From Sphaerisporangium corydalis (lineage in GTDB: Bacteria > Actinomycetota > Actinomycetes > Streptosporangiales > Streptosporangiaceae), in the NCBI RefSeq assembly GCF_025506355.1, contig NZ_JANZYP010000001.1, positions 217,932 to 281,931 of the forward strand: a stretch of 64,000 nucleotides of DNA. The letters are read 5' to 3'. This document shows, piece after piece, positions 1 to 64,000 of this stretch. The translations under genes were made by a program, and so were the position numbers. Position 1 is the stretch's first letter; each line of letters opens with the position of its first letter. Under the pieces are notes generated by a model. It had not been told where the DNA came from, searched no databases, and saw only the letters and a program-made list of their open reading frames with translations.

Positions 1-210
1 CCCGACGATCCCCGCCTCCCCGCCCTCGCCGACCGCACCAGGGACTGGTTCGCCCGGCACCACAGCGAATCCGAGACCCGCCCCGTCCACGACCCGACCA
101 TCGCCGACCTGGCCGCGCGGTCCCAGCCCGGAGCCTCGTCCCCGGCCTGGGACCGCCTCGCCCGGCTCATGAAGGGGACCGGCCTCGATCGACCGGACCC
201 CTCGGCCTGA
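1..210 (+). CDS. C-terminal end of an unidentified protein (partial)
   Basis: An open frame runs from the first base of the window to a TGA at 208-210 and encodes the last 69 residues of a protein. The segment is hydrophilic and rich in Arg, Asp and Pro, with stretches such as ALADRTRDWFARHH and a tail LDRPDPSA. It has no membrane segment and no motif I recognise. Its codon use (G or C in almost every third position) matches the neighbouring real genes. It overlaps the convergent MFS gene by 44 bp, which is long for convergent genes. Function unknown. Confidence 0.6.
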   Translation, partial: PDDPRLPALADRTRDWFARHHSESETRPVHDPTIADLAARSQPGASSPAWDRLARLMKGTGLDRPDPSA

Positions 211-1438
211 TCGAATTCCGTTCGGGCCAGGAGGGTGAGAAGCGCTCCCGCCGGAACGCGGCGGCCAGCGGGAGACCGAAGGCGATGCCGGCGGCGCCGA
301 GCGTCGCGATGGCCGTCGCCGGGGTCAGGAGCTCGGCGAGCGCCCCGCCGAAGATCATCCCGGCGCCCTGCGCGGCGATCAGGATGGATCCGGCCAGACC
401 GACCGCTCGCCCGCGCATTCCCTCGGGCACGATGCGGACGAACTCCGCGTTGATCGCGACCTGGTACGCCATGAGCGCGCCGACCAGCCCCAGCAGCACG
501 AACGAGAGGACCAGGCCCGGTCGCAGCAGGAAGCCGAGCAGCGGGACGCTGGCGAGCACGGCGAGCGGGCCGCTGTGCCGCAGCCGGGCCTCGGGGCCGG
601 CCAGGCGGCAGAACACCAGGATGCCGATCACGCTGCCGGCCGGGATGGCCGTCATGAGCAGGCCCGCGGCGGCCGGCCCGGCGCCGAGCCCCGCGGCGTA
701 CGGGACCGCGAGCGCCTCCGGCGCCAGGTAGAACCCGGCGAGCAGGGCGAGCCCGAGCAGGCTGCGCAGCCGAGGGTCTCCGAGGATCAGCCCGGCGGCG
801 CCCCCCGACCAGGGCCTCGGCCCCGCGCCGTCCGGTGGCGGGGCGGGGCGCCGGCGCAGGCCGGCGCCCACGATCAGCGCCGAGGCCAGGAACGTGCCGG
901 TGTCCACCACCAGGGCGATGTGCGGTCCCGTCAGGGCGATGGCGACCCCACCGGCCCCGAAACCGGCCAGGTTGGTGACCTGGCTGGTCATGTGACCGAA
1001 CGCCACGCCGGTGACGTAGCGATCCGCCGGCAGCAGGTCCACCGTCACGGCCATGCGGGCGGCCCTCGCCGGCGCCTCCAGCAGCTGCACGACGAACAGC
1101 AGCACGCACAGCGGCGCCAGCGGCATGCCGGGAACGGCCATCGCGGCGACGAGCACGGCCCGGCCCAGATCACACCACACCATGACCTCGCGGCGCGGAT
1201 GACGGTCGGCCAGGCCCGACAGCAGCGGGCCGCCCAGCAGGGCGGGCAGGTAGGTGAGCGCGTAGGTGAGGGCCGTCAGGGCCGCCGACGCGGTCCGGGC
1301 GTAGACGAGCACGGCCAGCGCCACCCGGGCGAGCTGGTCACCGGTCTCGGAGAGCGCCTGGGAGATCCACAGCATCCGGTACTCGCGGACCGCAAGTACC
1401 CCGAGAAACCCCCGCCGATAACGGGCCGGCACACGCAT
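167..1438 (-). CDS. MFS transporter, probable exporter
   Basis: A 423-residue membrane protein of the major facilitator superfamily, of the macrolide-efflux-like MFS_3 type. About ten to twelve hydrophobic segments are visible. The N-terminus carries REYRMLWISQALSETGDQ, and loop 2-3 holds the MFS signature GLADRHPRREVM. It should move a small molecule across the cytoplasmic membrane using the proton gradient. The start at 1438 lies downstream of a purine-rich GAGAGAAAGG. It is divergent from the small peptide ORF at 1564, sharing a 125-bp intergenic region, so it is a reasonable candidate exporter for the peptide product made there. This link is inference; a general drug efflux role is the alternative. 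Confidence 0.85.
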   Translation of the reverse strand: MRVPARYRRGFLGVLAVREYRMLWISQALSETGDQLARVALAVLVYARTASAALTALTYALTYLPALLGGPLLSGLADRHPRREVMVWCDLGRAVLVAAMAVPGMPLAPLCVLLFVVQLLEAPARAARMAVTVDLLPADRYVTGVAFGHMTSQVTNLAGFGAGGVAIALTGPHIALVVDTGTFLASALIVGAGLRRRPAPPPDGAGPRPWSGGAAGLILGDPRLRSLLGLALLAGFYLAPEALAVPYAAGLGAGPAAAGLLMTAIPAGSVIGILVFCRLAGPEARLRHSGPLAVLASVPLLGFLLRPGLVLSFVLLGLVGALMAYQVAINAEFVRIVPEGMRGRAVGLAGSILIAAQGAGMIFGGALAELLTPATAIATLGAAGIAFGLPLAAAFRRERFSPSWPERNSIRPRGPVDRGRSPS

Positions 1439-1507
1439 CGAGGTGGCCTTTCTCTCTGGGTAATAAGGTGATCGGTCCTGTTAATAAAGCGGGCGTCCCC
1501 GGAGCCT

Positions 1508-1536
1508 GGACGACATCAGTTAACCAGCTGTATTCT
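1508..1536 (+). promoter_or_regulatory. Candidate promoter of the peptide/radical-SAM operon
   Basis: A -35-like TGGACG (1508-1513) and a -10-like TATTCT (1531-1536) are separated by exactly 17 bp. Predicted transcription start is near 1543, just ahead of the ribosome binding site of the peptide ORF. Visual call only. Confidence 0.45.
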
Positions 1537-1563
1537 CACCTTGGAAAGGAGGGGATCAAATTG

Positions 1564-1644
1564 ATGAAAACGACGATTCTGCACAGCAACATTCTCGGTG
1601 GCGTCACCTGGAACCGGAACACCTCGGCCACCAGGTCTTTGTGA
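1564..1644 (+). CDS. Putative RiPP precursor peptide, 26 residues
   Basis: An ATG at 1564 follows a very strong Shine-Dalgarno run GGAAAGGAGGGG (1543-1554). The ORF encodes 26 residues and stops at 1642-1644. It begins MKTTIL, has a Leu-Gly-Gly at residues 11-13 that could be a leader/core boundary, a single Trp at 16, and a Ser/Thr/Arg/Asn-rich end TSATRSL. It has no Cys. Eighty-eight bases downstream, on the same strand, begins a B12-binding radical SAM protein of the RiPP maturation family, whose substrates are usually such short peptides. The core would be residues 14-26 if the Gly-Gly is the cleavage site. I do not recognise the peptide family. Whether it is translated and modified is inference from the ribosome binding site and context. 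Confidence 0.65.
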   Translation: MKTTILHSNILGGVTWNRNTSATRSL

Positions 1645-1659
1645 CGTAAGTACGCCGAT

Positions 1660-1675
1660 CGGCGGTGAGCCGCCG
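1660..1675 (+). promoter_or_regulatory. Stem-loop between peptide ORF and radical SAM gene
   Basis: CGGCGG, loop TGAG, CCGCCG forms a perfect 6-bp GC hairpin 15 bases after the peptide stop codon. There is no T-run, so it could be a partial terminator or an mRNA-stabilising structure. Either would yield more peptide than maturase, the usual stoichiometry in RiPP operons. Confidence 0.4.
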
Positions 1676-1732
1676 AAACTCCCGCCGCCCCCCGCGGCGT
1701 ACCGGACCGACGGCTCACACCCGGGAGCGATA

Positions 1733-3601
1733 ATGCGGTTGATCCTAGCCTCGATGCCCTGGGCCGACCTGCACAGTCCCTCGCCCGCCATGGGAATCCT
1801 CGGCGCCAGGACACGCGCGGCCCGCCCGGGCACCGAGGTCACCGAATATCACGGCGCCATCCGCTGGGCCGAATATCTGCTCGCCGCCACCAATGGCGAA
1901 CTCACGCCGGAGGATTACGCGCGCATCGCGGACGACGCGCCGAGCGGACTCGGTGAATGGATCTTCGCGGGCGCTCTGAACGGCCGGCCTGAATGGCGGC
2001 TGAAAGAACTCAGGAGCGGCGTCGTACGGCAGTCGGACGCGGAAATCGACGTGGCGGTCAGAATGCGCCGGCTGGCCGATGGATTCGTCGAACAGGCGGT
2101 CGCCGAATTACTCGCCACGGCCCCCGACGTCGTCGGTTTCACCACGACCTTCCAGCAGAACACCTCCTCCCTGGCCGTCGCCGGACGGCTGAAGCAGGTG
2201 CGGCCGTCGACCCGCGTGGTGCTGGGCGGCGCCAACTGCGAGGGACCGATGGGCGCGGCGCTGCACCGTAACCACCCCTTCGTGGACTTCGTCGTGCGCG
2301 GTGAGGGCGAGCTCGTCTTCCCGAGGCTGCTCGACCGCATCGCCGCCGACCAGGACGCCGCCGGTCTGGAGGGCGTCTGCTGGTGGCGGGACGAGCGGTC
2401 GATCGCCAACCCGGAGTCCCCGAGCCCCGTCCCGGTGGAGGTGATCCCCGTCCCCGACTACGACCAGTGGCAGCGGGTCATCGAGGCGTCGCCGGTGCTG
2501 AGCTACGGCTCGCCCTGCCTGCTGATCGAGGCCTCCCGAGGCTGCTGGTGGGGCGAGCGCCACCACTGCACCTTCTGCGGCCTCAACGACGCGATGATCA
2601 AATTCCGCAGCAAGCCCCCGGACCGGCTCTGGGCGGAGCTTTCCGGCCTGGTGCGGCGCCATCAGATCCTCGACGTCTTCTTCACCGACAACATCCTGGA
2701 CCTGGCCTACTACGACGAGGTGCTCCCCCTGGTGGCCGCAAGCGGCTGGGACCTGCGGATCTTCTTCGAGGTCAAGTCGAACATGCGCCCGGGGCAGCTC
2801 GAACGGCTGGCGGCGGCCGGCGTCGTGGAGTTGCAGCCCGGCATCGAGAGCCTGTCGAGCCGGGTGCTCAAGCTCATGGACAAGGGGGTGACGGCGACGG
2901 CGAACCTCCGGCTCCTGCGCGACAGCGAGGCCCTGTCCATCACCGTGACGTGGAACTACCTGTACGGCTTCCCCGAGGAGCGCGCGGAGGACTACCTGCA
3001 GGTCATCGCCCAGCTGCCCGCGCTCGTGCACCTGCAGCCGCCCCGGGCGGTGGCCCGCGTCGCACTGGAACGGTTCAGCCCGTTCTTCGAGCGCCCCGAG
3101 CTGGGGTTCGCTACCCGCAGCCCCAAGCCGTTCTACGGCCTGGTGTACGACCTGCCGGAGGCCGAACTCGGCGATTTGGCCTACTACTTCGACTGCGAGG
3201 AGGCGGGGATCACCGGGGACCCGGAGCGCACGCTGCACGAGGCGGTCGGGCGGTGGCAGCGCGCGCACCCCGACTCCACCCTCGTCGTCAGCGAGAACCC
3301 CGGCGGGTCCCTGCTCATCGCCGACCGGCGGCAGGGCTGGCCCGTCCGTGACCACGTCCTGACGGGCTGGCACGCGGCGGCCTACCGCGCCCTGGAGCGG
3401 GGCCGCTCGGCGAAGGCGCTCACCGACCGTCTCACCGGGGACGACGGCTACGCGGTCGACCCGGGCACGGTCTCCGCGTGGCTGGAGACCGCTCACCGCG
3501 ACGGCCTGACCTACGACGACGACGGCACCTTCGTCGCCCTGGCCACCCGCGGCGTCCCCCTGCGCGCCTACGCCCGCCCCGACGCCGTGGAGGTGCGATG
3601 A
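1733..3601 (+). CDS. B12-binding radical SAM RiPP maturation protein
   Basis: This 622-residue protein has an N-terminal cobalamin-binding (Rossmann-like) region with DVVGFTTTFQQN and VVLGGANCEGPMG. A radical SAM domain follows. Its cluster motif is the CX7CX2C form GCWWGERHHCTFCGLN, with cysteines at residues 271, 279 and 282, instead of the commoner CX3CX2C. This spacing, preceded by IEASR, is characteristic of the RiPP maturation radical SAM protein 1 family (B12-dependent C-methyltransferase-like). The start at 1733 follows GGGAG with 5-nt spacing and begins MRLILASMPW, the usual first strand; longer readings upstream add only low-complexity Pro/Gly sequence. It ends in ATGA, overlapping the next gene. 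Likely role: C-methylation or another radical modification of the peptide encoded at 1564. Confidence 0.9.
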   Translation: MRLILASMPWADLHSPSPAMGILGARTRAARPGTEVTEYHGAIRWAEYLLAATNGELTPEDYARIADDAPSGLGEWIFAGALNGRPEWRLKELRSGVVRQSDAEIDVAVRMRRLADGFVEQAVAELLATAPDVVGFTTTFQQNTSSLAVAGRLKQVRPSTRVVLGGANCEGPMGAALHRNHPFVDFVVRGEGELVFPRLLDRIAADQDAAGLEGVCWWRDERSIANPESPSPVPVEVIPVPDYDQWQRVIEASPVLSYGSPCLLIEASRGCWWGERHHCTFCGLNDAMIKFRSKPPDRLWAELSGLVRRHQILDVFFTDNILDLAYYDEVLPLVAASGWDLRIFFEVKSNMRPGQLERLAAAGVVELQPGIESLSSRVLKLMDKGVTATANLRLLRDSEALSITVTWNYLYGFPEERAEDYLQVIAQLPALVHLQPPRAVARVALERFSPFFERPELGFATRSPKPFYGLVYDLPEAELGDLAYYFDCEEAGITGDPERTLHEAVGRWQRAHPDSTLVVSENPGGSLLIADRRQGWPVRDHVLTGWHAAAYRALERGRSAKALTDRLTGDDGYAVDPGTVSAWLETAHRDGLTYDDDGTFVALATRGVPLRAYARPDAVEVR

Positions 3602-4113
3602 TCGAGGTCGAGCGGCCGGTACGGCTGGACGCCGCCGACGGGCAGGCCACCAGCCGCTTCGTGGCCTGGTTGCGGGACCGGCTGTCGGAGGGCCTGGCCG
3701 TGGCCTGGCGGGCGAGCCTCGATCCACGGCTGGACGCCTCACCGTTGTACCACCTCCCCCCGCCGCTGCCCGAGGGCCCCGGCGAGCAGGACCCGGCGCT
3801 GGTCCGCTGGCGGGCGAGCTACCGCCCAGGGGTCTGCTTCTACCGCGTCGGCCCCGGCTTCATCCAGGTGAAAGACCTCCGCGGACCGGGGGGACCGTCC
3901 CGGTACACACTCACCCAGGACCCCTACCTCAGCCTGTTCACCCGGTGCCTGACCCCCACGCTCCTGACGGACCTCACCGAGGACGCCCGCCGGATCGCCG
4001 ACGCGCTGCTCGCCGAACGCCTGCTGATCGCCGTCGGCGCGCCCGGGGACCGATGGGTCACCACGCTGCCCTCGCGCATGCGCCGCTGGCCGGTGCCCAG
4101 CTACCTCATCTGA
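3598..4113 (+). CDS. DUF5825 family protein, RiPP-associated
   Basis: A soluble 171-residue protein beginning MIEVERPVRL, translationally coupled to the radical SAM gene by a 4-bp ATGA overlap. It contains an Arg/Trp-rich central part (VRWRASYRPGVCFYRVGPGF) and ends WPVPSYLI. I assign it to DUF5825, a family repeatedly seen next to this type of radical SAM enzyme in actinobacteria; that association is from memory. It has no catalytic motif I can name. A peptide-recognition or partner role is plausible but unproven. The hairpin immediately after its stop suggests it is the last gene of the operon. Confidence 0.7.
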   Translation: MIEVERPVRLDAADGQATSRFVAWLRDRLSEGLAVAWRASLDPRLDASPLYHLPPPLPEGPGEQDPALVRWRASYRPGVCFYRVGPGFIQVKDLRGPGGPSRYTLTQDPYLSLFTRCLTPTLLTDLTEDARRIADALLAERLLIAVGAPGDRWVTTLPSRMRRWPVPSYLI

Positions 4114-4116
4114 ACC

Positions 4117-4134
4117 GGACGGCGCCGGCCGTCC
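4117..4134 (+). terminator. Hairpin terminator after DUF5825 gene
   Basis: GGACGGC, loop GCCG, GCCGTCC is a perfect 7-bp GC stem starting 3 bases after the DUF5825 stop codon. It lacks a U-tract, as is common in actinomycetes. It separates the RiPP operon from the hydrolase at 4369. Confidence 0.55.
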
Positions 4135-4368
4135 ACGGCGCCGTCGACATCCGCCACCACCCCTGCCGCCCTGGAACGCTCGGTCGGTCCGGAGGCTCGG
4201 CCGCTCCCGTAGGTGGCCGTGTTAGGCCAGGTCAGCGGCCGGGTAGGGCCCCGTGCGCGATCACCGCGAGGGGCGGCCCGGCTCCGGTCCCGCGATCCGC
4301 CGCGAAACCCGGCTCGCTCCCGCGCGAGGGCCGGGCTCCGTCCGCTGAGTGGAATCCGGGGGTTCGTC

Positions 4369-5235
4369 ATGGTTCCCGTGCGTCACTTGACCGCGACCGT
4401 CGAAGGGCGGCGCGTCTTCTACCGCGAGGCGGGCCCCCGCGAGGCCCCGGTCGTCGTGCTGCTGCACGGCTTCCCCACCAGCTCGCACATGTTCCGCCAC
4501 GTCATCCCCGCCCTGGCCGACCGGTATCACGTCATCGCGCCCGACCACATCGGCTTCGGCCGGTCCGACGCCCCGGCCGCGCGCGAGTTCCCGTACACCT
4601 TCGACGCGCTCGCCGACGTCACCGCCGGGCTCCTGGACCGGCTCGGCGCCGGCGCGTACGCGATGTACGTCCAGGACTACGGCGCCCCCATCGGCTGGCG
4701 CCTGGCCACCCGATCCCCCGGCTCGGTGACCGCGATCATCTCCCAGAACGGCAACGCCTACACCGAGGGGTTCGTCGACGCCTTCTGGAGCGGCCTGTTC
4801 GCCTACGCCGCCGCGCCGGGCCCGGACACCGAGCCTCCCGTGCGGCAGGCACTGACCCCGGCCGTGACGCGCTGGCAGTACCTCCACGGCGTGCCCGACG
4901 AGAGCCTGGTCAGCCCGGACACCTGGACCCACGACCAGGCGCTCCTCGACCGTCCGGGCAACGACGAGATCCAGCTCGCGCTATTCCGCGACTATCCCGC
5001 CAACGTGGAGCTCTACCCCGCCGTGCAGGAGTACTTCCGCACCTCGGGGGTGCCGCTTCTGGCGGTGTGGGGGGCCAACGACGAGATCTTCGGTCCCGAG
5101 GGCGCCCGCGCCTTCCTGCGGGACCTTCCCCGCGCCGAGGTCCACCTGCTCGACACCGGCCACTTCGCCCTGGAAAGCCACCTGGACGCCATCACCGGCT
5201 ACATCCGCGGCTTCCTCGGCCGGGTCCTGCGCTGA
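4369..5235 (+). CDS. Alpha/beta hydrolase, haloalkane dehalogenase/epoxide hydrolase type
   Basis: A 288-residue alpha/beta-hydrolase. The oxyanion motif LLHGFPTSS follows a first strand beginning near residue 20. The nucleophile elbow reads YVQDYGAP with Asp at residue 103 in place of Ser, as in haloalkane dehalogenases and epoxide hydrolases. The catalytic His lies in LDTGHFALESH near the C-terminus, and an acidic residue is available in WGANDEIF. The start at 4369 follows a GGGGG ribosome site; upstream in-frame sequence is Arg/Pro-rich noise. It is preceded by 255 bp of non-coding sequence holding the terminator of the RiPP operon, so it is probably its own unit. Substrate unknown. Confidence 0.85.
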   Translation: MVPVRHLTATVEGRRVFYREAGPREAPVVVLLHGFPTSSHMFRHVIPALADRYHVIAPDHIGFGRSDAPAAREFPYTFDALADVTAGLLDRLGAGAYAMYVQDYGAPIGWRLATRSPGSVTAIISQNGNAYTEGFVDAFWSGLFAYAAAPGPDTEPPVRQALTPAVTRWQYLHGVPDESLVSPDTWTHDQALLDRPGNDEIQLALFRDYPANVELYPAVQEYFRTSGVPLLAVWGANDEIFGPEGARAFLRDLPRAEVHLLDTGHFALESHLDAITGYIRGFLGRVLR

Positions 5236-5324
5236 CGCCGGGTCCTGCCCCGGCCGAATTCAGCGGGTCCCTGCGCCGACCGTGCTCACCGCGGGCCCTG
5301 TGCCGACCGTGCCCCCCGATGGGC

Positions 5325-6131
5325 TCAGCGTGCCTGATTCGCGGTCATCCGCAGCAACGCGGCGTGCGTCTCCTGGTCGGCCGCCACGATCAGCCCGCCC
5401 GTGCCGGTGTGCGGCGGCCGGCCGTCGATGCCGGTCACCACGCACCCGGCCGCCTGGCACAGGGCGATCCCGGCGGCGAAGTGCACGCTGTCGCGCAGAT
5501 GGCCGTCGGTGACGTAGGCGGCCCGCCGGCCGGCGGCGACCCAGGCCACCGCCAGGGTGGTGGAGACGACGCGCGGCCGGAACAGCGCGACGAACTCCGG
5601 GTCGGCGAGCAGGCGGACCGCACGGAATCCCGGCTCGTTCGGGAACGGCGGATCGAGGTTGACGTCCACCAGCCGTGACAGGGGCGAGGGCCGCAGTTCC
5701 TCGTCCACGTCGTCCCTTCGGACGTGCGCGCGTTCGCCGTCCGTCCAGAACACCTCGCCGGAGAACGGATCGGCCGACGCCGCGGCGGTGACGCCGGTCC
5801 CGACCCGCAGGGCGACGTTCACCGCGACCAGCATGCTCCGCGCGGCGTAGTTCAGCGTGCCGCACAGGGGATCGACCAGCCACATGCGCCCGGTGCCGCC
5901 GGCGCCGGTGCGCCCGCTTTCCTCGCCCGTCACGGCGTCATCCGGCCGGGCGGTGAGCAGGACGTCCAGGATGACCTTCTCGGCTTCGAGATCGGCGGCC
6001 GTGGCGAAGTCACCGGCGGACTTGTCGTACCGCGTCAGCGACTCCCCGTACATGGCGCGCACCACGCCGGCCCCCGCCCGCGCCGCGCGTACGGCCAGTT
6101 CGGCGTCGGTTTCAGCGATCATGTCCGGCAT
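5325..6131 (-). CDS. Inositol monophosphatase family protein with altered metal-site motifs
   Basis: A 268-residue member of the FIG/IMPase fold. The first acidic motif is present as GEES (residues 69-72). The hallmark WxxDPxDGTxNF appears as WLVDPLCGTLNYA, so the second metal-ligand Asp is Cys90. The C-terminal WDxAAG motif is replaced by VHFAAG, losing a third metal-binding Asp. The fold is clear, but classical Mg2+-dependent phosphatase activity is doubtful, so this may be a pseudoenzyme or have another substrate. Convergent with the upstream hydrolase gene and followed 21 bp away by the CMD-like gene on the same strand, with which it may be co-transcribed. Confidence 0.85.
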   Translation of the reverse strand: MPDMIAETDAELAVRAARAGAGVVRAMYGESLTRYDKSAGDFATAADLEAEKVILDVLLTARPDDAVTGEESGRTGAGGTGRMWLVDPLCGTLNYAARSMLVAVNVALRVGTGVTAAASADPFSGEVFWTDGERAHVRRDDVDEELRPSPLSRLVDVNLDPPFPNEPGFRAVRLLADPEFVALFRPRVVSTTLAVAWVAAGRRAAYVTDGHLRDSVHFAAGIALCQAAGCVVTGIDGRPPHTGTGGLIVAADQETHAALLRMTANQAR

Positions 6132-6152
6132 GGGAGCAGGATAGCGACAGGG

Positions 6153-6854
6153 TCAGGTGAAGACGGCGCCGGTGTAGGGCTCGGTGAGCAGGGCGTCGAG
6201 GGCGCGGAGGCCGCGCCAGGCCTTGGTCATGCCGAACTGTGCGGCGAACCGCACGACGGCGCGCACGTCCCCGGGTGTGGCGCCGGCGCCGAGCGCGCGG
6301 GTGACGTGGATGCGGAAGCTCTCCTCCAGGGTCTGGTAGAGCACGTCGACGGTCATCGTGGCGAAGGCGCGCTCGCGCACGCTCAGCCGCGTCATGCCGG
6401 CGCGCATGCGGGACTGCAGGTCCATGTAGTCGGCGAACCCGGCGTCCAGGCCGCGCATGGCGCCGCGGACCGGCCCGGGGATCGGGCTTCCCGAGCCGCC
6501 GGCGTTCACCTCGTGGCCGGGTTCCGCCGGGCCCGGCAGGCCGTGCTCGCGTTCGATGGCGGTCAGGCGATCCAGTGCGGCCAGCGCGGCGGGGTACCCG
6601 CTGTCGTAGGAGACGAAGCGGAGCATCTCCCGCAGGTCGTCGGCGGTCAGGCCGTGGTCCAGGCCCATCGTCACGTGGAGCTCGAAGGGCAGCCCGAGGG
6701 TCTGCTGGCAGACGTCGGCGACCAGGCACAGCAGGATCTTCTCCCGGGTCGTCAGCTCGGGGATCCCCTCCCACAGGTGCCGGTCGCCGGCGGCGTTCAT
6801 CTCGGCGAACACCGGGTCCAGCGCCTTCACCCTGGTCTCGGACGGAACGTGCAT
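6153..6854 (-). CDS. Carboxymuconolactone decarboxylase-like protein, two CMD domains
   Basis: A 233-residue cytoplasmic protein built from two CMD/AhpD-like helical repeats. The first is around TTREKILLCLVADVCQQTLG and the second around VRERAFATMTVDVLYQ. Each is followed by a LPFELHV or SFRIHVT segment typical of the fold. The redox CxxC of AhpD is absent, so a peroxidase role is unlikely; a gamma-carboxymuconolactone decarboxylase-like lyase role is more consistent. The start at 6854 is chosen because GGAGG lies 8-9 bp upstream. It is divergent from a TetR gene with a double palindromic operator between them, suggesting it is that repressor's target. Confidence 0.8.
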   Translation of the reverse strand: MHVPSETRVKALDPVFAEMNAAGDRHLWEGIPELTTREKILLCLVADVCQQTLGLPFELHVTMGLDHGLTADDLREMLRFVSYDSGYPAALAALDRLTAIEREHGLPGPAEPGHEVNAGGSGSPIPGPVRGAMRGLDAGFADYMDLQSRMRAGMTRLSVRERAFATMTVDVLYQTLEESFRIHVTRALGAGATPGDVRAVVRFAAQFGMTKAWRGLRALDALLTEPYTGAVFT

Positions 6855-6880
6855 GGCGGCGCCTCCATAATTGAACGGCT

Positions 6881-6904
6881 GTAGCGCTACGACTGTAGCG
6901 CTAT
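6881..6904. promoter_or_regulatory. Double palindromic operator between CMD and TetR genes
   Basis: GTAGCGCTAC (6881-6890) is a perfect 10-bp palindrome. A second copy, GTAGCGCTAT (6895-6904), follows with centres 14 bp apart. TGTAGCGCTA is repeated exactly in both. Placed between divergent starts, this is the expected operator of the TetR protein. Confidence 0.7.
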
Positions 6905-6919
6905 GGGTGTGCCAATACA

Positions 6920-7570
6920 ATGCGGTCCATGGACGTGACCTCCCCGGGCCGGGGCCGCAACCCGCGCGGCCAGGGCGAACGGCTGCGCCAGGAGATCGTC
7001 TCCGCCGCGCTGCGGCTGCTCGACGAGCTGGCCGACGACCAGGCCCTGTCGCTGCGCGCGGTGGCGCGGGAGATCGGCATCGCCGCGACCTCGGTCTACA
7101 TCCACTTCGCCGACCGTGACGCCCTGGTGCTCGCCGCCCTGGAACGCTGCCACCAGGACCTGCTCCAGGCCGTCGACCGGGCCGAGGCCGCCTCCGCCGA
7201 TCCGGTGGCCAAGCTGCGCGCCCGCACGCTGCTGATCGGCACCTGGGCCCACCAGCACCCCGGCCTGTACAAGGTGCTCCACGAGAGCACCCTCAACCAG
7301 CGTGAGGACATGTCGTTCAAGCAGGCGCTGGCCGACCGCACCACCGCCGCCGTCCAGCGGTGCATGGACGCCGGGGCCGCGCCGCCCGGCGACGCCGCGA
7401 CGGTCTCGTTCGACCTGAGGATGGCCGTGCACGGCACCGTGTCGCAGCGCGTCAACCACCCGAACCTCACCTGGCCGCCGCTGGAGGAGCAGATCGACCG
7501 CTACCTCACCAAGCTCGTCGGCGTCCCGCCCGCGTCGTTCCCCGAGCGCGCGGGTCCCGGCGGGCCGTGA
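6920..7570 (+). CDS. TetR family transcriptional regulator
   Basis: A 216-residue repressor. The N-terminal helix-turn-helix is standard: RQEIVSAALRLLDEL, then LSLRAVAREIGIAATSVYIHF, then a long ligand-binding region with VHGTVSQRVNHPNLTWPP near residue 180. An ATG at 6920 and another at 6929 (MDVTSPG) are both possible starts. Divergently transcribed from the CMD-like gene with two operator boxes in the 65-bp gap, it most likely represses that gene and itself. The effector is unknown, perhaps the CMD protein's aromatic substrate. The molybdenum hydroxylase genes follow 180 bp downstream on the same strand and could also be under its control. Confidence 0.85.
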   Translation: MRSMDVTSPGRGRNPRGQGERLRQEIVSAALRLLDELADDQALSLRAVAREIGIAATSVYIHFADRDALVLAALERCHQDLLQAVDRAEAASADPVAKLRARTLLIGTWAHQHPGLYKVLHESTLNQREDMSFKQALADRTTAAVQRCMDAGAAPPGDAATVSFDLRMAVHGTVSQRVNHPNLTWPPLEEQIDRYLTKLVGVPPASFPERAGPGGP

Positions 7571-7750
7571 CAGTCGACACCGGCCCATGGTGCCCGCGTG
7601 ACCGGGGATTTCTCCGCCACTGATTAGCATCCGAATCGGAGACGTCCGCCAGGTCGGCCGGCCGTCTCCGCAAGGGGATGGGTGCCCATGCCCACGACGG
7701 CCGGCGACCCGTCGGCGAGCCGACCCGCCGCGAGGCGCGGAGGTGCGTTC

Positions 7751-10057
7751 ATGCGGCGGTGGGCCAGGCGCGAGGACGAACGGCTGCTGACCGGCCGGGG
7801 CCGGTACGTGGCCGACATCCGGGTGCCGGGCTGCCTGGACGCGGTGTTCGTCAGGAGCGGCGTCGCCCACGGCGTGCTGCGCGAGGTGGACTGCACCGCC
7901 GCCCGCGAGGTGCCCGGGGTGGCCGGGGCCTGGTCCGCGGCGGACCTGATGGACCTGCCCGCCTGCCCGCACGCCGCCGGCGACCTGCAGGACCTGCCGC
8001 CGGTCCCCCGCACGGTGGCCGTCGGCCTGTCCCCCGAGGAGGCGGTGGCCGGCCGGGAGTGGCCGGTGCTGGTGAAGGACCGGGTGCGCTACCCCGGCGA
8101 GGCGGTCGCGGTGGTGCTGGGCGAGGACCGCTACCGGGCCGAGGACGGCGCGGCCGAGGTCACCTTCCGTATCGATCCGCTGCCGGCGGTGGTGACGCCG
8201 TCCGCCGCCGCTGAGGACTCGGTCCGGCTGTTCGACGGCCTGAGCAACATCGCCTTCGAGGGGTCGGCCGGCCGGCCGATCGATGAGGCGGTGTTGCAGG
8301 GGGCGGCGGTCGTGGTGGAGGCCCGGTACCGCCAGCAGCTCCTCATGCCGACCCCCATGGAGTGCCGGACGTTCCTCGCCGTGCCCGAGGCGGACCGGCT
8401 GACGGTGTGGGCGGGGCACCAGATGCCGCACCGGCTCCGCCGCGAGCTGGCCGCGCTGCTGGAGTGGCCGCCCGACCGGGTCCGCGTGGTGGTGCCGGAC
8501 ACCGGCGGGGCCTTCGGTTCCAAGAGCGCGTTGTTCCCTGAGTACGTCGCGGTCGCCTTCCTGGCGGTGCGGCTCGGGCGTCCCGTCCGGTGGATCGAGG
8601 ACCGCCTGGAGTCCATGCTGGTCGCGACCCGGGGCCGGGGGCAGGACCAGCGGGTCAGGCTCGCGGCCGACGCCGAGGGCCGGCTGCTCGCCTACGAGCT
8701 GACGATCGACGCCGACGTGGGCGCCTACCCGCACCTCGCCGTGGGGCTGCCGATGCAGACCGCCTGGATGGCGACGGGGCCGTACACCACCCCCCAGGTG
8801 CGCGCGACCCTGCGCTCGGTGCTGACCAACACGATGGTGACCTACCCCTACCGGGGCGCGGGCCGGCCGGAGGCGACGGTCGCGCTGGAGCGGTCGATGG
8901 ACGCGCTGGCCCACCGGCTGGGGCTGGACCCGGCCGAACTGCGGCGGCGCAACCTCATCCCGCCCGCGAGCTTCCCCTACCGGACGCCCACCGGGCGGTG
9001 CTACGACAGCGGGAACTACGCCGCCGCGCTGGACCTGGCGCTCACGACCCTGGACTACGACGGGTGGCGGGCCGAGCGGGCCCGGCGCCGGGCGGACCCG
9101 GCCGCCCTCCCGCTGGGCATCGGCCTGGCCTGCTACGTGGAGCGTTCCGGCGGCGAACCGGGCGGCCTGCACGAGTTCGGCGGCGTCGAGGCGCGCGAGG
9201 ACGGCACGGTCGTCGCCAGGTCGGGCACCTCCTCCAGCGGCCAGAGCCACGAAACGGTCTTCCCGGCGCTGGTCGCCAGGACCCTCGGCGTGGACGAGGC
9301 GCGGGTCCGGCTGGCCGAGGGGGACACCGGCGAGCAGCCGCAGGGCGTGGGCTCCTTCGCCAGCCGCTCGGCGCAGGTGGCCGGCGCCATGTTGGTGCAC
9401 GCCTGCGCCCTGCTCGTCGGCCGGGCACGGGAGCGGGCCGCCGGGCTGTGGGAGGTGCCGGTCGGGGAGGTGGCCTGGTGCGACGGCGCCGTGCACGCGG
9501 GACCGGCCGTCATGGACCTGGCCGAGCTGGTGAAGCTGACCGGTCCGCTGCGGGTCGACGACCGGTTCGCGGCGGGCATGGCGTTCCCGTTCGGCGCCCA
9601 CGCGGCGGTGGCCGAGGTCGATCCGGAGCTCGGCACCGTGCGCGTGCTGCGGCTGGTGGCGGTGGACGACTGCGGGACGGTGCTCGACCCCGTGGTGGTA
9701 CGCGGGCAGGCGTTCGGGTCGGCCGTCCAGGGCATCGGCCAGGCGCTGTACGAGGGCTTCGCCTTCGGCGAGGACGGCGTCCCGCTGCTGGCCGGCGCCC
9801 TGCTGGACTACCTGCTGCCGACGGACGCCGAGGTCCCGCCGATCGAGATCAGGGACACGCGCACGCCGAGCCCCGGCACGCCGCTGGGCGCCAAGGGGGC
9901 CGGAGAGTCGGGCTGCATCGGCACCCCGGCCGCGATCGTCAACGCCGTGGCCGACGCGCTGCGGATCGCCGACCCCGGCCTGCTGGGGACGCCGCTCACC
10001 CCCGAGACGGTCTGGCGGGCGGCCCGCGCCCCGAAGCTCCCGGAGCGGCCGGTATGA
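7751..10057 (+). CDS. Molybdenum hydroxylase large subunit (CoxL/XdhB-like)
   Basis: A 768-residue molybdopterin-cytosine-dinucleotide-binding subunit of the xanthine oxidase family. It contains TGGAFGSK, the PYRGAGRPEA loop, and GAKGAGESG near the C-terminus, whose Glu is the conserved active-site base. The active-site loop is not the AYRCSFR signature of true CO dehydrogenase, so a form II/aldehyde- or purine-type hydroxylase is likelier. The start at 7751 (MRRWARREDERLLTGRG) has a GGAGGTG ribosome site 5 bp upstream; an in-frame GTG at 7682 and ATG at 7688 would add 21-23 residues. It ends in ATGA overlapping the FAD subunit. The L-M-S gene order is the coxLMS-like arrangement. Confidence 0.88.
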   Translation: MRRWARREDERLLTGRGRYVADIRVPGCLDAVFVRSGVAHGVLREVDCTAAREVPGVAGAWSAADLMDLPACPHAAGDLQDLPPVPRTVAVGLSPEEAVAGREWPVLVKDRVRYPGEAVAVVLGEDRYRAEDGAAEVTFRIDPLPAVVTPSAAAEDSVRLFDGLSNIAFEGSAGRPIDEAVLQGAAVVVEARYRQQLLMPTPMECRTFLAVPEADRLTVWAGHQMPHRLRRELAALLEWPPDRVRVVVPDTGGAFGSKSALFPEYVAVAFLAVRLGRPVRWIEDRLESMLVATRGRGQDQRVRLAADAEGRLLAYELTIDADVGAYPHLAVGLPMQTAWMATGPYTTPQVRATLRSVLTNTMVTYPYRGAGRPEATVALERSMDALAHRLGLDPAELRRRNLIPPASFPYRTPTGRCYDSGNYAAALDLALTTLDYDGWRAERARRRADPAALPLGIGLACYVERSGGEPGGLHEFGGVEAREDGTVVARSGTSSSGQSHETVFPALVARTLGVDEARVRLAEGDTGEQPQGVGSFASRSAQVAGAMLVHACALLVGRARERAAGLWEVPVGEVAWCDGAVHAGPAVMDLAELVKLTGPLRVDDRFAAGMAFPFGAHAAVAEVDPELGTVRVLRLVAVDDCGTVLDPVVVRGQAFGSAVQGIGQALYEGFAFGEDGVPLLAGALLDYLLPTDAEVPPIEIRDTRTPSPGTPLGAKGAGESGCIGTPAAIVNAVADALRIADPGLLGTPLTPETVWRAARAPKLPERPV

Positions 10058-10983
10058 AGCCCGCCGCCTTCGACTACGTCGCGCCGCGCACGGTGCGCGA
10101 GGCCGTCGAGGCGCTCGGCGCCGGGCGCGACGCCCACGTCCTGGCCGGCGGGCAGAGCCTGATCCTGGAGATGCGCCTGCGGCGCGCCCGCCCCGAGGTG
10201 GTGGTCGACATCAACCGCGTCCCCGGGCTCGGCCGGCTGAGCGTGGACGGCGGCACGCTGCGGGTCGGCGCCCTGGTTCGCCATGACGCCTTCGAGGCGG
10301 CGGGCGCCGTGCCGGGCCCGCTCGGCACGCTGTTCTCCCTGGCGGTCGTCACCATCGCCCACCCGCCCATCCGCTCCCGGGGGACCATGGTGGGCAGCCT
10401 CGCCTGGGGGCACCCCGCCTCGGAATGGTGCGCCGTCGCGGTCGCCATGGACGCCGTCCTCGAGCTGCGGGGCTCCGGCGGGGCGCGCGAGGTCGCGGCG
10501 GGCGGCTTCTTCCACGGCCCGTTCCAGACCGCGCGGCGGCCGGACGAGCTCGTCACCGCCGTCCGGTTCCCGCTGCCCGGCGCGGACACCGGGGCCGGTT
10601 TCGCCGAGCACCGGCGCACGCACTTCTGCTTCGCCCAGGTGGCCGTCGCGGCGACGCTGACCGTGCGCGGCGGGCTGGTCGCCGAGGCCAGGATCGGGCT
10701 GGTCAACGCCGCCGACCGGCCGGTCCGGGCGCGCGCCGCCGAGCGGGCGCTGCTCGGCGCCGAGGTCGTCCTCCCCCCGGCCGGCCACCGGCTCCCCGGC
10801 GGCCATCCGTTCGCCCGCGCGGGCGAGATCGCCGCGACGGCGGACGCCGCGCCCGTGGCCGAGCCGTACGCCGGGGTGGACTACAAGCGGCACGCCGTCG
10901 CGGTCCTGGTGGGCCGGGCGCTGCGCCAGGCCGCCGAGGACCAGCGGTCGCGTGCCGCCGTGCATCGGGGAGGGCACCGATGA
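10054..10983 (+). CDS. Molybdenum hydroxylase FAD-binding subunit (CoxM-like)
   Basis: A 309-residue medium subunit of the xanthine dehydrogenase family. It carries the two FAD-binding loops of this fold: AGGQSLILEMRLR near residue 30, and TIAHPPIRSRGTMVGSLAW near residue 95. The C-terminal part has the CO dehydrogenase flavoprotein C-terminal domain. It passes electrons between the iron-sulfur subunit and the acceptor. Both ends overlap neighbours by ATGA, so the three subunits are made in a coupled, stoichiometric way. No maturation gene (XdhC or MocA type) is adjacent. Confidence 0.88.
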   Translation: MKPAAFDYVAPRTVREAVEALGAGRDAHVLAGGQSLILEMRLRRARPEVVVDINRVPGLGRLSVDGGTLRVGALVRHDAFEAAGAVPGPLGTLFSLAVVTIAHPPIRSRGTMVGSLAWGHPASEWCAVAVAMDAVLELRGSGGAREVAAGGFFHGPFQTARRPDELVTAVRFPLPGADTGAGFAEHRRTHFCFAQVAVAATLTVRGGLVAEARIGLVNAADRPVRARAAERALLGAEVVLPPAGHRLPGGHPFARAGEIAATADAAPVAEPYAGVDYKRHAVAVLVGRALRQAAEDQRSRAAVHRGGHR

Positions 10984-11462
10984 GGATCACCGTCCGGGTG
11001 AACGACCGGGAGTACCGGCTCGACGTGGAGCCGAGACGGATCCTGGCCGACGTGCTGAGGGAGGACTGCGGGCTCACCGGCACGCATCTCGGGTGCGAGC
11101 ACGGCGTCTGCGGCGCGTGCACGGTGCTGGTCGACGGCGCGGCCGTCCGGTCGTGCCTCATGCTGGCCGTACAGTGCGACGGCGGCGCGGTGCGCACCGT
11201 GGAGGGGCTGGCGGGCAGGGACGGGGAACCCCACCCGCTCCAGCGGGCCTTCTCGGCCGAGCACGCCCTGCAGTGCGGCTTCTGCACGCCGGGCTTCCTG
11301 ATGGCGGCCGCCGGGGCGCTGGAGGCCGACCCCGCCGTCGGCGAGGACCCCGAGCGCGTGGCGGCCCTGGCCGGGTCCGGCATCTGCCGGTGCACCGGCT
11401 ACGAACCCATCCGCCGCGCGATCACCCGCGCCGCCCGCGAGTGGCCGCGCCCCGCGACCTGA
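10980..11462 (+). CDS. Molybdenum hydroxylase 2Fe-2S subunit (CoxS-like)
   Basis: A 160-residue small subunit with both [2Fe-2S] clusters visible. The plant-ferredoxin-type site is Cys39, Cys44, Cys47 and Cys59 (GCEHGVCGACTVL...SC). The alpha-helical site is CGFC (99, 102) with CRC (136, 138) in GICRCTGY. It relays electrons from the molybdenum centre to FAD. It is last in the three-gene operon, overlapping the FAD subunit by ATGA, and ends 3 bp from the convergent ABC permease stop, so the two operons meet tail to tail. Confidence 0.92.
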   Translation: MRITVRVNDREYRLDVEPRRILADVLREDCGLTGTHLGCEHGVCGACTVLVDGAAVRSCLMLAVQCDGGAVRTVEGLAGRDGEPHPLQRAFSAEHALQCGFCTPGFLMAAAGALEADPAVGEDPERVAALAGSGICRCTGYEPIRRAITRAAREWPRPAT

Positions 11463-11465
11463 GCG

Positions 11466-12269
11466 TCAGCGGCTGACGGACCTTTTGTACAGGCGCGTGG
11501 CCAGGGGCACGAACACCACGAGGATCAGCACCGACCACAGCAGGGACGCCGCCACCGCGTGCTGCAGCGGCCACGCGCCGGGGACGCTCTTGCCGGGGAT
11601 GGTGTTGCCGAAGAGCTCGCGCTCGGCCTGGATGATCGTGGAGACGGGGTTCCATTCGGCGAGGGCCTTCAGCGGCCCGGGCAGGCGGGCGCTGTCGACG
11701 TAGGCGTTGGACAGGAAGACCAGCGGCAGCGACACGATGGTGGCGACGTTGTTGAACACCTCGGGCGTGCGCAGCGCCAGGGCTACCGCCGCCGTCACCC
11801 AGGAGAACGCGTAGGCGAACAGCAGCAGCGCCACGAAGCCCAGGACGGCCTCGTGCGGCGCCGAGTGGATCCGCCAGCCGATCCCCAGGCCGACCAGCGT
11901 CATCACCACGACGCCGGTCACGTTCATCAGCACGTCGGAGGTGGTCTGGCCGATCAGCACCGCCGACGGTGACATGGGCAGGGTGCGGAACCTGTCGAAG
12001 ATGCCCTTCCGCAGGTCCAGAGCCAGGGTGTAGCCGGTGATCTGCGCGCCCATGATGACGGACTGCACGAAGATCCCGGGGATCATGTACTCCTGGTAGG
12101 ACATGCCCGGGATGTCGATCATGCTGCCGAAGACGTAGGCGAACAGCAGGACGAACACGATCGGCAGGATGATCACGGCGCCGAGCTGGTCGGGCGTTCT
12201 CTTGATCTTGAGGGCGTTGCGCCTGGTGATGGTCATGCCATCGGCGATCACCATCTGGAGGGCGTTCAT
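11466..12269 (-). CDS. ABC-2 type exporter permease (DrrB-like)
   Basis: A 267-residue integral membrane protein with six predicted membrane segments. The ABC-2 signature region reads GIFDRFRTLPMSPSAVLIGQ, followed by helices such as VVVMTLVGLGIGW. Start at 12269 (MNALQMVIADGM) overlaps the ATPase stop by ATGA. It forms the membrane half of a DrrAB-type drug/lipid exporter with the upstream ATPase. It is the last gene of a four-gene operon that reads RHH protein, DUF4097, ATPase, permease, an arrangement I know from other actinomycetes. Substrate unknown. Confidence 0.88.
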   Translation of the reverse strand: MNALQMVIADGMTITRRNALKIKRTPDQLGAVIILPIVFVLLFAYVFGSMIDIPGMSYQEYMIPGIFVQSVIMGAQITGYTLALDLRKGIFDRFRTLPMSPSAVLIGQTTSDVLMNVTGVVVMTLVGLGIGWRIHSAPHEAVLGFVALLLFAYAFSWVTAAVALALRTPEVFNNVATIVSLPLVFLSNAYVDSARLPGPLKALAEWNPVSTIIQAERELFGNTIPGKSVPGAWPLQHAVAASLLWSVLILVVFVPLATRLYKRSVSR

Positions 12270-13231
12270 CGGCTGTGCTCCTTGATCTTCTCGGTCGCCT
12301 CGCGGCCGGTCAGCGTCAGGAACACGTCGTCGAGCGTCGGCCGGCGCAGGCCGGCGTCGCGCACGGTGACGTGCTCGGCGGCCAGCCCGGTCAGCGCGGT
12401 GGTGAGCGACGCGGCGCCGTTGGTCACCGGGACGGTCACCCGCATGGCGGTGGTGTCGGTGCGCAGGTCGCCGACGGCCAGCGGTGCCAGCGCCCGCCTG
12501 GCGGTCTCGAGGTCGGCCGGGCTGGCCATGGTCAGCTCGATCCGGTCGCCGCCGACCTGGTCCTTCAGCTCGTCGGCCGTGCCGAGCGCGATCACGCGGC
12601 CGTGGTCGACCACCGCGATCCGGTGGGCGAGCCGGTCGGCCTCCTCCATGTACTGGGTGGTGAGCAGCAGCGTCGTCCCGCCGGCGACGAGCTCGGCGAT
12701 GACGTCCCACAGGGCCGCGCGGGCCCGAGGGTCAAGGCCGGTCGTGGGCTCGTCGAGGAACAGCACCGGGGGGCCGGCGACCAGCGCCCCGGCGAGGTCG
12801 AGGCGCCGCCGCATGCCTCCGGAGTAGCCCTTCACCGGCCGGTCCGCGGCCGTGGTCAGGTCGAAGCGTTCGAGCAGTTCCCGCGCGCGCTCCTTGCTGC
12901 GCCTGGTGCCCAGGTGGTAGAGCCGTCCCACCATCTCCAGGTTCTCCGCGCCGGTGAGGTGGTCGTCGACGGCGGCGTACTGCCCCGAGGCCCCGATGCG
13001 GGACCGCAGGCGGTGGGCGTCGGCGACGACGTCGAACCCCGCCACCGTCGCGCGTCCGGCGTCCGGCTTCAACAGCGTGGTCAGGATCCGTACTGTCGTC
13101 GTCTTGCCTGAGCCGTTCGGCCCGAGCAGCCCGAACACCGTCCCGGCGGGGACCGAAAGGTCCATGCCGTCGAGGGCGACCACGTCGCCGTACTTCTTGA
13201 CCAGGCCTTCGGCCACTATCGCGGGGGGCAT
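12266..13231 (-). CDS. ABC transporter ATP-binding protein (DrrA-like)
   Basis: A 321-residue ATPase with Walker A GPNGSGKTT near residue 36, signature YSGGMRRRLDLA, Walker B VLFLDEPTTGLD and an H-loop region. The C-terminal extension typical of daunorubicin-resistance ATPases (DUF4162-like) ends RRPTLDDVFLTLTG. The start at 13231 (MPPAIVAEG) is preceded by GGAAAGAGAAGG; a longer in-frame reading to 13324 begins inside the 31-bp repeat array and is rejected. It powers the permease encoded directly downstream. Confidence 0.9.
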   Translation of the reverse strand: MPPAIVAEGLVKKYGDVVALDGMDLSVPAGTVFGLLGPNGSGKTTTVRILTTLLKPDAGRATVAGFDVVADAHRLRSRIGASGQYAAVDDHLTGAENLEMVGRLYHLGTRRSKERARELLERFDLTTAADRPVKGYSGGMRRRLDLAGALVAGPPVLFLDEPTTGLDPRARAALWDVIAELVAGGTTLLLTTQYMEEADRLAHRIAVVDHGRVIALGTADELKDQVGGDRIELTMASPADLETARRALAPLAVGDLRTDTTAMRVTVPVTNGAASLTTALTGLAAEHVTVRDAGLRRPTLDDVFLTLTGREATEKIKEHSR

Positions 13232-13300
13232 GAGCCTTCTCTTTCCTGCGTTTTCGCACGCGGCCTGGTACGGCCGCCGCGGGGAGGGATCGCCGGGGGG

Positions 13301-13383
13301 TCGGCTCCGGCGGATGACGATCACCGGGGGATCAGCTCCGGCGGATGACGATCACCGGGAGGTCAGCTCCGGCGGATGACGAT
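13301..13383. repeat. 31-bp tandem repeat at the 3' end of the DUF4097 gene
   Basis: Units begin at 13301, 13332 and 13363, exactly 31 bp apart, and share CTCCGGCGGATGACGATC. The third copy is the last codons and stop of the DUF4097 gene; the other two are non-coding copies behind it. The original 3' end has been duplicated twice. Confidence 0.85.
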
Positions 13384-14211
13384 GTCGCCGTTGGAGGTCC
13401 TGGCGCGCAGCTCGACGGTGTCGCCGGTGTCGCCGGCCGGCCCGGGGCCGTCGCAGGGGTCCAGGGAGACGCGCACGGTGCCGTGGCTCGTCCGCACGTC
13501 AAGGAAGGCGGCGGTGCCCTCGCGGACGCCGGCCTCGACGTCGCCCGAGGAGGTCTCCAGCACGACCGCGCCGCGCACCAGCTCGCCGACCCTGACGTTG
13601 CCCGTCGCGGTCCTGGCGCCGACGCCCGCCAGCGCGCGGCCGACGGTGATGTCGCCGTAGGCCGTCTTCAGCCGCAGGTCGCCGGTCACCTCGCCGAGGG
13701 TGATGTCGCCGTTGGCGGTCTTGATCACCGCGGATCCGTCGATCTCGCGGATCCGGATCTCGCCGTTGGCGGTGGTGGCGTCGGTGTGCCCGGCCCGGAT
13801 CACCGTGATGTCGCCGTCGCCGGTGTGCAGCCGCAGCCGACCGGTCCTGTCGAGCCAGATGTCGCCGCCGGAGGTGGAGAAGGCGCACTCGCCGAGGCGG
13901 CCCTCGCAGCGGAAGTCCCCCGCCGTCCTGGCGTCGACGCGGGAACCCGACGGCAGCTCCACCCGCACCTCGGTCGAGCCGCCCCACCACGACCACGGGC
14001 GGCCCGCGGACTTGGGCGCCCGCACCAGGAGCCGGCCGTTGGAGTACTCCACCTGGGTCTGTGCCGCGCTCCGCGCGTCGGCTTCGTCGGACTCGTCCTT
14101 CGGACGTATCTCCACGACCGTGTCGGTACGGTCGCTCGCGTGGATCCGGACGTCGGCGTCCGCGAGCTCGATCGCGGCGAAGATCGGTTCCGGGGTGTCG
14201 AAAATCGGCAT
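13363..14211 (-). CDS. DUF4097 family beta-strand repeat protein
   Basis: A 282-residue protein made of a right-handed beta-helix-like array. Recurring units such as TANGEIRI, TANGDITLGEV, TAYGDITVG, TATGNVRVGEL and TSSGDVEAGV occur every 18-20 residues from about residue 120 on. This is the DUF4097 pattern. No signal peptide is seen, so it appears cytoplasmic or membrane-associated through partners. It sits between an RHH DNA-binding protein and an ABC exporter on the same strand, and presumably assists or regulates that exporter. Exact function unknown. Its 3' end is tandemly repeated downstream. Confidence 0.85.
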   Translation of the reverse strand: MPIFDTPEPIFAAIELADADVRIHASDRTDTVVEIRPKDESDEADARSAAQTQVEYSNGRLLVRAPKSAGRPWSWWGGSTEVRVELPSGSRVDARTAGDFRCEGRLGECAFSTSGGDIWLDRTGRLRLHTGDGDITVIRAGHTDATTANGEIRIREIDGSAVIKTANGDITLGEVTGDLRLKTAYGDITVGRALAGVGARTATGNVRVGELVRGAVVLETSSGDVEAGVREGTAAFLDVRTSHGTVRVSLDPCDGPGPAGDTGDTVELRARTSNGDIVIRRS

Positions 14212-14301
14212 GGCGGTGCCCCCACGAGGCGGTGACGGGTGTCCCGGCCACCGGGACTGGACGACGGGACGGATGACGGGTGATGGGATGGACCGCCCGC
14301 G

Positions 14302-14865
14302 CTAGCGCACCCAGCCGGTGTAGTGCCGTTCCCCCCGGGACGCCTCGCCCCACTCGTCCGCCGGGCCCGCGCCGGGGCCCCCGTCGCCGAGCGCCCCGGA
14401 CACCGCCCGGACGAGCCAGGCGTTGACCGACAGCCCCTCCCGGCCGGCCGCCTCCTCGATGCGCGGCTTGAGGTGGTCGGGGACGCGGAGCGAGATCCGT
14501 GACGTGCCGCCCTCGTCGGCCTCGGGCACGGGCGGCCGGACGCCCATCGCGACCTCCACCGCGCCCGCCAGCGCGGACCTCAGGCTGGTCACGACCGGCG
14601 CCCCCGTGGCCGGCCGGTCCGACGGCGCCGGGGTGACCAGGAAGTCGGGGTCACGCCCGCGCAGCCGGATCTCGACCGAGCCGGGCGCCAGGTCGCGGGT
14701 GATCTCGCCCGCGGCGGCCGACAGGGCCTCCATCAGGGTGAGCCGGACGGCCGACTCGAGCGGCGAGGTGAGCCGCTCGGCGAGCGCGCGGGCGTCCGGG
14801 CCGCCCGCCTCGGCGGCGACCGTCAGCTCGCGGCGGAGGTTGTCGACATAGGGCGTGAGGTCCAT
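14302..14865 (-). CDS. RHH/HicB-like DNA-binding protein
   Basis: A 187-residue protein. The C-terminal third holds a ribbon-helix-helix domain of Arc/CopG/HicB type: ISLRVPDHLKPRIEEAAGREGLSVNAWLVRAVSGAL. The N-terminal part is helical, starting MDLTPYVDNLRREL. Such proteins are often labelled HicB antitoxin, but no HicA-like toxin is encoded next to it. It is first in the operon leading to DUF4097 and the ABC exporter. A phased array of ATGACGCCA boxes covers its own start region, pointing to autoregulation of the whole operon. Confidence 0.8.
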   Translation of the reverse strand: MDLTPYVDNLRRELTVAAEAGGPDARALAERLTSPLESAVRLTLMEALSAAAGEITRDLAPGSVEIRLRGRDPDFLVTPAPSDRPATGAPVVTSLRSALAGAVEVAMGVRPPVPEADEGGTSRISLRVPDHLKPRIEEAAGREGLSVNAWLVRAVSGALGDGGPGAGPADEWGEASRGERHYTGWVR

Positions 14866-14916
14866 GACGCCACTATGACGCCATCTTGGCGCCACCGCAA
14901 CCCCCAGATGACGCCA
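14864..14916. promoter_or_regulatory. Phased operator array for the RHH protein
   Basis: ATGACGCCA occurs at 14864, 14875 and 14908, with a related TTGGCGCCA at 14886. The starts are 11, 11 and 22 bp apart, so all lie on one helix face. The first box overlaps the RHH gene's start codon. This is the spacing expected for cooperative ribbon-helix-helix dimers. Confidence 0.7.
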
Positions 14917-14926
14917 ACCGACGTCA

Positions 14927-15829
14927 CTACCCCTGTTCGGCCAGGCCACGGCGCAGGGCGGCACCGAGTTCGGCGAGCTGCCGCTGGGACACCTCGGCGG
15001 ACAGGATCGCCTGCGACCCGTGGAAGGTGCCCGGCCACTGGTGCAGCTCGACCGTGACGCCCGCCCGCAGCAGGCGCAGCGCGTAGCCGATGCCCTCGTC
15101 GCGCAGCGGGTCGAACTCGGCCGTGGCGATGTAGGCGGGCGGCAGGCCGGACAGGTCCGTGGCCCGGGCCGGGGCGGCGTACGGTGTGGCGGTCGCGGAG
15201 CCGAGATAGGCCCGCCAGATGGCCGCCAGGTTGTCCGCGTCCAGCCGGGGGGTGGCGGTGAAGTTCCGCGCCGACCACGTCTCCCGCCGGTCGTCGAGCA
15301 TGGGCTGGTTGAGAAGCTGGTACAGGATCGCCGGTCCACGCTCATCGCGGGCCCGCAACGTCAGCGCGGCCGCGAGGCCGGCGCCCGCGCTCATGCCGCC
15401 GACGGCGATCCGCTTCCGGTCGGTGCCGGCCGCTGCGGCGTTCCCGGCGAGCCAGCGCAGGACGGTGTAGGCGTCGTCGAGGGCGGCCGGGAACGGATGC
15501 TCGGGCGCGAGGCGGAAACCCACCGAGACCACCACCGATCCGGACGCCTCGGCGAGCCGGGCCGCCGAGGGATGCTCGGTGTCCAGGTCGCCCACGACGC
15601 CACCGCCGCCGTGCAGCCAGACGATGGCGCCCCGCGCGGCGTGCGGCCGGTAGACGCGCACCGGCACGTCCGGGTCCCCCGGCACCGTGCGGTCGCTCAC
15701 CTCCATCGCCGAGGTGTCCGGCGCCGGCAGCGAGGCCACCAGCCTGGCGGTGGTCGCCCGCTCGGTGACCAGGTCGCCGTAGTCGGGCCGTGGGATCAGC
15801 GGGACGAAGGCAGCGAGTTCGGGGTCCAT
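14927..15829 (-). CDS. Alpha/beta hydrolase, HSL (hormone-sensitive lipase) family
   Basis: A 300-residue esterase/lipase. The family motif HGGGGVVGD is present, followed by a variant nucleophile elbow GMSAGAG (GDSAGG in most relatives) with the catalytic Ser. The Asp lies in AEFDPLRDEG and the His in GTFHGSQ. The start at 15829 (MDPELAAFV) is supported by GGGAGG 9 nt upstream; the ATG at 15838 would sit directly on that site. Likely hydrolyses short acyl esters in the cytoplasm. The gene ends 61 bp before the RHH operon start, within whose operator zone it terminates. Confidence 0.87.
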   Translation of the reverse strand: MDPELAAFVPLIPRPDYGDLVTERATTARLVASLPAPDTSAMEVSDRTVPGDPDVPVRVYRPHAARGAIVWLHGGGGVVGDLDTEHPSAARLAEASGSVVVSVGFRLAPEHPFPAALDDAYTVLRWLAGNAAAAGTDRKRIAVGGMSAGAGLAAALTLRARDERGPAILYQLLNQPMLDDRRETWSARNFTATPRLDADNLAAIWRAYLGSATATPYAAPARATDLSGLPPAYIATAEFDPLRDEGIGYALRLLRAGVTVELHQWPGTFHGSQAILSAEVSQRQLAELGAALRRGLAEQG

Positions 15830-15935
15830 GCCGGCCATCCTCCCGGTCACCGGCCCGAAGGTCATCCGCCATCCGTCGGGCATCCCGCCCCGATCGCGCG
15901 CCGACCGGCGCACCGGCCGTGCCTATCCTGCTGAC

Positions 15936-16106
15936 ATGGAGGCACTCGCCCGTACGGCTGTCGCACCTGGATTCCCACGTCGAAGGCGCGATCCGCGTCG
16001 TGATGTTCTACGACACGCTGATGCGACGGCGGGTGGACCTCCCGGCGCTCGGCCGGGCCTCGGCGGGCTTGGCCGAGTGCGTGACCGCGATCCGGCTCCA
16101 CGGCAC
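15936..16106 (+). pseudogene. PucR-type regulator, 5' fragment cut by a Tn3 element
   Basis: This is the N-terminal piece of a helix-turn-helix regulator. It encodes RLSHLDSHVEGAIRVVMFYD through AIRLHG and is interrupted at 16106 by the transposon. Its other part resumes at 21323. Joining the two and removing one GGCAC restores the frame as LHGTGQVIRASPDG. A leaderless promoter is visible: TATCCT (15923-15928), then 7 nt, then ATG (15936). From that ATG (MEALAR) the frame differs by one base from the downstream frame, so a 1-bp insertion near CGTACGG (15951-15957) may have broken the gene independently. A GTG at 15919 would be in frame instead. Confidence 0.8.
16102..16106. repeat. Left target-site duplication GGCAC
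   Basis: GGCAC directly precedes the left inverted repeat and is repeated directly after the right one (21323-21327). A 5-bp duplication is the Tn3-family hallmark. Confidence 0.9.
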
Positions 16107-16145
16107 GGCCCAGGACTCCTGAAGCTACGGCGAGCCGCAAGGTAG
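16107..16145 (+). repeat. Left terminal inverted repeat of the Tn3 element
   Basis: 39 bp starting GGCCC and ending GTAG. It matches the reverse complement of the right end at 35 of 39 positions, with a shared 19-bp core AAGCTACGGCGAGCCGCAA. Confidence 0.93.
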
Positions 16146-16159
16146 AGCTTTGGTGCTCG

Positions 16160-16243
16160 TCAGCGGGCCAGCTCTATCTCGTTGGTCTCGGCCGCTGTGG
16201 CGTGTTCGTCGTGGTCGCGGAGCATGCGGTGGTCGATCTTCAT
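16160..16243 (-). CDS. Small peptide ORF, 27 residues, near the transposon end
   Basis: An ATG at 16243 follows GGAG with a 7-nt spacing and encodes 27 residues, strongly charged. It begins MKIDHRMLRDHDEH and ends NEIELAR, with an Ala/Glu-rich middle. It has no Cys or Trp. It lies 14 bp inside the left inverted repeat and reads outward toward it. The good ribosome site and start make translation plausible. It could be a small regulatory or precursor peptide captured by the transposon, or chance. I do not recognise it. Confidence 0.4.
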   Translation of the reverse strand: MKIDHRMLRDHDEHATAAETNEIELAR

Positions 16244-16373
16244 CTTTCACTCCAAGTTCGTCGTGATCTCTTGCTGATTTCCAAGCTAGGGACGCGGCCC
16301 CGCTTCCGGTATCGGGCGATTGCCCGGTCCGCCTGAGTCCGGAGCGTCGGTCTTTGTCGTAGTGGTCGGGGTC

Positions 16374-16733
16374 GAGGTCGGCGAGGTGGAGCACAACCTG
16401 CGCGCATGCCGAGGCGTGGTCGACGCGGCGGCACTGTTGCGCGAGGACACCCCGGGCGGCGCGGCCATCGTCGCCTATCTGGTCGGCGAACAGCGACCCG
16501 ACGAGCTGCTCACGAGCCAACTGGGTAGTTGGCTACCCGCGCCGATGATTCCACGCGTCTACGTCTGGCTGGACGAGATGCCTCTCAATCGCGCGGGCAA
16601 GATCGATCGTCGAGCGCTCGCCAAGATGCTCGATCCCGCACTCCCCCACCCGGACGCAACACGCAACCCTCACGTTGTGCCATTCACTGGCGCGGGCGGG
16701 ACGGATACGGGAAACTGTCCCGATGCCTGCTGA
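16374..16733 (+). pseudogene. Fragment of an NRPS adenylation-domain C-terminus
   Basis: The frame reads VEVGEVEHNLRACRGVVDAA, then LPAPMIPRVYVWLDEMPLNRAGKIDRRALAK. This is the C-terminal subdomain of an AMP-binding adenylation domain, with the conserved Lys in AGKIDRR. The N-terminal 400 residues and any carrier domain are missing. Cargo debris inside the transposon; its 3' end overlaps the DinB start. Confidence 0.75.
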
Positions 16734-17487
16734 GTACACCCAAAGTGACCAGTTCCGTGGTGCCCGCATCCACCTGTGCGACCTCTCCGGCCTCGAGATT
16801 CGCGACTGCGACGTCACCGGCCTGAAGATCGTGGACTGCTATGGGGGCAACGTCTCCCTCGGTGGCGGCTTCGAGCGTGTCGTTGTCAACGACGTCGACG
16901 TGACCGCCTACGTCGAGGCCGAGCTCGACCGGCTGCATCCCAACCGGGTGCTGGCCCGTGAGGCCACGTCCGCCGCCGAATACCGGGCCGCTTGGGATGC
17001 CATCGAGAAGCAATGGGAGGAGACGCTTGACCGCGCCAGGCGCCTACCCGAGGCGAAGCTGCACGAGCAGGTCGACGGCGAGTGGTCGTTCGTCGAGACG
17101 CAGCGGCATCTGCTGATGGCCAGCGATGCCTGGATCGGCAACGCCGTGCTCGAGGAGGACGCGCCGTACCACCCGTTGGGCCTTCCTGGCGGCGGGATGC
17201 CGGCCGAAGCATCGGCGAAGCTCGGGCTCACCCTCGATGCCACCCCGACGCTCGACGAGGTACTCGCGCCGCGGCTGGCCCGCATGGCCACGATGCGCCG
17301 GGTCGTCGACGAGCTCACCGAGGCCGAGCTCGATCGGGTGTGTGGTCGCAAGCCGGCGGACTCATATCCGGATCGGGAGTACGTCGTGCGCCGCTGCCTC
17401 ATGGTGGTGTGCAAGGAAGAGGCCGAGCATCACCGGTATGCGGTCCGCGACCTCACCGTGCTCGAGGCCGGTGCCCGAACCGAGTGA
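16723..17487 (+). CDS. DinB family protein with pentapeptide-like N-terminus
   Basis: A 254-residue protein. Residues 1-60 contain pentapeptide-like units (FRGARIHLCDLSGLEIRDCDVTGLKIVDC). A linker leads to a DinB-like four-helix domain from about residue 85, with WSFVETQRHLLMASDAWIG, LAPRLARMATMRRVVDEL and EEAEHHRYAVRDL. The His residues in ETQRHL and EAEHHRYA are the usual metal ligands of this mycothiol/bacillithiol-transferase superfamily. A thiol-dependent detoxification role is inferred. The start at 16723 (MPAEYTQSD) fits the repeat register. Apparently intact cargo of the Tn3 element. Confidence 0.82.
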   Translation: MPAEYTQSDQFRGARIHLCDLSGLEIRDCDVTGLKIVDCYGGNVSLGGGFERVVVNDVDVTAYVEAELDRLHPNRVLAREATSAAEYRAAWDAIEKQWEETLDRARRLPEAKLHEQVDGEWSFVETQRHLLMASDAWIGNAVLEEDAPYHPLGLPGGGMPAEASAKLGLTLDATPTLDEVLAPRLARMATMRRVVDELTEAELDRVCGRKPADSYPDREYVVRRCLMVVCKEEAEHHRYAVRDLTVLEAGARTE

Positions 17488-17502
17488 AGGCGCGTCCCGG
17501 CA

Positions 17503-17792
17503 ATGGACGGCGATCTCGCGATCCTGCGCTTGACCAGCCCATCTTGCTGTCGGAGCCCCTCATCGCACCCGCACGGCCCAGCCAGGGCGCGGTGCCGACC
17601 GGCGAGGTAGTCACGACCGGCTACGGAAAGACCAGCAATGCGGGCTTCCCCAACGAACGACGCGAGGTCTTCCTCGATGTCACGCCGCGGTGGACCTGCG
17701 AAGGCATCTACCAGTTCGTGAAGCCGATCACGCCCGGAATGAACTGCACCCGCAAATCCGGCCAGACGGCCGGAGCATGCGGCACTGGGTGA
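17503..17792 (+). pseudogene. Fragment of a trypsin-like serine protease
   Basis: GDLAILRL, the catalytic Asp region, is followed after a frame change by ILLSEPLIAPA, TGEVVTTGYGKT and ITPGMNC, and breaks off at AGACGTG, where GDSGGP should begin. This order matches the middle of an S1-family protease. Both the His region and the catalytic Ser are missing. Non-functional debris inside the transposon. Confidence 0.65.
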
Positions 17793-17921
17793 TGTCGTCA
17801 TCGGAATCGTCTCCTGAAATATCTCTGGCCAGTGCGGCAACCCGACCTATCCCACCGTGAATAGGAATGTTTCTCAGCACCGAACCTGGATAAGCGGCAA
17901 CGTGGGGAGGTAGCCGGCGGT

Positions 17922-18320
17922 TCATCCACCTGCCTTCAGCCGGAACGCGAGGCGGCGGGGCGCCTGCACGCGATAGCTGTCCGTCACCAGCTCGGCAACC
18001 TCGACCCAGTCCGTCTCGTCGTCCAGCACCATTCCCACGACATTCACACCCCAGTCGGCCCGGAAGAACGGAGGGCCGGCATGCGCCAGCGCGGCCAACT
18101 CCCCGGGCGGCGCCCGGAAGGTCATCAGGATGGCCGGATCGTCCATATCGATGTACGCCGACCCCCTCTCGTCGGTGGTGTAGACGTGCAGGAACGTCCG
18201 CCGGCGAATCCGCCACCGCAGGCCGATCCACGCCGGCTCCTCGTACGCCTCGGGCAGCTCCCCGCAGATCACCCGGAGCCGGCCCACAATGGCGGGTGGA
18301 ACGTCCGCGATGTCGCTCAT
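17922..18320 (-). CDS. MmcQ/YjbR family protein
   Basis: A complete 132-residue protein of the MmcQ/YjbR (CyaY-like fold) family, with LPEAYEEPAWIGLRWRIRRRTFLHVY near the N-terminus and TDWVEVAELVTDSYRVQAPRRLA at the end. Members are small putative DNA-binding proteins of unknown role, common in actinobacteria. It is intact within the Tn3 element, oriented like the dead transposase. Upstream, GGGAGGTACAG gives a ribosome site. Confidence 0.82.
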   Translation of the reverse strand: MSDIADVPPAIVGRLRVICGELPEAYEEPAWIGLRWRIRRRTFLHVYTTDERGSAYIDMDDPAILMTFRAPPGELAALAHAGPPFFRADWGVNVVGMVLDDETDWVEVAELVTDSYRVQAPRRLAFRLKAGG

Positions 18321-18395
18321 CTGTACCTCCCGCGCCCATCCTGCCCGCCGGGTAGGACATCAGAGTCTCCGGGGTTGGCGGGGCGCGCCGACGTC

Positions 18396-18563
18396 ATAGG
18401 ACTCGGGCCCAGCTCGATCGATCTGCGGATCTTCGTGTCCGTCGACTTCGAGCAGACCATAGATCGCGCCCTGACCCGCAGCATGGCGATGGCCGGATCC
18501 GCCGATGCCGCCGAGATCGAACGGTCCTGGCGCCACCGCTACATCCCATCCCAACAGCTTTGA
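18396..18563 (+). pseudogene. Fragment of a uridine-kinase-like P-loop protein
   Basis: The frame encodes [22 protein letters not shown], then [12 protein letters not shown] and a stop. This resembles the C-terminal half of actinobacterial uridine kinase-like proteins, where a VxFEV...R region precedes RRYxPxQxLY. The Walker A half is absent. It abuts the truncated 3' end of the transposase, so one rearrangement probably removed parts of both. Confidence 0.55.
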
Positions 18564-21158
18564 TGAACACCAGCGAGGACTGGAGTAGGTGCAGTGCGAG
18601 CATGGACACCTCGGCGTGCTCGCGATCGGAACCGGTGAGGGTGCCCTCGCGACCGTAGAAGATCTTGTCGTTGGCGCCGTCCAGTTCTCCACGACCTGCA
18701 GCCCATTGTTGATCTCACGGCGGAGTTCCTCGTCGGCGAGGTAGTCGCAGGCGAAGATGGTGCGCACGACCCGGCCGAGTTCTTCCAGGGCGAGGTGGAC
18801 CGGCTGCTTGGGGCCCCCACTCTTGGACTTCATAAACCGGCGCAGCACCTGCTCGGCCTCGTTAGTGCGAAGGCGGAGCGCGGTCGCGTACTTGATGATC
18901 TGATCGTAGTTGCGGGCGATCAGATCCCAGTCGATCGGCCGCTGCTTCAGCACCTTCGCCAGCTTCGGCCACGCGGCCTGGTTCGCGGTCGGCGCGTACA
19001 GCTGGATCGCGCCGATGTTCTTCAGCCGGGGCAGCAGCTTGAACTCCAGGACCTCGGTGAAGGCAAAACCCACCAGCGAAGCTCCATGGGTGTCGGTGTA
19101 GTTCGCCTCTATGTCGGCGTCGGTGCCGTGCCGCAGCAGCCCCTCGATCATCGCCGCAACCTCCGAGGAGGAACACGACTTCAGCTGTGAGTAGACGCAC
19201 AGCCGACCCTTGTCGACATGCCAGTAGATCATGACGCCGTAGCCGCCGTACCGGGCGTGGAACTCGGTCATCAGGTTGGAGTCCCAGGAGGCGAACCGCT
19301 TTGAGTCCGATGCCGTCGACGTCGACTTCTCCCACCACTTCGGATCCCGGGCCTCCAGGGTCGCATTCACCACGGACACGATCGCGGCACGCAGGTTCTC
19401 CCGAGTGATGAAGGTCTGGCGGACGTGCCGTAGCTCGGCCTAGGTGTGACCGTGCTCACCGGTCGCTGACATCTGTCGGATCCCCATGTTGGTGCCGAGC
19501 GCGAACAACACGAGCAGAAGCCGCTTGCTCAAGGTCTCCTTGGACAGGACCTCGCGGGTCGCGACCGAGGTGAACAGGTCGGGGAAGTCGGTGATGAACG
19601 CGGTGTTCTTCAGGATGTCCAGCAGGTCGATGGTGCCCCAGCGGCGCTGCACCTCGGCCTTCAGAGCGGTGAGGTTCTTCGGCTCGGGCAGCTTGTCGAG
19701 CTTCGGGACCGACACCCACGGCTTGCCCTTCCGGGTGGTGATCTTCACGCCTCCCAGCGCCCTGCACGTACACCTCACGGCGCCGCAGCGCCTCCCGCAA
19801 CGCGATCAGCACGCACAGCTCGTACGGGATTCGCTCGACCCGCCCGGACTCGGCGTCCACCACCGCGTCCCGCCACGCCCACTGCACCACGCCCTCGATC
19901 GGCACTCGCTCTGTCTCGGCGTAGTACCGCTCGGTCGCCGCGACCCCCGCGTACCGAGACAGCAAGTCGATCGCGTCCATCACCGGTCGGTAGGCGGTGT
20001 TGGTGCACTTGAACTCCAACGCCGCCAGGATCGGCCCGAGCATCCGCCGGTAGTGGTGGGAGTAGGAGCCGCGCAGCTGGTAGCGGATCCGCTCGGAGAC
20101 AGCCCGCTCGGTAGCCATCAGCTCCCGCGCCAGCGACTTCAGCGTTCCCACCCCACCCGGCACCGCCGGATACACCGCCTCCCGCACCGTGTCGTCGGGG
20201 CGCTCGATCGCGGCTTTGATCCTGTTGACGTAGATGCCGCGCTTGCCCCGTACCTTCGTCAACTCGCCGACCAGCTCCCGCTCCACCCGCCGCTCGGCCC
20301 GCGCGTTGATCCGGTGAATCAGGTCGATCAGCAGCCCGACCAGCCCGTCGACCAGCTCGGCCTGCCGCGTCCAGCACAATGCCGCCAGCAGCGTGTACCG
20401 CACCGGCTCGGAGCTGTCCTCGAAGTCCGAGGGGTACATCCGCATCGCCCGCGTCCGCCACGCCGCCACGATCCGATCCGACACCCCGGAGAAGACCCCG
20501 TCCGACAACCCCAGTGACCGAGCCGTCGCCAGCTTCCCGATCTCCGCCAGCAACGTGTCCAACCCCAGCGGACCCGGGTCGGACTTCAACTCCGCCAGCA
20601 CATGCGGACGGTCCAGCAGATCCTGCAACCTGCCGCACACCACCGACCCCAGTGTGCCCACCACGCCCTCCGAGAACGCCACCTCGAACTTGGAAAGGCC
20701 CGACCCCACCACCCGCTCCACCTGGCCGGGCGTCGGCGGCTCCACATCCTCGCTCCGGCATCTGCGGCGCAGCGCCTCAGCAAGCCGCCGGCGACTCGTC
20801 TCCGTGGGGCACATCTCCTCCGCCAGCCACCGTGCCCACCGGTCCTCATCCTCCTCCGTCGCCGGCCGCGTCCCGAACGCCCCCTGATCTGTTTGCGGTG
20901 ATACTCGATCGTCCGCCCCGTCCACCGGTACTTCGCGAACTCCCCGGCGTCGACCTTCACCAGCGACGCCACATAGTCGACCGCGACCAGCGGAACCGCC
21001 TGCGGACCGTCCGGGAACCGGCCCTCAAGCTCATAGAACTTCAGCAACAACGCGAACCCCAACCGCGTCGCGCCCGACTTGTTACGGATCAGCTTCCAAT
21101 CACCCTCGACCAGCGTCCACGAACCGATCAGCTCATCCGGTTCCCACTCCGCGCGCAT
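18558..21158 (-). pseudogene. Tn3-family transposase, multiply disrupted
   Basis: The N-terminal DUF4158-type region begins MRAEWEPDELIGSWTL at 21158. Lesions in order: a 1-base loss in a C-run at 20880-20884; a frame change near 19755 where about 70 residues expected between VYVQGA and KITTRKGKPW are missing; an in-frame TAG at 19440-19442 in GEHGHT[14 protein letters not shown]; a 1-base loss near 18687 after VVENW; and loss of the C-terminus after LVFIKA. The catalytic domain is still readable ([26 protein letters not shown]). An intact relative would be near 1,000 residues. It cannot make active transposase. Confidence 0.9.
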
Positions 21159-21283
21159 CCCCACCACTCCCAGACCGAGACCACCACCAGGACATGGCTC
21201 ACGATCAAGGAAAAGGTCGCCCATTTCACCGGGATTGACCTACTTGCAACCACTACGCGACGAACCCGAAAGATAGCTCTCCG

Positions 21284-21322
21284 CTACTTTGCGGCTCGCC
21301 GTAGCTTTAGGAGTTCCGGGCC
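21284..21322 (-). repeat. Right terminal inverted repeat of the Tn3 element
   Basis: Reverse complement begins GGCCCGGAACTCC and matches the left end at 35 of 39 positions. It is followed directly by the second GGCAC. Confidence 0.93.
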
Positions 21323-22192
21323 GGCACCGGGCAGGTGATCCGGGCCTCGCCCGACGGCAGGCAGGCGTCCGGCCCGCCGGTCCCCGCGTCCAGCACGGCG
21401 CCGATCACGCTCGACGGGGAGGAGATCGGCGCGGTGTGGCTGGAACGCCCGGGCCCGCCGGGCCCGCTCGACGACGTGCTGCTGGACCGGCTCGCCATCG
21501 CCGCGGCGGCGGTCGTCGAGCGGTACGGCGCGGCCCGCACCACCATGGCCGACCCGGCCCTGGTGGAACTGGCGGTCGGCTCCGGCGCGGACGAGGTGGC
21601 AAGGGCCCGGGCGCTGCCCCTGCTGGGGTTCGCCGCCGACGCGCCGGTCCGCGTCGTCGCCGTACGCTCGCCGCTGCCGCTCGACCAGGTCGGCGGCCTG
21701 GTCTGCCCGGCTAGCCCGGTGAAGGCGGCGACCCTCTCCGGCGTGGGCGTCATCCTGGCCACCACCGTCGACCCGGCCCGGTTTCCCGAGGGTGTCCGCG
21801 CGGGCATCGGCGCGGCGGGAGGCCCCGGCCGGTCCTGGCCGCAGGCCCGTACCGCCCTGCGCTTCACCACCGCGCGCCGGCCGGTTGTCCGGAACGACGA
21901 CCTCGGCGCGCTGGCGCTCCTGGCCGAGATCCCGCAGGCCGCCTCGCGTGACAACGCCGACGTGGCCGCGGTCGCCCGCGTGGCCGGCAGCCCGGAGGAC
22001 CTCGCGACCCTGGACGCCTACTGCGCCACCGGCTCCCTGCGCAGGGCCGCCGGCCTGCTCCACCTGCATCACAGCAGCGTCGCCCGCCGCGTCGAACAGC
22101 TCGGCAGGTCCCTGGGCGTCGACCTCACCGACCCCGCAGGACTCCTACGGGCCAGGATCGCCCTGACCGCGTGGCGGCTGCTCGGCGACTGA
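21323..22192 (+). pseudogene. PucR-type regulator, 3' fragment
   Basis: This is the remainder of the regulator whose 5' end is at 15936. It resumes as GQVIRASPDGRQ and runs through a GGDEF-like/PucR middle region to the C-terminal HTH_30-type domain: TGSLRRAAGLLHLHHSSVARRVEQLGRSLGVDL. The whole restored protein would be about 345 residues. It carries no plausible start of its own close to the junction. The DNA-binding domain is intact, so a truncated product from an internal start cannot be excluded. The original target is unknown; the DsbA-like gene converges from the other side. Confidence 0.85.
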
Positions 22193-22228
22193 ACCGGGAC
22201 GGCCTGACGTCGACCCGCGGGACCACCG

Positions 22229-22867
22229 TCAGGCCGCCTCCCAGGCCTGGCGCAGGACGGCGAGCATGGTGCCGGTCTCCTGCGCGCCGGTGACGCCGAA
22301 CCGGTCGTCGATGACGACGAACGGCACCCCGGTCGCGCCCAGCCGCTGGGCGCGACCGGCCTCGTCGGCGACCTGGCGCTGGTAGCGGTGCTCGGTCAGG
22401 GCCTGCCGGGTGGCGGCGGCGTCCAGGCCGATCTCCTCGCCGAGCGTGACCAGGTCATCGACGGTGAAGACCGAACGGGCCGCGCCGAAGTAGGCGCGGA
22501 AGGCCAGCTCCCACGCCTCGGTGTGCAGGCCCTGGGCGGTGGCGTGCGCGAGGAACTCGTGGGTCGCGGCGGTGCTGCCCACCTGGTTGTCCCCCACGAT
22601 GTAGGGATCCAGGCCCTCGCTGTGCGCCAGCTTCTCCACCGAGCCGGTCATCGCGGTGATCTGCGCCTGTCCGAGGCCCATCTTGGCCGCCAGCATCTCC
22701 CGGACCGGCCGGACCACCCCGGCGGGGGCGGAGGGGTCGAGCTGGTAGGAGCGGTGGATCACCTCGACCTCGCCGGCGTGCTCGAAACGTTCCAGCGCCG
22801 CCTTGAGCCGGTGGTCGCCCAGCCCGCACCACGGGCATATGACATCAGCCCACATCTCGACCTTCAT
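22229..22867 (-). CDS. DsbA family oxidoreductase (FrnE-like)
   Basis: A 212-residue cytoplasmic thioredoxin-fold protein. It begins MKVEMWADVICPWCGLG with a CPWC redox motif at residues 11-14 and ends with the cis-Pro region GATGVPFVVIDDRFGVTGAQ. This is the FrnE/2-hydroxychromene-2-carboxylate isomerase-like branch, linked in other bacteria to oxidative stress and polyketide disulfide chemistry. GGAGG lies upstream of the start. Convergent with the interrupted PucR gene. Confidence 0.87.
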   Translation of the reverse strand: MKVEMWADVICPWCGLGDHRLKAALERFEHAGEVEVIHRSYQLDPSAPAGVVRPVREMLAAKMGLGQAQITAMTGSVEKLAHSEGLDPYIVGDNQVGSTAATHEFLAHATAQGLHTEAWELAFRAYFGAARSVFTVDDLVTLGEEIGLDAAATRQALTEHRYQRQVADEAGRAQRLGATGVPFVVIDDRFGVTGAQETGTMLAVLRQAWEAA

Positions 22868-23078
22868 CGCCTTGGGCCTCCGATTTCGTTGGATCTGGGG
22901 GTAGGGCAGGGTGCCGCTAGGGTCAGCAACCCCGAAAGGCGCGGCCGCCTTCCCGCGTCCCTCCCCCACTTCCGCGCGAATCGTTCCCGGACGCCAGGAC
23001 CTCTGTGACGCTCTCAGCCCAAGGTTTGTACGGCAGACCAGTTGGCGCGAGTATGCGCGGTGGGTAGAGTCTGTGTCA

Positions 23079-23091
23079 CCAACTAGTTTGG
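23079..23091. promoter_or_regulatory. Palindrome overlapping the promoter of the membrane protein/regulator pair
   Basis: CCAACTAGTTTGG contains the perfect palindrome AACTAGTT (23081-23088), directly before the ribosome site of the gene at 23102. A likely autoregulatory operator for the winged-helix regulator encoded second in the operon. Confidence 0.5.
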
Positions 23092-23101
23092 AGGGATGGA
23101 A

Positions 23102-23698
23102 ATGGAACGCGCGCATCTCGAGTCCGCGGCGGCGACCTACTCCTATCTGAGGGGTCTGCTCTCGATCCCGGTGGGCGTCCTGTTCATCCTCGCCGGGCTG
23201 AGCAACCTGGAGTGGGGCCCGCTGCGCCAGGTCTGGGTCTTCGGGGCCGCCGTGCTGGCGGCCGGGGTGGCCTACCTGCTGATCACCCGCTATTACACCC
23301 ACCACTACGGACGGGTCACCCCCTCCACGAGGGCGCAGGTGAAGGCCGTCATCGCCACGATCGTCTGCGCGCTGGTGGTCACCGGCGGCCTGCAGGCGGA
23401 CTGGTCCCTCGACCTGCCGGTCAACGGCACCGCGATCGCGTTCGCGCTGGTCATGGCGGCCAACTACGCCATACCGGTGGGGCTGAGAGCGCACCACATG
23501 GTCATCTGCGGTGCCCTCCTGGTCGCCGGGCTGCTACCGCTCTGGGGTGACGTGGGACCCGACTACAAGATCAACGTGGGGCTCATGCTCATGGGGGTGG
23601 CGACCATCGCGGCGGGGATCTTCGACCATGGCGCGCTCAAGCGCACGTTCGGCGCCCCCAAGGACCTCAATCCCGGGAACAGCAATGCTGGAATCTAG
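23102..23698 (+). CDS. Conserved membrane protein, function unknown
   Basis: A 198-residue protein with five or six hydrophobic segments, among them LLSIPVGVLFILAGLSNLEW, VFGAAVLAAGVAYLLI, IATIVCALVVTGGLQ and LMLMGVATIAAGIFDHGAL. GGAGGG at 23090-23095 supports the ATG at 23102 (6-nt spacing) over that at 23096. It overlaps the following winged-helix regulator by 14 bp and forms a two-gene operon with it. This pairing suggests the membrane protein is the regulator's target; what it senses or transports is not visible. Confidence 0.75.
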   Translation: MERAHLESAAATYSYLRGLLSIPVGVLFILAGLSNLEWGPLRQVWVFGAAVLAAGVAYLLITRYYTHHYGRVTPSTRAQVKAVIATIVCALVVTGGLQADWSLDLPVNGTAIAFALVMAANYAIPVGLRAHHMVICGALLVAGLLPLWGDVGPDYKINVGLMLMGVATIAAGIFDHGALKRTFGAPKDLNPGNSNAGI

Positions 23699-24059
23699 TG
23701 ACGAGGACCTGGTGCTCGACCGCCTGATCCACGAGCCGGGCCGGCTGGCGATCATGACGGTGCTGTCCTCGGTCGCGGCGGCCGACTTCGTGTTCCTCCA
23801 GCGCGCGACGCGGCTGACCAAGGGCAACCTGTCCAGCCACCTGGCGAAGCTGGAGGAGGCCGGCCTGGTGGAGATCGAGAAGAAGTTCGTCGGCAAGCGG
23901 CCCAACACCAACGTCGGGCTCACCCCGGCCGGCCGTGAGCGCGTCGCCCGGCACTGGGACCAGCTCGAACGCTTGCGCGCCCTCTCGCGGACCGTGGTCC
24001 TTCCGCAGGACCCCGCCTCGCCCCGCCCGCTCGGCGGTGAGGTGAGCGGGACCGCCTAG
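23685..24059 (+). CDS. Winged-helix transcriptional regulator (HTH_27/MarR-like)
   Basis: A 124-residue regulator with a single winged-helix domain: DRLIHEPGRLAIMTVLSSVAAADFVFLQRATRLTKGNLSSHLAKLEEAGLVEIEKKFVGKRPNTNVGLTPAGRERV is the domain span, with recognition helix KGNLSSHLAKLEEAG. It begins MLESSDEDL at 23685, inside the end of the membrane protein gene. It probably binds the AACTAGTT palindrome ahead of its operon. The stop overlaps that of the convergent hydrolase by 4 bp. Confidence 0.85.
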   Translation: MLESSDEDLVLDRLIHEPGRLAIMTVLSSVAAADFVFLQRATRLTKGNLSSHLAKLEEAGLVEIEKKFVGKRPNTNVGLTPAGRERVARHWDQLERLRALSRTVVLPQDPASPRPLGGEVSGTA

Positions 24060-25045
24060 CGCACCGAGCAGAGCGCCGACTCGATCACCGACGTCACCGC
24101 GTCCGGGTGCGAGACCAGGGTCAGGTGCGAGCCGCCGCGGAACTCGGTGACCGTCGAACGCGCCCGGCGGGCCATGAACCGCTGCGCGCCCGGGGTGATG
24201 ATCCGGTCCCCGGTGCTGATGAAGTACCAGGACGGGATCGTCCTCCACGCCACGCCCTTGGAAGGCGCCATGAACGCGCGGGTGGAGGCGGGCCGCTGGG
24301 AGGCCCACAGCCGGGCGGCGGTGTCCTCGGGCAGGTCCGAGGCGAACGAACGGGTGAAGACGTCCCGCTTGAGGTACAGCTCCGCCGCCCCCTGGGGCGC
24401 CCCCGGGTAGGCCACCTTGTCGTACAGGGAGCCGGGGTCCGCGCCGAGTGCCGAGCCGGTGCCGCTGAGCTGCCCGGTGGTCTCACCGGTGTCGGGCGCC
24501 GCGGCGTCGACGTACACCAGGGCCTTGACGGCCGGCACGCCCACGGCCGCGTTCGTGATCACCGATCCTCCGTACGAGTGCCCGACGAGCACGATCGGGC
24601 CGGGGATCGTCTTGAGGAAGTCGGCGACGGACGCGGCGTCGGTGGCGAGGTCACGGAGCGGGTTCGCCACGGCCCGCACGGCGTGACCCGCCCGCTGCAG
24701 GGAGGCCACCTCGCCACTCCAACTCGACGTACCCGCCCAGGCGCCGTGCACCAGCACGACCGTCACCCCGGCGCGGCCCGGCGAAGGGCAGGGCGCGGTC
24801 CGGTTCGCACGGGCGCCGGGCCGTGCACGGTCTACGAGCGCGCTGGGTGGCGCACTGGACGCGAGCGCACTGGACGGCGCGCGTGCCGTCGGGTACGCCT
24901 GCCCGGTCGTCGCGGTCGTCGCGGTCGTCGCGGTCGTCGCGGTCGTCGCGGACGCCATGGACGCCCTCGACGGGTCGGCGAGCAGGGCGAGGGCCGTCAC
25001 GGGCGCGATCACCCTGAGGTGGCGCCGGATGCGCGCGGGTTTCAT
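24056..25045 (-). CDS. Secreted alpha/beta hydrolase
   Basis: A 329-residue exported hydrolase. The N-terminus has a basic stretch (MKPARIRRHLR), a hydrophobic core VIAPVTALALLA and an Ala/Thr linker. The catalytic domain starts near residue 93 with VTVVLVHGAWAGTSS. The nucleophile elbow is VGHSYGGSVI, the acid likely in ISTGDRIITP, and the His in GGSHLTLVSHPD. The linker has five copies of Ala-Thr-Thr encoded by a 9-bp tandem array. GGGGGAG precedes the start. Substrate unknown; close in layout to pyrethroid/ester hydrolase-like proteins. Confidence 0.85.
   Translation of the reverse strand: MKPARIRRHLRVIAPVTALALLADPSRASMASATTATTATTATTATTGQAYPTARAPSSALASSAPPSALVDRARPGARANRTAPCPSPGRAGVTVVLVHGAWAGTSSWSGEVASLQRAGHAVRAVANPLRDLATDAASVADFLKTIPGPIVLVGHSYGGSVITNAAVGVPAVKALVYVDAAAPDTGETTGQLSGTGSALGADPGSLYDKVAYPGAPQGAAELYLKRDVFTRSFASDLPEDTAARLWASQRPASTRAFMAPSKGVAWRTIPSWYFISTGDRIITPGAQRFMARRARSTVTEFRGGSHLTLVSHPDAVTSVIESALCSVR
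24905..24949. repeat. 9-bp tandem repeat, five perfect copies
   Basis: GGTCGTCGC is repeated five times without a mismatch, encoding (Ala-Thr-Thr)5 on the minus strand in the exported hydrolase linker. Copy-number change keeps frame, so length variation would be tolerated. Confidence 0.95.
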
Positions 25046-25998
25046 GCTTCTCCCCCTTGGTCGGTGGGGCGGGGCCGCGCGTGAACGCGGCGGGCGAACA
25101 GTGCCGCGTCGGCGACACCGGTGTCGGCGAGGGCGATGACACGGGCGTGCGGGTGGGCGGCCTGGGCGATCCGGGCGAGGACGTGCCCGGGGGGCGTCTG
25201 CACGAACAGGGTCGTGCCGAGCTCGCCGAGCAGGGCGGTGACGTCGCGCCAGTTCACCGTGGTCGCGATGCCCCGGGCGAGGTCGTCCAGCACGGCGTCG
25301 GCGTCGTGGAGCAGGCGGCCCGTGGCGTCGCCGGCGTAGGGGACGCCGAGGCGGCGCCGGGGAACCGAGGCGAGGTGCTCGGCCATGGCGCCGGCGACCT
25401 GGCCGAGCAGCGGGCAGTGCGAGGGGACGCTCACGTCCAGGCGGTGCACGCGGCGGGCCCCGGCCTCGGCCGCCGCCGTGGTGAGGCGGTCCAGGGCGCG
25501 GGTGCTGCCGGCCGCCACGACCTGCTGGTCGGTGTCGACGACGGCCAGGTAGACCGGGTCGCCGCCGGTGGACACCGATTCGATCACCCGCCGGGCCTGG
25601 GGCACGGTCAGCCCGAGTACGGCGGCCATGCCGTACCCGCGAGGGTAGGCGTCACGCATCAGCTCGCCCCGGTGGTGTACGGCCACGAGCGCCTCGGCGA
25701 AGGTCAGCGCCCCGGCGGCGACGGCGGCGGGAAAGGCTCCGGCGGAGTGCCCGGCCACCGCGTCGGGCACGGCGCCTTCGTCGGCCAAGGCGCGGGTCGC
25801 GGCGACTCCGGCGACGCAGAGCGCGACCTGCGTGGTCACGGTGGACCGCAACGCCTCCGCGGTGTCCCGCCGGGACGAACCGGGCAGAATCCGCTCCGCC
25901 TCGGCGAGCGTCGCGACGACGGCCGGACAATGCGGCAGATCATGGAGCATCCCGGGCCGCTGCGTGCCTTGCCCGGGATACAAAAAGGCAACACTCAC
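25042..25998 (-). CDS. mdcH: Malonate decarboxylase malonyl transferase subunit (MdcH)
   Basis: A 318-residue malonyl-CoA:ACP-transacylase-like protein. It begins VSVAFLYPGQGTQRPGM and carries the nucleophile motif GHSAGAFPAAVAAGAL and a His in SVPSHCPL. In malonate decarboxylase, MdcH primes the acyl carrier by loading malonyl from malonyl-CoA onto the MdcC prosthetic group. The GTG start at 25998 overlaps the mdcG stop (GTGA). It is last in the mdc operon and ends 4 bp inside the start of the exported hydrolase gene. Confidence 0.9.
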   Translation of the reverse strand: MSVAFLYPGQGTQRPGMLHDLPHCPAVVATLAEAERILPGSSRRDTAEALRSTVTTQVALCVAGVAATRALADEGAVPDAVAGHSAGAFPAAVAAGALTFAEALVAVHHRGELMRDAYPRGYGMAAVLGLTVPQARRVIESVSTGGDPVYLAVVDTDQQVVAAGSTRALDRLTTAAAEAGARRVHRLDVSVPSHCPLLGQVAGAMAEHLASVPRRRLGVPYAGDATGRLLHDADAVLDDLARGIATTVNWRDVTALLGELGTTLFVQTPPGHVLARIAQAAHPHARVIALADTGVADAALFARRVHARPRPTDQGGEA

Positions 25999-26825
25999 GC
26001 GAAGCCCTGCGGGTGCGGGCCCCTGGGCGTCCACGGGTCGTCCACCGGGCGCGGGCCGTGGTCGGTACGGGCCATGGGCGCCCATGGGTCGTCCACCAGG
26101 TGTGGGCCGTGGTCGGTGCGGGCCAGGACGGGGCCGTCGGAGCGGGCCCATTCGGTGAGGGAGACCCCGCCGCAGGGGGTTTCGAGCTGGCAGTCGACCG
26201 TGCCGGGGAGGGCGGCGAAGGCGGCGACCAGCCGAGCGGCCCAAGCCGGCTCCAGCCTGCGCGGGGTCCGGATCAACAGGTCCACATCGCTGCCAAGGTG
26301 GGTGACCGGCTCCCCGGTGGCCAGTTCGAAGCCGAGGCTGCCCGTCGGACCCCAGACGGCGGCGTCCGGCTCGTCCGCGAGGCGGACGGCGATGGCGGCC
26401 AGGGTGGCGGCGAGCCGGGGCAGACGGGGCCGTCGTGCCGCCACCTTCTCGGGCGGCACCGAGCGGATGACCGCGCCGGCGGGCACCAGGACGGCGTGCC
26501 GATGCCGGCGCTCGGGCCCACGCACACCGGCCGGGATGAGACCGGGCGGGTGCGGTGCCCGGCGTACGACGACCCAGGGACAGGCGTCGAGCGACGTGCG
26601 AACCCACTCAGGAAGCGGGCCGCCGAGCGACGCCTGAGCCCACTCAGGAAGCGAATCGCCGAGCGACGCACGGGCCGATTCAGGGAGCGGATCGCCGAGC
26701 GATAACCGGGCCCACGCAGGGAACGGGCCGCCGAGCGACGCCTGAGCCCACTCAGGAAGCGGGCTGTTGAGGGCGGCGGCGCCGGTGAGTCGCAGCAGGT
26801 CGTGCGGGCGGGCGGTCACCTCCAT
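25995..26825 (-). CDS. mdcG: Malonate decarboxylase holo-ACP synthase (MdcG) with repeat expansion
   Basis: A 276-residue nucleotidyltransferase-like enzyme that attaches triphosphoribosyl-dephospho-CoA to the MdcC carrier. The catalytic motif GSDVDLLIR is clear. Near the N-terminus, a 12-residue segment (PLPEWAQASLGG) occurs five times in variant form before the expected DACPWVVVRRAP, where one copy is normal as far as I recall. The repeats are 36 bp each at DNA level and keep the frame. The start at 26825 (MEVTARPHD) overlaps mdcE by 10 bp. Whether the enlarged protein is fully active cannot be told. Confidence 0.87.
   Translation of the reverse strand: MEVTARPHDLLRLTGAAALNSPLPEWAQASLGGPFPAWARLSLGDPLPESARASLGDSLPEWAQASLGGPLPEWVRTSLDACPWVVVRRAPHPPGLIPAGVRGPERRHRHAVLVPAGAVIRSVPPEKVAARRPRLPRLAATLAAIAVRLADEPDAAVWGPTGSLGFELATGEPVTHLGSDVDLLIRTPRRLEPAWAARLVAAFAALPGTVDCQLETPCGGVSLTEWARSDGPVLARTDHGPHLVDDPWAPMARTDHGPRPVDDPWTPRGPHPQGFA
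26582..26761. repeat. 36-bp coding minisatellite in mdcG, five units
   Basis: Units start at 26582, 26618, 26654, 26690 and 26726. Units 2 and 5 are nearly identical, which suggests a recent higher-order duplication. Each encodes 12 residues of the MdcG N-terminal region. Confidence 0.93.
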
Positions 26826-27622
26826 TGCGCGGCGAGCGCCTCGTGGACGCGGCGGGAGGCCGCCCGGGTGTGCCGTGCGCTTGGCGAGGTGAGGCGGCCG
26901 CTCAGGTCGCGGGGTCCCTGACGGGCCCGTCCGACGGCGGCCGCGAGCGCCGCCTTCACCTTCTGGACGTCCTCGGGGGTCGGGTCGCCGGCGTCCTGGA
27001 CGTCCAGGAGTTCGTCGCACAGGCCGAGTTGCGCCCAGTCGGCGACGGCGTAGGACAGCGGCAGGATGCGCCGCCCCAGCTCGTCGAGCTCCTCGATGGT
27101 CCTGCGGGTCACCTTCGCGGCGGCCTCCTTGTGCATGGCATGGATCACCACGCCGGGGTCGTCGAGCGCCAGGATCTGACCGGCCTGCGCGCCGTGCGCC
27201 AGGAACCCGCCCGACAGCGCCGTCCCGACGATCAGCGCGATCACGGGATGCCCGGCGGTGCGGGCGGTGACGTAGGCGTCCGTGGCGACGGCCAGGGCGT
27301 GGTGGATGCCGAGCAGTTCCTCCAGGCGCCCGTACGCCTGGCTGGGCACGTCGACCACGGCGATGACCGGACGGCGGCGTTCGTCGGGCAGGCGGGCGTC
27401 CTCGGTGACGACCCTGGTCACCGCCTCGGCGAGCGACAGCCCTTCGGCGAGACCGACCTCGCCCGCGCGGGCCCGGCGGTAAGGGCTGTCCGGGTCCGGT
27501 ACGACGGCGACCAGGCGGGCGGTGTCGCCGCCCAGGGTGAGATCCGCCGTGATCACCGACGGGATCACCGCGGCCACGTCGCCGTCAGCGAGCGCCCCCG
27601 TCCACTTCCGCCCCCGGCTCAT
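26816..27622 (-). CDS. mdcE: Malonate decarboxylase gamma subunit (MdcE)
   Basis: A 268-residue carboxyltransferase-like subunit of the crotonase superfamily. It has the glycine-rich GTALSGGFLAHGAQA segment and the GRLEELLGIHHALA helix typical of MdcE. With MdcD it decarboxylates malonyl-S-ACP to acetyl-S-ACP. Its start at 27622 (MSRGRKWTGALADGD) sits at the end of a 68-bp tandem duplication of its own 5' end; ATGA couples it to the small duplicated ORF ahead. Confidence 0.9.
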   Translation of the reverse strand: MSRGRKWTGALADGDVAAVIPSVITADLTLGGDTARLVAVVPDPDSPYRRARAGEVGLAEGLSLAEAVTRVVTEDARLPDERRRPVIAVVDVPSQAYGRLEELLGIHHALAVATDAYVTARTAGHPVIALIVGTALSGGFLAHGAQAGQILALDDPGVVIHAMHKEAAAKVTRRTIEELDELGRRILPLSYAVADWAQLGLCDELLDVQDAGDPTPEDVQKVKAALAAAVGRARQGPRDLSGRLTSPSARHTRAASRRVHEALAAQWR

Positions 27623-27690
27623 CGCCCCTCCCCAACGGCGGTCACGTCGCCGTCGGCGAGCGCCCGCGTCCAGTTCCGGCCCCGGCTCAT
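27619..27690 (-). CDS. Duplicated 5' end of mdcE forming a 23-residue ORF
   Basis: The ORF begins MSRGRNWTRALADGDVTAV, nearly identical to the mdcE N-terminus, then stops after 23 residues. Its ATG overlaps the mdcD stop (ATGA) and its stop overlaps the mdcE start (ATGA). The original mdcE start probably overlapped mdcD directly; a 68-bp tandem duplication, not a multiple of three, produced this decoy ORF, which now serves only as a coupling bridge. Confidence 0.8.
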   Translation of the reverse strand: MSRGRNWTRALADGDVTAVGEGR

Positions 27691-28580
27691 TGAGCGTCCC
27701 CCTCCTGCGGTGACGCCGTCGCCCAGGCGGCCGCGAGGCCGGACGGCTCCGGCGGGTCGGCCGGGTCGACGGCGTGGAGGTGGGCCCGCAGCTCGCCGAG
27801 CCGTTGGGAGCGGTGCTCGGCGGGCACGCCTTGTGCCACGGCGTCGATCACGGCGGATCGGATGGCGGTGACGTCGTCCAGGACCAGCGTGTCGGCCAGT
27901 GCGGTGCCCGTGCGCTGCGTGCCGCCGTCGATCGACCAGATCAGCGGGTGGTCGGAGGCGTCGAACTCGGCGGCGCCCGCCTCGGACTCGATCACCTGGG
28001 GGCCGTCGAGCCCGAGACGGCCCTCCCTGGTCATGATCAGCCGGGTGCACAGGCCGGCGGCGATGCTCATGCCGCCGAAGCAGCCCAGCGCTCCGGCGAT
28101 CACCCCGATGACGGGCTGAAGGGGACGCAGCTCCAGCAGCGCCGAGCACACCTCCGCGACCGTGGCCAGGCCCAGGTTGGCCTCCTCCAGGCGGACACCT
28201 CCGGTCTCCAGCAGCAGGATCGCGGCCGTCGGGGTGCCGTCGCGGTTGTCCCCGGCGGCCAGGGACAGCGCGGCGGCGATCTTCGCCCCAGAGACCTCGC
28301 CGACCCCGCCGCCCCGGAATGCCTGTTCGACGGCGATCACGACGGCCGGCCGCCCGTCCAGCCGTCCCTTGACCACGATGACGCCGTCGTCGGACTCCGG
28401 GACGACACCCTGGGGTTCCAGCCAGGGCGACTCGATCCGGTCGAAGGGACCGCACAGCTCGCGGGCGGTGCCGGTGTCGAGCAGCGCGACGGCGCGCGCC
28501 CGCGCGCCCAGCTCGATGAAACTGGCGCGGTCGAGCAGCGCCCGCCAGTCCGCGTAGACGTCGTGCGTCCTGGACGTCAT
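27687..28580 (-). CDS. mdcD: Malonate decarboxylase beta subunit (MdcD)
   Basis: A 297-residue biotin-independent malonate decarboxylase subunit beta. It is an acyl-CoA carboxyltransferase-like protein with SFIELGARARAVALLDTGT, IAVEQAFRGGGVGEVSGAKIAAAL and GGVRLEEANLGL. It pairs with MdcE to form the decarboxylase that acts on the malonyl-charged carrier. The ATG at 28580 overlaps the mdcC stop by ATGA. Confidence 0.92.
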   Translation of the reverse strand: MTSRTHDVYADWRALLDRASFIELGARARAVALLDTGTARELCGPFDRIESPWLEPQGVVPESDDGVIVVKGRLDGRPAVVIAVEQAFRGGGVGEVSGAKIAAALSLAAGDNRDGTPTAAILLLETGGVRLEEANLGLATVAEVCSALLELRPLQPVIGVIAGALGCFGGMSIAAGLCTRLIMTREGRLGLDGPQVIESEAGAAEFDASDHPLIWSIDGGTQRTGTALADTLVLDDVTAIRSAVIDAVAQGVPAEHRSQRLGELRAHLHAVDPADPPEPSGLAAAWATASPQEGDAQ

Positions 28581-28897
28581 GTCCGGCTCTCCTCGATGGC
28601 CTGCCGTAGGCGCAGGGTGACCACTCCTGGGGTGGCTCCGAAGTCGTTGAGCTCGAAGTTCCCGGCGACGCGGTGGCGGGCGAAGAACCGCTCCAGCACG
28701 GTTCGCCATACTGTGTCGAACCCGTCGACGCTGGTGCGTACGCGCACCCGGGCGACGGGGGCCGGCTCCGGGGTGACCAGGACCTCCAGGTCCCCAGAGC
28801 CGACCACCCCGGTGTGCGCCCGCCGGGCGGGCGGCCGGTCGGCGGGGAACTCGTAGTTCAGTGTTCGCACGGGCGTACCTCTCGTCAGGTCCGGCAT
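28577..28897 (-). CDS. mdcC: Malonate decarboxylase acyl carrier subunit (MdcC)
   Basis: A 106-residue acyl carrier protein (delta subunit). The prosthetic-group attachment motif GVVGSGDLEVL is present, with the modified Ser at residue 34. The C-terminal part, GNFELNDFGATPGVVTLRLRQAIEE, is also typical. It carries acetyl and malonyl groups on 2'-(5''-phosphoribosyl)-3'-dephospho-CoA, made by MdcB and attached by MdcG. Start at 28897 overlaps the mdcB stop (TGATG). Confidence 0.9.
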   Translation of the reverse strand: MPDLTRGTPVRTLNYEFPADRPPARRAHTGVVGSGDLEVLVTPEPAPVARVRVRTSVDGFDTVWRTVLERFFARHRVAGNFELNDFGATPGVVTLRLRQAIEESRT

Positions 28898-29964
28898 CAA
28901 GCCTCCGGTCCGGGGAACGGGATCCGGCCACCTCCCGTCCGGGAATCGGTCTCCGGCCCTCCGGTCCGGGGGACGGGGTCCGGCCCTCCGGTCCAAGGGG
29001 CGCAGTACGGCCCTCCGGTCCAGGGGGCGGGGTACGGCCACGGCACCAGGCCTGCGGTCCGGGGGACGGTCTCCGGCCCTTCCGTCCGGGAATCGGTTTC
29101 GGGCCACGGCACCATGTCCAGGAAGAGTGCGGCGGCCAGCAGGTCGGCGCTTCCGCCTGGCGACAGCCGTCGTGCCGTGCACTGCCCGTCCAGTTCGGCG
29201 AGGGCCGCGCGGCCGGGGGCCGTGCCCGCTCCCCCCTCGGCCAGGACACGCTCGGCGCCGGAGCGCACGACGCGCAGGCCTTCGGGGCCGCCGCGATGCA
29301 GGACGCAGGTGTCGTCCAGGAGGCTCATCACCTCCAGCAACGCGTCCAGCCGGGCCACCTCCTCGGTGCGCCCGGCCGCCCTGGCACGGCGCAGTCGCGG
29401 CAGGGCGACCTCGATGACGTGCGGGAAGCCGGCCTCGGCCTCACCGCCGGCGCCCCGCGCCCCGTACCGGCGCCGGGCCCGCTCGCCATGCGAGACCCGG
29501 CCCCCGGGGAGGTACCGGTCGGGCAGGGCGGCCAGGCCGGCCGCGCGGCAGGCGGCCTCCCGCTCGTCGCCCGCGCCGACGGCGGCGGCGACCAGCAGCC
29601 CGAGCGCCCACAGCGCGCCCCGGTGGGTGTTCACCCCACGGGTGGTCCGCAGCATGGCCACCTCGCCGGCACGGCCGAGCCGCCCCAGCTCCTCCCGCAG
29701 CTCGCGGAGCGCGGCGTCGGTGTTCGTTCGTGCGGCTGTGGCGGCGGCGGATCGGAACGTGGGGCGCAGTGACTCGGCGGAGGCCAGGAGGAGCGGCAGG
29801 TTCATGTCGTGGTGGGCGCCCGGTCCTCGGCGGTCCGTCAGGCCGGGCTTGGGAGTCAGCCACGCCTCCTGGCGGAGCGCCCGGACGGCCAGGCCGGCGA
29901 GCACGGCGGGGGACGGTCGCGACGCCCGTGAACGCGCCACGGGCCGGTCACCGATGACGGTCAT
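28897..29964 (-). CDS. mdcB: Triphosphoribosyl-dephospho-CoA synthase (MdcB) with repetitive C-terminal tail
   Basis: A 355-residue protein of the CitG/MdcB family, which makes the carrier prosthetic group from dephospho-CoA and ATP. The core carries EAWLTPKPGLTDRRGPGAHHDMN, RTTRGVNTHRGALWALG and, near the end of the catalytic part, DLLAAALFLD. After that the expected protein end is extended by about 65 residues of Pro/Gly/Thr repeats (units like PRTGGPETDS and PWTGGP), encoded by a 27-bp minisatellite. The tail has no known role. A 6-bp gap separates it from mdcA. Confidence 0.88.
   Translation of the reverse strand: MTVIGDRPVARSRASRPSPAVLAGLAVRALRQEAWLTPKPGLTDRRGPGAHHDMNLPLLLASAESLRPTFRSAAATAARTNTDAALRELREELGRLGRAGEVAMLRTTRGVNTHRGALWALGLLVAAAVGAGDEREAACRAAGLAALPDRYLPGGRVSHGERARRRYGARGAGGEAEAGFPHVIEVALPRLRRARAAGRTEEVARLDALLEVMSLLDDTCVLHRGGPEGLRVVRSGAERVLAEGGAGTAPGRAALAELDGQCTARRLSPGGSADLLAAALFLDMVPWPETDSRTEGPETVPRTAGLVPWPYPAPWTGGPYCAPWTGGPDPVPRTGGPETDSRTGGGRIPFPGPEA
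28901..29103. repeat. 27-bp coding minisatellite in the mdcB 3' end
   Basis: Clear 27-bp units start at 28957, 28984 and 29011, sharing CCCTCCGGTCC; diverged units flank them on both sides (28901-28956, 29038-29103), one enlarged by 12 bp. The stop codon and mdcC start lie just beyond the array. Confidence 0.88.
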
Positions 29965-29970
29965 CGCCGG

Positions 29971-31623
29971 TCACCACGTCCGGAACCCGGCGGGCGGATC
30001 GTACAGGCCGCCGGACCAGGCCACGAGGTCCTCGATGCCGCGAGCCGCCAGCAGGGAGCGGTCGGCCCTGCGGACGTCGACCTTGAGGTCCTCGGGCAGC
30101 GCCACCAGGCCGTCACGGCGCAGTTCCTCCACCCGCCGCTCGGTCATGTCACGGCCGACCGGCGTGGCGCCCGCGATCGCGGCCAGCGCTTCGCATCGTT
30201 CGGACAGGCTGGTGGCCTTGTAGAGATAGGCGACCCCCTCCTCGGTCACCACATGGCTGACGTCGTCGCCGTAGATCATGATCGGCGGGATGGGCATGCC
30301 GGCGTCCTTGCCGACCTGGATCGCGTCCAGGGACTCCACGAACGCCGGGGTGCCGCCGGAGCGGAAGGTCTGCGTGATCTGCACGACGAGCTTGCGCCCC
30401 CGCAGCGCGGGCGCCTCGCCGGTCGGCAGGCTCAGCCAGGCGGCGGAGGCGTGCCGGCGGCCGTGCGGATCGTGTCCCATGTTGGGGGCCCCGCCGAACC
30501 CGGCCAGGCGGCCCTCGGTGACCGTCGAGGAGTTCGCGCGCGCGTCGATCTGCAGCGAGGAGCCGATGAACATGTCCACGGCGTACTGGCCCGCGAGCTG
30601 GCACAGTACCCGGTTGGACCGGAGCGATCCGTCCCTGCCGGTGAAGAACACGTCCGGGCGGGCGGCGACGTATCGCTCGGTGCCCGGTTCCCCGCCGAAG
30701 CAGTGCACCGACTCGACCCAGCCGCTCTCGATGGCGGGGATCAGCGTCGGGTGCGGGTTGAGCGTCCAGTGCTTGCAGATCTTGCCGCGCAGGCCGAGCT
30801 CCTCGCCGTAGGTGGGCAGGATGAGCTCGATCGCGGCGGTGTCGTAGCCGATCCCGTGGTTCAGCGTGGTCACGCCGTGCCGTTCGTAGACGCCGCGCAG
30901 CGCCAGCATGGCCATGAGGATCTCCACCTGGCCGATGTGGCGGGGGTCGCGGGTGAACAACGGCTCCAGCGCGAACGGCCGGGGGCTCTCCACGACCAGG
31001 TCCACCCAGTCGCCGGGGATGTCCACCCGGGTCACGTGATCCACCAGCTCGTTGACCTGGACCAGGACCACGCCGTCGTGGAACGCCACCGCCTCGGCGA
31101 TGGTCGGGGTGTCCTCGGTGGCCGGGCCGGTGTACAGGTTCCCGTCGCGGTCGGCCTGCTCGGCGCACAGCAGCGCGACGTCGGGGGTGAGGTCGACGAA
31201 CATCCGCGCGTACAGCTCGACGTAGGTGTGGATCGCCCCGACGTCGACCTTTCCGTCGGCGAGCAACTGCGCCATGCGCGTGCTCTGCGGGCCGGCGTAG
31301 GAGAAGTCGAGACGGCGGGCGACGCCGCGCTCGAAGACGTCGAGGTGCTCGCGCAGGCTGATCGAGGAGATCAGCAGGTGGAGGTCGTGGACCACCTCGG
31401 GATCGCAGCCGGCCAGCGCCTCGGCGAGGAAGTCCGCCTGTTTCTGGTTGTCGCCCTCCAGGGCCACCCGGTCGCCGGGACGCAGCAACGCCTGCAGGGC
31501 GTCGCGTATCCGCCCGGCGGCGAGGACCCGGCCGGAGGTGAGGGATCGCACCGCTTCCAGCCGCTCGCGCTTCGCGGTCCGCCGCTGGGTCCAGTCCCGG
31601 GTGACCGCCGTCGTGAGTATCAC
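29971..31623 (-). CDS. mdcA: Malonate decarboxylase alpha subunit (MdcA)
   Basis: A 550-residue CoA-transferase-like subunit that exchanges acetyl for malonyl on the carrier, releasing acetate. Family sequence is clear: RPGDRVALEGDNQKQADFL near residue 55, LNHGIGYDTAAIELILPTYGE, GLRGKICKHWTLNPHPT, and HCFGGEPGTERYV. The GTG at 31623 is chosen because GGGGG sits 6 nt upstream; an ATG at 31665 would add 14 unusual residues. It is the first gene of a seven-gene operon with all steps for malonate to acetate plus CO2. No transporter or LysR-type regulator for malonate is adjacent. Confidence 0.92.
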   Translation of the reverse strand: MILTTAVTRDWTQRRTAKRERLEAVRSLTSGRVLAAGRIRDALQALLRPGDRVALEGDNQKQADFLAEALAGCDPEVVHDLHLLISSISLREHLDVFERGVARRLDFSYAGPQSTRMAQLLADGKVDVGAIHTYVELYARMFVDLTPDVALLCAEQADRDGNLYTGPATEDTPTIAEAVAFHDGVVLVQVNELVDHVTRVDIPGDWVDLVVESPRPFALEPLFTRDPRHIGQVEILMAMLALRGVYERHGVTTLNHGIGYDTAAIELILPTYGEELGLRGKICKHWTLNPHPTLIPAIESGWVESVHCFGGEPGTERYVAARPDVFFTGRDGSLRSNRVLCQLAGQYAVDMFIGSSLQIDARANSSTVTEGRLAGFGGAPNMGHDPHGRRHASAAWLSLPTGEAPALRGRKLVVQITQTFRSGGTPAFVESLDAIQVGKDAGMPIPPIMIYGDDVSHVVTEEGVAYLYKATSLSERCEALAAIAGATPVGRDMTERRVEELRRDGLVALPEDLKVDVRRADRSLLAARGIEDLVAWSGGLYDPPAGFRTW

Positions 31624-31840
31624 CAAAAGCCCCCAATTGCGCTCCTGGAGTCCGGTACCTCGCAAATGGGGAGAATTAACTCAAATACCAATAAAATCTC
31701 CCATTGTACGAAACGGCAGGGCCGGGTTCCGGCAGATGCCCGCCCCGGTGCCGGGCGGGTGCCAGCGTCCTGCCAGGAGTCCGCCAGCCACGGCCGCCAG
31801 GCTCAGGCGTCAGGTCGGGAACGGCAGGAGGAGACGCGTG

Positions 31841-32683
31841 ATGGGCAGGAAGACGGCGGAGATCGCCTGGCGGAACGGCATGGTGGCCTCCCGGGACGGG
31901 ACGGCGATCAGCTTCCTCAGCACCGGGCGCGGGCCGGGGCTGGTGGTGATCCCTGGCAACAACCGCCGCGCCCACCACTACGAGGCCCTGGCCCGCGAGC
32001 TGTCCGGGACGTTCACCGTCCACGTGATCGATCGGCGGGGCCGGGGGCTGAGCGGACCGCAGGGGCCGGGCTACCGGATCGACGACGAGGTGGACGACGC
32101 CCTCGCCGTGATGGACCACACCGGGACCGAGCTGCTCTTCGGGCACAGCTACGGCGGCCTGGCCGCCCTGCGCCTGGCGCTCAGGCGGCGCGTCGCGCGC
32201 CTGGTGGCGTACGAGCCGGGCGTCAGCGTCCACGGGTCGTTCGACGGGAGCTGGCTGCCGGAGTTCACCGCGCTGCTCGCCCAGGGCAGGAAGGGCGCCG
32301 CGATGGCCACGTTCCTCAAGCGCACCGGCCTGTCCCCGATCGGCGACGCCCCGATGCCGGTGTTCCGGGTCCTGGCCTTCCTGCTGCTCCATGGGTCCGA
32401 CGGTGCCGAGACCCGCGCGATGATGCCGACGACGCCGGCCGAGATGGGCGAGATCGTCCGCCTGGACGGAGACGGCCGCGAGTACGCGCGGATCACCTCC
32501 CCGGTCCTGCTGCTGGGCGGCTCCAAGAGCCCCGCGTACCTGACGACCCCGCTGCTGGCGGACCTGGCCCGCGGCATGCCGGACGCCCGCCACCTGATCA
32601 TGGAGGGCCTCGACCACAACGCGCCCGACCTGAACGCCCCCGCCGTGGTCGCCGGCCAGATCACGGCCTTCGCCCACTGGTGA
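31841..32683 (+). CDS. Alpha/beta hydrolase
   Basis: A 280-residue cytoplasmic hydrolase. It reads MGRKTAEIAWRNGMVASRDG, then PGLVVIPGNNRRAHHYEALA (an HG-type oxyanion loop replaced by PGN), the nucleophile elbow LFGHSYGGLAAL and a His in MEGLDHNAPDL. AGGAGGAG 7 nt upstream supports the ATG at 31841; a GTG at 31838 is equally in frame. It is divergent from mdcA across an AT-richer stretch (about 31660-31725) that must hold promoters for both. Relation to malonate metabolism is unknown. Confidence 0.82.
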   Translation: MGRKTAEIAWRNGMVASRDGTAISFLSTGRGPGLVVIPGNNRRAHHYEALARELSGTFTVHVIDRRGRGLSGPQGPGYRIDDEVDDALAVMDHTGTELLFGHSYGGLAALRLALRRRVARLVAYEPGVSVHGSFDGSWLPEFTALLAQGRKGAAMATFLKRTGLSPIGDAPMPVFRVLAFLLLHGSDGAETRAMMPTTPAEMGEIVRLDGDGREYARITSPVLLLGGSKSPAYLTTPLLADLARGMPDARHLIMEGLDHNAPDLNAPAVVAGQITAFAHW

Positions 32684-32821
32684 GCCCCCGGGGTCTCCCG
32701 ACCGCCCCGCCCGGTTCGTCCGTCTGAGGGAACCCGTTGCGTACCTGATCATCCGTCACCGATGATGGGGCCGGATCCATCCGCAGGTTCGTCGATCGTG
32801 CAGATGATCGGGAGGCCGGAG

Positions 32822-33730
32822 ATGAGCACGCGCGTCTTGGTCGTGGCCCTGTCCGGGGTCGTCGCCGTGCTCCTGGTGGTGATCGTCATCCTGGTCGCCG
32901 GTCGCGGTGACGGCGGAGAGCGGGCCTCGGCCCCTCGGACGGCCACCCCGGCGACCGTGACCGCCACCCCGGCGTCACCCGCCCCGGTGACCCCGGCGCC
33001 TGTGCGGAGCTGGGACAAGGGACGGTGCCTGGACGTGGTGGCCGTCGAGGACACCCCGGGCCCCGCCGGCGTGGTGCCCTGCGAGTCCCCCGGGGCGCGG
33101 TCGAAGATCATCGCCCTGGCCGCGAACGCGCCGGCCGGATGCCCGCCGCCGACCGACGCCTCCCGCGAGGTCCCGGCCGCCGCCGGCGGGACCGAGGGGC
33201 GCGGCGCCTGCCTGCGCAACCTCGCCGGCCCGCATGCCGGCGATCCGGGCAAGGGCGGCGGCATCCTGCGCGTCGGCGACTGCGTCTACATCGCCGAGCC
33301 GTCCGACACCAAGGACACCCACCCCCAGGAACGCCCCTGCACCGACAAATGGGGCCCGGGCAAGATCTACGGCTTCTACAAGAAGAAGTCGCAGTGCAAG
33401 TACCCCAGCGGCTATTACGACGACCATTACACCAATCGTCGCGACCACTCCAGCAAGCCCGTCATCTGCACCACAGAGGGCTATGACGTCGTGGACCCCG
33501 GCGCGCACTACGCCAAGGGCATCTGCGTGCGCAAGCCACGGACCTTCGCCAGTGGCCTGCCGGGCGCGCGGACCGTCGTCGGGGACCTGGACAAGATCTC
33601 GTGCGGCGCCAAGAAGGCGTGGTCCAAGGTCGTCGCCACCGTGAGCCACTCGGAATGCCCGAGGGGCACGACGAGCACGCTGGTCGACACCCACTGGTAC
33701 CCCAGCACCACCTGCCTGCGAAAACTGTGA
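32822..33730 (+). CDS. Membrane-anchored extracytoplasmic protein, unknown function
   Basis: A 302-residue protein. MSTRVLVVALSGVVAVLLVV is one N-terminal membrane anchor, followed by a Thr/Pro/Ala linker (TPATVTATPASPAPVTPAP). A long extracytoplasmic domain with about ten Cys follows, with paired contexts such as GRCLDVV, VVPCESPG, RVGDCVYIAEP, QERPCTDKW and TTCLRKL. Disulfide bonding outside the cell is likely. The layout recalls LppU/SCO3897-type proteins, but I am not sure of the family. GGAGG lies 6 nt before the ATG. Confidence 0.7.
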   Translation: MSTRVLVVALSGVVAVLLVVIVILVAGRGDGGERASAPRTATPATVTATPASPAPVTPAPVRSWDKGRCLDVVAVEDTPGPAGVVPCESPGARSKIIALAANAPAGCPPPTDASREVPAAAGGTEGRGACLRNLAGPHAGDPGKGGGILRVGDCVYIAEPSDTKDTHPQERPCTDKWGPGKIYGFYKKKSQCKYPSGYYDDHYTNRRDHSSKPVICTTEGYDVVDPGAHYAKGICVRKPRTFASGLPGARTVVGDLDKISCGAKKAWSKVVATVSHSECPRGTTSTLVDTHWYPSTTCLRKL

Positions 33731-33819
33731 TCCCACGCCCAAAGTGACCGGATCGGCCCGCGGCGGGCCGGCCCGTTGACTAGGAGTGACAGGGACAGGA
33801 TGAAATGCCCGCCACGACC

Positions 33820-33825
33820 TACCCT
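33820..33825 (+). promoter_or_regulatory. Leaderless -10 element of an MmyB-type regulator
   Basis: TACCCT followed by 6 nt and then the ATG at 33832, with no ribosome binding site. This spacing puts transcription start at or next to the start codon. Confidence 0.55.
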
Positions 33826-33831
33826 TGGACC

Positions 33832-34695
33832 ATGGCGACAGGAAGTGAACTGGGCGAATACCTGCGGATACGCCGTGAGAGGCTGCGTCCCGGCGATGTC
33901 GGGCTGCCCAGCGGGGTCCGCCGCCGGGTCCCCGGCCTGCGGCGCGAGGAGGTGGCGCTGCTCGCCGGCATCAGCATGGAGTACTACCTGCGCCTGGAGC
34001 AGGGCCGCGACCAGCATCCCTCCGGCCAGGTCATCGACAGCATCGCCCGCGCCCTGCAACTCGAGCCCGACGCCGAGACCCACCTGCGGCGGCTGGCCCG
34101 GCCGGCGCCCAGGACCGCCCGGCGCAGGACCCCCCGGCCCGAGCGGTGCAGCGTGAGCGTGCAGAATTTGATCGACAACTGGACGACCACGCCCGCCCTG
34201 GTCCACGGCCGCTACATGACCACTCTGGGCGCCAACGCGATGGCCGTGGCGCTGAGCCCGTTCTTCTCCCCCGGCGTCAACCACCTGCGCGCCGCGTTCG
34301 TCGAGCCGGAGATGCGGGAGTTCTACCGCGACTGGGATGACATGACGGCCAAGGCGGTCGGCTACCTGCGGTCGGTCATCGGCGCCTCGGTCGACGACCC
34401 CCGGCTGGTCGAGCTGATCGGCGAGCTCAGCCTGGGCAGCGAGCGCTTCCGGACCCTGTGGGCCCGCCAGGACGCGCGCCAGAAGACCAGCGGGATCACC
34501 CGCGTGCTCCACCCGCAGGTCGGGGCCCTCGATCTGCACTACGAGAAGCTGGCGCTCCCGGGCGCGCCCGGCCAGATGCTGGTCACCTACCACGCCGAGC
34601 CCGGCTCCCCCTCCCACGAAGGGCTGCAGCTCCTCGCGCACCTGGCCACGCCTCGCGCCCAGGACCCGGTCCTGGCGTCGCGCACGCTGCGCTGA
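33832..34695 (+). CDS. MmyB-type helix-turn-helix regulator
   Basis: A 287-residue regulator. The N-terminal XRE-type HTH reads LGEYLRIRRERL, RVPGLRREEVALLAGISMEYYLRLEQGRD, and the C-terminal MmyB-like ligand-binding (PAS-like) domain includes MREFYRDWDDMTAKAVGYLRS and LVTYHAEPGSPSHEGLQLL. Proteins of this class usually control an adjacent oxidoreductase or hydrolase. Here the next gene downstream is only a beta-lactamase-like remnant, so its target may have been lost. The ATG at 33832 is preferred over one at 33805 because of the leaderless promoter. Confidence 0.85.
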   Translation: MATGSELGEYLRIRRERLRPGDVGLPSGVRRRVPGLRREEVALLAGISMEYYLRLEQGRDQHPSGQVIDSIARALQLEPDAETHLRRLARPAPRTARRRTPRPERCSVSVQNLIDNWTTTPALVHGRYMTTLGANAMAVALSPFFSPGVNHLRAAFVEPEMREFYRDWDDMTAKAVGYLRSVIGASVDDPRLVELIGELSLGSERFRTLWARQDARQKTSGITRVLHPQVGALDLHYEKLALPGAPGQMLVTYHAEPGSPSHEGLQLLAHLATPRAQDPVLASRTLR

Positions 34696-34826
34696 CCGAC
34701 CCCGCCTTCGGCGACGACGAGTTCGGGGTGGGTTTCGCCTACGTCGCCAACCGCATGATCGGCCACGGAGACGCCCGCGCCGGCCGCCTGGTCACGGCGG
34801 TCCGTGAGTGTCTGCACGGCGCCTGA
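34692..34826 (+). pseudogene. C-terminal remnant of a class C beta-lactamase-type hydrolase
   Basis: The frame encodes LTDPAFGDDEFGVGFAYVANRMIGHGDARAGRLVTAVRECL in total. It resembles the last 45 residues of serine hydrolases of the class C beta-lactamase/EstB family, which end with GFxYVMNRM and a small helix. No SxxK or YxN part is present upstream; that space is the MmyB regulator. A deletion probably fused the two loci. Confidence 0.6.
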
Positions 34827-34847
34827 CCCCGGACGGCCCGAAGGGTG

Positions 34848-35912
34848 TCAGGACGGGCGGCGGCGGATCCATCGGAAGCAGAGGGCCGTGACGCCGAGGG
34901 TGAGCAGGGCGTAGACGCCGGTCTCGAGCCACTGGAAGGGCCAGAAGCGGCTGTCGGGCTGGTAGGTGACCTCCTGCCGGTAGCCGAGCCGTTTCATCTC
35001 GGCCACGCACGCCGAGAGCCATGACGGCGCGGGGCGGGGCCTCGGCGGCGCGGCGTCGGGCGGCGGGCGGTCGTCGCCGCCGCCCGGCGCGCAGACGGAG
35101 GTGGGCAGGGGGACGAGTTCGACGGTGTGCCCGGAGGCGTCGACGGTGCGGCTGGACAGGATCCAGCGGTCGGTGCCGCTCACCTGGACCCGTACCAGCA
35201 CGGAGCGGTCCTCCGGTGTGCCGATGCCCTCCACGTCCAGGGCGGTGATCTCGCTGAGGGTACGGACGGGCGGCAGGAGATGGGGCCGGACCAGCAGCGG
35301 CATGGCGACCTGGACGGCGGTGAACAGGGCCAGGGTGACGGCCATGGCGGGCAGGGTGCGGCGGACCACCATCCCCGTGGCCACGCCGAGGGCGAAGGCG
35401 AAGGCCGCGTACCCGATGGGGACGACGCCGCGCGCGGCGAACAGCAGCGGAGTCATCCGAGGGACGTCCTGGGCGGCCGCCTCGTCGAGAGGGCCGGCCC
35501 ACAGGGTCACCAGGAGGGCGCTCACGCCCGCGACGGCCATGGCGGCCAGGCCGGGGAGCGCGAGTTTGACGGTCAGCCAGCGGGTGCGGGTGACGCTCTG
35601 GTTCCACACCAGCCGGTGGGTGCCGCCCTCCAGCTCGCGGGCGATCAGCGGCGCGCCCCAGAAGAGCCCGATGAGCGCCGGCAGGACCAGCACGATGAGG
35701 GAGACGACGAGGAAGACGTCCTGTTTGGTGCGGAAGAACAACTGGCCGAATTCCACGCAGTCGCGGCTCCCGGCGACGCAGGCGGCGAGCCCGGCGGAGT
35801 ACTCGTCGGCCAGGCCCGGCCCGGTGAGGCCGAGGACGACAGCCAGGGCCGCCAGCGCGGCGAACGCCACGGCCGCCGAGACGCGGAACTGCCGCCAGGT
35901 GAGCCAGATCAT
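34848..35912 (-). CDS. ABC transporter permease
   Basis: A 354-residue membrane protein, beginning MIWLTWRQFRVSAAVAFAAL. Membrane segments include VFLVVSLIVLVLPALIGLFWG, LPGLAAMAVAGVSALLVTLW, AAFAFALGVATGMVV and a last one YALLTLGVTALCFRWI. An extracytoplasmic domain of about 110 residues lies before the last helix. This is the type of permease encoded with YtrA-like GntR repressors in actinomycetes. It overlaps the ATPase gene by ATGA and is third in the GntR-ATPase-permease operon. Confidence 0.85.
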   Translation of the reverse strand: MIWLTWRQFRVSAAVAFAALAALAVVLGLTGPGLADEYSAGLAACVAGSRDCVEFGQLFFRTKQDVFLVVSLIVLVLPALIGLFWGAPLIARELEGGTHRLVWNQSVTRTRWLTVKLALPGLAAMAVAGVSALLVTLWAGPLDEAAAQDVPRMTPLLFAARGVVPIGYAAFAFALGVATGMVVRRTLPAMAVTLALFTAVQVAMPLLVRPHLLPPVRTLSEITALDVEGIGTPEDRSVLVRVQVSGTDRWILSSRTVDASGHTVELVPLPTSVCAPGGGDDRPPPDAAPPRPRPAPSWLSACVAEMKRLGYRQEVTYQPDSRFWPFQWLETGVYALLTLGVTALCFRWIRRRPS

Positions 35913-36802
35913 CGCTGGATCTCCAGGACGGGCCGGGGGGCGGCGGCGGGAGGAGGCGTGTCCATGTAGGCCAGGACGAGGTCTTCCAGGCTGACCTGAC
36001 TGACGGTCCACGCGGGGTCGAGGATCGGCGCGGTGGTGCGGACGATGAGGGTGCTCTGCCGGTCGGTGTGGCTGGCGGAGACGACGTGCTGGTCGGCGGG
36101 CAGCCGGCCGGGGTCGCGGCGGGGGCCGGTGAGCCGGTGGTGGGTGGCCAGCAGCTCCTCGGCGTCCCCGGAGATCCGCAGGCGGGAACCGGCCAGCACG
36201 ATCAGGTGGTCGCACGTCCGTTCCAGGTCGGAGACCAGGTGGGAGGAGAACACCACGCTGAGCTCCTGGTCGGCGACGGCCTCCATCAGGCCGCGCATGA
36301 ACTCGCGGCGGGCCAGCGGGTCGAGCGCGGACACCGGTTCGTCAAGGATCAGCAGCTCGGGCCGTTTGGCGATGCCCAGGGTGAGGGCGAGCTGGGCGCG
36401 CTGGCCGCCGGAGAGCCGTCCCGCCCGGCGGGCGGGATCCAGGCCGAGCCGTTCGACGCGCCGCCGGGCCAGCTCGTGGTCCCAGGTGGGGTTGAGCCGG
36501 GCGCCCAGCCGCAGGTGGTCGGCGATGCTCAATCCGGGGTAGAGCGGGGTGTCCTGGGCGACGTAGCCGACCTTGGCCAGTTGCGCGGGGCCGGCGGCGG
36601 GGGTGCCGCCGAGCACGGTGATGGTGCCCGAGGTCGGCGCGATCTGGCCGCAGGCCAGGCTGAGCAGCGTGGTCTTCCCGGCTCCGTTGGGGCCCACCAG
36701 TCCCACGACGCGCCCGGCGGGGACCTCCAGGGTGAGGTCCGACAGCGCCCAGCGCCTGCCGTACTTCTTGCCCAGTCCCTGTGCGGCCACGACGGCGGTC
36801 AC
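35909..36802 (-). CDS. ABC transporter ATP-binding protein
   Basis: A 297-residue ATPase with Walker A GPNGAGKTT, Q-loop VAQDTPLYPGL, signature LSGGQRAQLALTLG, Walker B LLILDEPVSALDP and H-loop SSHLVSDLE. The GTG start at 36802 overlaps the GntR stop (GTGA); a longer reading upstream would run through the GntR gene. The C-terminal 80 residues form a small accessory domain. It drives the permease encoded next. Confidence 0.9.
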   Translation of the reverse strand: MTAVVAAQGLGKKYGRRWALSDLTLEVPAGRVVGLVGPNGAGKTTLLSLACGQIAPTSGTITVLGGTPAAGPAQLAKVGYVAQDTPLYPGLSIADHLRLGARLNPTWDHELARRRVERLGLDPARRAGRLSGGQRAQLALTLGIAKRPELLILDEPVSALDPLARREFMRGLMEAVADQELSVVFSSHLVSDLERTCDHLIVLAGSRLRISGDAEELLATHHRLTGPRRDPGRLPADQHVVSASHTDRQSTLIVRTTAPILDPAWTVSQVSLEDLVLAYMDTPPPAAAPRPVLEIQR

Positions 36803-37191
36803 GCTATTTCCTCCTGGGCGGCGGTACGAAAGGTCGCCGTGAACAACGCCTCGATGCTCTCGTCGTCCATACCGGCCCGCCTGGCCTTGGCCAGCCACCG
36901 CCGCAGCTCCAGGCGCAGCGGGCCGTGCGCGGCCAGCGAGGCGTCGGTCAGCGTCGTGGTCACGAACGTCCCCACGCCCGGCCGGGCGGCCACCAGGCCC
37001 TCGTGCTCCAGTTCCCGGTAAGCCTTGAGCACCGTGTTCGGGTTGATGGCCAACTGGGTCACCACCTCCTTGACCGTCGGAAGCTGATCTCCCTCACCCA
37101 GCAGGCCCAGTCGCATCGCCTGCCGCACCTGCCGGACCAGTTGCAGATACGGCGACAGGCCCGACCGGTCGTCCAGGTGGAACTCGATCAT
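36799..37191 (-). CDS. GntR family regulator, YtrA subfamily
   Basis: A 130-residue repressor with the GntR winged helix: SGLSPYLQLVRQVRQAMRLG, LPTVKEVVTQLAINPNTVLKAYRELEHEGLV and RPGVGTFVT. The C-terminal part is only a short helical tail, as in the YtrA subfamily. It begins MIEFHLDD at 37191; an ATG at 37203 would add four residues. First gene of the operon with the ABC ATPase and permease, whose expression it should control in response to cell-envelope stress or an antibiotic. Confidence 0.88.
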   Translation of the reverse strand: MIEFHLDDRSGLSPYLQLVRQVRQAMRLGLLGEGDQLPTVKEVVTQLAINPNTVLKAYRELEHEGLVAARPGVGTFVTTTLTDASLAAHGPLRLELRRWLAKARRAGMDDESIEALFTATFRTAAQEEIA

Positions 37192-37205
37192 CACGATTCC
37201 CATTC

Positions 37206-37220
37206 ATCTAGTTATCTAGT
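37206..37220. promoter_or_regulatory. Candidate GntR operator
   Basis: ATCTAGTTATCTAGT is two copies of ATCTAGT in direct order (37206-37212 and 37214-37220), also readable as overlapping CTAG palindromes, just upstream of the GntR start. A plausible autoregulatory site. Confidence 0.5.
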
Positions 37221-37249
37221 GCCATAAGTCGCATAATCGGATGCCCGTG

Positions 37250-38209
37250 TCAAACCGGGGGCTCGGCCGCCACGATGTAGCGCTCGGCGAGTTCGCGCAG
37301 CAGGATCCTGAGCTCCGGCGGGTCCAGCACGTGAAAGGCGACGTCGAGGCTCGTCAGGTATCCGACGAGGTCGCGCAGGGAGTCGCCGCCGGTCTCCAGG
37401 ACGCAGCTGTGCTCGTCGAGCGGGCGCACCAGGCCGCCCGCCGGGGTCACCCGCCCGGCGATCTCCTCGGCGGAGGCCTCCAGACGGACGCGCGCGCGGT
37501 GCCTGTAGGCCAGCGAGGCGGTCCCGCGCACGACGTGGCTCGCCGCGTCCTCGGGCGGCTCGCGCGGAGTGAACCTCGGCCCGGTGGGCGTGCGCGGCCG
37601 GATGCGGTCGGCCCGGAAGGTGCGCCAGTCCTGCCGGTCGCCGTCCCAGGCGAGCAGGTACCAGCGGCGCCCGGTGTACACCAGGCGGTACGGCTCCACG
37701 CGGCGCGAGCTGGACCGGCCATCGTGCCCCTGGTAGTCGAAGCGCAGCTCCCGGTTGTCGCGGCAGGCGCCGGCGATGGTGGTGAGCGTCTCGGCGTCCA
37801 CGGTCGGGCCGCCGCCCGCCGCCGAGACCGTGGCGTGCCGCAGGGCGTCCAGCCGGTGCCGCAGCCGGGCCGGCAGCGTCTGTTCGAGCTTGGTCAGCGC
37901 GCGCAGCGAGGTCTCCTCGATCCCGGTGACCGTGCCGGCCGCCGCGGCGCGCAGTCCCACGCCCACCGCCACGGCCTCGTCGTCGTCGAGCAGCAGCGGG
38001 GGCATCGCCGACCCGGCGTCGAGCCGGTAGCCGCCGGTGATCCCGGTGCTGGAGCGCACCTCGTAGCCGAGGATGCGCAGCCGTTCGATGTCGTTGCGCA
38101 CGGTCCTGGTGGTGACGCCGAGGCGTTCGGCCAGTTCGGCGCCGGACCAGTCGCGCCGTACCTGCAGCAGGGTCAGCAGCCGGAGCAACCGGACCGAGGT
38201 TTCCAACAT
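37250..38209 (-). CDS. WYL-domain transcriptional regulator (YafY family)
   Basis: A 319-residue regulator. The N-terminal HTH_11 domain begins MLETSVRLLRLLTLLQ and includes GVTTRTVRNDIERLRILGYEV. The WYL domain in the middle contains RRWYLLAWDGDRQDWRTFRADRI. A WCX-like C-terminal domain follows. Start at 38209 follows TGAGGAA. It is divergent from the VOC protein gene, which it probably regulates. WYL proteins often bind nucleic acid ligands or respond to DNA damage; the ligand here is unknown. Confidence 0.87.
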   Translation of the reverse strand: MLETSVRLLRLLTLLQVRRDWSGAELAERLGVTTRTVRNDIERLRILGYEVRSSTGITGGYRLDAGSAMPPLLLDDDEAVAVGVGLRAAAAGTVTGIEETSLRALTKLEQTLPARLRHRLDALRHATVSAAGGGPTVDAETLTTIAGACRDNRELRFDYQGHDGRSSSRRVEPYRLVYTGRRWYLLAWDGDRQDWRTFRADRIRPRTPTGPRFTPREPPEDAASHVVRGTASLAYRHRARVRLEASAEEIAGRVTPAGGLVRPLDEHSCVLETGGDSLRDLVGYLTSLDVAFHVLDPPELRILLRELAERYIVAAEPPV

Positions 38210-38307
38210 TTCCTCAGTCTGGCAGGCATTGCGGAACCACAGCTTCCACAACTACCAATATCGTTCATCGTAGAGAACAGCGACAAACACTGATGAAAGG
38301 TCACATT

Positions 38308-38733
38308 GTGAGCCTGCGAGGATTCAGCACGATCAGCTTCTGGGCCGACGACGTGACGGCGGCCGTGGCGTGGTACGCCGAGTTCCTGGGCGTGGAGGCC
38401 TACTTCACCCGCCCCGGGCCGGACGGGCGCCTCGCCTACGCCGAGTTCCGCATCGGCGACCACCAGGACGAGCTGGGCATCATCGACCGGAACTACCAGC
38501 CGCCCGGCGCGGCGACCGAGCCCGGCGGCGCGGTCATGCACTGGCACGTCGACGACCTGGACGCCACCGTCGAGCGGCTGCTGTCGCTGGGCGCCAAGGA
38601 GTACCAGCCGATCACCGCGCACGGCGAGACGGGGTTCGTCACCGCCGCGGTGGTCGACCCGTTCGGCAACGTGCTGGGTGTCATGAACAACCCGCACTAC
38701 GTCGAGGTCATCGCCTCCCTGACGTCGATCTGA
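38308..38733 (+). CDS. VOC family protein (glyoxalase/bleomycin-resistance fold)
   Basis: A 141-residue vicinal-oxygen-chelate protein: FSTISFWADDVTAAVAWYAEFLG, then HWHVDDLDATVERLLSLGA and VDPFGNVLGVM. Metal-ligand positions (His in MHWHVDD and an acidic residue near the end) are compatible with an enzyme or a binding protein. The GTG at 38308 is preferred because AAAGG lies upstream; an ATG at 38293 has no ribosome site. Followed 1 bp later by the YdeI-like gene. Confidence 0.85.
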   Translation: MSLRGFSTISFWADDVTAAVAWYAEFLGVEAYFTRPGPDGRLAYAEFRIGDHQDELGIIDRNYQPPGAATEPGGAVMHWHVDDLDATVERLLSLGAKEYQPITAHGETGFVTAAVVDPFGNVLGVMNNPHYVEVIASLTSI

Positions 38734-38734
38734 C

Positions 38735-39289
38735 ATGGACGTCCTCGATTTCTCCGATTCCGGCCGGTGGGAGTCCTGGCTGGCCGCCGAGCACGAGGTC
38801 CGGACCGAGGCGTGGCTGCGGATCGCCAAACGGCACTCCGGGCTCGTCTCGGTCACCACGACCGAGGCCCTCGACGTGGCCCTGTGCTACGGCTGGATCG
38901 ACGGCCAGCGCAAGGCCGGCGACGAGGTGTCGTTCCTGCAGCGGTACTGCCGCCGCCGGCCGAGGAGCTCCTGGTCGAAGGTCAACGTGGCGAAGGTCGA
39001 GGCGCTCACGGCGGCCGGGCGCATGCGGCCGTCCGGGATCGCGGAGGTCGAGGCCGCCAGGGCGGACGGCCGCTGGCAGGGCGCTTACGAGTCGCAGCGC
39101 ACCGCCGAGGTCCCGCCCGACCTCGCGGCCGCGCTGGCCGGCGACGCCCGCGCCGGCGAGGCCTTCGAGCGCCTCGGCCGGTCCGATCGGTACGCGGTGA
39201 TCCTTCCGCTGCTCAAGGCCCGCACCCCCGAGACCCGCGCCAAGGCCCTGACCCGCGCGCTCACCCGCCTCGCGACGTCACAACCCTGA
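38735..39289 (+). CDS. YdeI/OmpD-associated family protein
   Basis: A 184-residue soluble protein. It shows the family pattern WLRIAKRHSGLVSVTTTEALDVALCYGWIDGQRKAGD, then RRPRSSWSKVNVAKVEAL and the C-terminal helical part with RYAVILPLLKARTPETRAKAL. In E. coli, YdeI is linked to peptide resistance, but the actinobacterial members are uncharacterised. It is co-transcribed with the VOC gene, 1 bp apart. Confidence 0.82.
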   Translation: MDVLDFSDSGRWESWLAAEHEVRTEAWLRIAKRHSGLVSVTTTEALDVALCYGWIDGQRKAGDEVSFLQRYCRRRPRSSWSKVNVAKVEALTAAGRMRPSGIAEVEAARADGRWQGAYESQRTAEVPPDLAAALAGDARAGEAFERLGRSDRYAVILPLLKARTPETRAKALTRALTRLATSQP

Positions 39290-39331
39290 GGGTGTCTTCA
39301 CGGCGGGGGCGGCGCGTGCCACAGTGCTGCG

Positions 39332-40162
39332 GTGGCCGTCTCCCCCGAACCGTTCCTGCCGCGGCACGCGACCCCCGCCGACCTCGCCGCCTGGTGCGCG
39401 GTGCTCAGCGAGGGGCAGGCCGAAGCGTCCGGCGGCTCGCCCCCCGCCGCCGCGCTGGCCGAACGGCTGCTCGCCGAGGACGGGCCCCCCGTACCACGCT
39501 GGGCCGCCCGCGCCACGGCGGGCGGGCCGGTCGTCGGCGTCGCCGAACTGCGGCCGCGCCCCCACGACCCGCGCACCGGCTTCCTCCGCCTGTTCGTGGC
39601 ACCGCCGTCCCGGCGCCAGGGGGTGGGGGCGGCGCTGCGGACCCGCGTCGCGGCCGACGCCCGCGCGGCCGGGATGGAACGCCTCCAGGGCCTGGCGCCG
39701 GCCGGCGGGCCCGGGGAGCCGTTCGCCCTCACCTGGCCCGGTATGCGGGTCCTGCTGCGTCTGGAACGCCAGGAACAGCGGCTCGACGAGGAGGTGCTGC
39801 GCCGCTGCCGTGAGCTCGCGGTGTGCCCGGACCCCGGCGGCTACCGCCCCGCCCACTGGGTCGGCCCGGCCCCCGCGGACGGCGGCCCGGCGGCCGACCA
39901 GCACGACACCGCGGTGCTCCCCCGGCACCGGCGGCGCGGCCTGGCCCGCTGGATCAAGGCCGAGCAGACCCTGCTGCTGCGCGAGCGCTTCCCCGGCGTG
40001 GACACCGTGACCAGCACCGTCAACGGGAGCAACCTGCCGATGACGACGGTGAACCAGGCGGTGGGCTATCGCCGGGTGGGCGAACGGCTCCTGGTGGAGG
40101 TCCCGCTCACCCACCTCGCCGCGGACTCCCCCGGCGGACCGGCTACTCCTGGTGGCCCATAG
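39332..40162 (+). CDS. GNAT family N-acetyltransferase, tandem domains
   Basis: A 276-residue protein with two GNAT folds. In the first, the acetyl-CoA loop reads FVAPPSRRQGVGAALRTRV; in the second, VLPRHRRRGLARWIKAEQTLL. The end has TVNGSNLPMTTVNQAVGYRRVGE, the usual strand near the active site. It starts at GTG 39332 with no clear ribosome site. Acceptor unknown. It overlaps the convergent MmyB regulator by 20 bp. Confidence 0.83.
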   Translation: MAVSPEPFLPRHATPADLAAWCAVLSEGQAEASGGSPPAAALAERLLAEDGPPVPRWAARATAGGPVVGVAELRPRPHDPRTGFLRLFVAPPSRRQGVGAALRTRVAADARAAGMERLQGLAPAGGPGEPFALTWPGMRVLLRLERQEQRLDEEVLRRCRELAVCPDPGGYRPAHWVGPAPADGGPAADQHDTAVLPRHRRRGLARWIKAEQTLLLRERFPGVDTVTSTVNGSNLPMTTVNQAVGYRRVGERLLVEVPLTHLAADSPGGPATPGGP

Positions 40163-41060
40163 CCGCCGCGGAATCCTGCACCGCGTCCGCGCCGGAATCC
40201 GCCCCCGGATCCTCCGTGGACTCCGCCGCCGGATCCGCCGTCCGCCACTGCCCGCCGCCCAGTACGGCCAGAGCGTGCTCGGACGGGCTGCCGTCCTCGG
40301 CCTTGAAGACGATGAGCTTCTGACCAGGGGAGCTGTCGACGCTCAGCACCTCCATGGTGGTCACCACGTCACCGACCACGTGGTGATGGAAGCGCACGGG
40401 CGCGCGCGTCCTCGCCCGTACCTCGTAGCGGTCCCACAGCCGCCGGAAGTCCTTGTTCTCCCGCGACAGCTCCTCGACCAGTTCGCGAAGCAGCGGATCC
40501 TCGGCGTCCGCGCCCGCCGCGGCGCGCAGATGGGCGACCTTGGAATGGGTGTCGAGCTCCCAGTCGAGGTAGAAGTCGTGCGACGCGGGGTTGAGCAGGG
40601 CCAGCCGCAGCAGGTTGTCGTTGTGCTCCAGCCCTTCGTACAGGCCGGTGGCCACGCGGTTCTTCGCCAGCACGTCCAGCCGGCTGTTCACCACGTACGC
40701 CGCGATACGGTCCCAGTTCTCCATCAGGCTCAGCAGGCTCGGGTGTACCTTCTCGGCCCGCTCGGTGGCGCGTTTGTACGGCCGGGGGTGGGCGAGCTCG
40801 TGAAGGTGCTCGATGGCCTCGTCGTCGAGCCGGAAGGCCTGGGCCAGGGCGGCGAGCACCTGATCGGAGGGGTGGCGTTCCCGCCCCTGTTCCAGCCGGA
40901 TGTAGTAGTCGATGCTGACGCCGGCCAGCATCGCCACCTCGTCACGGCGCAATCCCGGCGTGCGGCGGTGTCCGAGGGACGGCGGCAGTCCGACCTGTTC
41001 GACCGTCGTGAGGTGGCGCCGGGCACGAAGGAACTCACCAAGAGGTCTCTCCTGGTCCAT
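40143..41060 (-). CDS. MmyB-type helix-turn-helix regulator
   Basis: A 305-residue regulator of the same architecture as those at 33832 and 52529. The HTH reads PLGEFLRARRHL, TPGLRRDEVAMLAGVSIDYYIRLEQGRERHPSDQVL, and the MmyB-like sensor domain includes SHDFYLDWELDTHSKVAHLRA. The C-terminal 35 residues are an Ala/Asp/Glu-rich tail (ESTEDPGADSGADAVQD). The start at 41060 is preceded by a leaderless -10, TAACTT, 6 nt away. Neighbour target uncertain; the epoxide hydrolase at 41161 is next upstream on the same strand. Confidence 0.86.
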   Translation of the reverse strand: MDQERPLGEFLRARRHLTTVEQVGLPPSLGHRRTPGLRRDEVAMLAGVSIDYYIRLEQGRERHPSDQVLAALAQAFRLDDEAIEHLHELAHPRPYKRATERAEKVHPSLLSLMENWDRIAAYVVNSRLDVLAKNRVATGLYEGLEHNDNLLRLALLNPASHDFYLDWELDTHSKVAHLRAAAGADAEDPLLRELVEELSRENKDFRRLWDRYEVRARTRAPVRFHHHVVGDVVTTMEVLSVDSSPGQKLIVFKAEDGSPSEHALAVLGGGQWRTADPAAESTEDPGADSGADAVQDSAAAMGHQE

Positions 41061-41066
41061 GCTTCC

Positions 41067-41072
41067 AAGTTA
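41067..41072 (-). promoter_or_regulatory. Leaderless -10 element of an MmyB-type regulator
   Basis: On the minus strand, TAACTT is followed by 6 nt and the ATG at 41060, without a ribosome binding site. Confidence 0.5.
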
Positions 41073-41160
41073 CGACGCCCCCGTCCCGGCCATGGTGGGT
41101 GCGCTGCACCCCCGCTGATGTGCGATCACGCCCCAGCGGTCACACGAGCACCAGCCCGGG

Positions 41161-42243
41161 TCACTTGGCGTGGGTGAGGAAGAAGTCCCGGACGTCCCCG
41201 GCGAACAGGTCCGGCACCTCCATCGCGGCGAAGTGGCCGCCGCGCTCGAACTCCGACCAGTGCCTGATGTCGTACAGCCGCTCGGCCAGCGGTCGCACCG
41301 ACTGCGTGATGTCGTGCGCGAACACCGCCACGCCGACCGGTACCGGGCACGGCTCGATCCGCTGCGGGGTCTCACGGGACAGCCGAGCCGAGGAGGCCGC
41401 GGTGGCGGTCAGCCAGTACAGCGAGACGCCGGTGAGCATCCGCTCGTCACTGATCCGCGAGCGGGGGTCGGTCCACTGTGCGAAGCGCTCGGCGATCCAG
41501 ACGAGCTGGCCGACCGGCGAGTCGGTCAGCGCGTAGCCGATCGTCTGCGGGGTGAGGGCCTGCAAGGCCTGGTACGGCGGCCGGTTCGCCATCATCTGCC
41601 GGATCTTGACCAGCCGTGCCTCGTCCGTTTCCGACAGCTCGACGCCGGCGTCCGGGTCCGGCCGGGTCGGCAGGTAGTTGACGTGCACCCCGGCGACCCG
41701 GTCGGGCGCCACCGCGCCGAGCGCCGTGGAGATGCCCGAGCCGAAGTCGCCGCCCTGCGCGCCGTAGCGTTCGTACCCGAGCCGGCGCATGAGCTCCGCC
41801 CAGGCCCGCGCGACCCGGACGACGTCCCAGCCGCGCTCGTGGGTGGGCCCGGAGAAGCCGAACCCGGGGATGGACGGGATCACCAGGTGGAAGTCGCGGG
41901 ACAGCGGCTCGATCACGTCGAGGAACTCCAGGAACGAACCGGGCCAGCCGTGGGTGATGATCAGCGCGAGCGCGTCCGGCTTCGGCGAGCGGACGTGGAC
42001 GAAGTGGATGTCCTGGCCGTCGATCTCGGTGGTGAAGTGCGGCAGCTCGTTGAGCCCGGCCTCGTGGACGCGCCAGTCGTAGCCGGTGCGCCAGTGTTCG
42101 GCCAGCTCCTTGAGCCGCGCCAGCGGGAAGCCGTAGTCCCATCCGGCGTCGTCGACCTCGTTGGGCCAGCGGGTGCGGGACAGCCGGTCGGCCAGGTCGT
42201 CGAGGTCGGCCTGGGGGACGTCGATGCGGAACGGCTTGATCAT
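41161..42243 (-). CDS. Epoxide hydrolase (EHN family)
   Basis: A 360-residue epoxide hydrolase. The N-terminal EHN domain starts MIKPFRIDVPQADLDDLADRLSRTRWP. The oxyanion motif is HGWPGSFLEF, the nucleophile Asp lies in GAQGGDFGSGIS, Tyr proton donors are available in the cap, and the His is in ERGGHFAAMEVPDLF. It opens epoxides to diols in the cytoplasm. The start at 42243 is divergent from a MarR gene, with two inverted repeats in between. Confidence 0.9.
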   Translation of the reverse strand: MIKPFRIDVPQADLDDLADRLSRTRWPNEVDDAGWDYGFPLARLKELAEHWRTGYDWRVHEAGLNELPHFTTEIDGQDIHFVHVRSPKPDALALIITHGWPGSFLEFLDVIEPLSRDFHLVIPSIPGFGFSGPTHERGWDVVRVARAWAELMRRLGYERYGAQGGDFGSGISTALGAVAPDRVAGVHVNYLPTRPDPDAGVELSETDEARLVKIRQMMANRPPYQALQALTPQTIGYALTDSPVGQLVWIAERFAQWTDPRSRISDERMLTGVSLYWLTATAASSARLSRETPQRIEPCPVPVGVAVFAHDITQSVRPLAERLYDIRHWSEFERGGHFAAMEVPDLFAGDVRDFFLTHAK

Positions 42244-42273
42244 GGTCCTGCCTCCGGGGGTTCGTTGGATGAC

Positions 42274-42298
42274 CAAACGTTTATATTCCGAACGTTTG
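42274..42298. promoter_or_regulatory. Inverted repeat ahead of the epoxide hydrolase gene
   Basis: CAAACGTT (42274-42281) and AACGTTTG (42291-42298) are perfect 8-bp arms around a 9-nt AT-rich centre, 31 bp upstream of the epoxide hydrolase start. Probable operator for the divergent MarR protein. Confidence 0.6.
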
Positions 42299-42328
42299 TC
42301 GCTCGAACGATACCATAATCATTGGTGC

Positions 42329-42347
42329 GCCTAACGATCCGTTAGGC
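42329..42347. promoter_or_regulatory. Inverted repeat over the MarR gene's leaderless promoter
   Basis: GCCTAACG, centre ATC, CGTTAGGC: perfect 8-bp arms. It overlaps TAGGCT (42343-42348), which lies 7 nt before the MarR ATG and looks like a leaderless -10. Binding here would block the regulator's own promoter. Confidence 0.68.
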
Positions 42348-42355
42348 TTGCCCGC

Positions 42356-42835
42356 ATGGAGAACCCATCCGATGAGACGCCAGCCAGGTGGAAGGGCCTG
42401 CCCAGCTGGCTGCTCACCCAGACCGCCGGCCACGCGGGCCGCCTGGTGGCCGACGGGTTCTCCTCCGCCGGCGCCCGCGGCTACCACTACCGCCTGCTGG
42501 CGACGCTCGCGGAGTTCGGCCCGGCCAGCCAGGCCGCGCTGGGCCGCCGCAGCGGCATCCACCTCAGCGACATGGTCGCGACGATCAACGAACTCGCCGA
42601 GCGCGAACTGGTCGAGCGCGCCCTGGACCCCTCCGACCGGCGGCGCAACATCATCTCGCTGACCCCGGCGGGCGAACGGCGGCTACGGCTCCTGGAGAAG
42701 CGGCTGGCCGAAAGCCAGGACGAACTGCTGGCCCCGCTGTCACCCGAGGAGCGGGAGCGGCTGACCGAGCTGCTGTCCCGGCTGCTGGACCATCACGACC
42801 GGCGAACCGGAACCTCCGAGGAGCCCTGGCGCTGA
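42356..42835 (+). CDS. MarR family transcriptional regulator
   Basis: A 159-residue winged-helix regulator: RGYHYRLLATLAEFGPASQAALGRRSGIHLSDMVATINELAERELVERALDPSDRRRNIISLTPAGERRL spans the domain, with the wing at DPSDRRRNIISL. It starts at the ATG 42356 on a probably leaderless transcript. Divergent from the epoxide hydrolase, with two inverted repeats in the 112-bp gap, it most likely represses both itself and the hydrolase and is relieved by an epoxide or aromatic ligand. Confidence 0.9.
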   Translation: MENPSDETPARWKGLPSWLLTQTAGHAGRLVADGFSSAGARGYHYRLLATLAEFGPASQAALGRRSGIHLSDMVATINELAERELVERALDPSDRRRNIISLTPAGERRLRLLEKRLAESQDELLAPLSPEERERLTELLSRLLDHHDRRTGTSEEPWR

Positions 42836-42862
42836 CCTCATGGCGCCCGTCGGCGCGGCCGG

Positions 42863-43591
42863 TCACCAGGAGTCGAGGGAGGCGAACAGCATCCCGCCGG
42901 CGATCCCGGCGAAGAAGACGCCTATGGCGATGTCCATGACCAGACCGGCCCCGGTGTCCAGGCCGTACGCCAGGGCGTCCGTCGCCAGGTTCACCGGCAT
43001 GACGCCCATGAACATCCAGGCGAACGTGCGGAAGGCGAGCATGAACAGCCCGTCCCACCAGCCGAACAACAGTCCCCACAGCAGCATCCCGAGACCGAAG
43101 AAGGCCAGGTACAGCCAGTGGCCGAGAGTCGTACCCGACTCCGGCAGGAACCACTGCGCCCCTCCCATCACCTCCACGCCGACGACCTCGTCATGCCAGA
43201 GCCGGAGCGTGGCCGGCTCCCCCTCCCGCGCCTTGGCGAAGAAGTCCGACGACACCTCACGTGTCTGCCGGGCGCCGCCGGTCCGCTGCCAGGTGACCTC
43301 GAAGTGGGTGGTCGTGGTCGTGCTGGTGGTGCCGTTGGCGTCGGTGTGCGTCGTCGTCGTGAGGTAGGTGCGCCGGCCGGCGATGGAAGCCGGTCCCCTG
43401 CCGAAACAGTCGCCGGCGTCCCGATCGCATGCCACGACCTGCCGGAACTCCCGGGTCTGCCGGTACGGGCCGACCGCGGCCGTGAGCGCCACCACGAGCA
43501 CCCCGAGGCCGAGCCCGACCAGGATCCACCGCCTGAGGGAGCGCCTGGGCAACGAGCCGCGGCGCGGCCGGCGGTACCAGCGGAGCCTCAT
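42863..43591 (-). CDS. Membrane protein with one N-terminal and several C-terminal helices
   Basis: A 242-residue protein of unknown function. Basic residues precede a first helix WILVGLGLGVLVVALTAAVG. An extracytoplasmic domain follows with two Cys (ACDRDAGDCFG) and an unusual Thr run (YLTTTTHTDANGTTSTTTTTHF). The C-terminal third has helices LGHWLYLAFFGLGMLLWGLLF, MLAFRTFAWMFMGVM and IAIGVFFAGIAGGMLF. It is convergent with the MarR gene and stands alone. No enzymatic motif is visible. Confidence 0.72.
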   Translation of the reverse strand: MRLRWYRRPRRGSLPRRSLRRWILVGLGLGVLVVALTAAVGPYRQTREFRQVVACDRDAGDCFGRGPASIAGRRTYLTTTTHTDANGTTSTTTTTHFEVTWQRTGGARQTREVSSDFFAKAREGEPATLRLWHDEVVGVEVMGGAQWFLPESGTTLGHWLYLAFFGLGMLLWGLLFGWWDGLFMLAFRTFAWMFMGVMPVNLATDALAYGLDTGAGLVMDIAIGVFFAGIAGGMLFASLDSW

Positions 43592-43732
43592 GACCCATCC
43601 CCACGACGATCGTTTCGGTCGCCCCCATCATGCTCCCCCGCGGGGCACGGCGCGCCGGACCTCTGGGCCGCTCCAGACGCGACGCCCGATCGCCGATTGT
43701 CATTTTTATCCGCCTGTGTAATTATTGCTCGC

Positions 43733-44152
43733 ATGGATAACAAAGTGCTTGTGAGCCTCCAGCGGATCCGGTTCCTCTTCGTCGGCATGGCGGTCGTGTC
43801 GGTGGCGACCCTGATCATCGCCGCCGTCCTGCACAACCGGCCTGACCTGGTCAACTGGGTGGTCTGGGTGCGTGGTGGCGCCGTGGCGGTGGCCTCGCTG
43901 TGGCTGATCTGGCTCGCCGGGCAGGCGGCCAAGGGAAAGCGATCGGCGTACGTCCGGATCAGGACGCTCTCGATCCTGGGCACGATCGGCATCGTGCTGA
44001 TCTGCGTGGCGCCCGACAGCGGCTACCCGCTGTGGATGAAGTTCGACCAGGGGCTGATCGGCCTGCTCCTGGCCGGAGTCGCGCTCCTGGCCACCCGGCA
44101 GGCCGTGCGTGCCGCGTTCCCCAAGCCCGCCCGGGCTGGCAAACTGGGCTGA
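43733..44152 (+). CDS. Small membrane protein, unknown function
   Basis: A 139-residue protein with four membrane helices: FLFVGMAVVSVATLIIAAVL, WVVWVRGGAVAVASLWLIWL, ILGTIGIVLICVA and GLIGLLLAGVALLA. It starts MDNKVLVSLQRIR at 43733 without a ribosome site. The TetR gene follows 39 bp later on the same strand, so the two probably form an operon in which the membrane protein is regulated by, or senses with, the TetR protein. Confidence 0.75.
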   Translation: MDNKVLVSLQRIRFLFVGMAVVSVATLIIAAVLHNRPDLVNWVVWVRGGAVAVASLWLIWLAGQAAKGKRSAYVRIRTLSILGTIGIVLICVAPDSGYPLWMKFDQGLIGLLLAGVALLATRQAVRAAFPKPARAGKLG

Positions 44153-44191
44153 CCAAGCCCGGCGGGGACGGCCGCCGATCATGGAAAGGCA

Positions 44192-44782
44192 ATGATGCCG
44201 ACACCCGTTCCGCTAGACCGGGCCCACGCGACCCAGGCCCGCAGAGAACAGATCGTGCAGGCCACGATCGAGGTCCTGGCCGAGCGGGGCTACACGGGCA
44301 CGACCTTCGACGCGATCTGCGGCCACGCGGGACTCAGCAGCAAACGGCTGATCTCCTACCATTTCGCCTCCAAGGACGAGCTGCTCGCGGACGTGGTCGC
44401 CAAGGTGCTCACCGACGCCGCGGCGTACATGCACCCGAGGATCGTGGCCGCGGGCGGCCCGCGCGAGAAACTGGCGACCTACATCCGCTCCAACGTGGAG
44501 TTCATCGCCGCCAACCCCGTCCAGATACGCGCGGTCCAGCAGATCGCCTTCAACTCGGCGCCGGCGCCGGACGGGTCCGATGACATGGCCCTGGCCCTGC
44601 TCGCCGAACTGTTCGAGCAGGGCCGCCGGGCCGGCGAGTTCCGCGACTTCGACGCCCGGCTCATGGCCATGAGCCTCCGCGCGACGATCGACACCGTCGC
44701 CGCCCGGCTCCTGGCCGGCCTCGACGCCACGGTCGCCGCCGAGGAACTGGTCACCACCTTCGACCTCGCCACCCGCAGGTAA
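44192..44782 (+). CDS. TetR family transcriptional regulator
   Basis: A 196-residue repressor: ATQARREQIVQATIEVLAERGYTGTTFDAICGHAGLSSKRLISYHFASKDELL spans the HTH. The C-terminal ligand-binding part has FIAANPVQIRAVQQIAFN and DTVAARLLAGLD. GGAAAGG precedes tandem ATG codons at 44192 and 44195. Second gene of a pair with the membrane protein at 43733. Confidence 0.88.
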   Translation: MMPTPVPLDRAHATQARREQIVQATIEVLAERGYTGTTFDAICGHAGLSSKRLISYHFASKDELLADVVAKVLTDAAAYMHPRIVAAGGPREKLATYIRSNVEFIAANPVQIRAVQQIAFNSAPAPDGSDDMALALLAELFEQGRRAGEFRDFDARLMAMSLRATIDTVAARLLAGLDATVAAEELVTTFDLATRR

Positions 44783-44932
44783 CGCCCGGATCCATCCCGG
44801 CGCGCGGGACGTACGACCACCACCCTTCCGCAATCGGGATGGCCGCGAATTTCTCCGCCTTGACGCGAAATGATGGCCCGACTCCTTACATAGGCACAGG
44901 TGTCCGTAACTCAAGGTGTGGAGGAGGCGGCC

Positions 44933-44980
44933 ATGGGGATGCCGAGGAGACCTGACGCGGGGCCGGCCCGTGGATGGTGA
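44933..44980 (+). CDS. Possible 15-residue leader ORF before the sigma factor
   Basis: An ATG at 44933 sits 5 nt after GGAGGAGG, by far the best ribosome site in the region. It encodes 15 residues starting MGMPRRPDAG and stops at 44978-44980, overlapping the likely GTG start of the sigma factor gene (44970) in another frame. It may couple translation of the sigma factor. Not proven. Confidence 0.35.
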   Translation: MGMPRRPDAGPARGW

Positions 44981-45515
44981 GCCGGTCAGGTTCGAGTCCA
45001 TGTACCGGGAGACGTACGGCCTGATCACGGCGTACGCGGCCCGCCGCTGTGACTCCCCGCAGGATGCGGTGGACGTCGTGGCGGAAACCTTCGCCATCGC
45101 CTGGCGGCGGATGGGCGAAGTGCCGGACGGACAGCAGGCCACGCTGTGGCTGTACGGGGTGGCGCGCAAGGTGCTGGCCAACCACTATCGGGTCCAGGTA
45201 CGCCGCCAGTCCCTGAATGTGGAGCTCGACGCGGAAATGGCGGACCTCTACCAGGCCGCGCCCGACAGCGGGGTGGAGCTGACGGCGATCGCGCATATCT
45301 TCCGGGCCCTGCCGGACGCCGACCGGGAGCTGTTGTCCCTGGTCGCCTGGGAGGAACTGGACCGGCAGCAGATCGCCACCGTGCTCGGTATCTCGCGCAA
45401 CGCCGTACGCATCAGACTCCACCGCGCCCGCAGGCGCTTCGCCCGCGCGCTCGCCGAGGCGGACGTGCACTTCACATCGGAAAGCCGGTCGGCTCCCGCG
45501 AAGGAACATCTGTGA
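44970..45515 (+). CDS. ECF-type RNA polymerase sigma factor
   Basis: A 181-residue sigma factor with region 2 (FESMYRETYGLITAYAARRCDSPQDAVDVVAETFAIAWRRM) and region 4 (ADRELLSLVAWEELDRQQIATVLGISRNAVRIRLHRARRRFARAL). No region 3, so an extracytoplasmic-function type. GTG at 44970 is chosen by protein fit, though its own ribosome site is weak; a GTG at 44916 would add 18 residues. The next gene starts within its stop (TGATG) and encodes a membrane protein, the usual place for its partner or anti-sigma. Confidence 0.87.
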   Translation: MDGEPVRFESMYRETYGLITAYAARRCDSPQDAVDVVAETFAIAWRRMGEVPDGQQATLWLYGVARKVLANHYRVQVRRQSLNVELDAEMADLYQAAPDSGVELTAIAHIFRALPDADRELLSLVAWEELDRQQIATVLGISRNAVRIRLHRARRRFARALAEADVHFTSESRSAPAKEHL

Positions 45516-46480
45516 TGAAGAACAGCGACGACATCGATGTGATCACACGTGCGCTGGCCAGGGTGGAACCGGGCAGGCCGGGAGGGAACGCGTCCGATGC
45601 GGGGGCGCGCGCCTTGCTGGCCGCGCTCGCCGCCGAGCGACCCGGCCCGTCCGCCGCCCGTCCCCGCCGGCGTTCTGCCCGGCGGCTGGTCGTGGGGCTG
45701 GCGGGTGCGGGGCTGCTCGCCGCGGGCGTCGCGGTGGGGCCGGGCCTGCTGAAGGGGGGCGGCACCCCCTCCTATGCGGTCACCAAGGAGTCCGACGGCG
45801 TCGTGTACGTCCAGGTCCGGGATTTCCGCGACAGGGCGGGGCTGGCGAAGCGGTTGGAGGAGCTGAACGTTCCCGCCATCGTCGACTACGCACCGCCGGG
45901 CAAGTGGTGCGAGGAACCGCGTGGAACCCACGTCCAGGACATTCCCCGCGGCCTGTACTCCGTGCCGGAGAACATCCCCGGGGAACAGGACAGCCAGGGC
46001 TGGCAGATGCGGATCGACACCAAGCTCTTCAAGCCCGGCCAGACGTTCGTCTGGACGATCAGCGACCACAGCACCAGCACGATCCTCATGAGCGGCCCGA
46101 TCGCCCCTTGTGTTCTCGTGCCCGACACCTCACACGAAGTGAGACCGATCAAGTCCGACTACCGGCTGGCGACCACGAAGGGCGGCTCGCTCGCCGGCTT
46201 CCGGGTGGACGAGAAGACCGTCGGAGAGGTCCTGCCCGAGCTCGACCGGCGCGGATTGAGGATCACTTACCTGATCATGGGGGTCACGCCGGACAACCCG
46301 GGCGGCTACGCCGAGCTTCGCACACAGACCCGACCCGTCGGCGACGACTGGATCGTCTGGGAGGCGGAGGAGTCCATCCGCGAACCGGGACTGATCCGCC
46401 TGCTCGTCACCGACAAGCGCTTCGACAGGAACCCGGTCTACGGCGGTCCACGCGACAGCGTCATCAAGGAACGGTCCTAG
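45515..46480 (+). CDS. Membrane-anchored partner of the ECF sigma factor
   Basis: A 321-residue protein. A short cytoplasmic N-terminus (DDIDVITRALARVEPGRPGG, the position where an anti-sigma or CU044_5270-like domain sits) precedes one membrane helix RRLVVGLAGAGLLAAGVAVG near residue 60. The rest is extracytoplasmic, with two Cys (GKWCEEP and APCVLVP) that could pair. It resembles the sigma-linked proteins of actinomycetes that lack a classic zinc anti-sigma motif. Translational coupling by TGATG supports a functional pair. Confidence 0.75.
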   Translation: MKNSDDIDVITRALARVEPGRPGGNASDAGARALLAALAAERPGPSAARPRRRSARRLVVGLAGAGLLAAGVAVGPGLLKGGGTPSYAVTKESDGVVYVQVRDFRDRAGLAKRLEELNVPAIVDYAPPGKWCEEPRGTHVQDIPRGLYSVPENIPGEQDSQGWQMRIDTKLFKPGQTFVWTISDHSTSTILMSGPIAPCVLVPDTSHEVRPIKSDYRLATTKGGSLAGFRVDEKTVGEVLPELDRRGLRITYLIMGVTPDNPGGYAELRTQTRPVGDDWIVWEAEESIREPGLIRLLVTDKRFDRNPVYGGPRDSVIKERS

Positions 46481-46486
46481 AGGTGG

Positions 46487-46806
46487 TCAGATGGCGGTGG
46501 CGCCGCCGTCGGCCGCCAGGGTCGCGCCGGTGACGAAGCTCGAACGCGGTGAGTCGAGGAACAGGATGACCTCGGCGATCTCGGCCGAACGGGCCGTGCG
46601 GCCGAGGGGAAGCGTCTTGCCGAGTTCTTCGATGCCCTCGCCCCATTCGGCCAGGATGCCCGCGGTGCGGGTCGGCCCCGGCGCCACGCCGTTGACGCGG
46701 ACGCCGCTCGAGCCGAACTCCGCCGCCCAGGTACGGGTGAACGAGGCGAGGGCGGCCTTGGTGGCGCTGTAGCCGGCGGCACCGGCGACCCCCATCTCGG
46801 CGGGCT
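46487..46806 (-). pseudogene. SDR oxidoreductase, C-terminal remnant
   Basis: The frame reads GVAGAAGYSATKAALASFTRTWAAEFGSSGVRVNGVAPGPTRT through to SSFVTGATLAADGGATAI in total. It holds the catalytic YxxxK (YSATK) and the C-terminal part of a short-chain dehydrogenase. The Rossmann N-terminal half of about 145 residues, with the TGxxxGxG motif, is gone. It ends head-to-head against a truncated TetR gene at about 46806. Confidence 0.85.
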
Positions 46807-46807
46807 C

Positions 46808-47059
46808 ATGTACGAGCAAGGCGTGACCGAGGCCACCCTGGAGGACGTCCGAACCGCGGCGGCGATCCGAGCGGGCCTGCAGGCCATGCACACGCGCGGT
46901 GAACTCGACGGCGACCCCGACGACCTCGCCCTGGCCACCCTCGCGGCACTGCAAGGCGGCCTGCTGCTCACCCAACTGCAGCGGAAGGTCCGTCCGCTGG
47001 AAGTGGCGCTGGACGCGATGCTCGACCACATCCAGTCACTCACGACACCGCCCGACTGA
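46808..47059 (+). pseudogene. TetR regulator, C-terminal remnant
   Basis: 83 codons encode AAIRAGLQAMHTRGELDGDPDDLALATLAALQGGLLLTQLQ and a terminal helix, the ligand-binding end of a TetR protein. The HTH is missing. With the SDR remnant, it looks like a divergent SDR/TetR pair whose 5' halves and shared promoter were removed in one deletion. Confidence 0.78.
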
Positions 47060-47277
47060 AGCACCCCAGACACACAGCGGCGGCGCGCTGTGCCGAAGAT
47101 TCGCGCGCCGGAGTCGCGCGCCTGGGACGTGGGCGGTGTGGATCTCGCGTGCGGGGACCGACGACCGCGTGCCGGGTGATCGGTTCGTGCGGCCGTTGTA
47201 CGACATGCCCGCGTCGCCCGAGCCGGGCGTAGGCCTCGCGAGGTGGTGGAGATGTTGCTGGGGCTGAACCCCTTGCA

Positions 47278-47303
47278 CAATGGTCAAGAATCGTTGACCA
47301 TTG
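47278..47303. promoter_or_regulatory. Perfect inverted repeat before the HTH/MFS operon
   Basis: CAATGGTCAA (47278-47287) and TTGACCATTG (47294-47303) are perfect 10-bp arms with a 6-nt centre, ending 5 bp before the regulator's ATG. Almost certainly its autoregulatory operator. Confidence 0.78.
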
Positions 47304-47308
47304 CTTGC

Positions 47309-47848
47309 ATGCCTACCGATGATCTCCTTGAGACGTTTCACGTCACCACCGACGAGCAGCTACGCGCCGTCTCCAATCTCACGCGTCACCGGATCATGGC
47401 CATGCTCCGCTTCGAGCCGGCGACGATCACGCAGATCGCCCAGCGGGTGGGCCTCGCGAAGGGGAGTTCCAGCTATCACGTGCGGCTGCTGGAGCGGGCC
47501 GGCCTGGTGAAGGTGGTGCGGACGCGGAAAGTGAGAGGGGTCACCGAGCGGTACTACGCGATGGCCGCGCGGTCGATCGAGCTGCCGGATCCAGCGCCGG
47601 GGCAGCCGGACGTGCTGCTGCGGAATGCGGTGGCGGACCTTGAGGCGTCGCCGGCGGATGATGAGCGGCACGTACGAATGGCACACCTGCGACTCACCAA
47701 GGAGCAGTTCACGGAGCTGGGGGCACGCCTGGAGGCACTGGCGGACGAGTACCGGACGCTGTCCGATCCATCGCTGCCAGACGTGTCGCTGGTCTTCGCG
47801 CTGTTCCGGCCGGCTCCGCGCCGGCAGGTCGAGGAGGACGCCAAGTGA
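47309..47848 (+). CDS. ArsR-type helix-turn-helix regulator
   Basis: A 179-residue regulator with a winged-helix domain: LRAVSNLTRHRIMAMLRFEPATITQIAQRVGLAKGSSSYHVRLLERAGLVKVVRTRKVRGVTERYY spans it. The C-terminal half is helical (FTELGARLEALADEYRTL). The ATG at 47309 (MPTDDLLE) is chosen because upstream codons lie inside the operator. It overlaps the MFS gene by GTGA and should control that exporter through the 26-bp inverted repeat. Confidence 0.87.
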   Translation: MPTDDLLETFHVTTDEQLRAVSNLTRHRIMAMLRFEPATITQIAQRVGLAKGSSSYHVRLLERAGLVKVVRTRKVRGVTERYYAMAARSIELPDPAPGQPDVLLRNAVADLEASPADDERHVRMAHLRLTKEQFTELGARLEALADEYRTLSDPSLPDVSLVFALFRPAPRRQVEEDAK

Positions 47849-49134
47849 CCGCACATCCGACGAATGATGTGGCGAAGTCGCCCACCGGGTTCGGGCGACT
47901 GTGGACCGCGCAGACGGTGTCCTCGCTCGGCGACGGGGTGTCGCACGCCGCGCTGCCGCTGCTGGCATTGACGTTGACGCGGGATCCGATGGCGCTGGCC
48001 GTCATCATGGCCGCCGGGACACTGCCCTGGCTGCTGTTCGGAGTGCTCGGCGGTGCGCTGGTGGACCGCTGGGACCGCCGCCCCACGATGTGGGTCACCG
48101 ACGCCGCGCGCGCGATGCTGCTCGCCGTACTCGCTGCGGCGGCGGCGTTCGACGTGCTGAGCATCCCGCTGCTGGCGGCCGTCGCGTTCCTGCTCGCCCT
48201 CGGCGGGCTGTTCTTCGATACGGCCGCCACGGCGTACCTGCCGGATCTGCTCGGCCGCGACCCCGCCCAGCTGGAACGCGCGAACGCTCGCCTGCGCGGC
48301 GCCCAGACCGCGGCGTCCGGCTTCGCCGGGCCTCCTGCGGGCAGTGCGCTGCTCGCGCTCGGACGTTCGGTTCCGCTGCTCGCCGACGCGGTGTCGTTCG
48401 CGCTGTCCGCACTGCTCGTCCGGTCGCTGCCCGCCGTGCCGCGCCCGGCCGCGAGCGCCCGCGAGTCGCTGCTCCGGCAGGCGCGGGCCGGGGCCTCCTA
48501 CGTCTTCCATGACCGGCTGCTGCTCGGGCTCGCGCTGCGTCCGGCGGTGGGGAACATCGCTTTCGTTGCCGTGGAGACCGTCCTGGCCCTGTTCGTCCGC
48601 GAACGTCTCGGCGTAGGCGCGTTCGGCTTCGGTCTGCTCCTCACCGCCGAGGCCACCGGCGGCCTGCTCGGCGCGGGCATCGCCTCCTTCCTCGGCCGGC
48701 GCCTGGGCACCGGCACCGCGCTGACCTGCACCGCCACTCTCGAGGGCCTCGCCATCCTGGGGCTCGCCTCCGCCCCGAACCCGTACGTGGCCGGGCTCGC
48801 GCTCGCCGTCTGCGGGGCGGGCATGGGCGCCACGATGGTGCTCGGCCCCTCCCTCCGGCAGGTCATCGTCCCGGCCCACCTGATGGGCCGCGTCGCCTCC
48901 ACCTCCCGCATGCTCGCCATGTGCGCGGCCCCGTTCGGCGCCTTCCTCGGCGGCTGGCTGGCCACCGCCTACGACCTGCGCACCCCGCTCTACGCCGCCG
49001 CCGGCCTCCTGCTCGCCATGACCGCCATCACCGCGACCATGACCAGCAATCGCCGGGTCGAGTCCGCACTACGCGGCACACACCCGCACGCCGGCCCGGC
49101 CGAAGAGCGCACTGTGCAAACCACATCCAGGTGA
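47845..49134 (+). CDS. MFS transporter, probable drug exporter
   Basis: A 429-residue membrane protein with twelve helices. TGFGRLWTAQTVSSLGDGVSHAALPLLALTL opens it, and the loop 2-3 signature is GALVDRWDRRPTMWV. It is of the same MFS_3-like type as the first gene of the window but with low similarity. Start GTG at 47845 overlaps the regulator's stop. An ArsR-type regulator/MFS pair usually exports a toxic compound sensed by the regulator. Confidence 0.88.
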   Translation: MTAHPTNDVAKSPTGFGRLWTAQTVSSLGDGVSHAALPLLALTLTRDPMALAVIMAAGTLPWLLFGVLGGALVDRWDRRPTMWVTDAARAMLLAVLAAAAAFDVLSIPLLAAVAFLLALGGLFFDTAATAYLPDLLGRDPAQLERANARLRGAQTAASGFAGPPAGSALLALGRSVPLLADAVSFALSALLVRSLPAVPRPAASARESLLRQARAGASYVFHDRLLLGLALRPAVGNIAFVAVETVLALFVRERLGVGAFGFGLLLTAEATGGLLGAGIASFLGRRLGTGTALTCTATLEGLAILGLASAPNPYVAGLALAVCGAGMGATMVLGPSLRQVIVPAHLMGRVASTSRMLAMCAAPFGAFLGGWLATAYDLRTPLYAAAGLLLAMTAITATMTSNRRVESALRGTHPHAGPAEERTVQTTSR

Positions 49135-49212
49135 CGCCATCGCTCGCCGACACAGCGAACACGCGCGTGCGGGCGCTTCGTGCCCGGAGGCATCGGGAGG
49201 TGGCCATGAGCG

Positions 49213-49602
49213 TCACGGCTTCCACTCCTCGCGCCAGCCCGGCCGGTGGTGGCGGCGTCCGTACGCGAGCAGGCGCACCGTCGGGCAGTCCTCGTCGTCG
49301 CTGACCCACCGGCGGCTGTCGGCTGGCCCGCCGCACCCGTGGGCGTGCTCGTGCAGGGACAGGATCGCGAGGTCGGACTCGCAGCGGTCGATGGTGGCCG
49401 CCGGATCGTGGCGGACGATGTGGTCGATCGTCGCGCGGAACCTCGGATCGCTGATCTCGAAGCCGTCGACGACCGTCAGCCCCTCGACGGTCTGAACCTC
49501 GAAATGCTCGGTGCTCCCTACCCACGGAGCTCCCCCGGCCGCGCGGGCCAGAGCCAGCTCGTGCTCGATGTCGGAGCGGAGCCATGCGACCAGATCGTTC
49601 AC
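49213..49602 (-). CDS. DUF6221 family protein
   Basis: A 129-residue soluble protein. It reads NDLVAWLRSDIEHELALARAAGGAPW, FRATIDHIVRHDPAATIDRCESDLAILSLHEHAHG, and ends RLLAYGRRHHRPGWREEWKP. This matches the DUF6221 family of actinomycetes, which is often found near integrated elements; its function is not known. The GTG at 49602 is supported by GGAGG 5 nt upstream. Confidence 0.8.
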   Translation of the reverse strand: MNDLVAWLRSDIEHELALARAAGGAPWVGSTEHFEVQTVEGLTVVDGFEISDPRFRATIDHIVRHDPAATIDRCESDLAILSLHEHAHGCGGPADSRRWVSDDEDCPTVRLLAYGRRHHRPGWREEWKP

Positions 49603-49676
49603 GGCTGCCTCCACGCTGGGCCGAAGTCGTCGCGGTCAGCGTACGGCCGGGCCACCAGGGTGAGAAGCCTGCCGGG

Positions 49677-50375
49677 TCATGCGCGTGGCAGGCCGGTGCG
49701 GCGGGCCCAGGTGTCGATGGCGGGGCCGGCATCGGTGACCTGTTCGCCGCGGACGGCCAGGCCTTCGCCGAGGGTGGCTCCGGGGCAGGACGCGGCGTAG
49801 TCGGCTTCGGTGGTGCCCAGGCCGCTCATGGCGTAGGTGGTGACGGGGTGGATGGTCTTGCCGGTGAAGTCGAACTGTTCGGTGAACGTCGTCATGATCA
49901 TGGGTGCGCGGACGTTCCAGATGGGTCCGGCCAGCAGGACGACCTGGTATGGGCCCAGGTCGGGCAGGGCGCCGGCGATTGCGGGGCGGGCGTCGGTGTT
50001 CTGTTCCTGGACATTGCGGGCGACGGTCTGCTCGTAGTCGCCGGGGTAGGGGTCGGCGGGCCGGATGCGGTAGGTGTCGCAGTCCAGACGACGGCTGATC
50101 ATCTGGGCCAGGACCTGGGTGTTGCCGACCTTGAGGGTGCGGCGGCCGCCGTAGTGGTAGTTCTCGCCGGAGCGGGAGAAGCAGACCAGCAGGACCGTGC
50201 GTGCCGCCGCCGCGGAGGGCGGCGGGCCCGCCGGTTGCGAGGCCGGCTCGGCGGCCGACGTGGGTGCCGGGCGGTCCCGGCCGCCGCAGGCGGTCGCGGT
50301 GATCACGGTGCCTCCTAGGAGCAGCGCGCCGCGCAGGACCTGGCGGCGGTCGAGGGCCCGTGGGGTGCGGCCCAT
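49677..50375 (-). CDS. Flavodoxin-like lipoprotein
   Basis: A 232-residue exported protein. Twin Arg (LDRRQVLRG), a hydrophobic stretch ALLLGGTVITATACGG and a lipobox-like Cys30 suggest Tat export and lipidation. The flavodoxin domain starts near residue 60 with VLLVCFSRSGENYHYGGRRTLKVGNTQVLAQMI, where SRSGENY is the FMN phosphate loop. It lies 16 bp after the aldo/keto reductase gene in the same operon and may reduce quinones or supply electrons in the envelope. Confidence 0.85.
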   Translation of the reverse strand: MGRTPRALDRRQVLRGALLLGGTVITATACGGRDRPAPTSAAEPASQPAGPPPSAAAARTVLLVCFSRSGENYHYGGRRTLKVGNTQVLAQMISRRLDCDTYRIRPADPYPGDYEQTVARNVQEQNTDARPAIAGALPDLGPYQVVLLAGPIWNVRAPMIMTTFTEQFDFTGKTIHPVTTYAMSGLGTTEADYAASCPGATLGEGLAVRGEQVTDAGPAIDTWARRTGLPRA

Positions 50376-50391
50376 CGCCTGTCTCCCCTGG

Positions 50392-51240
50392 TCAGCTGGT
50401 GCGGCGGTTGCCGAGCCAGCTGACCATGGCGGGGTCGCGGTGGTCGAAGTACAGGGAGGCGCTGGTGTCCAGGGCGGCGATGCGGTCGATCTGGCCGGCG
50501 GTGAGTTCGAAGTCGAACACCTGAAGGTTGGCCTTCATCCGCTCGGGATCGACGGACTTGGCGTTGACGGGGATGCCCCGCTGGATCAGCCAGCGCAGCA
50601 CGACCTGCGGCACGCTCTTGCCGTGCGCCTGGCCGATCTCGGTGAGGACGGGGTCGGTGAACAGGTTGTTCTTGCCCGCGGCGAACGGCCCCCACGACTC
50701 GATGAGGATGCCGCGCTCGCTGTTGATCTGCTGGTCGGCGGCGCGCTGGAAGAACGGGTGGACCTCGATCTGGTTGACCGCGGGGGTGATCTCGTTGTGG
50801 TCGACGATGTCCACGACGCGGTCGGGGTGGAAGTTGGAGATCCCGATCGCCTTGATCCGACCCTCGCGGTGCAGGGCCTCCATCGCCCGCCACTGGCCGT
50901 AGACGTCGCCGAAGGGCTGGTGCACGAGGTACAGGTCGAGGTAGTCCAGGCCGAGCTTTTTGGCCGAGGTGTCGAACGCCCGACGGGTGTGTTCTTCGGC
51001 GGGATTGTCCTGGACCCACAGTTTGGTGGTGACGAACAGCTCCTCGCGCGGGATGCCGCCAGCGGCCAGGGCCCGGCCGACGGCTTCTTCGTTCTCGTAC
51101 GAGGCGGCGGTGTCGAACTTGCGGTAGCCGGCGGCCAGGGCGTCGGTGACGGCCCGCTCGGTCCGCTCGGCCGGTATCTGGAAGACCCCGAATCCCAGGA
51201 TCGGCATCGGGACGCCGTTGTTCAGCGTGACGGTCTGCAT
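50392..51240 (-). CDS. Aldo/keto reductase (2,5-diketo-gluconate reductase-like)
   Basis: A 282-residue NADPH-dependent reductase. The catalytic tetrad residues are visible: Asp in [14 protein letters not shown], Tyr in the same segment, Lys in VTTKLWVQD and His in LYLVHQPF. The motif [10 protein letters not shown] and the cofactor region [24 protein letters not shown] are also present. Middle gene of the AKR-AKR-flavodoxin operon. It probably reduces carbonyl compounds. Confidence 0.9.
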
Positions 51241-51259
51241 GGACGCTCCTTCATCGTGA

Positions 51260-52368
<1,109 letters not shown>

Positions 52369-52516
52369 TCACGGCCGCCGCGACCGGGCAGACGCTTCTT
52401 TTTCCCGCCCCCCCAGGCGGGGGCCGTGCTTCCAGCCAACCCCTCACCGGCGCGGGGAGACAGTCACCGGCCAAAGGGGTACCGGCAGGGACCCCCTCAT
52501 CGTGGCTGGCGATGCC

Positions 52517-52522
52517 TAACCT
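52517..52522 (+). promoter_or_regulatory. Leaderless -10 element of an MmyB-type regulator
   Basis: TAACCT, then 6 nt, then the ATG at 52529. Same layout as at 33820 and 41067. Confidence 0.55.
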
Positions 52523-52528
52523 GGGGAT

Positions 52529-53410
52529 ATGGACAACCGCAGCGAGGTCCGGGCCTTCCTCACCTCACGCCGGGCCAAGGTCAGCCCGCAGCAGGCGGGG
52601 ATCCCCTCCCACGGCCGCCGCCGGGTGGAAGGTCTGCGCCGCGGCGAGGTCGCCGTGCTGGCCGGGGTCAGCGTCGAGTACTACACGCGGCTGGAGCGCG
52701 GCACCCTCGCCGGCGCCTCCGAGAGCGTGCTGGACGCCATCGCCCGCGCGCTGCGCCTGGACGACACCGAGACCGCGCACCTGCACCACCTGGCCCGCGC
52801 CGCCGCCGCCCCAGCGGCCCGCACCCGCCGCGTCAAGACACCCGAGGTACGGGCCCCGGTCCGCCGGGTGCTGGAGGCGATGACCGGAGTGCCGGCGTTC
52901 GTACGCGACCACCGCTTCGACATCCTGGCCGCCAACCCCCTCGGCACAGCCCTGTACGCGCCCATGTTCGCCGCCGGCGAGGTCCTTCCGGTGAACTCCA
53001 TGCGGTTCACCTTCCTCAACCCGCACGCCCAGGGCTTCTACCCCGACTGGGCGCGGGTCGCCCGCTCGGCGGTGGCCGCGCTGCGCATCGCCGCCGCCCG
53101 CAATCCCCACGACGAGCACCTGGTCAACCTCATCGGCGAGCTGTCCATGCGCAGCGACCCCTTCCGCGCCTGGTGGGCCGCCCAGGACGTCTACGTGCAC
53201 CGGCACGGCACCAAACGCTTCCACCACCCCGCCATCGGCGACCTCGACCTCGACTTCGAGGCGTTCGAGCTGCCCGGCGACCAGACCCTCACCCTCCTGA
53301 CCTACTCCGCCGAACCGGGAACCCCGTCGGGTGACGGCCTGCGCCTCCTGGCCGCCTGGGCCGCGCGCACCACCGAAACCTCCGCTCGGGTCCGGCACGT
53401 CACCGAATGA
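52529..53410 (+). CDS. MmyB-type helix-turn-helix regulator
   Basis: A 293-residue regulator. HTH: EVRAFLTSRRAKVSPQQAGIP, RRVEGLRRGEVAVLAGVSVEYYTRLERG. MmyB-like domain: GVPAFVRDHRFDILAANPLGTALY, FYPDWARVARSAVAALR and LLTYSAEPGTPSGDGLRLLAAW. Divergent from two aldo/keto reductases and a flavodoxin lipoprotein, it most likely controls them. One of three proteins of this class in 20 kb. Confidence 0.88.
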   Translation: MDNRSEVRAFLTSRRAKVSPQQAGIPSHGRRRVEGLRRGEVAVLAGVSVEYYTRLERGTLAGASESVLDAIARALRLDDTETAHLHHLARAAAAPAARTRRVKTPEVRAPVRRVLEAMTGVPAFVRDHRFDILAANPLGTALYAPMFAAGEVLPVNSMRFTFLNPHAQGFYPDWARVARSAVAALRIAAARNPHDEHLVNLIGELSMRSDPFRAWWAAQDVYVHRHGTKRFHHPAIGDLDLDFEAFELPGDQTLTLLTYSAEPGTPSGDGLRLLAAWAARTTETSARVRHVTE

Positions 53411-53472
53411 GCATTCCGGCCTCGGACCTCCTACCGGGGGAGCGCTGTCCCTGCCGATCCGCGTCGCGGCCC

Positions 53473-53516
53473 GCCGACGTCGATCTCCATCTCGGCCGGT
53501 GCCGGCTGACGTCGGC
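53473..53516. terminator. Nested hairpins between convergent genes
   Basis: GCCGACGTC (53473-53481) pairs with GACGTCGGC (53508-53516); inside lies GCCGG-TG-CCGGC (53495-53506). It sits between the stops of the MmyB gene and the response regulator, so it may terminate both. Confidence 0.45.
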
Positions 53517-53544
53517 TGGTGAGATCTGCTGTCCGGCTGCTCAT

Positions 53545-54207
53545 CTACCCGCCCGGTTCGACGACGCCGTGTTCGTAGGCGTAGATGACCGCCTGGACGC
53601 GGTCCCGGCAGCCGATCTTGGAGAGTAGCCCGGCCACGTGGGTCTTGACGGTGGAGACGCTCACCGCCAGGGTGCGCGCGATCTCCAGGTTGGACAGGCC
53701 CCGGGCGAGGAGCGCCAGGGTGTCGCGTTCCCGGCCGGTCAGGCCGGGTGGTGGCCCGGGGCGGCGGGTTCGGCCGGTGGTGCGGGCGAACTCGGCGATG
53801 AGGCGGCGGGTGACCGCCGGGGCGACCAGGCCCTGCCCGGAGGCGACCATCCGGACGGCCTCGACGAGCTGGTCGGGCTCGATGTCCTTGAGCAGGAAGC
53901 CCTGCGCCCCGCCGCGCAGCGCGTCGAAGACGTACTCGTCCAGATCGAACGTCGTCACGACCAGCACGGTGATCGGGTTCTCGACGGCGAGCCCGGCGAG
54001 CTCGGCGGTGGCGGCGATGCCGTCCATGACCGGCATCCGCACGTCCATCAGGACCAGGTCGGGTCGCAGCCGCGTGGCGATCCGCACCGCCGCCGCACCG
54101 TCGGCGGCCTCACCGGCGATCTCGATGTCGGGCTCCGACTCCAGGATCGTGCGGAATCCGGCACGGACGACGGCCTGGTCGTCGGCGATCACGACCCTGA
54201 TGGTCAC
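53545..54207 (-). CDS. NarL/FixJ-type response regulator
   Basis: A 220-residue response regulator. The receiver domain begins VTIRVVIADDQAVVRAGFRTIL, with phospho-Asp in DLVLMDVRMPVMDG, Thr in VVTTFDLDEYV and Lys in GFLLKDIEP. The LuxR-type HTH is GLTGRERDTLALLARGLSNLEIARTLAVSVSTVKTHVAGLLSKI. The GTG at 54207 overlaps the kinase stop (GTGA). It responds to the histidine kinase encoded upstream. Confidence 0.92.
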   Translation of the reverse strand: MTIRVVIADDQAVVRAGFRTILESEPDIEIAGEAADGAAAVRIATRLRPDLVLMDVRMPVMDGIAATAELAGLAVENPITVLVVTTFDLDEYVFDALRGGAQGFLLKDIEPDQLVEAVRMVASGQGLVAPAVTRRLIAEFARTTGRTRRPGPPPGLTGRERDTLALLARGLSNLEIARTLAVSVSTVKTHVAGLLSKIGCRDRVQAVIYAYEHGVVEPGG

Positions 54208-55760
54208 CGTTCCTCCACGGGGAAGTCGGCGGCCACGGGGAAGTCGGCGGCGACCTGCCATCCGCCGTCGGGACGTGGACCGACGACGAGGCTCCCGCCC
54301 GCGTGCCGCACCCGCTCGCGCATCCCGAGCAGACCGTAGCCGCTGCCGGGGTACGGCTCGGCCGCCCGCTCACCGCTGGGGAACGGTCCGGCGGCTCTCC
54401 CACCACCGGGGAACGGTCCGGCTGCCCGCCCACCACCGGGGGACGGTCCGGCTGCCCGCCCGCCGTCAGGGGACGGTCCGGCGGCGAATCCGCCGCCGGG
54501 GGACGATCCGGCCGCCCGCCCACCACCGGCCGCCCGCCCACCACCGGCCGCCCGCCCACCACCGGCCGCCCGCCCACCACCGGCCGCCCGCCCGCCGCCG
54601 GGGGACGGCTCGGCTGGCCGACCATTGCTGGGGGGCGGGCCGGTGGCGGGAGAGGTGCCGCGTGGGTGCGGTGGGGCGGTGTTGCGCACGGTCAGGCGTA
54701 CGGTCCGGTCGCCGAACACGGTCAGCACTGTGACCGTGGCGCCGGGCGCGTGCCGCCGGGCGTTGGTCAGCGCCTCCTGCAGCAGGCGGGAGGCCGCGAG
54801 GTCGGTGGTGAGCGGCAGCGGGCGCGGCTCGCCCCGGGTGCGGGTCTCGACCGTCATGCCGCTCGCGCGCGAGCGCCGCACGGTCTCCTCCATGCGGGCC
54901 AGCGTCGGGACCCGCCCGACGCCGGTGCCGGCGTCGTCCTCGCGCATGATGCCGACCAGGGCGCGCAGCGCGGTGAGCGTCTCGCGGCCCTGCTCCCGGA
55001 TCGCGCGCAGCGTCGCGCGGACCGCTTCGGGGTCGCGGTCGAGCTGCCGGTCGGCGGCGCCCGCCTGGACGACGATCGCGGACAGGTCGTGGGCGGCGAT
55101 GTCGTGCAGTTCCCTGGCGATCCTGGCCCGCTCCTCCGCCACGGCGGCCCTGGCCCGCTCCTCGCGCTCACGCTCGATGCGCGCCTCGGTCCTGGCCGCG
55201 GCCGCCCTTCGCGCCTGCACGAGCAGCCCGGCGAGGGCGGGAGACGAGTAGGCGGCCACTGCCGCTGCCGCCATGGCCGGGACGTCCGCGGGAGCGACGC
55301 CCCAAAACGTCAGCAGCCCGCCGACGTCGCCGCCTGCGGCCGTGACCACCAGCCCGCCCACCAGGTGGGCGGCGCAGGAGGCGACGACGACCAGGGCCGC
55401 ACGGGGCGGCGGGAGCAGGCTCGCGACCGTGTACGCGCACACCACCACGCCGATCCCGAGCAGCGGCGGACGGGTCGGCAGCACGGCCCCGAGCAGCGGG
55501 ACCACCGTCGCGGCCACGAGCGCGGTGACGGGCCACCTGCGGCGTACGGCGATGGTGGCCAGGTCGGTGGTGGCCAGCAGGTAGCCGCAGGCGACCGCCC
55601 ACGCGGGCAGCGCCGCCAGCGCGGCGCGCGCCTCCTCGTGGGTGAAGACGAGCAGCAGCCTCGCCAGGCTGAGCACCGCGAGGACCGCGGCGGCGACGGC
55701 GTCGCGGCCCTCGGGCGTTCGGACCCCGAGCCGCGCCGTCGCCTCGATCCACCACCTCAT
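54204..55760 (-). CDS. Sensor histidine kinase with repeat-expanded ATP-binding domain
   Basis: A 518-residue kinase of the NarX/DesK-like type. Membrane helices lie in the first 180 residues. The HisKA_3 motif is RARIARELHDIAAHDLSAIVVQAG, with phospho-His in ELHD. The HATPase N-box is LLQEALTNARRHAPGA. Between TVRLTVRN and the G2-like GSGYGLLGMRERV there are about 95 residues of Gly/Pro/Arg/Ala repeats (units like SPGGGRAAG and GGGRAA), in place of a short ATP lid. The frame is kept. Activity of the kinase with this lid is uncertain. Its start overlaps DUF418 by ATGA. Confidence 0.9.
   Translation of the reverse strand: MRWWIEATARLGVRTPEGRDAVAAAVLAVLSLARLLLVFTHEEARAALAALPAWAVACGYLLATTDLATIAVRRRWPVTALVAATVVPLLGAVLPTRPPLLGIGVVVCAYTVASLLPPPRAALVVVASCAAHLVGGLVVTAAGGDVGGLLTFWGVAPADVPAMAAAAVAAYSSPALAGLLVQARRAAAARTEARIEREREERARAAVAEERARIARELHDIAAHDLSAIVVQAGAADRQLDRDPEAVRATLRAIREQGRETLTALRALVGIMREDDAGTGVGRVPTLARMEETVRRSRASGMTVETRTRGEPRPLPLTTDLAASRLLQEALTNARRHAPGATVTVLTVFGDRTVRLTVRNTAPPHPRGTSPATGPPPSNGRPAEPSPGGGRAAGGGRAAGGGRAAGGGRAAGGGRAAGSSPGGGFAAGPSPDGGRAAGPSPGGGRAAGPFPGGGRAAGPFPSGERAAEPYPGSGYGLLGMRERVRHAGGSLVVGPRPDGGWQVAADFPVAADFPVEER
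54361..54612. repeat. 30-bp and 18-bp coding minisatellite in the kinase gene
   Basis: Five 30-bp units (54361, 54391, 54421, 54451, 54481), four 18-bp units (54511-54582) that lack 12 bp of the larger unit, then one more 30-bp unit (54583-54612). The 18-bp copies are identical, so recent. All lengths are multiples of three. Confidence 0.95.
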
Positions 55761-56875
55761 GCGCCCGCACGCCCTCCCGCACCGTCACCGGAACCGCGGA
55801 TCGGCAGCCACCGCCAGTAGGTGACGCACCGCCACGCCCATTCCAGCGGGCCGTAGCCGTACACCCGCAGCCACAGATTACTCACCACCGCCTGCGCGGT
55901 CAGGATGCCGACGCCCAGCAGCACGGCCAGGCCCCACTGCGACGAGCCGCGCAGCCCGAGTGCCGTCCCGATCGGGACGAACAGCAGAGCGGCGGTGAAG
56001 TAGTTGGTCAGCGCCATGCGTCCCATCGGGGCCAGCACCCACGAAAGCGCGGCGCCCGCCCTGGTCCGCAGCAGGAGCAGGAAGACGGCGATGTAGAACG
56101 CGGCGGTGGCGAGCGAGAGGACCATGCCGAGCCTGATCTGCGCGACGTCCGGCGCGCCCAGCGTGATGACCCCGTATGCCGCCAGCGCGGTGACGGCCGC
56201 CACGACCACGGTGAGCAGCAGTCGGCCGCGGGCGTCCGGCAGGCCCTCCGGCACCCGCAGCTCGGCCAGCGCGAACCCGAGCGCGAACAGGCCGGGCAGC
56301 AGCCCGAGGCCGCCGACGCCGGCCAGCACCCCGGCGACGAGCAGCAGCACCCCGGCCGCGAGCAGGGCCCGGACCGGCACGTAGCTGAGCGGCAGCAGGA
56401 CGACCAGCCCGGTGACGGCGAACGGCAACAGCACCTCCCCCGGCTGCAGCAGGTGCAGGACGCCGCCCAGCACGGCCATCGCGGCGAACCGCCGGACCAG
56501 CAGCAGCCGGGGACGCTCGGAGCGTCTCCGCGCGGACCGCAGGAAGATCCCGAAGCCCACGCCGAACAGCAGGTAGAAGATGGGATAGAACCGGCCGAGG
56601 AAGAACAGGCGCAGCGGGGTGGGCATCTGTCCCGCGTAGGCGAACATCTCCATGGTCTGCGGGATGTTGACGAAGATGATCCCGCAGAGCGCGAAGCCGC
56701 GCAGCGCGTCGAGCGCGGAGATCCGCTGCTTCGGCGCGACCGGCGCGACCGGCGCGATCGGCGCGACCGAGGCGTCCGGGGAATGCGGCGCGGCCGAGGC
56801 GTCCGGAGAATGCGGCGCGACGGAGGCGTCCGGGGAGTGCGGTGCGGGCTGTGGCGGAGCTGGGGTATCCGGCAT
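55757..56875 (-). CDS. DUF418 family membrane protein
   Basis: A 372-residue protein. After a Pro/Ala/Ser repeat region (HSPDASVAP three times, then VAP units) comes RISALDALRGFALCGIIFVNIP, the DUF418/heparan-acyltransferase-like start. Eight to ten helices follow, and the C-terminus has LWLRVYGYGPLEWAWRCVTYWRW, the DUF418 signature. Members are likely membrane acyltransferases or transporters. First gene of an operon with a two-component system that may sense something at the membrane with its help. Confidence 0.87.
   Translation of the reverse strand: MPDTPAPPQPAPHSPDASVAPHSPDASAAPHSPDASVAPIAPVAPVAPKQRISALDALRGFALCGIIFVNIPQTMEMFAYAGQMPTPLRLFFLGRFYPIFYLLFGVGFGIFLRSARRRSERPRLLLVRRFAAMAVLGGVLHLLQPGEVLLPFAVTGLVVLLPLSYVPVRALLAAGVLLLVAGVLAGVGGLGLLPGLFALGFALAELRVPEGLPDARGRLLLTVVVAAVTALAAYGVITLGAPDVAQIRLGMVLSLATAAFYIAVFLLLLRTRAGAALSWVLAPMGRMALTNYFTAALLFVPIGTALGLRGSSQWGLAVLLGVGILTAQAVVSNLWLRVYGYGPLEWAWRCVTYWRWLPIRGSGDGAGGRAGA
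56732..56848. repeat. 9-bp and 27-bp coding repeats in the DUF418 5' end
   Basis: Four 9-bp units CGGCGCGAC (56732-56767, one with a T) abut three 27-bp units starting at 56768, 56795 and 56822. They encode the N-terminal VAP and HSPDASVAP repeats. Confidence 0.92.
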
Positions 56876-57103
56876 GGTTCCCACGATCACCCACGCCGGC
56901 CCCGCGCCGCTTCGGGCGTGCGGCCACTTCCCTTTCCTCCGCAGGGCCCGGTTCCGGACCGCTCACCTCCTCCGCAGGGCCCATCCCCGCGGGCGCCCCC
57001 TTAACTGACCTGCCAAGTCACCATCGGTACGCGGGGGTAGAGCGGCGGGCGCGGGCATTCACAGACGAGATCTGTTTCGGCGTACGGTCAGGCGCGCGTC
57101 GTT

Positions 57104-57320
57104 GTGGTGGCCGGGGTCGGCGGGGTGGTCGCCCTGGTGGTCGCCTACCGCAAGCAACGGGTCACCGAGGCCGGGGAGAGCCGAAAGCAGGCCAAGCTGC
57201 ACGCCGAACGCTTCGACAAGGCCGGCGACAAACTCGGCAACGACTCCGCCGCCGTCCGCCTGGCCGGCGTGCACGCCCTGGCCGCGCTGGCCGACGACTG
57301 GACCGGCGGCCGGCAGTCGC
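57104..57320 (+). pseudogene. Fragment of a pentapeptide-repeat membrane protein
   Basis: The frame encodes VAGVGGVVALVVAYRKQRV, then KLHAERFDKAGDKLGNDSAAVRLAGVHALAALADDW, which matches the region just after the membrane helices of actinobacterial pentapeptide-repeat proteins. Neither the N-terminal helices nor the repeat domain is present. It marks the left edge of the low-GC TetR/GH29 island. Confidence 0.72.
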
Positions 57321-57413
57321 CGGCAGCTCGTGATTGCCAGGACACCGGCGCGTATCGAACTGTGCTCATTGGGCGTGCGGGTCAGTTCTTTGATCCACGA
57401 CTCGACACGCGCC

Positions 57414-58025
57414 CTAGTAGCCGGTGGCGAGCGTCGCGCGGTGGGTGAAATCGACGAGCGACTCGGCTGCCGGTAGCGGGGCATAGTCGGGGTTGGCCAG
57501 CATCTCCGACGCGATCGCGTCGATCGCCCCGTTGAGGCAGATGGCAGCGGTGTGAGTGTCGAAATCCCTGAAGCTTCCGCTCTGCTGTCCCCGGGCGAAG
57601 ATGTCCGCCACGATCCTCCATCGCTCAGGCTGGGTACGCATGTTGGTGCCCGTGACGAGTTCGGTCGACGCGAGGCCTTCGACCAGGATCCGGACGCCGG
57701 CGGGATGGCCGGCCATGTACGCGATGAGTGTGTGGACGTACGCGGCGATGGCATCGGGCGGCGAGGCGGCGGCACTCAGCGCCTCGGCAAGTTGCGCGGT
57801 GAGTTCATCGAGGGTCTCAGTCAGCACCTGCCGGAGGATCTCCTCTTTGTTGTCGAAGTGGTACAGCACTGCGGCCTTGGAGATGTGCGCCCGTTCCGCG
57901 ATGCGGGCGAGCGTGGCGTTGGCGTAACCGTGTTCGGCGATCAGGTCGACGGCGCACGCGAGGATCTGCCGTCGTCGTGCCTCCTCGACAAAGGTGCGCT
58001 TTCGGCCGTCCCTGGTCGGCGTCAT
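57414..58025 (-). CDS. TetR family transcriptional regulator
   Basis: A 203-residue repressor: RRRQILACAVDLIAEHGYANATLARIAERAHISKAAVLYHFDNKEEIL spans the HTH. The C-terminal domain has AYVHTLIAYMAGHPAGVRILVEGL and AAICLNGAIDAIASEML. The ATG at 58025 (MTPTRDGRKR) fits the family; one at 58094 would add 23 residues. Divergent from the GH29 gene, with a 34-bp inverted repeat between them that is the expected operator. Confidence 0.88.
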   Translation of the reverse strand: MTPTRDGRKRTFVEEARRRQILACAVDLIAEHGYANATLARIAERAHISKAAVLYHFDNKEEILRQVLTETLDELTAQLAEALSAAASPPDAIAAYVHTLIAYMAGHPAGVRILVEGLASTELVTGTNMRTQPERWRIVADIFARGQQSGSFRDFDTHTAAICLNGAIDAIASEMLANPDYAPLPAAESLVDFTHRATLATGY

Positions 58026-58099
58026 CGGTCGGCCGGTCCTGTGGAGCCGGCCACGTTCGACGGGTTCACGCTCAAGTCTCCGATCCATCGCCATTCATC

Positions 58100-58133
58100 T
58101 GACCGCATGGTAGCTTAACTAACCAAGCGGTCA
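58100..58133. promoter_or_regulatory. TetR operator between TetR and GH29 genes
   Basis: TGACCGCATGGT (58100-58111) and ACCAAGCGGTCA (58122-58133) are 12-bp arms with one mismatch and a 10-nt AT-rich centre. GACCGnnTGGT is a common TetR half-site form. Confidence 0.75.
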
Positions 58134-58178
58134 GGACTCAAGGACGAGTCAACGAGCCGTTCTCCCGGAGGGAGTGGC

Positions 58179-59849
58179 ATGTCGCAGGATACTGAGATGC
58201 GAGGGGCCGACCAGGCGCCTCAAGAGTCCGGTCGACGGCTGCGGCGACTTGGCCTCGCCATGCGCCGGCACAAGTGGCGCTCGGGCATCGCCATCGTTGG
58301 TGTTCTGGCGATGCTGGTCACTGTGTGCATGTTCGCCGCCGCAGCGATCTGGCAGGCCGTCGACGACCGGAAGGCGGCGATGACCACTCACGGGCCATAT
58401 AGGGGCACGGTGGAGTCGCTGAACTCCCACCAGGTCCCCGACTGGTATGCCGACGCCAAGCTCGGCATCATGGTGCACTGGGGTCTGTACTCGGTCCCGG
58501 GCTTCGCCCCGAAGGGCACCTTCGCTCAGGTGTTGAAGACCGACTATGACAACGCGATGGTCTCGCATCCGTACGCCGAGGACTACGAGAACGCCATGAA
58601 AGACCCCACCTCGCCGACCGGCCGACACCATGCAGAACACTACGGCGCCAAGCCGTATGAGGACTTCAAGGAACAGTTCGACGCGGGCGTGGCGAAGTGG
58701 AACGCCGACGAGTGGGCGAAGACATTCCACGACGCCGGAGCGCGATACGTGGTCATGGTGGCGAAGTACGCCGACGGCTATTCGCTGTGGCCTACCGACG
58801 TCACCAATCCGCACCAAGCCGACTGGCACAGCCGGCGCGACCTGGTCGGTGAACTCGCCGCCGCGGTCCGGAAACTGGGCATGAAGTTCGGCGTGTACTA
58901 CTCGGGCGGTGTGGACTGGACCTTTCAGCGGCACATCGTCAGAACCCTCGGGGACTACGCGTATCTGCCCTATGGCGCGGACTACGCCGACTACGCGATG
59001 GCCCAGGTTCGCGAGCTCATCCAGCGGTACAAGCCCGACCTTCTGTGGAACGACATCCTCTGGCCAACTGGACAGAAGCGCCTGTCCGCGCTCATGGCCG
59101 ACTACTACAACACGGTTCCCGACGGCGTCCTCAACGACCGTTGGACCACCACCGGCTTCTGGCACCGGGTCATGGGCCTCAGGCCGATGAGCTCGGCGTT
59201 CGACATCTTGATGAAGCAAGCGATCAAGTACAAGCCGGAACTGACCACATCCAACATCACGCAACCGTCGGTGCCGCACAGCGATTTCACCACACCGGAG
59301 TACACCCAGTACCCGACCACACAGCGGAAGAAGTGGGAGATGGTCCGTGGCATCGGCAACTCGTTCGGATACAACCGCGAGGAGACCGACGCCGACCACG
59401 CCTCCCTGGAACAGCAGCTCCTGCCCGATTTCATCAGGGCGGTGGCGAAAAACGGCAACCTGCTGCTGAACGTCGGTCCCAGCGGTGGCGAAGGCGTTCT
59501 CGTCCCGGAGCAGTTGAGCCGCCTGCGCGGCATGGGCGAATGGCTCGACACCGCGGGCGAAGCCACCTTTGACACGCGGCCCTGGCGTCAGGCGGAGGCG
59601 ACCACGACGGCCGGCCTGCCGGTGACCTTCACCCAGAAGAACGGCACCCTGTACGTGACGGTCCTCGGCAGACCCACCGGAACAAGGCTCGTCGTCAAGA
59701 ACCTCCACCTCCAGGGGGCGGCCACGATGCTCGCCGACGGCTCCAAGGTACGGATCGCCTCAGAAGGCAAAGACACCGCTTTCACCTTCACCAAGCCCCT
59801 CAACGGCCGATTCTCACCCATCATCCGAGTACCCGAAGCCGCATCCTAG
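58179..59849 (+). CDS. GH29-type alpha-L-fucosidase, membrane-anchored
   Basis: A 556-residue glycoside hydrolase. One membrane helix (GIAIVGVLAMLVTVCMFAAAA, near residue 45) anchors it with the enzyme outside. The GH29 start is VPDWYADAKLGIMVHWGLYSVPGF; the substrate region has HDAGARYVVMVAKYADGYSLWPT; the nucleophile Asp is probably in KPDLLWNDILWP; NGNLLLNVGPSGGEG closes the barrel, followed by a beta-sandwich. It should remove fucose or a related deoxysugar from glycans. Codon use is less GC-biased than the flanks, suggesting transfer, and a transposase remnant begins at its stop codon. Confidence 0.9.
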   Translation: MSQDTEMRGADQAPQESGRRLRRLGLAMRRHKWRSGIAIVGVLAMLVTVCMFAAAAIWQAVDDRKAAMTTHGPYRGTVESLNSHQVPDWYADAKLGIMVHWGLYSVPGFAPKGTFAQVLKTDYDNAMVSHPYAEDYENAMKDPTSPTGRHHAEHYGAKPYEDFKEQFDAGVAKWNADEWAKTFHDAGARYVVMVAKYADGYSLWPTDVTNPHQADWHSRRDLVGELAAAVRKLGMKFGVYYSGGVDWTFQRHIVRTLGDYAYLPYGADYADYAMAQVRELIQRYKPDLLWNDILWPTGQKRLSALMADYYNTVPDGVLNDRWTTTGFWHRVMGLRPMSSAFDILMKQAIKYKPELTTSNITQPSVPHSDFTTPEYTQYPTTQRKKWEMVRGIGNSFGYNREETDADHASLEQQLLPDFIRAVAKNGNLLLNVGPSGGEGVLVPEQLSRLRGMGEWLDTAGEATFDTRPWRQAEATTTAGLPVTFTQKNGTLYVTVLGRPTGTRLVVKNLHLQGAATMLADGSKVRIASEGKDTAFTFTKPLNGRFSPIIRVPEAAS

Positions 59850-60350
59850 CCAACACACCGCGTCCAGGACGCTGCGGTCGGCGTTGGTCGACTCCAATCG
59901 GATCGACTCCACCAGGATGAACATCGCTGAACGGTGCGAGCGGTAGTGCTGGTCCAGCAGCGGCAGGTAGTTGTTGCCGTGGTGGGCCGACACCGCCTCA
60001 TGCGCGGCCGCCAGCGCATCCAGGCCGCCCCCCTGCTCCAGCTTTGAGCACCAGCCGCTCGGCGCGCTCGGCCATCGTCTCGACAGCTCCGCCCCGGCCT
60101 GCTACCCGCGTGAACAACCCGCGGTTCACCTCGGTGCGGATCTGCTTGGTCAGCTCGTTCAGCGTCGAGTAGCCGGGAAGCTCGCACTGCGCGCGGACGA
60201 GCTCATCTAATGCCACGTTGATCAAGTCGGCGGGGGTGTCTTTGCCTGAGCCGCCTTACGGATCGCCTCGGCCGCCACCTCTCCACCTCACCGGCCGGCG
60301 GAGTGAACACCTCCGCCAGTTCCCGCACCGACACAGCCTGCGTGAACCTC
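59846..60350 (-). pseudogene. Fragment of a second Tn3-family transposase
   Basis: On the minus strand, separate frames read AVSVRELAEVFTPPAG, AEAIRKAAQAK, then DTPADLINVALDELVRAQCELPGYSTLNELTKQIRTEVNRGLF in total, then LDALAAAHEAVSAHHGNNYLPLLDQHYRSHRSAMFILVESIRLES. This is the N-terminal DUF4158-type and middle part of a Tn3 transposase, with several frame changes. The catalytic domain is gone. The sequence is different from the transposase at 18558-21158. Confidence 0.82.
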
Positions 60351-60367
60351 GGAACGGGGCCTTCCGG

Positions 60368-63004
60368 TCAAGGCAGGATCTCGACGTACCCGTCGGTTCC
60401 GTGGACGCGGATGCGCTGTCCGTCCAGGATCAGACGGGTGGCCCGCTCCACGCCCACGACGGCCGGCAGGCCGTACTCACGGGCGATCACCGCGCCGTGG
60501 GTCATCAGGCCGCCGACCTCCGTCACCAGGCCCGTGATCCCGACGAAGAGCGGTGACCAGCTGGGGTCGGTGTAGACCGTGACCAGGATGTCGCCCGCCT
60601 CCAGATCGGCCTCCGCCATGTCGAGGATGACGCGGGCCCTCCCTTCGACGGTCCCGGCGGAGACCGGCAGGCCGATCAGGGCACCGGCCGGTGCGTCGTC
60701 GCGCCGGTACGCCCCGGTGAGCGCCTCGCCGTCCGATGTGAGCACGCGGGGCGGGGTGAGCGCGTGGTACGACCGGAACGCGGCCTCGCGCCGCCGGATG
60801 AGCCGGTCGTCCACCTGGTTCGTACGCACGACGTCGTGGAGCTCCTGGAACGTGAGGTAGAAGATGTCCTCCTTCTCGCGGAGCACGCCGGCCCGTACGA
60901 GACGCTCGGCCTCCGCCAGCAGGGCCTGCTTGTAGACGAAGTAGCGGCTGACGATGCTGTACTTCGGGTACTCCCGGTACCCGATGAAGGTCCTGACCCG
61001 GTCGATCATCCGCTCGGCCTCGGCGGCCTTCCGCTCGCCGTCCGGCAGGGCCCGCAGGCGTTCCAGCAGGTCACGCCGCTTCTCCTCGGCCGCCTGCCGC
61101 CCCTGCCGGAAGCGCCGTTCGGCTGCGCCCGGCTCGAAGAGCCTGACGTTGTCCAGGATCACGGGCACGAGCGTGGCGGGGCGTTCGCTCCAGCGCGGCC
61201 TGGTGATGTCGATCTCGCCGACGCAGCGCATGCCGTACCGTCCCAGGTAGGCCTCGATGGCGTCACGCGCCTCGGCCCCGCCCGCGAGCTCGGGCAGCTC
61301 GTCCAGAAAGCCCTCGTCGAGAACGTCCTTGTCCTGGACGCCCTTGTCCAGAACGCCCTGCAGGAACGCGACCACCTGCGGGCGCGGACGGATCACGTCC
61401 GCGACGTCGAGCAGCGCCAGGCCCATCTCCGAGGTGACGTTGTCGGGGGCGGACAGGGTGAGCGTGTCGGCCGCGTTCTTCTCGCCCAGCCATTCCAGCA
61501 TCCGGTCGTTGAGCCACCACGTGGCCTCCATCCCCGCCATGATCGCCTGCACGCTCACCGGCTCACTGAGGGCCCGCTTGTGCTCCTGGAAGGCCTCCAG
61601 CAGGAAGTCGAACAACGCCGGCCCGCTCTTCGTCCGGATGTCGCGCCGCAGGGCGGCGACGGACGACCGGCTGCGCTCGATCAGCTCGGTGACGATGGCC
61701 GGATCGGTCTCGATCGGAGCGGGCGCCGCGCCACCGGACGGCGGGCCACCGGCGGGCGGCCCGCCGTCCGGGAGCGAAGGGACGAAACCGTCGCGGTCGA
61801 GCACGGTCTCCAGGGCGTCCCTGACCAGCGGATCGCCTCTCCCCATGACGTCCAGGAGCGCGGCGCGGCTCGCGGGCGTGGCCAGGCGCCGGGTGACGTC
61901 GACGAACAGCCTCCCGCCGGCCTCGTGCATCGCCACCAGGGCCGTCAGCCGCCACATGGAGAGCCCCAAGGGCTTCATGGGGTCGGTCATCATCTGCCCG
62001 TGACCGACGGAGACGTAGACGTGGTTCTCCCGGTCGCCGATCTCCGGGACGGGGAACAACGTGGTGATCGGCCGGCTCTGCACGATGTGGAAGTCGTCCT
62101 CCACCAGGCACCATTCGATGTCCTGCGGGCGGCCGAAGTGCGCCTCGATCCGCCGGCCGAGCCGTACGAGCCGCAGGACCTGCGCGTCCGTCAGCGCCGG
62201 CACCTCCTGCCGCCGGGGGTCGACCGGCAGTACCCGCGTCCCGCCGTCCGGCGAGGCGTAAACGGCACGCTCCTTGGCGGCGACCGCCCTGCTGACGATC
62301 TCGCCGTCGCGCACCTTGTAGACGTCGGGGTTCACCAGGCCGGAGACCAGGGCCTCGCCGAGGCCGAGGCCGGCGTCCACGGTGGCGGCCCTGCGGTCGC
62401 CCGTGACGGGGTCGGCGGTGAACATGACGCCGGCCGCGTGCGGGAGGACCATCCGCTGCACGACCACGGCCATGCCGGCCTTCCGGTGGTCGAAGCCGTC
62501 GCGCAGGCGGTAGGTCACGGCCCGCTCGGTGAACAGCGACGCCCAGCACCGGCCGACGTGCCGGAGGATCGCCGCGGTGCCCACGACGTTCAGGTAGGTG
62601 TCCTGCTGGCCGGCGAAGGACGCCGTCGGCGAGTCCTCCGCCGTCGCGCTGGACCGCACGGCATAGGCGGCGTGCTCGCCGTGCCGCGCGAGCACGCGGG
62701 TGATCGCCGCCGCGAGATCGTCGGGGATGGCAATCCCTTCGATGATCTCGCGGATCTCCGCGCTGAGCGTGCGGATCGCCTCCCGGTCGCCGGGGTTCAG
62801 CCGCGACAGCCGGTCGAGCCGATCGTCGATCGACGGCGCGTCCGCCATGACCTGCCGGAAGGCGTCCGTCGTCACGCAGAAGCCGGGCGGCACCCGGACG
62901 CCGTCGATCCGCGAGAGCTCCCCCAGGTTCGCGCCCTTGCCGCCGACGATCGCGACCTGCGTCTCGCTGGCGTCTCGCAGATCCAGCACGTTCCGCTCGA
63001 TCAT
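60368..63004 (-). CDS. rph: Rifamycin-inactivating phosphotransferase
   Basis: An 878-residue PEP-synthase-like enzyme. The N-terminal ATP-binding domain (VGGKGANLGELSRIDGVRVPPGF, YAVRSSATAEDSPTASFAGQQDTYL, IEWCLVEDDFHIVQSRPIT) is followed by a rifamycin-binding domain of about 430 residues and the C-terminal swivelling His domain, with GGLMTHGAVIAREYG (catalytic His near 836). This three-domain order and length are those of RPH, which phosphorylates the C21 hydroxyl of rifamycins using ATP. PEP synthase itself lacks this middle part. A Pro/Gly/Ser linker (GGPPAGGPPSGG) is inserted near residue 420. It gives predicted resistance to rifampicin-type drugs. Confidence 0.9.
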   Translation of the reverse strand: MIERNVLDLRDASETQVAIVGGKGANLGELSRIDGVRVPPGFCVTTDAFRQVMADAPSIDDRLDRLSRLNPGDREAIRTLSAEIREIIEGIAIPDDLAAAITRVLARHGEHAAYAVRSSATAEDSPTASFAGQQDTYLNVVGTAAILRHVGRCWASLFTERAVTYRLRDGFDHRKAGMAVVVQRMVLPHAAGVMFTADPVTGDRRAATVDAGLGLGEALVSGLVNPDVYKVRDGEIVSRAVAAKERAVYASPDGGTRVLPVDPRRQEVPALTDAQVLRLVRLGRRIEAHFGRPQDIEWCLVEDDFHIVQSRPITTLFPVPEIGDRENHVYVSVGHGQMMTDPMKPLGLSMWRLTALVAMHEAGGRLFVDVTRRLATPASRAALLDVMGRGDPLVRDALETVLDRDGFVPSLPDGGPPAGGPPSGGAAPAPIETDPAIVTELIERSRSSVAALRRDIRTKSGPALFDFLLEAFQEHKRALSEPVSVQAIMAGMEATWWLNDRMLEWLGEKNAADTLTLSAPDNVTSEMGLALLDVADVIRPRPQVVAFLQGVLDKGVQDKDVLDEGFLDELPELAGGAEARDAIEAYLGRYGMRCVGEIDITRPRWSERPATLVPVILDNVRLFEPGAAERRFRQGRQAAEEKRRDLLERLRALPDGERKAAEAERMIDRVRTFIGYREYPKYSIVSRYFVYKQALLAEAERLVRAGVLREKEDIFYLTFQELHDVVRTNQVDDRLIRRREAAFRSYHALTPPRVLTSDGEALTGAYRRDDAPAGALIGLPVSAGTVEGRARVILDMAEADLEAGDILVTVYTDPSWSPLFVGITGLVTEVGGLMTHGAVIAREYGLPAVVGVERATRLILDGQRIRVHGTDGYVEILP

Positions 63005-63076
63005 CGCGGCACCTCCGGTACGGCCGTGCCCGGCCGCACCGCCCCGGCCGATCGGTTCAACGATACCGTTGGAGGA

Positions 63077-63121
63077 ATGACCGCCTCGACCCCGTCACCA
63101 CCGCCCGTCAAGGACGTCTGA
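63077..63121 (+). CDS. 14-residue leaderless ORF divergent from rph
   Basis: TACCGT (63064-63069), 7 nt, then an ATG at 63077 and 14 codons (MTASTPSPPPVKDV). It looks like the first codons of a gene whose remainder was deleted, or a non-functional ORF. The short inverted repeat CAACG-ATAC-CGTTG (63058-63071) overlaps the putative promoter. Confidence 0.3.
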   Translation: MTASTPSPPPVKDV

Positions 63122-63129
63122 GCCGCCGA

Positions 63130-63774
63130 TCAGCCCACGTCGAGGTAGGCCAGTACGGCCAGGACGCGGCGGTGGCCGGTGTGGGTCGTCGGGAGGCCGA
63201 GTTTGCCGAAGATGTTGCCGATGTGCTTGTGCACGGCGTTGTCCGTGATGAACAGGCGTTCACCGATCTCGGTGTTGCCGAGCCCGCTCGCCATCAGTGC
63301 CAGCACCTGGCGTTCCCGGTCGCTCAGGGAGCGGACGGCGTTCCGGCCGCCCGCTCCCATGAGCTGGGCGACGACCTCGGGATCGATGACCGTGCCGCCC
63401 CCGGCGACCCGGCGCAGGTCGTCGACGAACTCGCCCACCCGGCTCACCCGGTCCTTGAGCAGGTAGCCGACGCCGCCGGTGCCGCCGGAGAGCAGTTCGC
63501 GGGCGTACACCTTCTCCACGTACTGCGACAGCACCAGCACGGGCAGGCCGGGATGTCTGCGCCGCAGCTCCAGCGCCGCCCTGATGCCCTCGTCGCGGAA
63601 CGACGGGGGCAGCCGCACGTCGGCGATCACGACGGCCGGCCGATGCCGTTCCACGGCGTCCAGCAGTGCGGGCACCTCGGTGACCAGGGCGCTGACCTCG
63701 ATGTCCCTGCTGCCCAGAAGAAGTTCCAGGCCCGACGCGAGCAGGACGTTGTCCTCGGCGATCACGACGCGCAC
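63130..63774 (-). CDS. NarL/FixJ-type response regulator
   Basis: A 214-residue response regulator: MRVVIAEDNVLLASGLELLL, phospho-Asp in AVVIADVRLPPSFRDEG, Ser in LVLSQYVEK and Lys in GYLLKDRVS. The LuxR-type HTH reads SLSDRERQVLALMASGLGNTEIGERLFITDNAVHKHIGNIFGKL. GTG start at 63774, overlapping the kinase gene by 13 bp. Pairs with the kinase that runs off the window. Confidence 0.92.
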   Translation of the reverse strand: MRVVIAEDNVLLASGLELLLGSRDIEVSALVTEVPALLDAVERHRPAVVIADVRLPPSFRDEGIRAALELRRRHPGLPVLVLSQYVEKVYARELLSGGTGGVGYLLKDRVSRVGEFVDDLRRVAGGGTVIDPEVVAQLMGAGGRNAVRSLSDRERQVLALMASGLGNTEIGERLFITDNAVHKHIGNIFGKLGLPTTHTGHRRVLAVLAYLDVG

Positions 63775-64000
63775 GGTAGCTCCGCAGTGATGACGGTGGG
63801 CCCGCTGGGCGGGCTGGACACCAGAACGGTCCCGTCGAGGGCGGTCGCCCGGTGGCGGACGCCGGCCAGGCCGGTGCCCGAACCCTCGTCCGCCCCGCCT
63901 GTCCCGTCGTCGGTCACCTCGATCAGCAACCGGTCGTCGCGCCGGGTCAGCCTGACCAGCACCCTGCCGGCGCCGCTGTGCTTGGCGGCGTTGGTGAGGG
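63762..64000 (-). CDS. Sensor histidine kinase, C-terminal part (partial)
   Basis: The frame is open to the window end. It encodes the N-box LTNAAKHSGA, then a strand VLVRLTRR, LLIEVTDDGTGG (the D-x-G-x-G box) and GTGLAGVRHRATALDGTV, the usual end of a HATPase_c domain in NarL-system kinases. The rest of the gene, with the sensor and phospho-His, lies beyond 64000. It is cognate to the response regulator next to it. Confidence 0.88.
   Translation of the reverse strand, partial: LTNAAKHSGAGRVLVRLTRRDDRLLIEVTDDGTGGADEGSGTGLAGVRHRATALDGTVLVSSPPSGPTVITAELPCAS

Follow-up and report, generated by a model that had tools for sequence, protein, structure and literature searches.

A compact peptide, B12-dependent radical SAM and DUF5825 locus in Sphaerisporangium corydalis, probably a distant clavusporin-like RiPP variant

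The window analysed here, a 64-kb stretch of the Sphaerisporangium corydalis genome (64,000 nucleotides), very likely contains a real RiPP locus, in which a 26-codon ORF is followed by genes for a B12-dependent radical SAM (rSAM) maturase and a DUF5825 protein, with an MFS gene oriented divergently. This locus is probably a distant, clavusporin-like variant with a different peptide, altered by the B12 radical enzyme; the kind of enzyme pair is already known, and the window peptide is new. We have good, though not complete, confidence that it is a minimal B12-rSAM/DUF5825 RiPP cluster operating by the mechanism proposed below. The original prediction is supported in outline, namely a minimal RiPP locus whose leader is very short and which also encodes a B12-rSAM maturase, a DUF5825 protein and an MFS protein. 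What the analysis shows directly is the ORF features, the gene families, the synteny, a common leader in the relatives and the domain homologies.

The precursor ORF (1564..1644, plus strand) encodes the 26-aa peptide MKTTILHSNILGGVTWNRNTSATRSL from the ATG at 1564, or a 27-aa form if translation begins at the in-frame TTG (1561). As was originally predicted, the peptide contains no Cys, has a single Trp, and carries LGG at residues 11–13. Its Shine–Dalgarno sequence, AAAGGAGGGG (1545..1554, plus strand), is near-perfect. The claim that this ribosome-binding site (RBS) is outstanding was borne out by a count over the 1612 starts of short ORFs (15–90 codons) on the two strands of the 64-kb window: AAGGAGG lies upstream of three starts, two of which are the precursor ATG and the TTG three bases earlier. 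The numbers of codons with G or C at positions 1, 2 and 3 are 8, 14 and 21 of 26 (P = 0.006 for position 3), and this bias fits a coding frame, as a high-GC genome predicts. A longer ORF in the same frame (1468–1644, 58 aa, GTG start) was not preferred, since the RBS and the starts of homologous ORFs favour 1561/1564. The peptide matched no NCBIfam or Pfam family, and the predicted absence of Nif11 and nitrile-hydratase-like leaders agrees with these profiles, which have little power for a query of 26 residues.

Similar short ORFs were revealed in related loci. The set comprised 109 maturase loci, the window included, with orientation determined by tblastn. An upstream ORF with a common leader of about ten residues and differing cores was found in 51 of the 87 other DUF5825-linked loci, a count that is partly by construction because 20 of the surveyed loci supplied the hand-picked leader seed. 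Such an ORF was detected in one of the 21 maturase loci without DUF5825, and the leader match is absent in 36 of all 88 DUF5825-linked loci. The original prediction, which was to fall if no conserved peptide stood at this position, is not refuted by this count. The precursors range from 18 to 55 residues, the 18-residue peptides being found in Actinomadura. The idea of a very short leader is supported, whereas its proposed length of 13 residues was a guess. LGG does not hold as a family signature; it is missing from the nearest peptides (L087 and L090), and some distant ones have IGG (L008, L014). In three loci (L100, L104 and L070), a conserved short ORF is located after DUF5825 instead.

On the FastTree phylogeny, the window maturase groups with those of L087, L090 and L093 (support 96). 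L087 and L090 are the nearest by tree path (55–56% identity), and the sets searched contain no close relative, the best maturase identity being 58%. The L087 and L090 loci have the same precursor–rSAM–DUF5825 order as the window, and the gap between precursor and maturase is 88 bp in both L087 and the window and 92 bp in L090. The K-x-T-x-I and Trp features are common to the window peptide and the peptides of its relatives. Differences can also be noted: Trp is followed by Q-K in L087 and L090 and stands in W-N-R in the window peptide, and the two relatives, unlike the window, have the leader IKK-T/V-A-I-R-S-Q-S and, preceding the Trp segment, Ala-Pro. By tblastn, no MFS gene was found beside L087 or L090 (the L087 contig is just 7.7 kb long), whereas the window has a divergent one.

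As judged by sequence, the window peptide matches the shared leader only weakly. With a leader model built without the window ORF, the TTG start ranks 7 and the ATG start 16 among the 1612 short-ORF starts; six starts outscore the precursor in the seed model, and after retraining, its starts rank 6 or 7. The leader score of 4.6 bits is marginal and adjoins noise (L045, 4.5). When the peptide was compared with 52 relatives, its score was equalled by 32 of 1500 shuffles (best score) and 4 of 1500 (mean); in comparison with L087, 141 of 20,000 shuffles reached the score. The shuffle p-values lie between 0.003 and 0.02, except for the comparison with L090 alone, which is not significant (4262 of 20,000; p = 0.21). 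The similarity to the L093 peptide is nil (score 1.0). Among 617 window ORFs, the peptide ranks 24–27 by best pairwise score and 68–102 by mean, and against L087 and L090 together it ranks 5–8 of 321. Its top pairwise matches are L111/L112-type precursors, ungapped over 18–21 residues, with scores of 34 and 31.

Such a weak match is what would be seen if the 26-codon ORF were a product of chance or served as a short regulatory leader (translational attenuator) and the true precursor were encoded elsewhere. This may be the case in L088, L089 and L091, which share the divergent MFS arrangement and have no convincing peptide in the gap or after the maturase; the position of the conserved ORF in L100, L104 and L070 points the same way. 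We regard this explanation as unlikely, although it deserves serious consideration. It does not fit the RBS, the GC bias at the third codon position, the spacing identical to that in L087, or the K-x-T-x-I and Trp features, and the final 700 bp before the maturase contain no further short ORF with a recognised RBS. The position, RBS, codon GC bias and gap hairpin of the ORF all agree with its being the precursor.

The maturase gene (1733..3601, plus strand) encodes a member of the TIGR03975 (rSAM_ocin_1) family, with a score of 570 bits at a cut-off of 282. The B12-binding (PF02310) and Radical_SAM (PF04055) domains are both above their Pfam cut-offs, and the predicted CX7CX2C iron–sulphur motif was read at Cys 271, 279 and 282 (2543..2578, plus strand). 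The C-terminus of the protein (residues about 519–593; 3287..3511, plus strand) is a PqqD-like (RRE-like) domain. Its comparison with PqqD profiles gave E-values of 2.4e-8 and 1e-8, the latter with row L161, which contains a stop, left out; the best of 40 shuffles reached 0.051, and 11 maturase slices outside the domain gave 0.0068 or more. A limited literature search found no mention in print of a PqqD-like domain in the TIGR03975 maturase family.

The DUF5825 gene (3598..4113, plus strand) follows the maturase by the predicted ATGA overlap of start and stop codons, and its product matches PF19142 with 88 bits (cut-off 25). Profile comparison indicated that residues 65–159 of this protein (3790..4074, plus strand) are homologous to the C-terminal domain of the maturase (E = 6e-9; best of 20 column shuffles, 0.13). 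The direct comparison of DUF5825 with PqqD is far from significant (E = 0.019–0.023 over 13–15 columns; best of 40 shuffles, 0.065), and on these profiles DUF5825 is related to PqqD through the maturase domain only. Sequence searches against solved structures gave nothing convincing for either the maturase domain or DUF5825. A Foldseek search of the PDB with DUF5825 returned no match below E = 0.1, the weaker matches being winged-helix regulators only.

The divergent gene (167..1438, minus strand) matches MFS_1 and MFS_3 in Pfam and likely encodes the predicted exporter. MFS genes recur in the relatives; all nine ORFs picked as likely MFS proved to be so by Pfam. The gap between precursor and maturase contains a stable RNA hairpin (1653..1729, plus strand; z = −2.05, 5 of 200 shuffles folding as well), and the gap folds stably in all three cases folded (the window, L087 and L090). 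The hairpin predicted after DUF5825 is present (4118..4145, plus strand; 10-bp stem, no T-tail) and possibly marks the operon end; however, the 91-nt fold is at shuffle level (z = 0.07) and no terminator-like site was seen. Neither a sigma-70-type promoter nor a T-tailed terminator was found between 1400 and 4300. According to Pfam, none of the ten neighbouring genes encodes a prolyl oligopeptidase, an MNIO or another known RiPP enzyme, in agreement with the claim that the locus has no protease or cyclase. This claim is not strict as regards proteases, since an alpha/beta hydrolase gene follows DUF5825 and genes for two beta-lactamase-family serine hydrolases lie leftward of the MFS gene. With tblastn, prolyl oligopeptidase was matched neither within the opening 12 kb of the window nor within the 13 kb to its left; homologues are present elsewhere in the genome only.

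We propose that the precursor ORF, having a strong RBS, would be translated in excess of the enzymes, the gap being filled by the hairpin, which would partly cover the maturase RBS. The first ten or so residues (K-T-T-I-L-H-S) would serve as a leader bound by the PqqD-like domain of the maturase and/or the related fold of DUF5825. Using methylcobalamin and SAM, the maturase would then modify the core, C-methylation being the likeliest change. The best candidate site is T-W-N-R-N, since the two nearest peptides likewise have an amide residue and then a basic one after a Trp. The product would be trimmed by a protease and exported by the divergent MFS protein. It is improbable that the enzyme makes another radical change on the core, such as a crosslink or epimerisation. 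PMC12257519 describes a B12-rSAM enzyme of a biphenomycin-like cluster, PbsB, that crosslinks ortho-tyrosines and does not methylate, but the same source reports C-methylation of clavusporins by the rSAM enzyme that is paired with DUF5825. TIGR03975 is itself named as a RiPP maturation C-methyltransferase, and the lone Trp has no possible aryl–aryl partner but His7.

Tentatively, this locus may belong to a large and so far little described group of RiPPs from actinobacteria with a common leader of about ten residues and unrelated cores, the leader being read by a B12-rSAM enzyme with its own PqqD-like domain and by DUF5825, a duplicate of that domain; the window variant would modify a Trp-containing hydrophilic core and need no dedicated protease. 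A ten-residue leader common to unrelated cores is the kind of short tag sought by peptide engineers and could guide the C-methylation of carbons that are not activated. The kinship of the maturase domain and DUF5825 gives a testable proposal for a domain of unknown function, namely that DUF5825 arose by duplication as a partner that binds the leader or the enzyme. Both the window peptide and the Actinomadura peptides of 18 residues are short enough for direct synthesis and testing.

TIGR03975 enzymes pair with proteusin or Nif11-type "ocin" precursors; those systems share the maturase family with the window, whose peptide differs in that their leader type was not found in it. Biphenomycin-like clusters (YHxYxY precursors) have, according to PMC12257519, a second B12-rSAM with DUF5825; they also have an MNIO and its partner, whereas no MNIO is among the ten neighbours of the window cluster checked by Pfam. 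The suggestion of a possibly new class was not upheld, as clavusporins are made with the same pair of enzymes, and L157, a plasmid locus of Streptomyces clavuligerus (NZ_CP065235.1), shares all these parts and has a prolyl oligopeptidase in addition. We infer that L157 is the clavusporin (mpc-type) locus because of its species and because it encodes DUF5825 and a prolyl oligopeptidase (Peptidase_S9). Its peptide has a hydrophobic core after a Pro, while the window has no linked prolyl oligopeptidase in the flanks searched, its peptide lacks Pro, and its MFS gene is divergent. That the window cluster is a true clavusporin orthologue with a lost protease is very unlikely: the gene sets are equal apart from that enzyme and the best peptide matches are the L111/L112-type precursors, but the maturase lies outside the FastTree clade with MQKD..NDP precursors, is 43% identical to that of S. 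clavuligerus, and is encoded beside a peptide lacking both the Pro for a prolyl oligopeptidase and an ITITVPF-like hydrophobic core. As a distant variant, the window locus shares with L157 a short precursor directly before a TIGR03975 B12-rSAM, then DUF5825, and an MFS gene, and the leader start MQKDVIHNDPL of L157 resembles MKTTILHSNIL of the window in its His/Leu spacing.

The genes that the original prediction placed at 1439–4134 are present: a 26-aa ORF (1564–1644, forward strand; translation MKTTILHSNILGGVTWNRNTSATRSL), a maturase (1733–3601, forward), and DUF5825 (3598–4113, forward), with a divergent MFS gene (167–1438, reverse) beside them. The maturase was rightly assigned to the radical SAM RiPP enzymes, with a TIGR03975 score of 570 bits (cut-off 282) and both the B12-binding and Radical_SAM domains detected. 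The start of the DUF5825 gene overlaps the maturase stop codon as ATGA, as had been read. The proposed hairpin 3′ of DUF5825 exists; however, the 91-nt fold is not better than those of shuffled sequences. Ten neighbours on both sides were checked by Pfam (alpha/beta hydrolase, inositol-phosphatase, CMD, TetR, molybdopterin-binding, MFS, two beta-lactamase-family, periplasmic-binding, and MerR proteins), and none is of a type known from RiPP clusters. A flanking serine hydrolase, either the alpha/beta hydrolase after DUF5825 (4369–5235) or one of the two beta-lactamase-family proteins in the DNA left of the window (L191, 7701–12345), could be the protease for the window peptide.

Relatives of the maturase were gathered from a scan of genome contigs (49 loci) and from whole-genome searches of the window's family (61 of 341 genomes, own included; E 1e-60), a class sample (15 of 394, own included; E 1e-120), and a Streptomyces family sample (17 of 394; E 1e-165). 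DNA was used for the best matches of each search, 30 at most; the weaker window-family matches lie outside the locus counts. Orienting and de-duplication gave 111 maturase loci, 109 of them usable, with plasmid loci found later excluded. The best maturase match, from the search of the 341 window-family genomes, has 58% identity.

Short ORFs upstream of many maturases share a related start motif (MKKTTVHNDP.., MKRRSVQNDP.., MQKDIIHNDP.., MEIKKVVVRED.., MKRKVIRKQQ..). A leader model made from 20 hand-picked 10-residue leaders, with the window peptide left out, gave at least 8.4 bits at 52 other loci, of which 20 are the seeds of the model and many others near copies of seeds. The leader ORF was found at 51 of the 87 other loci with DUF5825 nearby, whereas only one of the 21 without DUF5825 has it; this exception, L131, has a DUF5825-linked locus as its sister on the tree. 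At two others among these 21 (L032 and L046) there are weak DUF5825-like matches (20–27 bits), which may be the maturases' own C-terminus. Precursors of the leader-positive loci are 18 to 55 residues long and lie 2 to 140 bp from the maturase. Despite the common leader, their cores are wholly unlike from clade to clade.

Several relatives carry distinctive short ORFs. Upstream of the maturase in Actinomadura (L024, L027, L028, L029, L030), an 18-residue precursor, M/VKRKxIRKQQxASQRHEF, is almost the same in five species. The L092 ORF, at −277 to −79 from the maturase start, contains MPVDKVVLKSAAPQSSE followed by six PMIRSAAT-like units with Pro at each joint, and is probably a multi-core precursor; its sister L122/L139 has an ORF with a VRVASSP-type repeat. 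L098 has a tandem pair of paralogous short ORFs (VSSS...ADEWRPS...) with RBS at −391 and −223 from the maturase. L100, L104, and L070, in which the upstream leader ORF is absent, share a conserved ORF of ~58 residues (..NLATTEGIRVDVVRDDIDAPHERDWGI.) behind DUF5825, ~2.5 kb past the maturase start, possibly another precursor type.

The AlphaFold model of the maturase (confidence 87.5) is similar to OxsB, TsrM, TokK, and CysS; its C-terminal region consists of three strands, three helices, and two strands. The profile of this region matches that of PqqD over 71 columns (E 2.4e-8; 1e-8 with one faulty row removed). Among 13 maturase slices compared with the PqqD profile, the two overlapping the C-terminus gave 5.6e-5 and 2.7e-7 and the other 11 at least 0.0068; the best of 40 shuffles gave 0.051. 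The C-terminus also matches the DUF5825 profile, with E 4.3e-7 (24 + 24 rows), 4.7e-6 under other settings, and 6e-9 with larger alignments (84 + 87 rows given; best of 20 shuffles 0.13). In the run under other settings, slices 321–463 and 361–503 matched DUF5825 at 2.7e-4 and 3.1e-4 (best of 20 shuffles 0.0099). The DUF5825 Pfam model matches one of four maturase C-termini (L027, E 3e-4, under the cut-off) and none of the other three. Compared directly, DUF5825 (model confidence 92.5) and PqqD show no significant match (E 0.019–0.023 over 13–15 columns; best of 40 shuffles 0.065), and Foldseek with DUF5825 returned weak winged-helix matches only. Taken together, these results indicate that the maturase C-terminus holds a PqqD-like domain and that DUF5825 is related to this domain. 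Either of them may bind the leader. The wider pattern, namely one tiny leader, many cores, and a DUF5825 akin to the maturase's PqqD-like domain, is of more interest than the locus itself.

The excellent RBS predicted for the window ORF was borne out: its Shine–Dalgarno sequence is AAAGGAGGGG (1545–1554), and AAGGAGG stands at the RBS position in just 3 of 1612 short-ORF starts (15–90 codons, both strands, 64-kb window), two of which are the ATG of this ORF and an in-frame TTG at 1561. GC by codon position is 8, 14, and 21 of 26 (position 3, P=0.006). With its strong RBS and its place directly upstream of the maturase, the ORF fits a precursor role well. Its sequence resembles the leader family weakly: the TTG form scores 4.6 bits on the leader model, barely over noise, and the rank among the 1612 starts is 7 (TTG) or 16 (ATG), or 6 or 7 with a retrained model. 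The best pairwise score of the peptide was matched by 32 of 1500 shuffles and its mean score by 4 of 1500; other window ORFs outscore it (rank 24–27 of 617 by best, 68–102 by mean). The window maturase forms a clade with those of L087, L090, and L093 (FastTree support 96). Shuffles reached the score against the L087 peptide (MKIKKTAIRSQSQKAPRIYTWQKHSASSK) in 141 of 20000 cases, against the L090 peptide (VIIKKVAIRSQSVSAPKMGWQKKN) in 4262, and against both jointly in 435; the ORF ranks 5–8 of 321 window ORFs against these two, and L093 gave no alignment with the window peptide in the pairwise test. Trp followed by Q-K is common to the L087 and L090 peptides, and the window has W-N-R at that point. 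The ORF-to-maturase gap is 88 bp in both the window and L087. Three gaps were folded, those of the window, L087, and L090, and each of them is stable (z −2.05, −2.87, and −2.60), which suggests a device that would keep the peptide level above that of the enzyme. The ORF is quite probably the precursor, and the locus is very likely a genuine RiPP locus in minimal form.

Clavusporins are reportedly hydrophobic, surface-active peptides that are C-methylated at multiple positions. Their C-methylation is reported to be the work of a B12-rSAM paired with DUF5825 (PMC12257519). On the S. clavuligerus plasmid NZ_CP065235.1 (locus L157), the gene row is MFS, prolyl oligopeptidase, precursor MQKDVIHNDPLAGDEENRKPSVGITITVPFRNAEDADED, maturase, and DUF5825, and we infer that this is the clavusporin locus. 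The precursor ORF (6812–6931), unannotated and outside the PLSDB gene table, starts within the end of the oligopeptidase gene and is probably the clavusporin precursor. The prolyl oligopeptidase MpcP is reported to take part in clavusporin leader removal (PMC12951456). Among 90 loci of at least 7 kb (duplicates among them), tblastn found the oligopeptidase in 15 and the MFS gene in 32; Pfam confirmed as MFS all nine ORFs of relatives that had been picked as likely candidates, some of which tblastn had overlooked. No prolyl oligopeptidase was found in the first 12 kb of the window or the 13 kb to its left. Far from the window, its own genome has a prolyl-oligopeptidase homologue (G000:C115:29853-31691, 37%, one TAG within the match). 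Pro is absent from the window peptide. The window locus, very likely of the clavusporin kind, differs in its peptide and has no linked prolyl oligopeptidase in the stretches searched.
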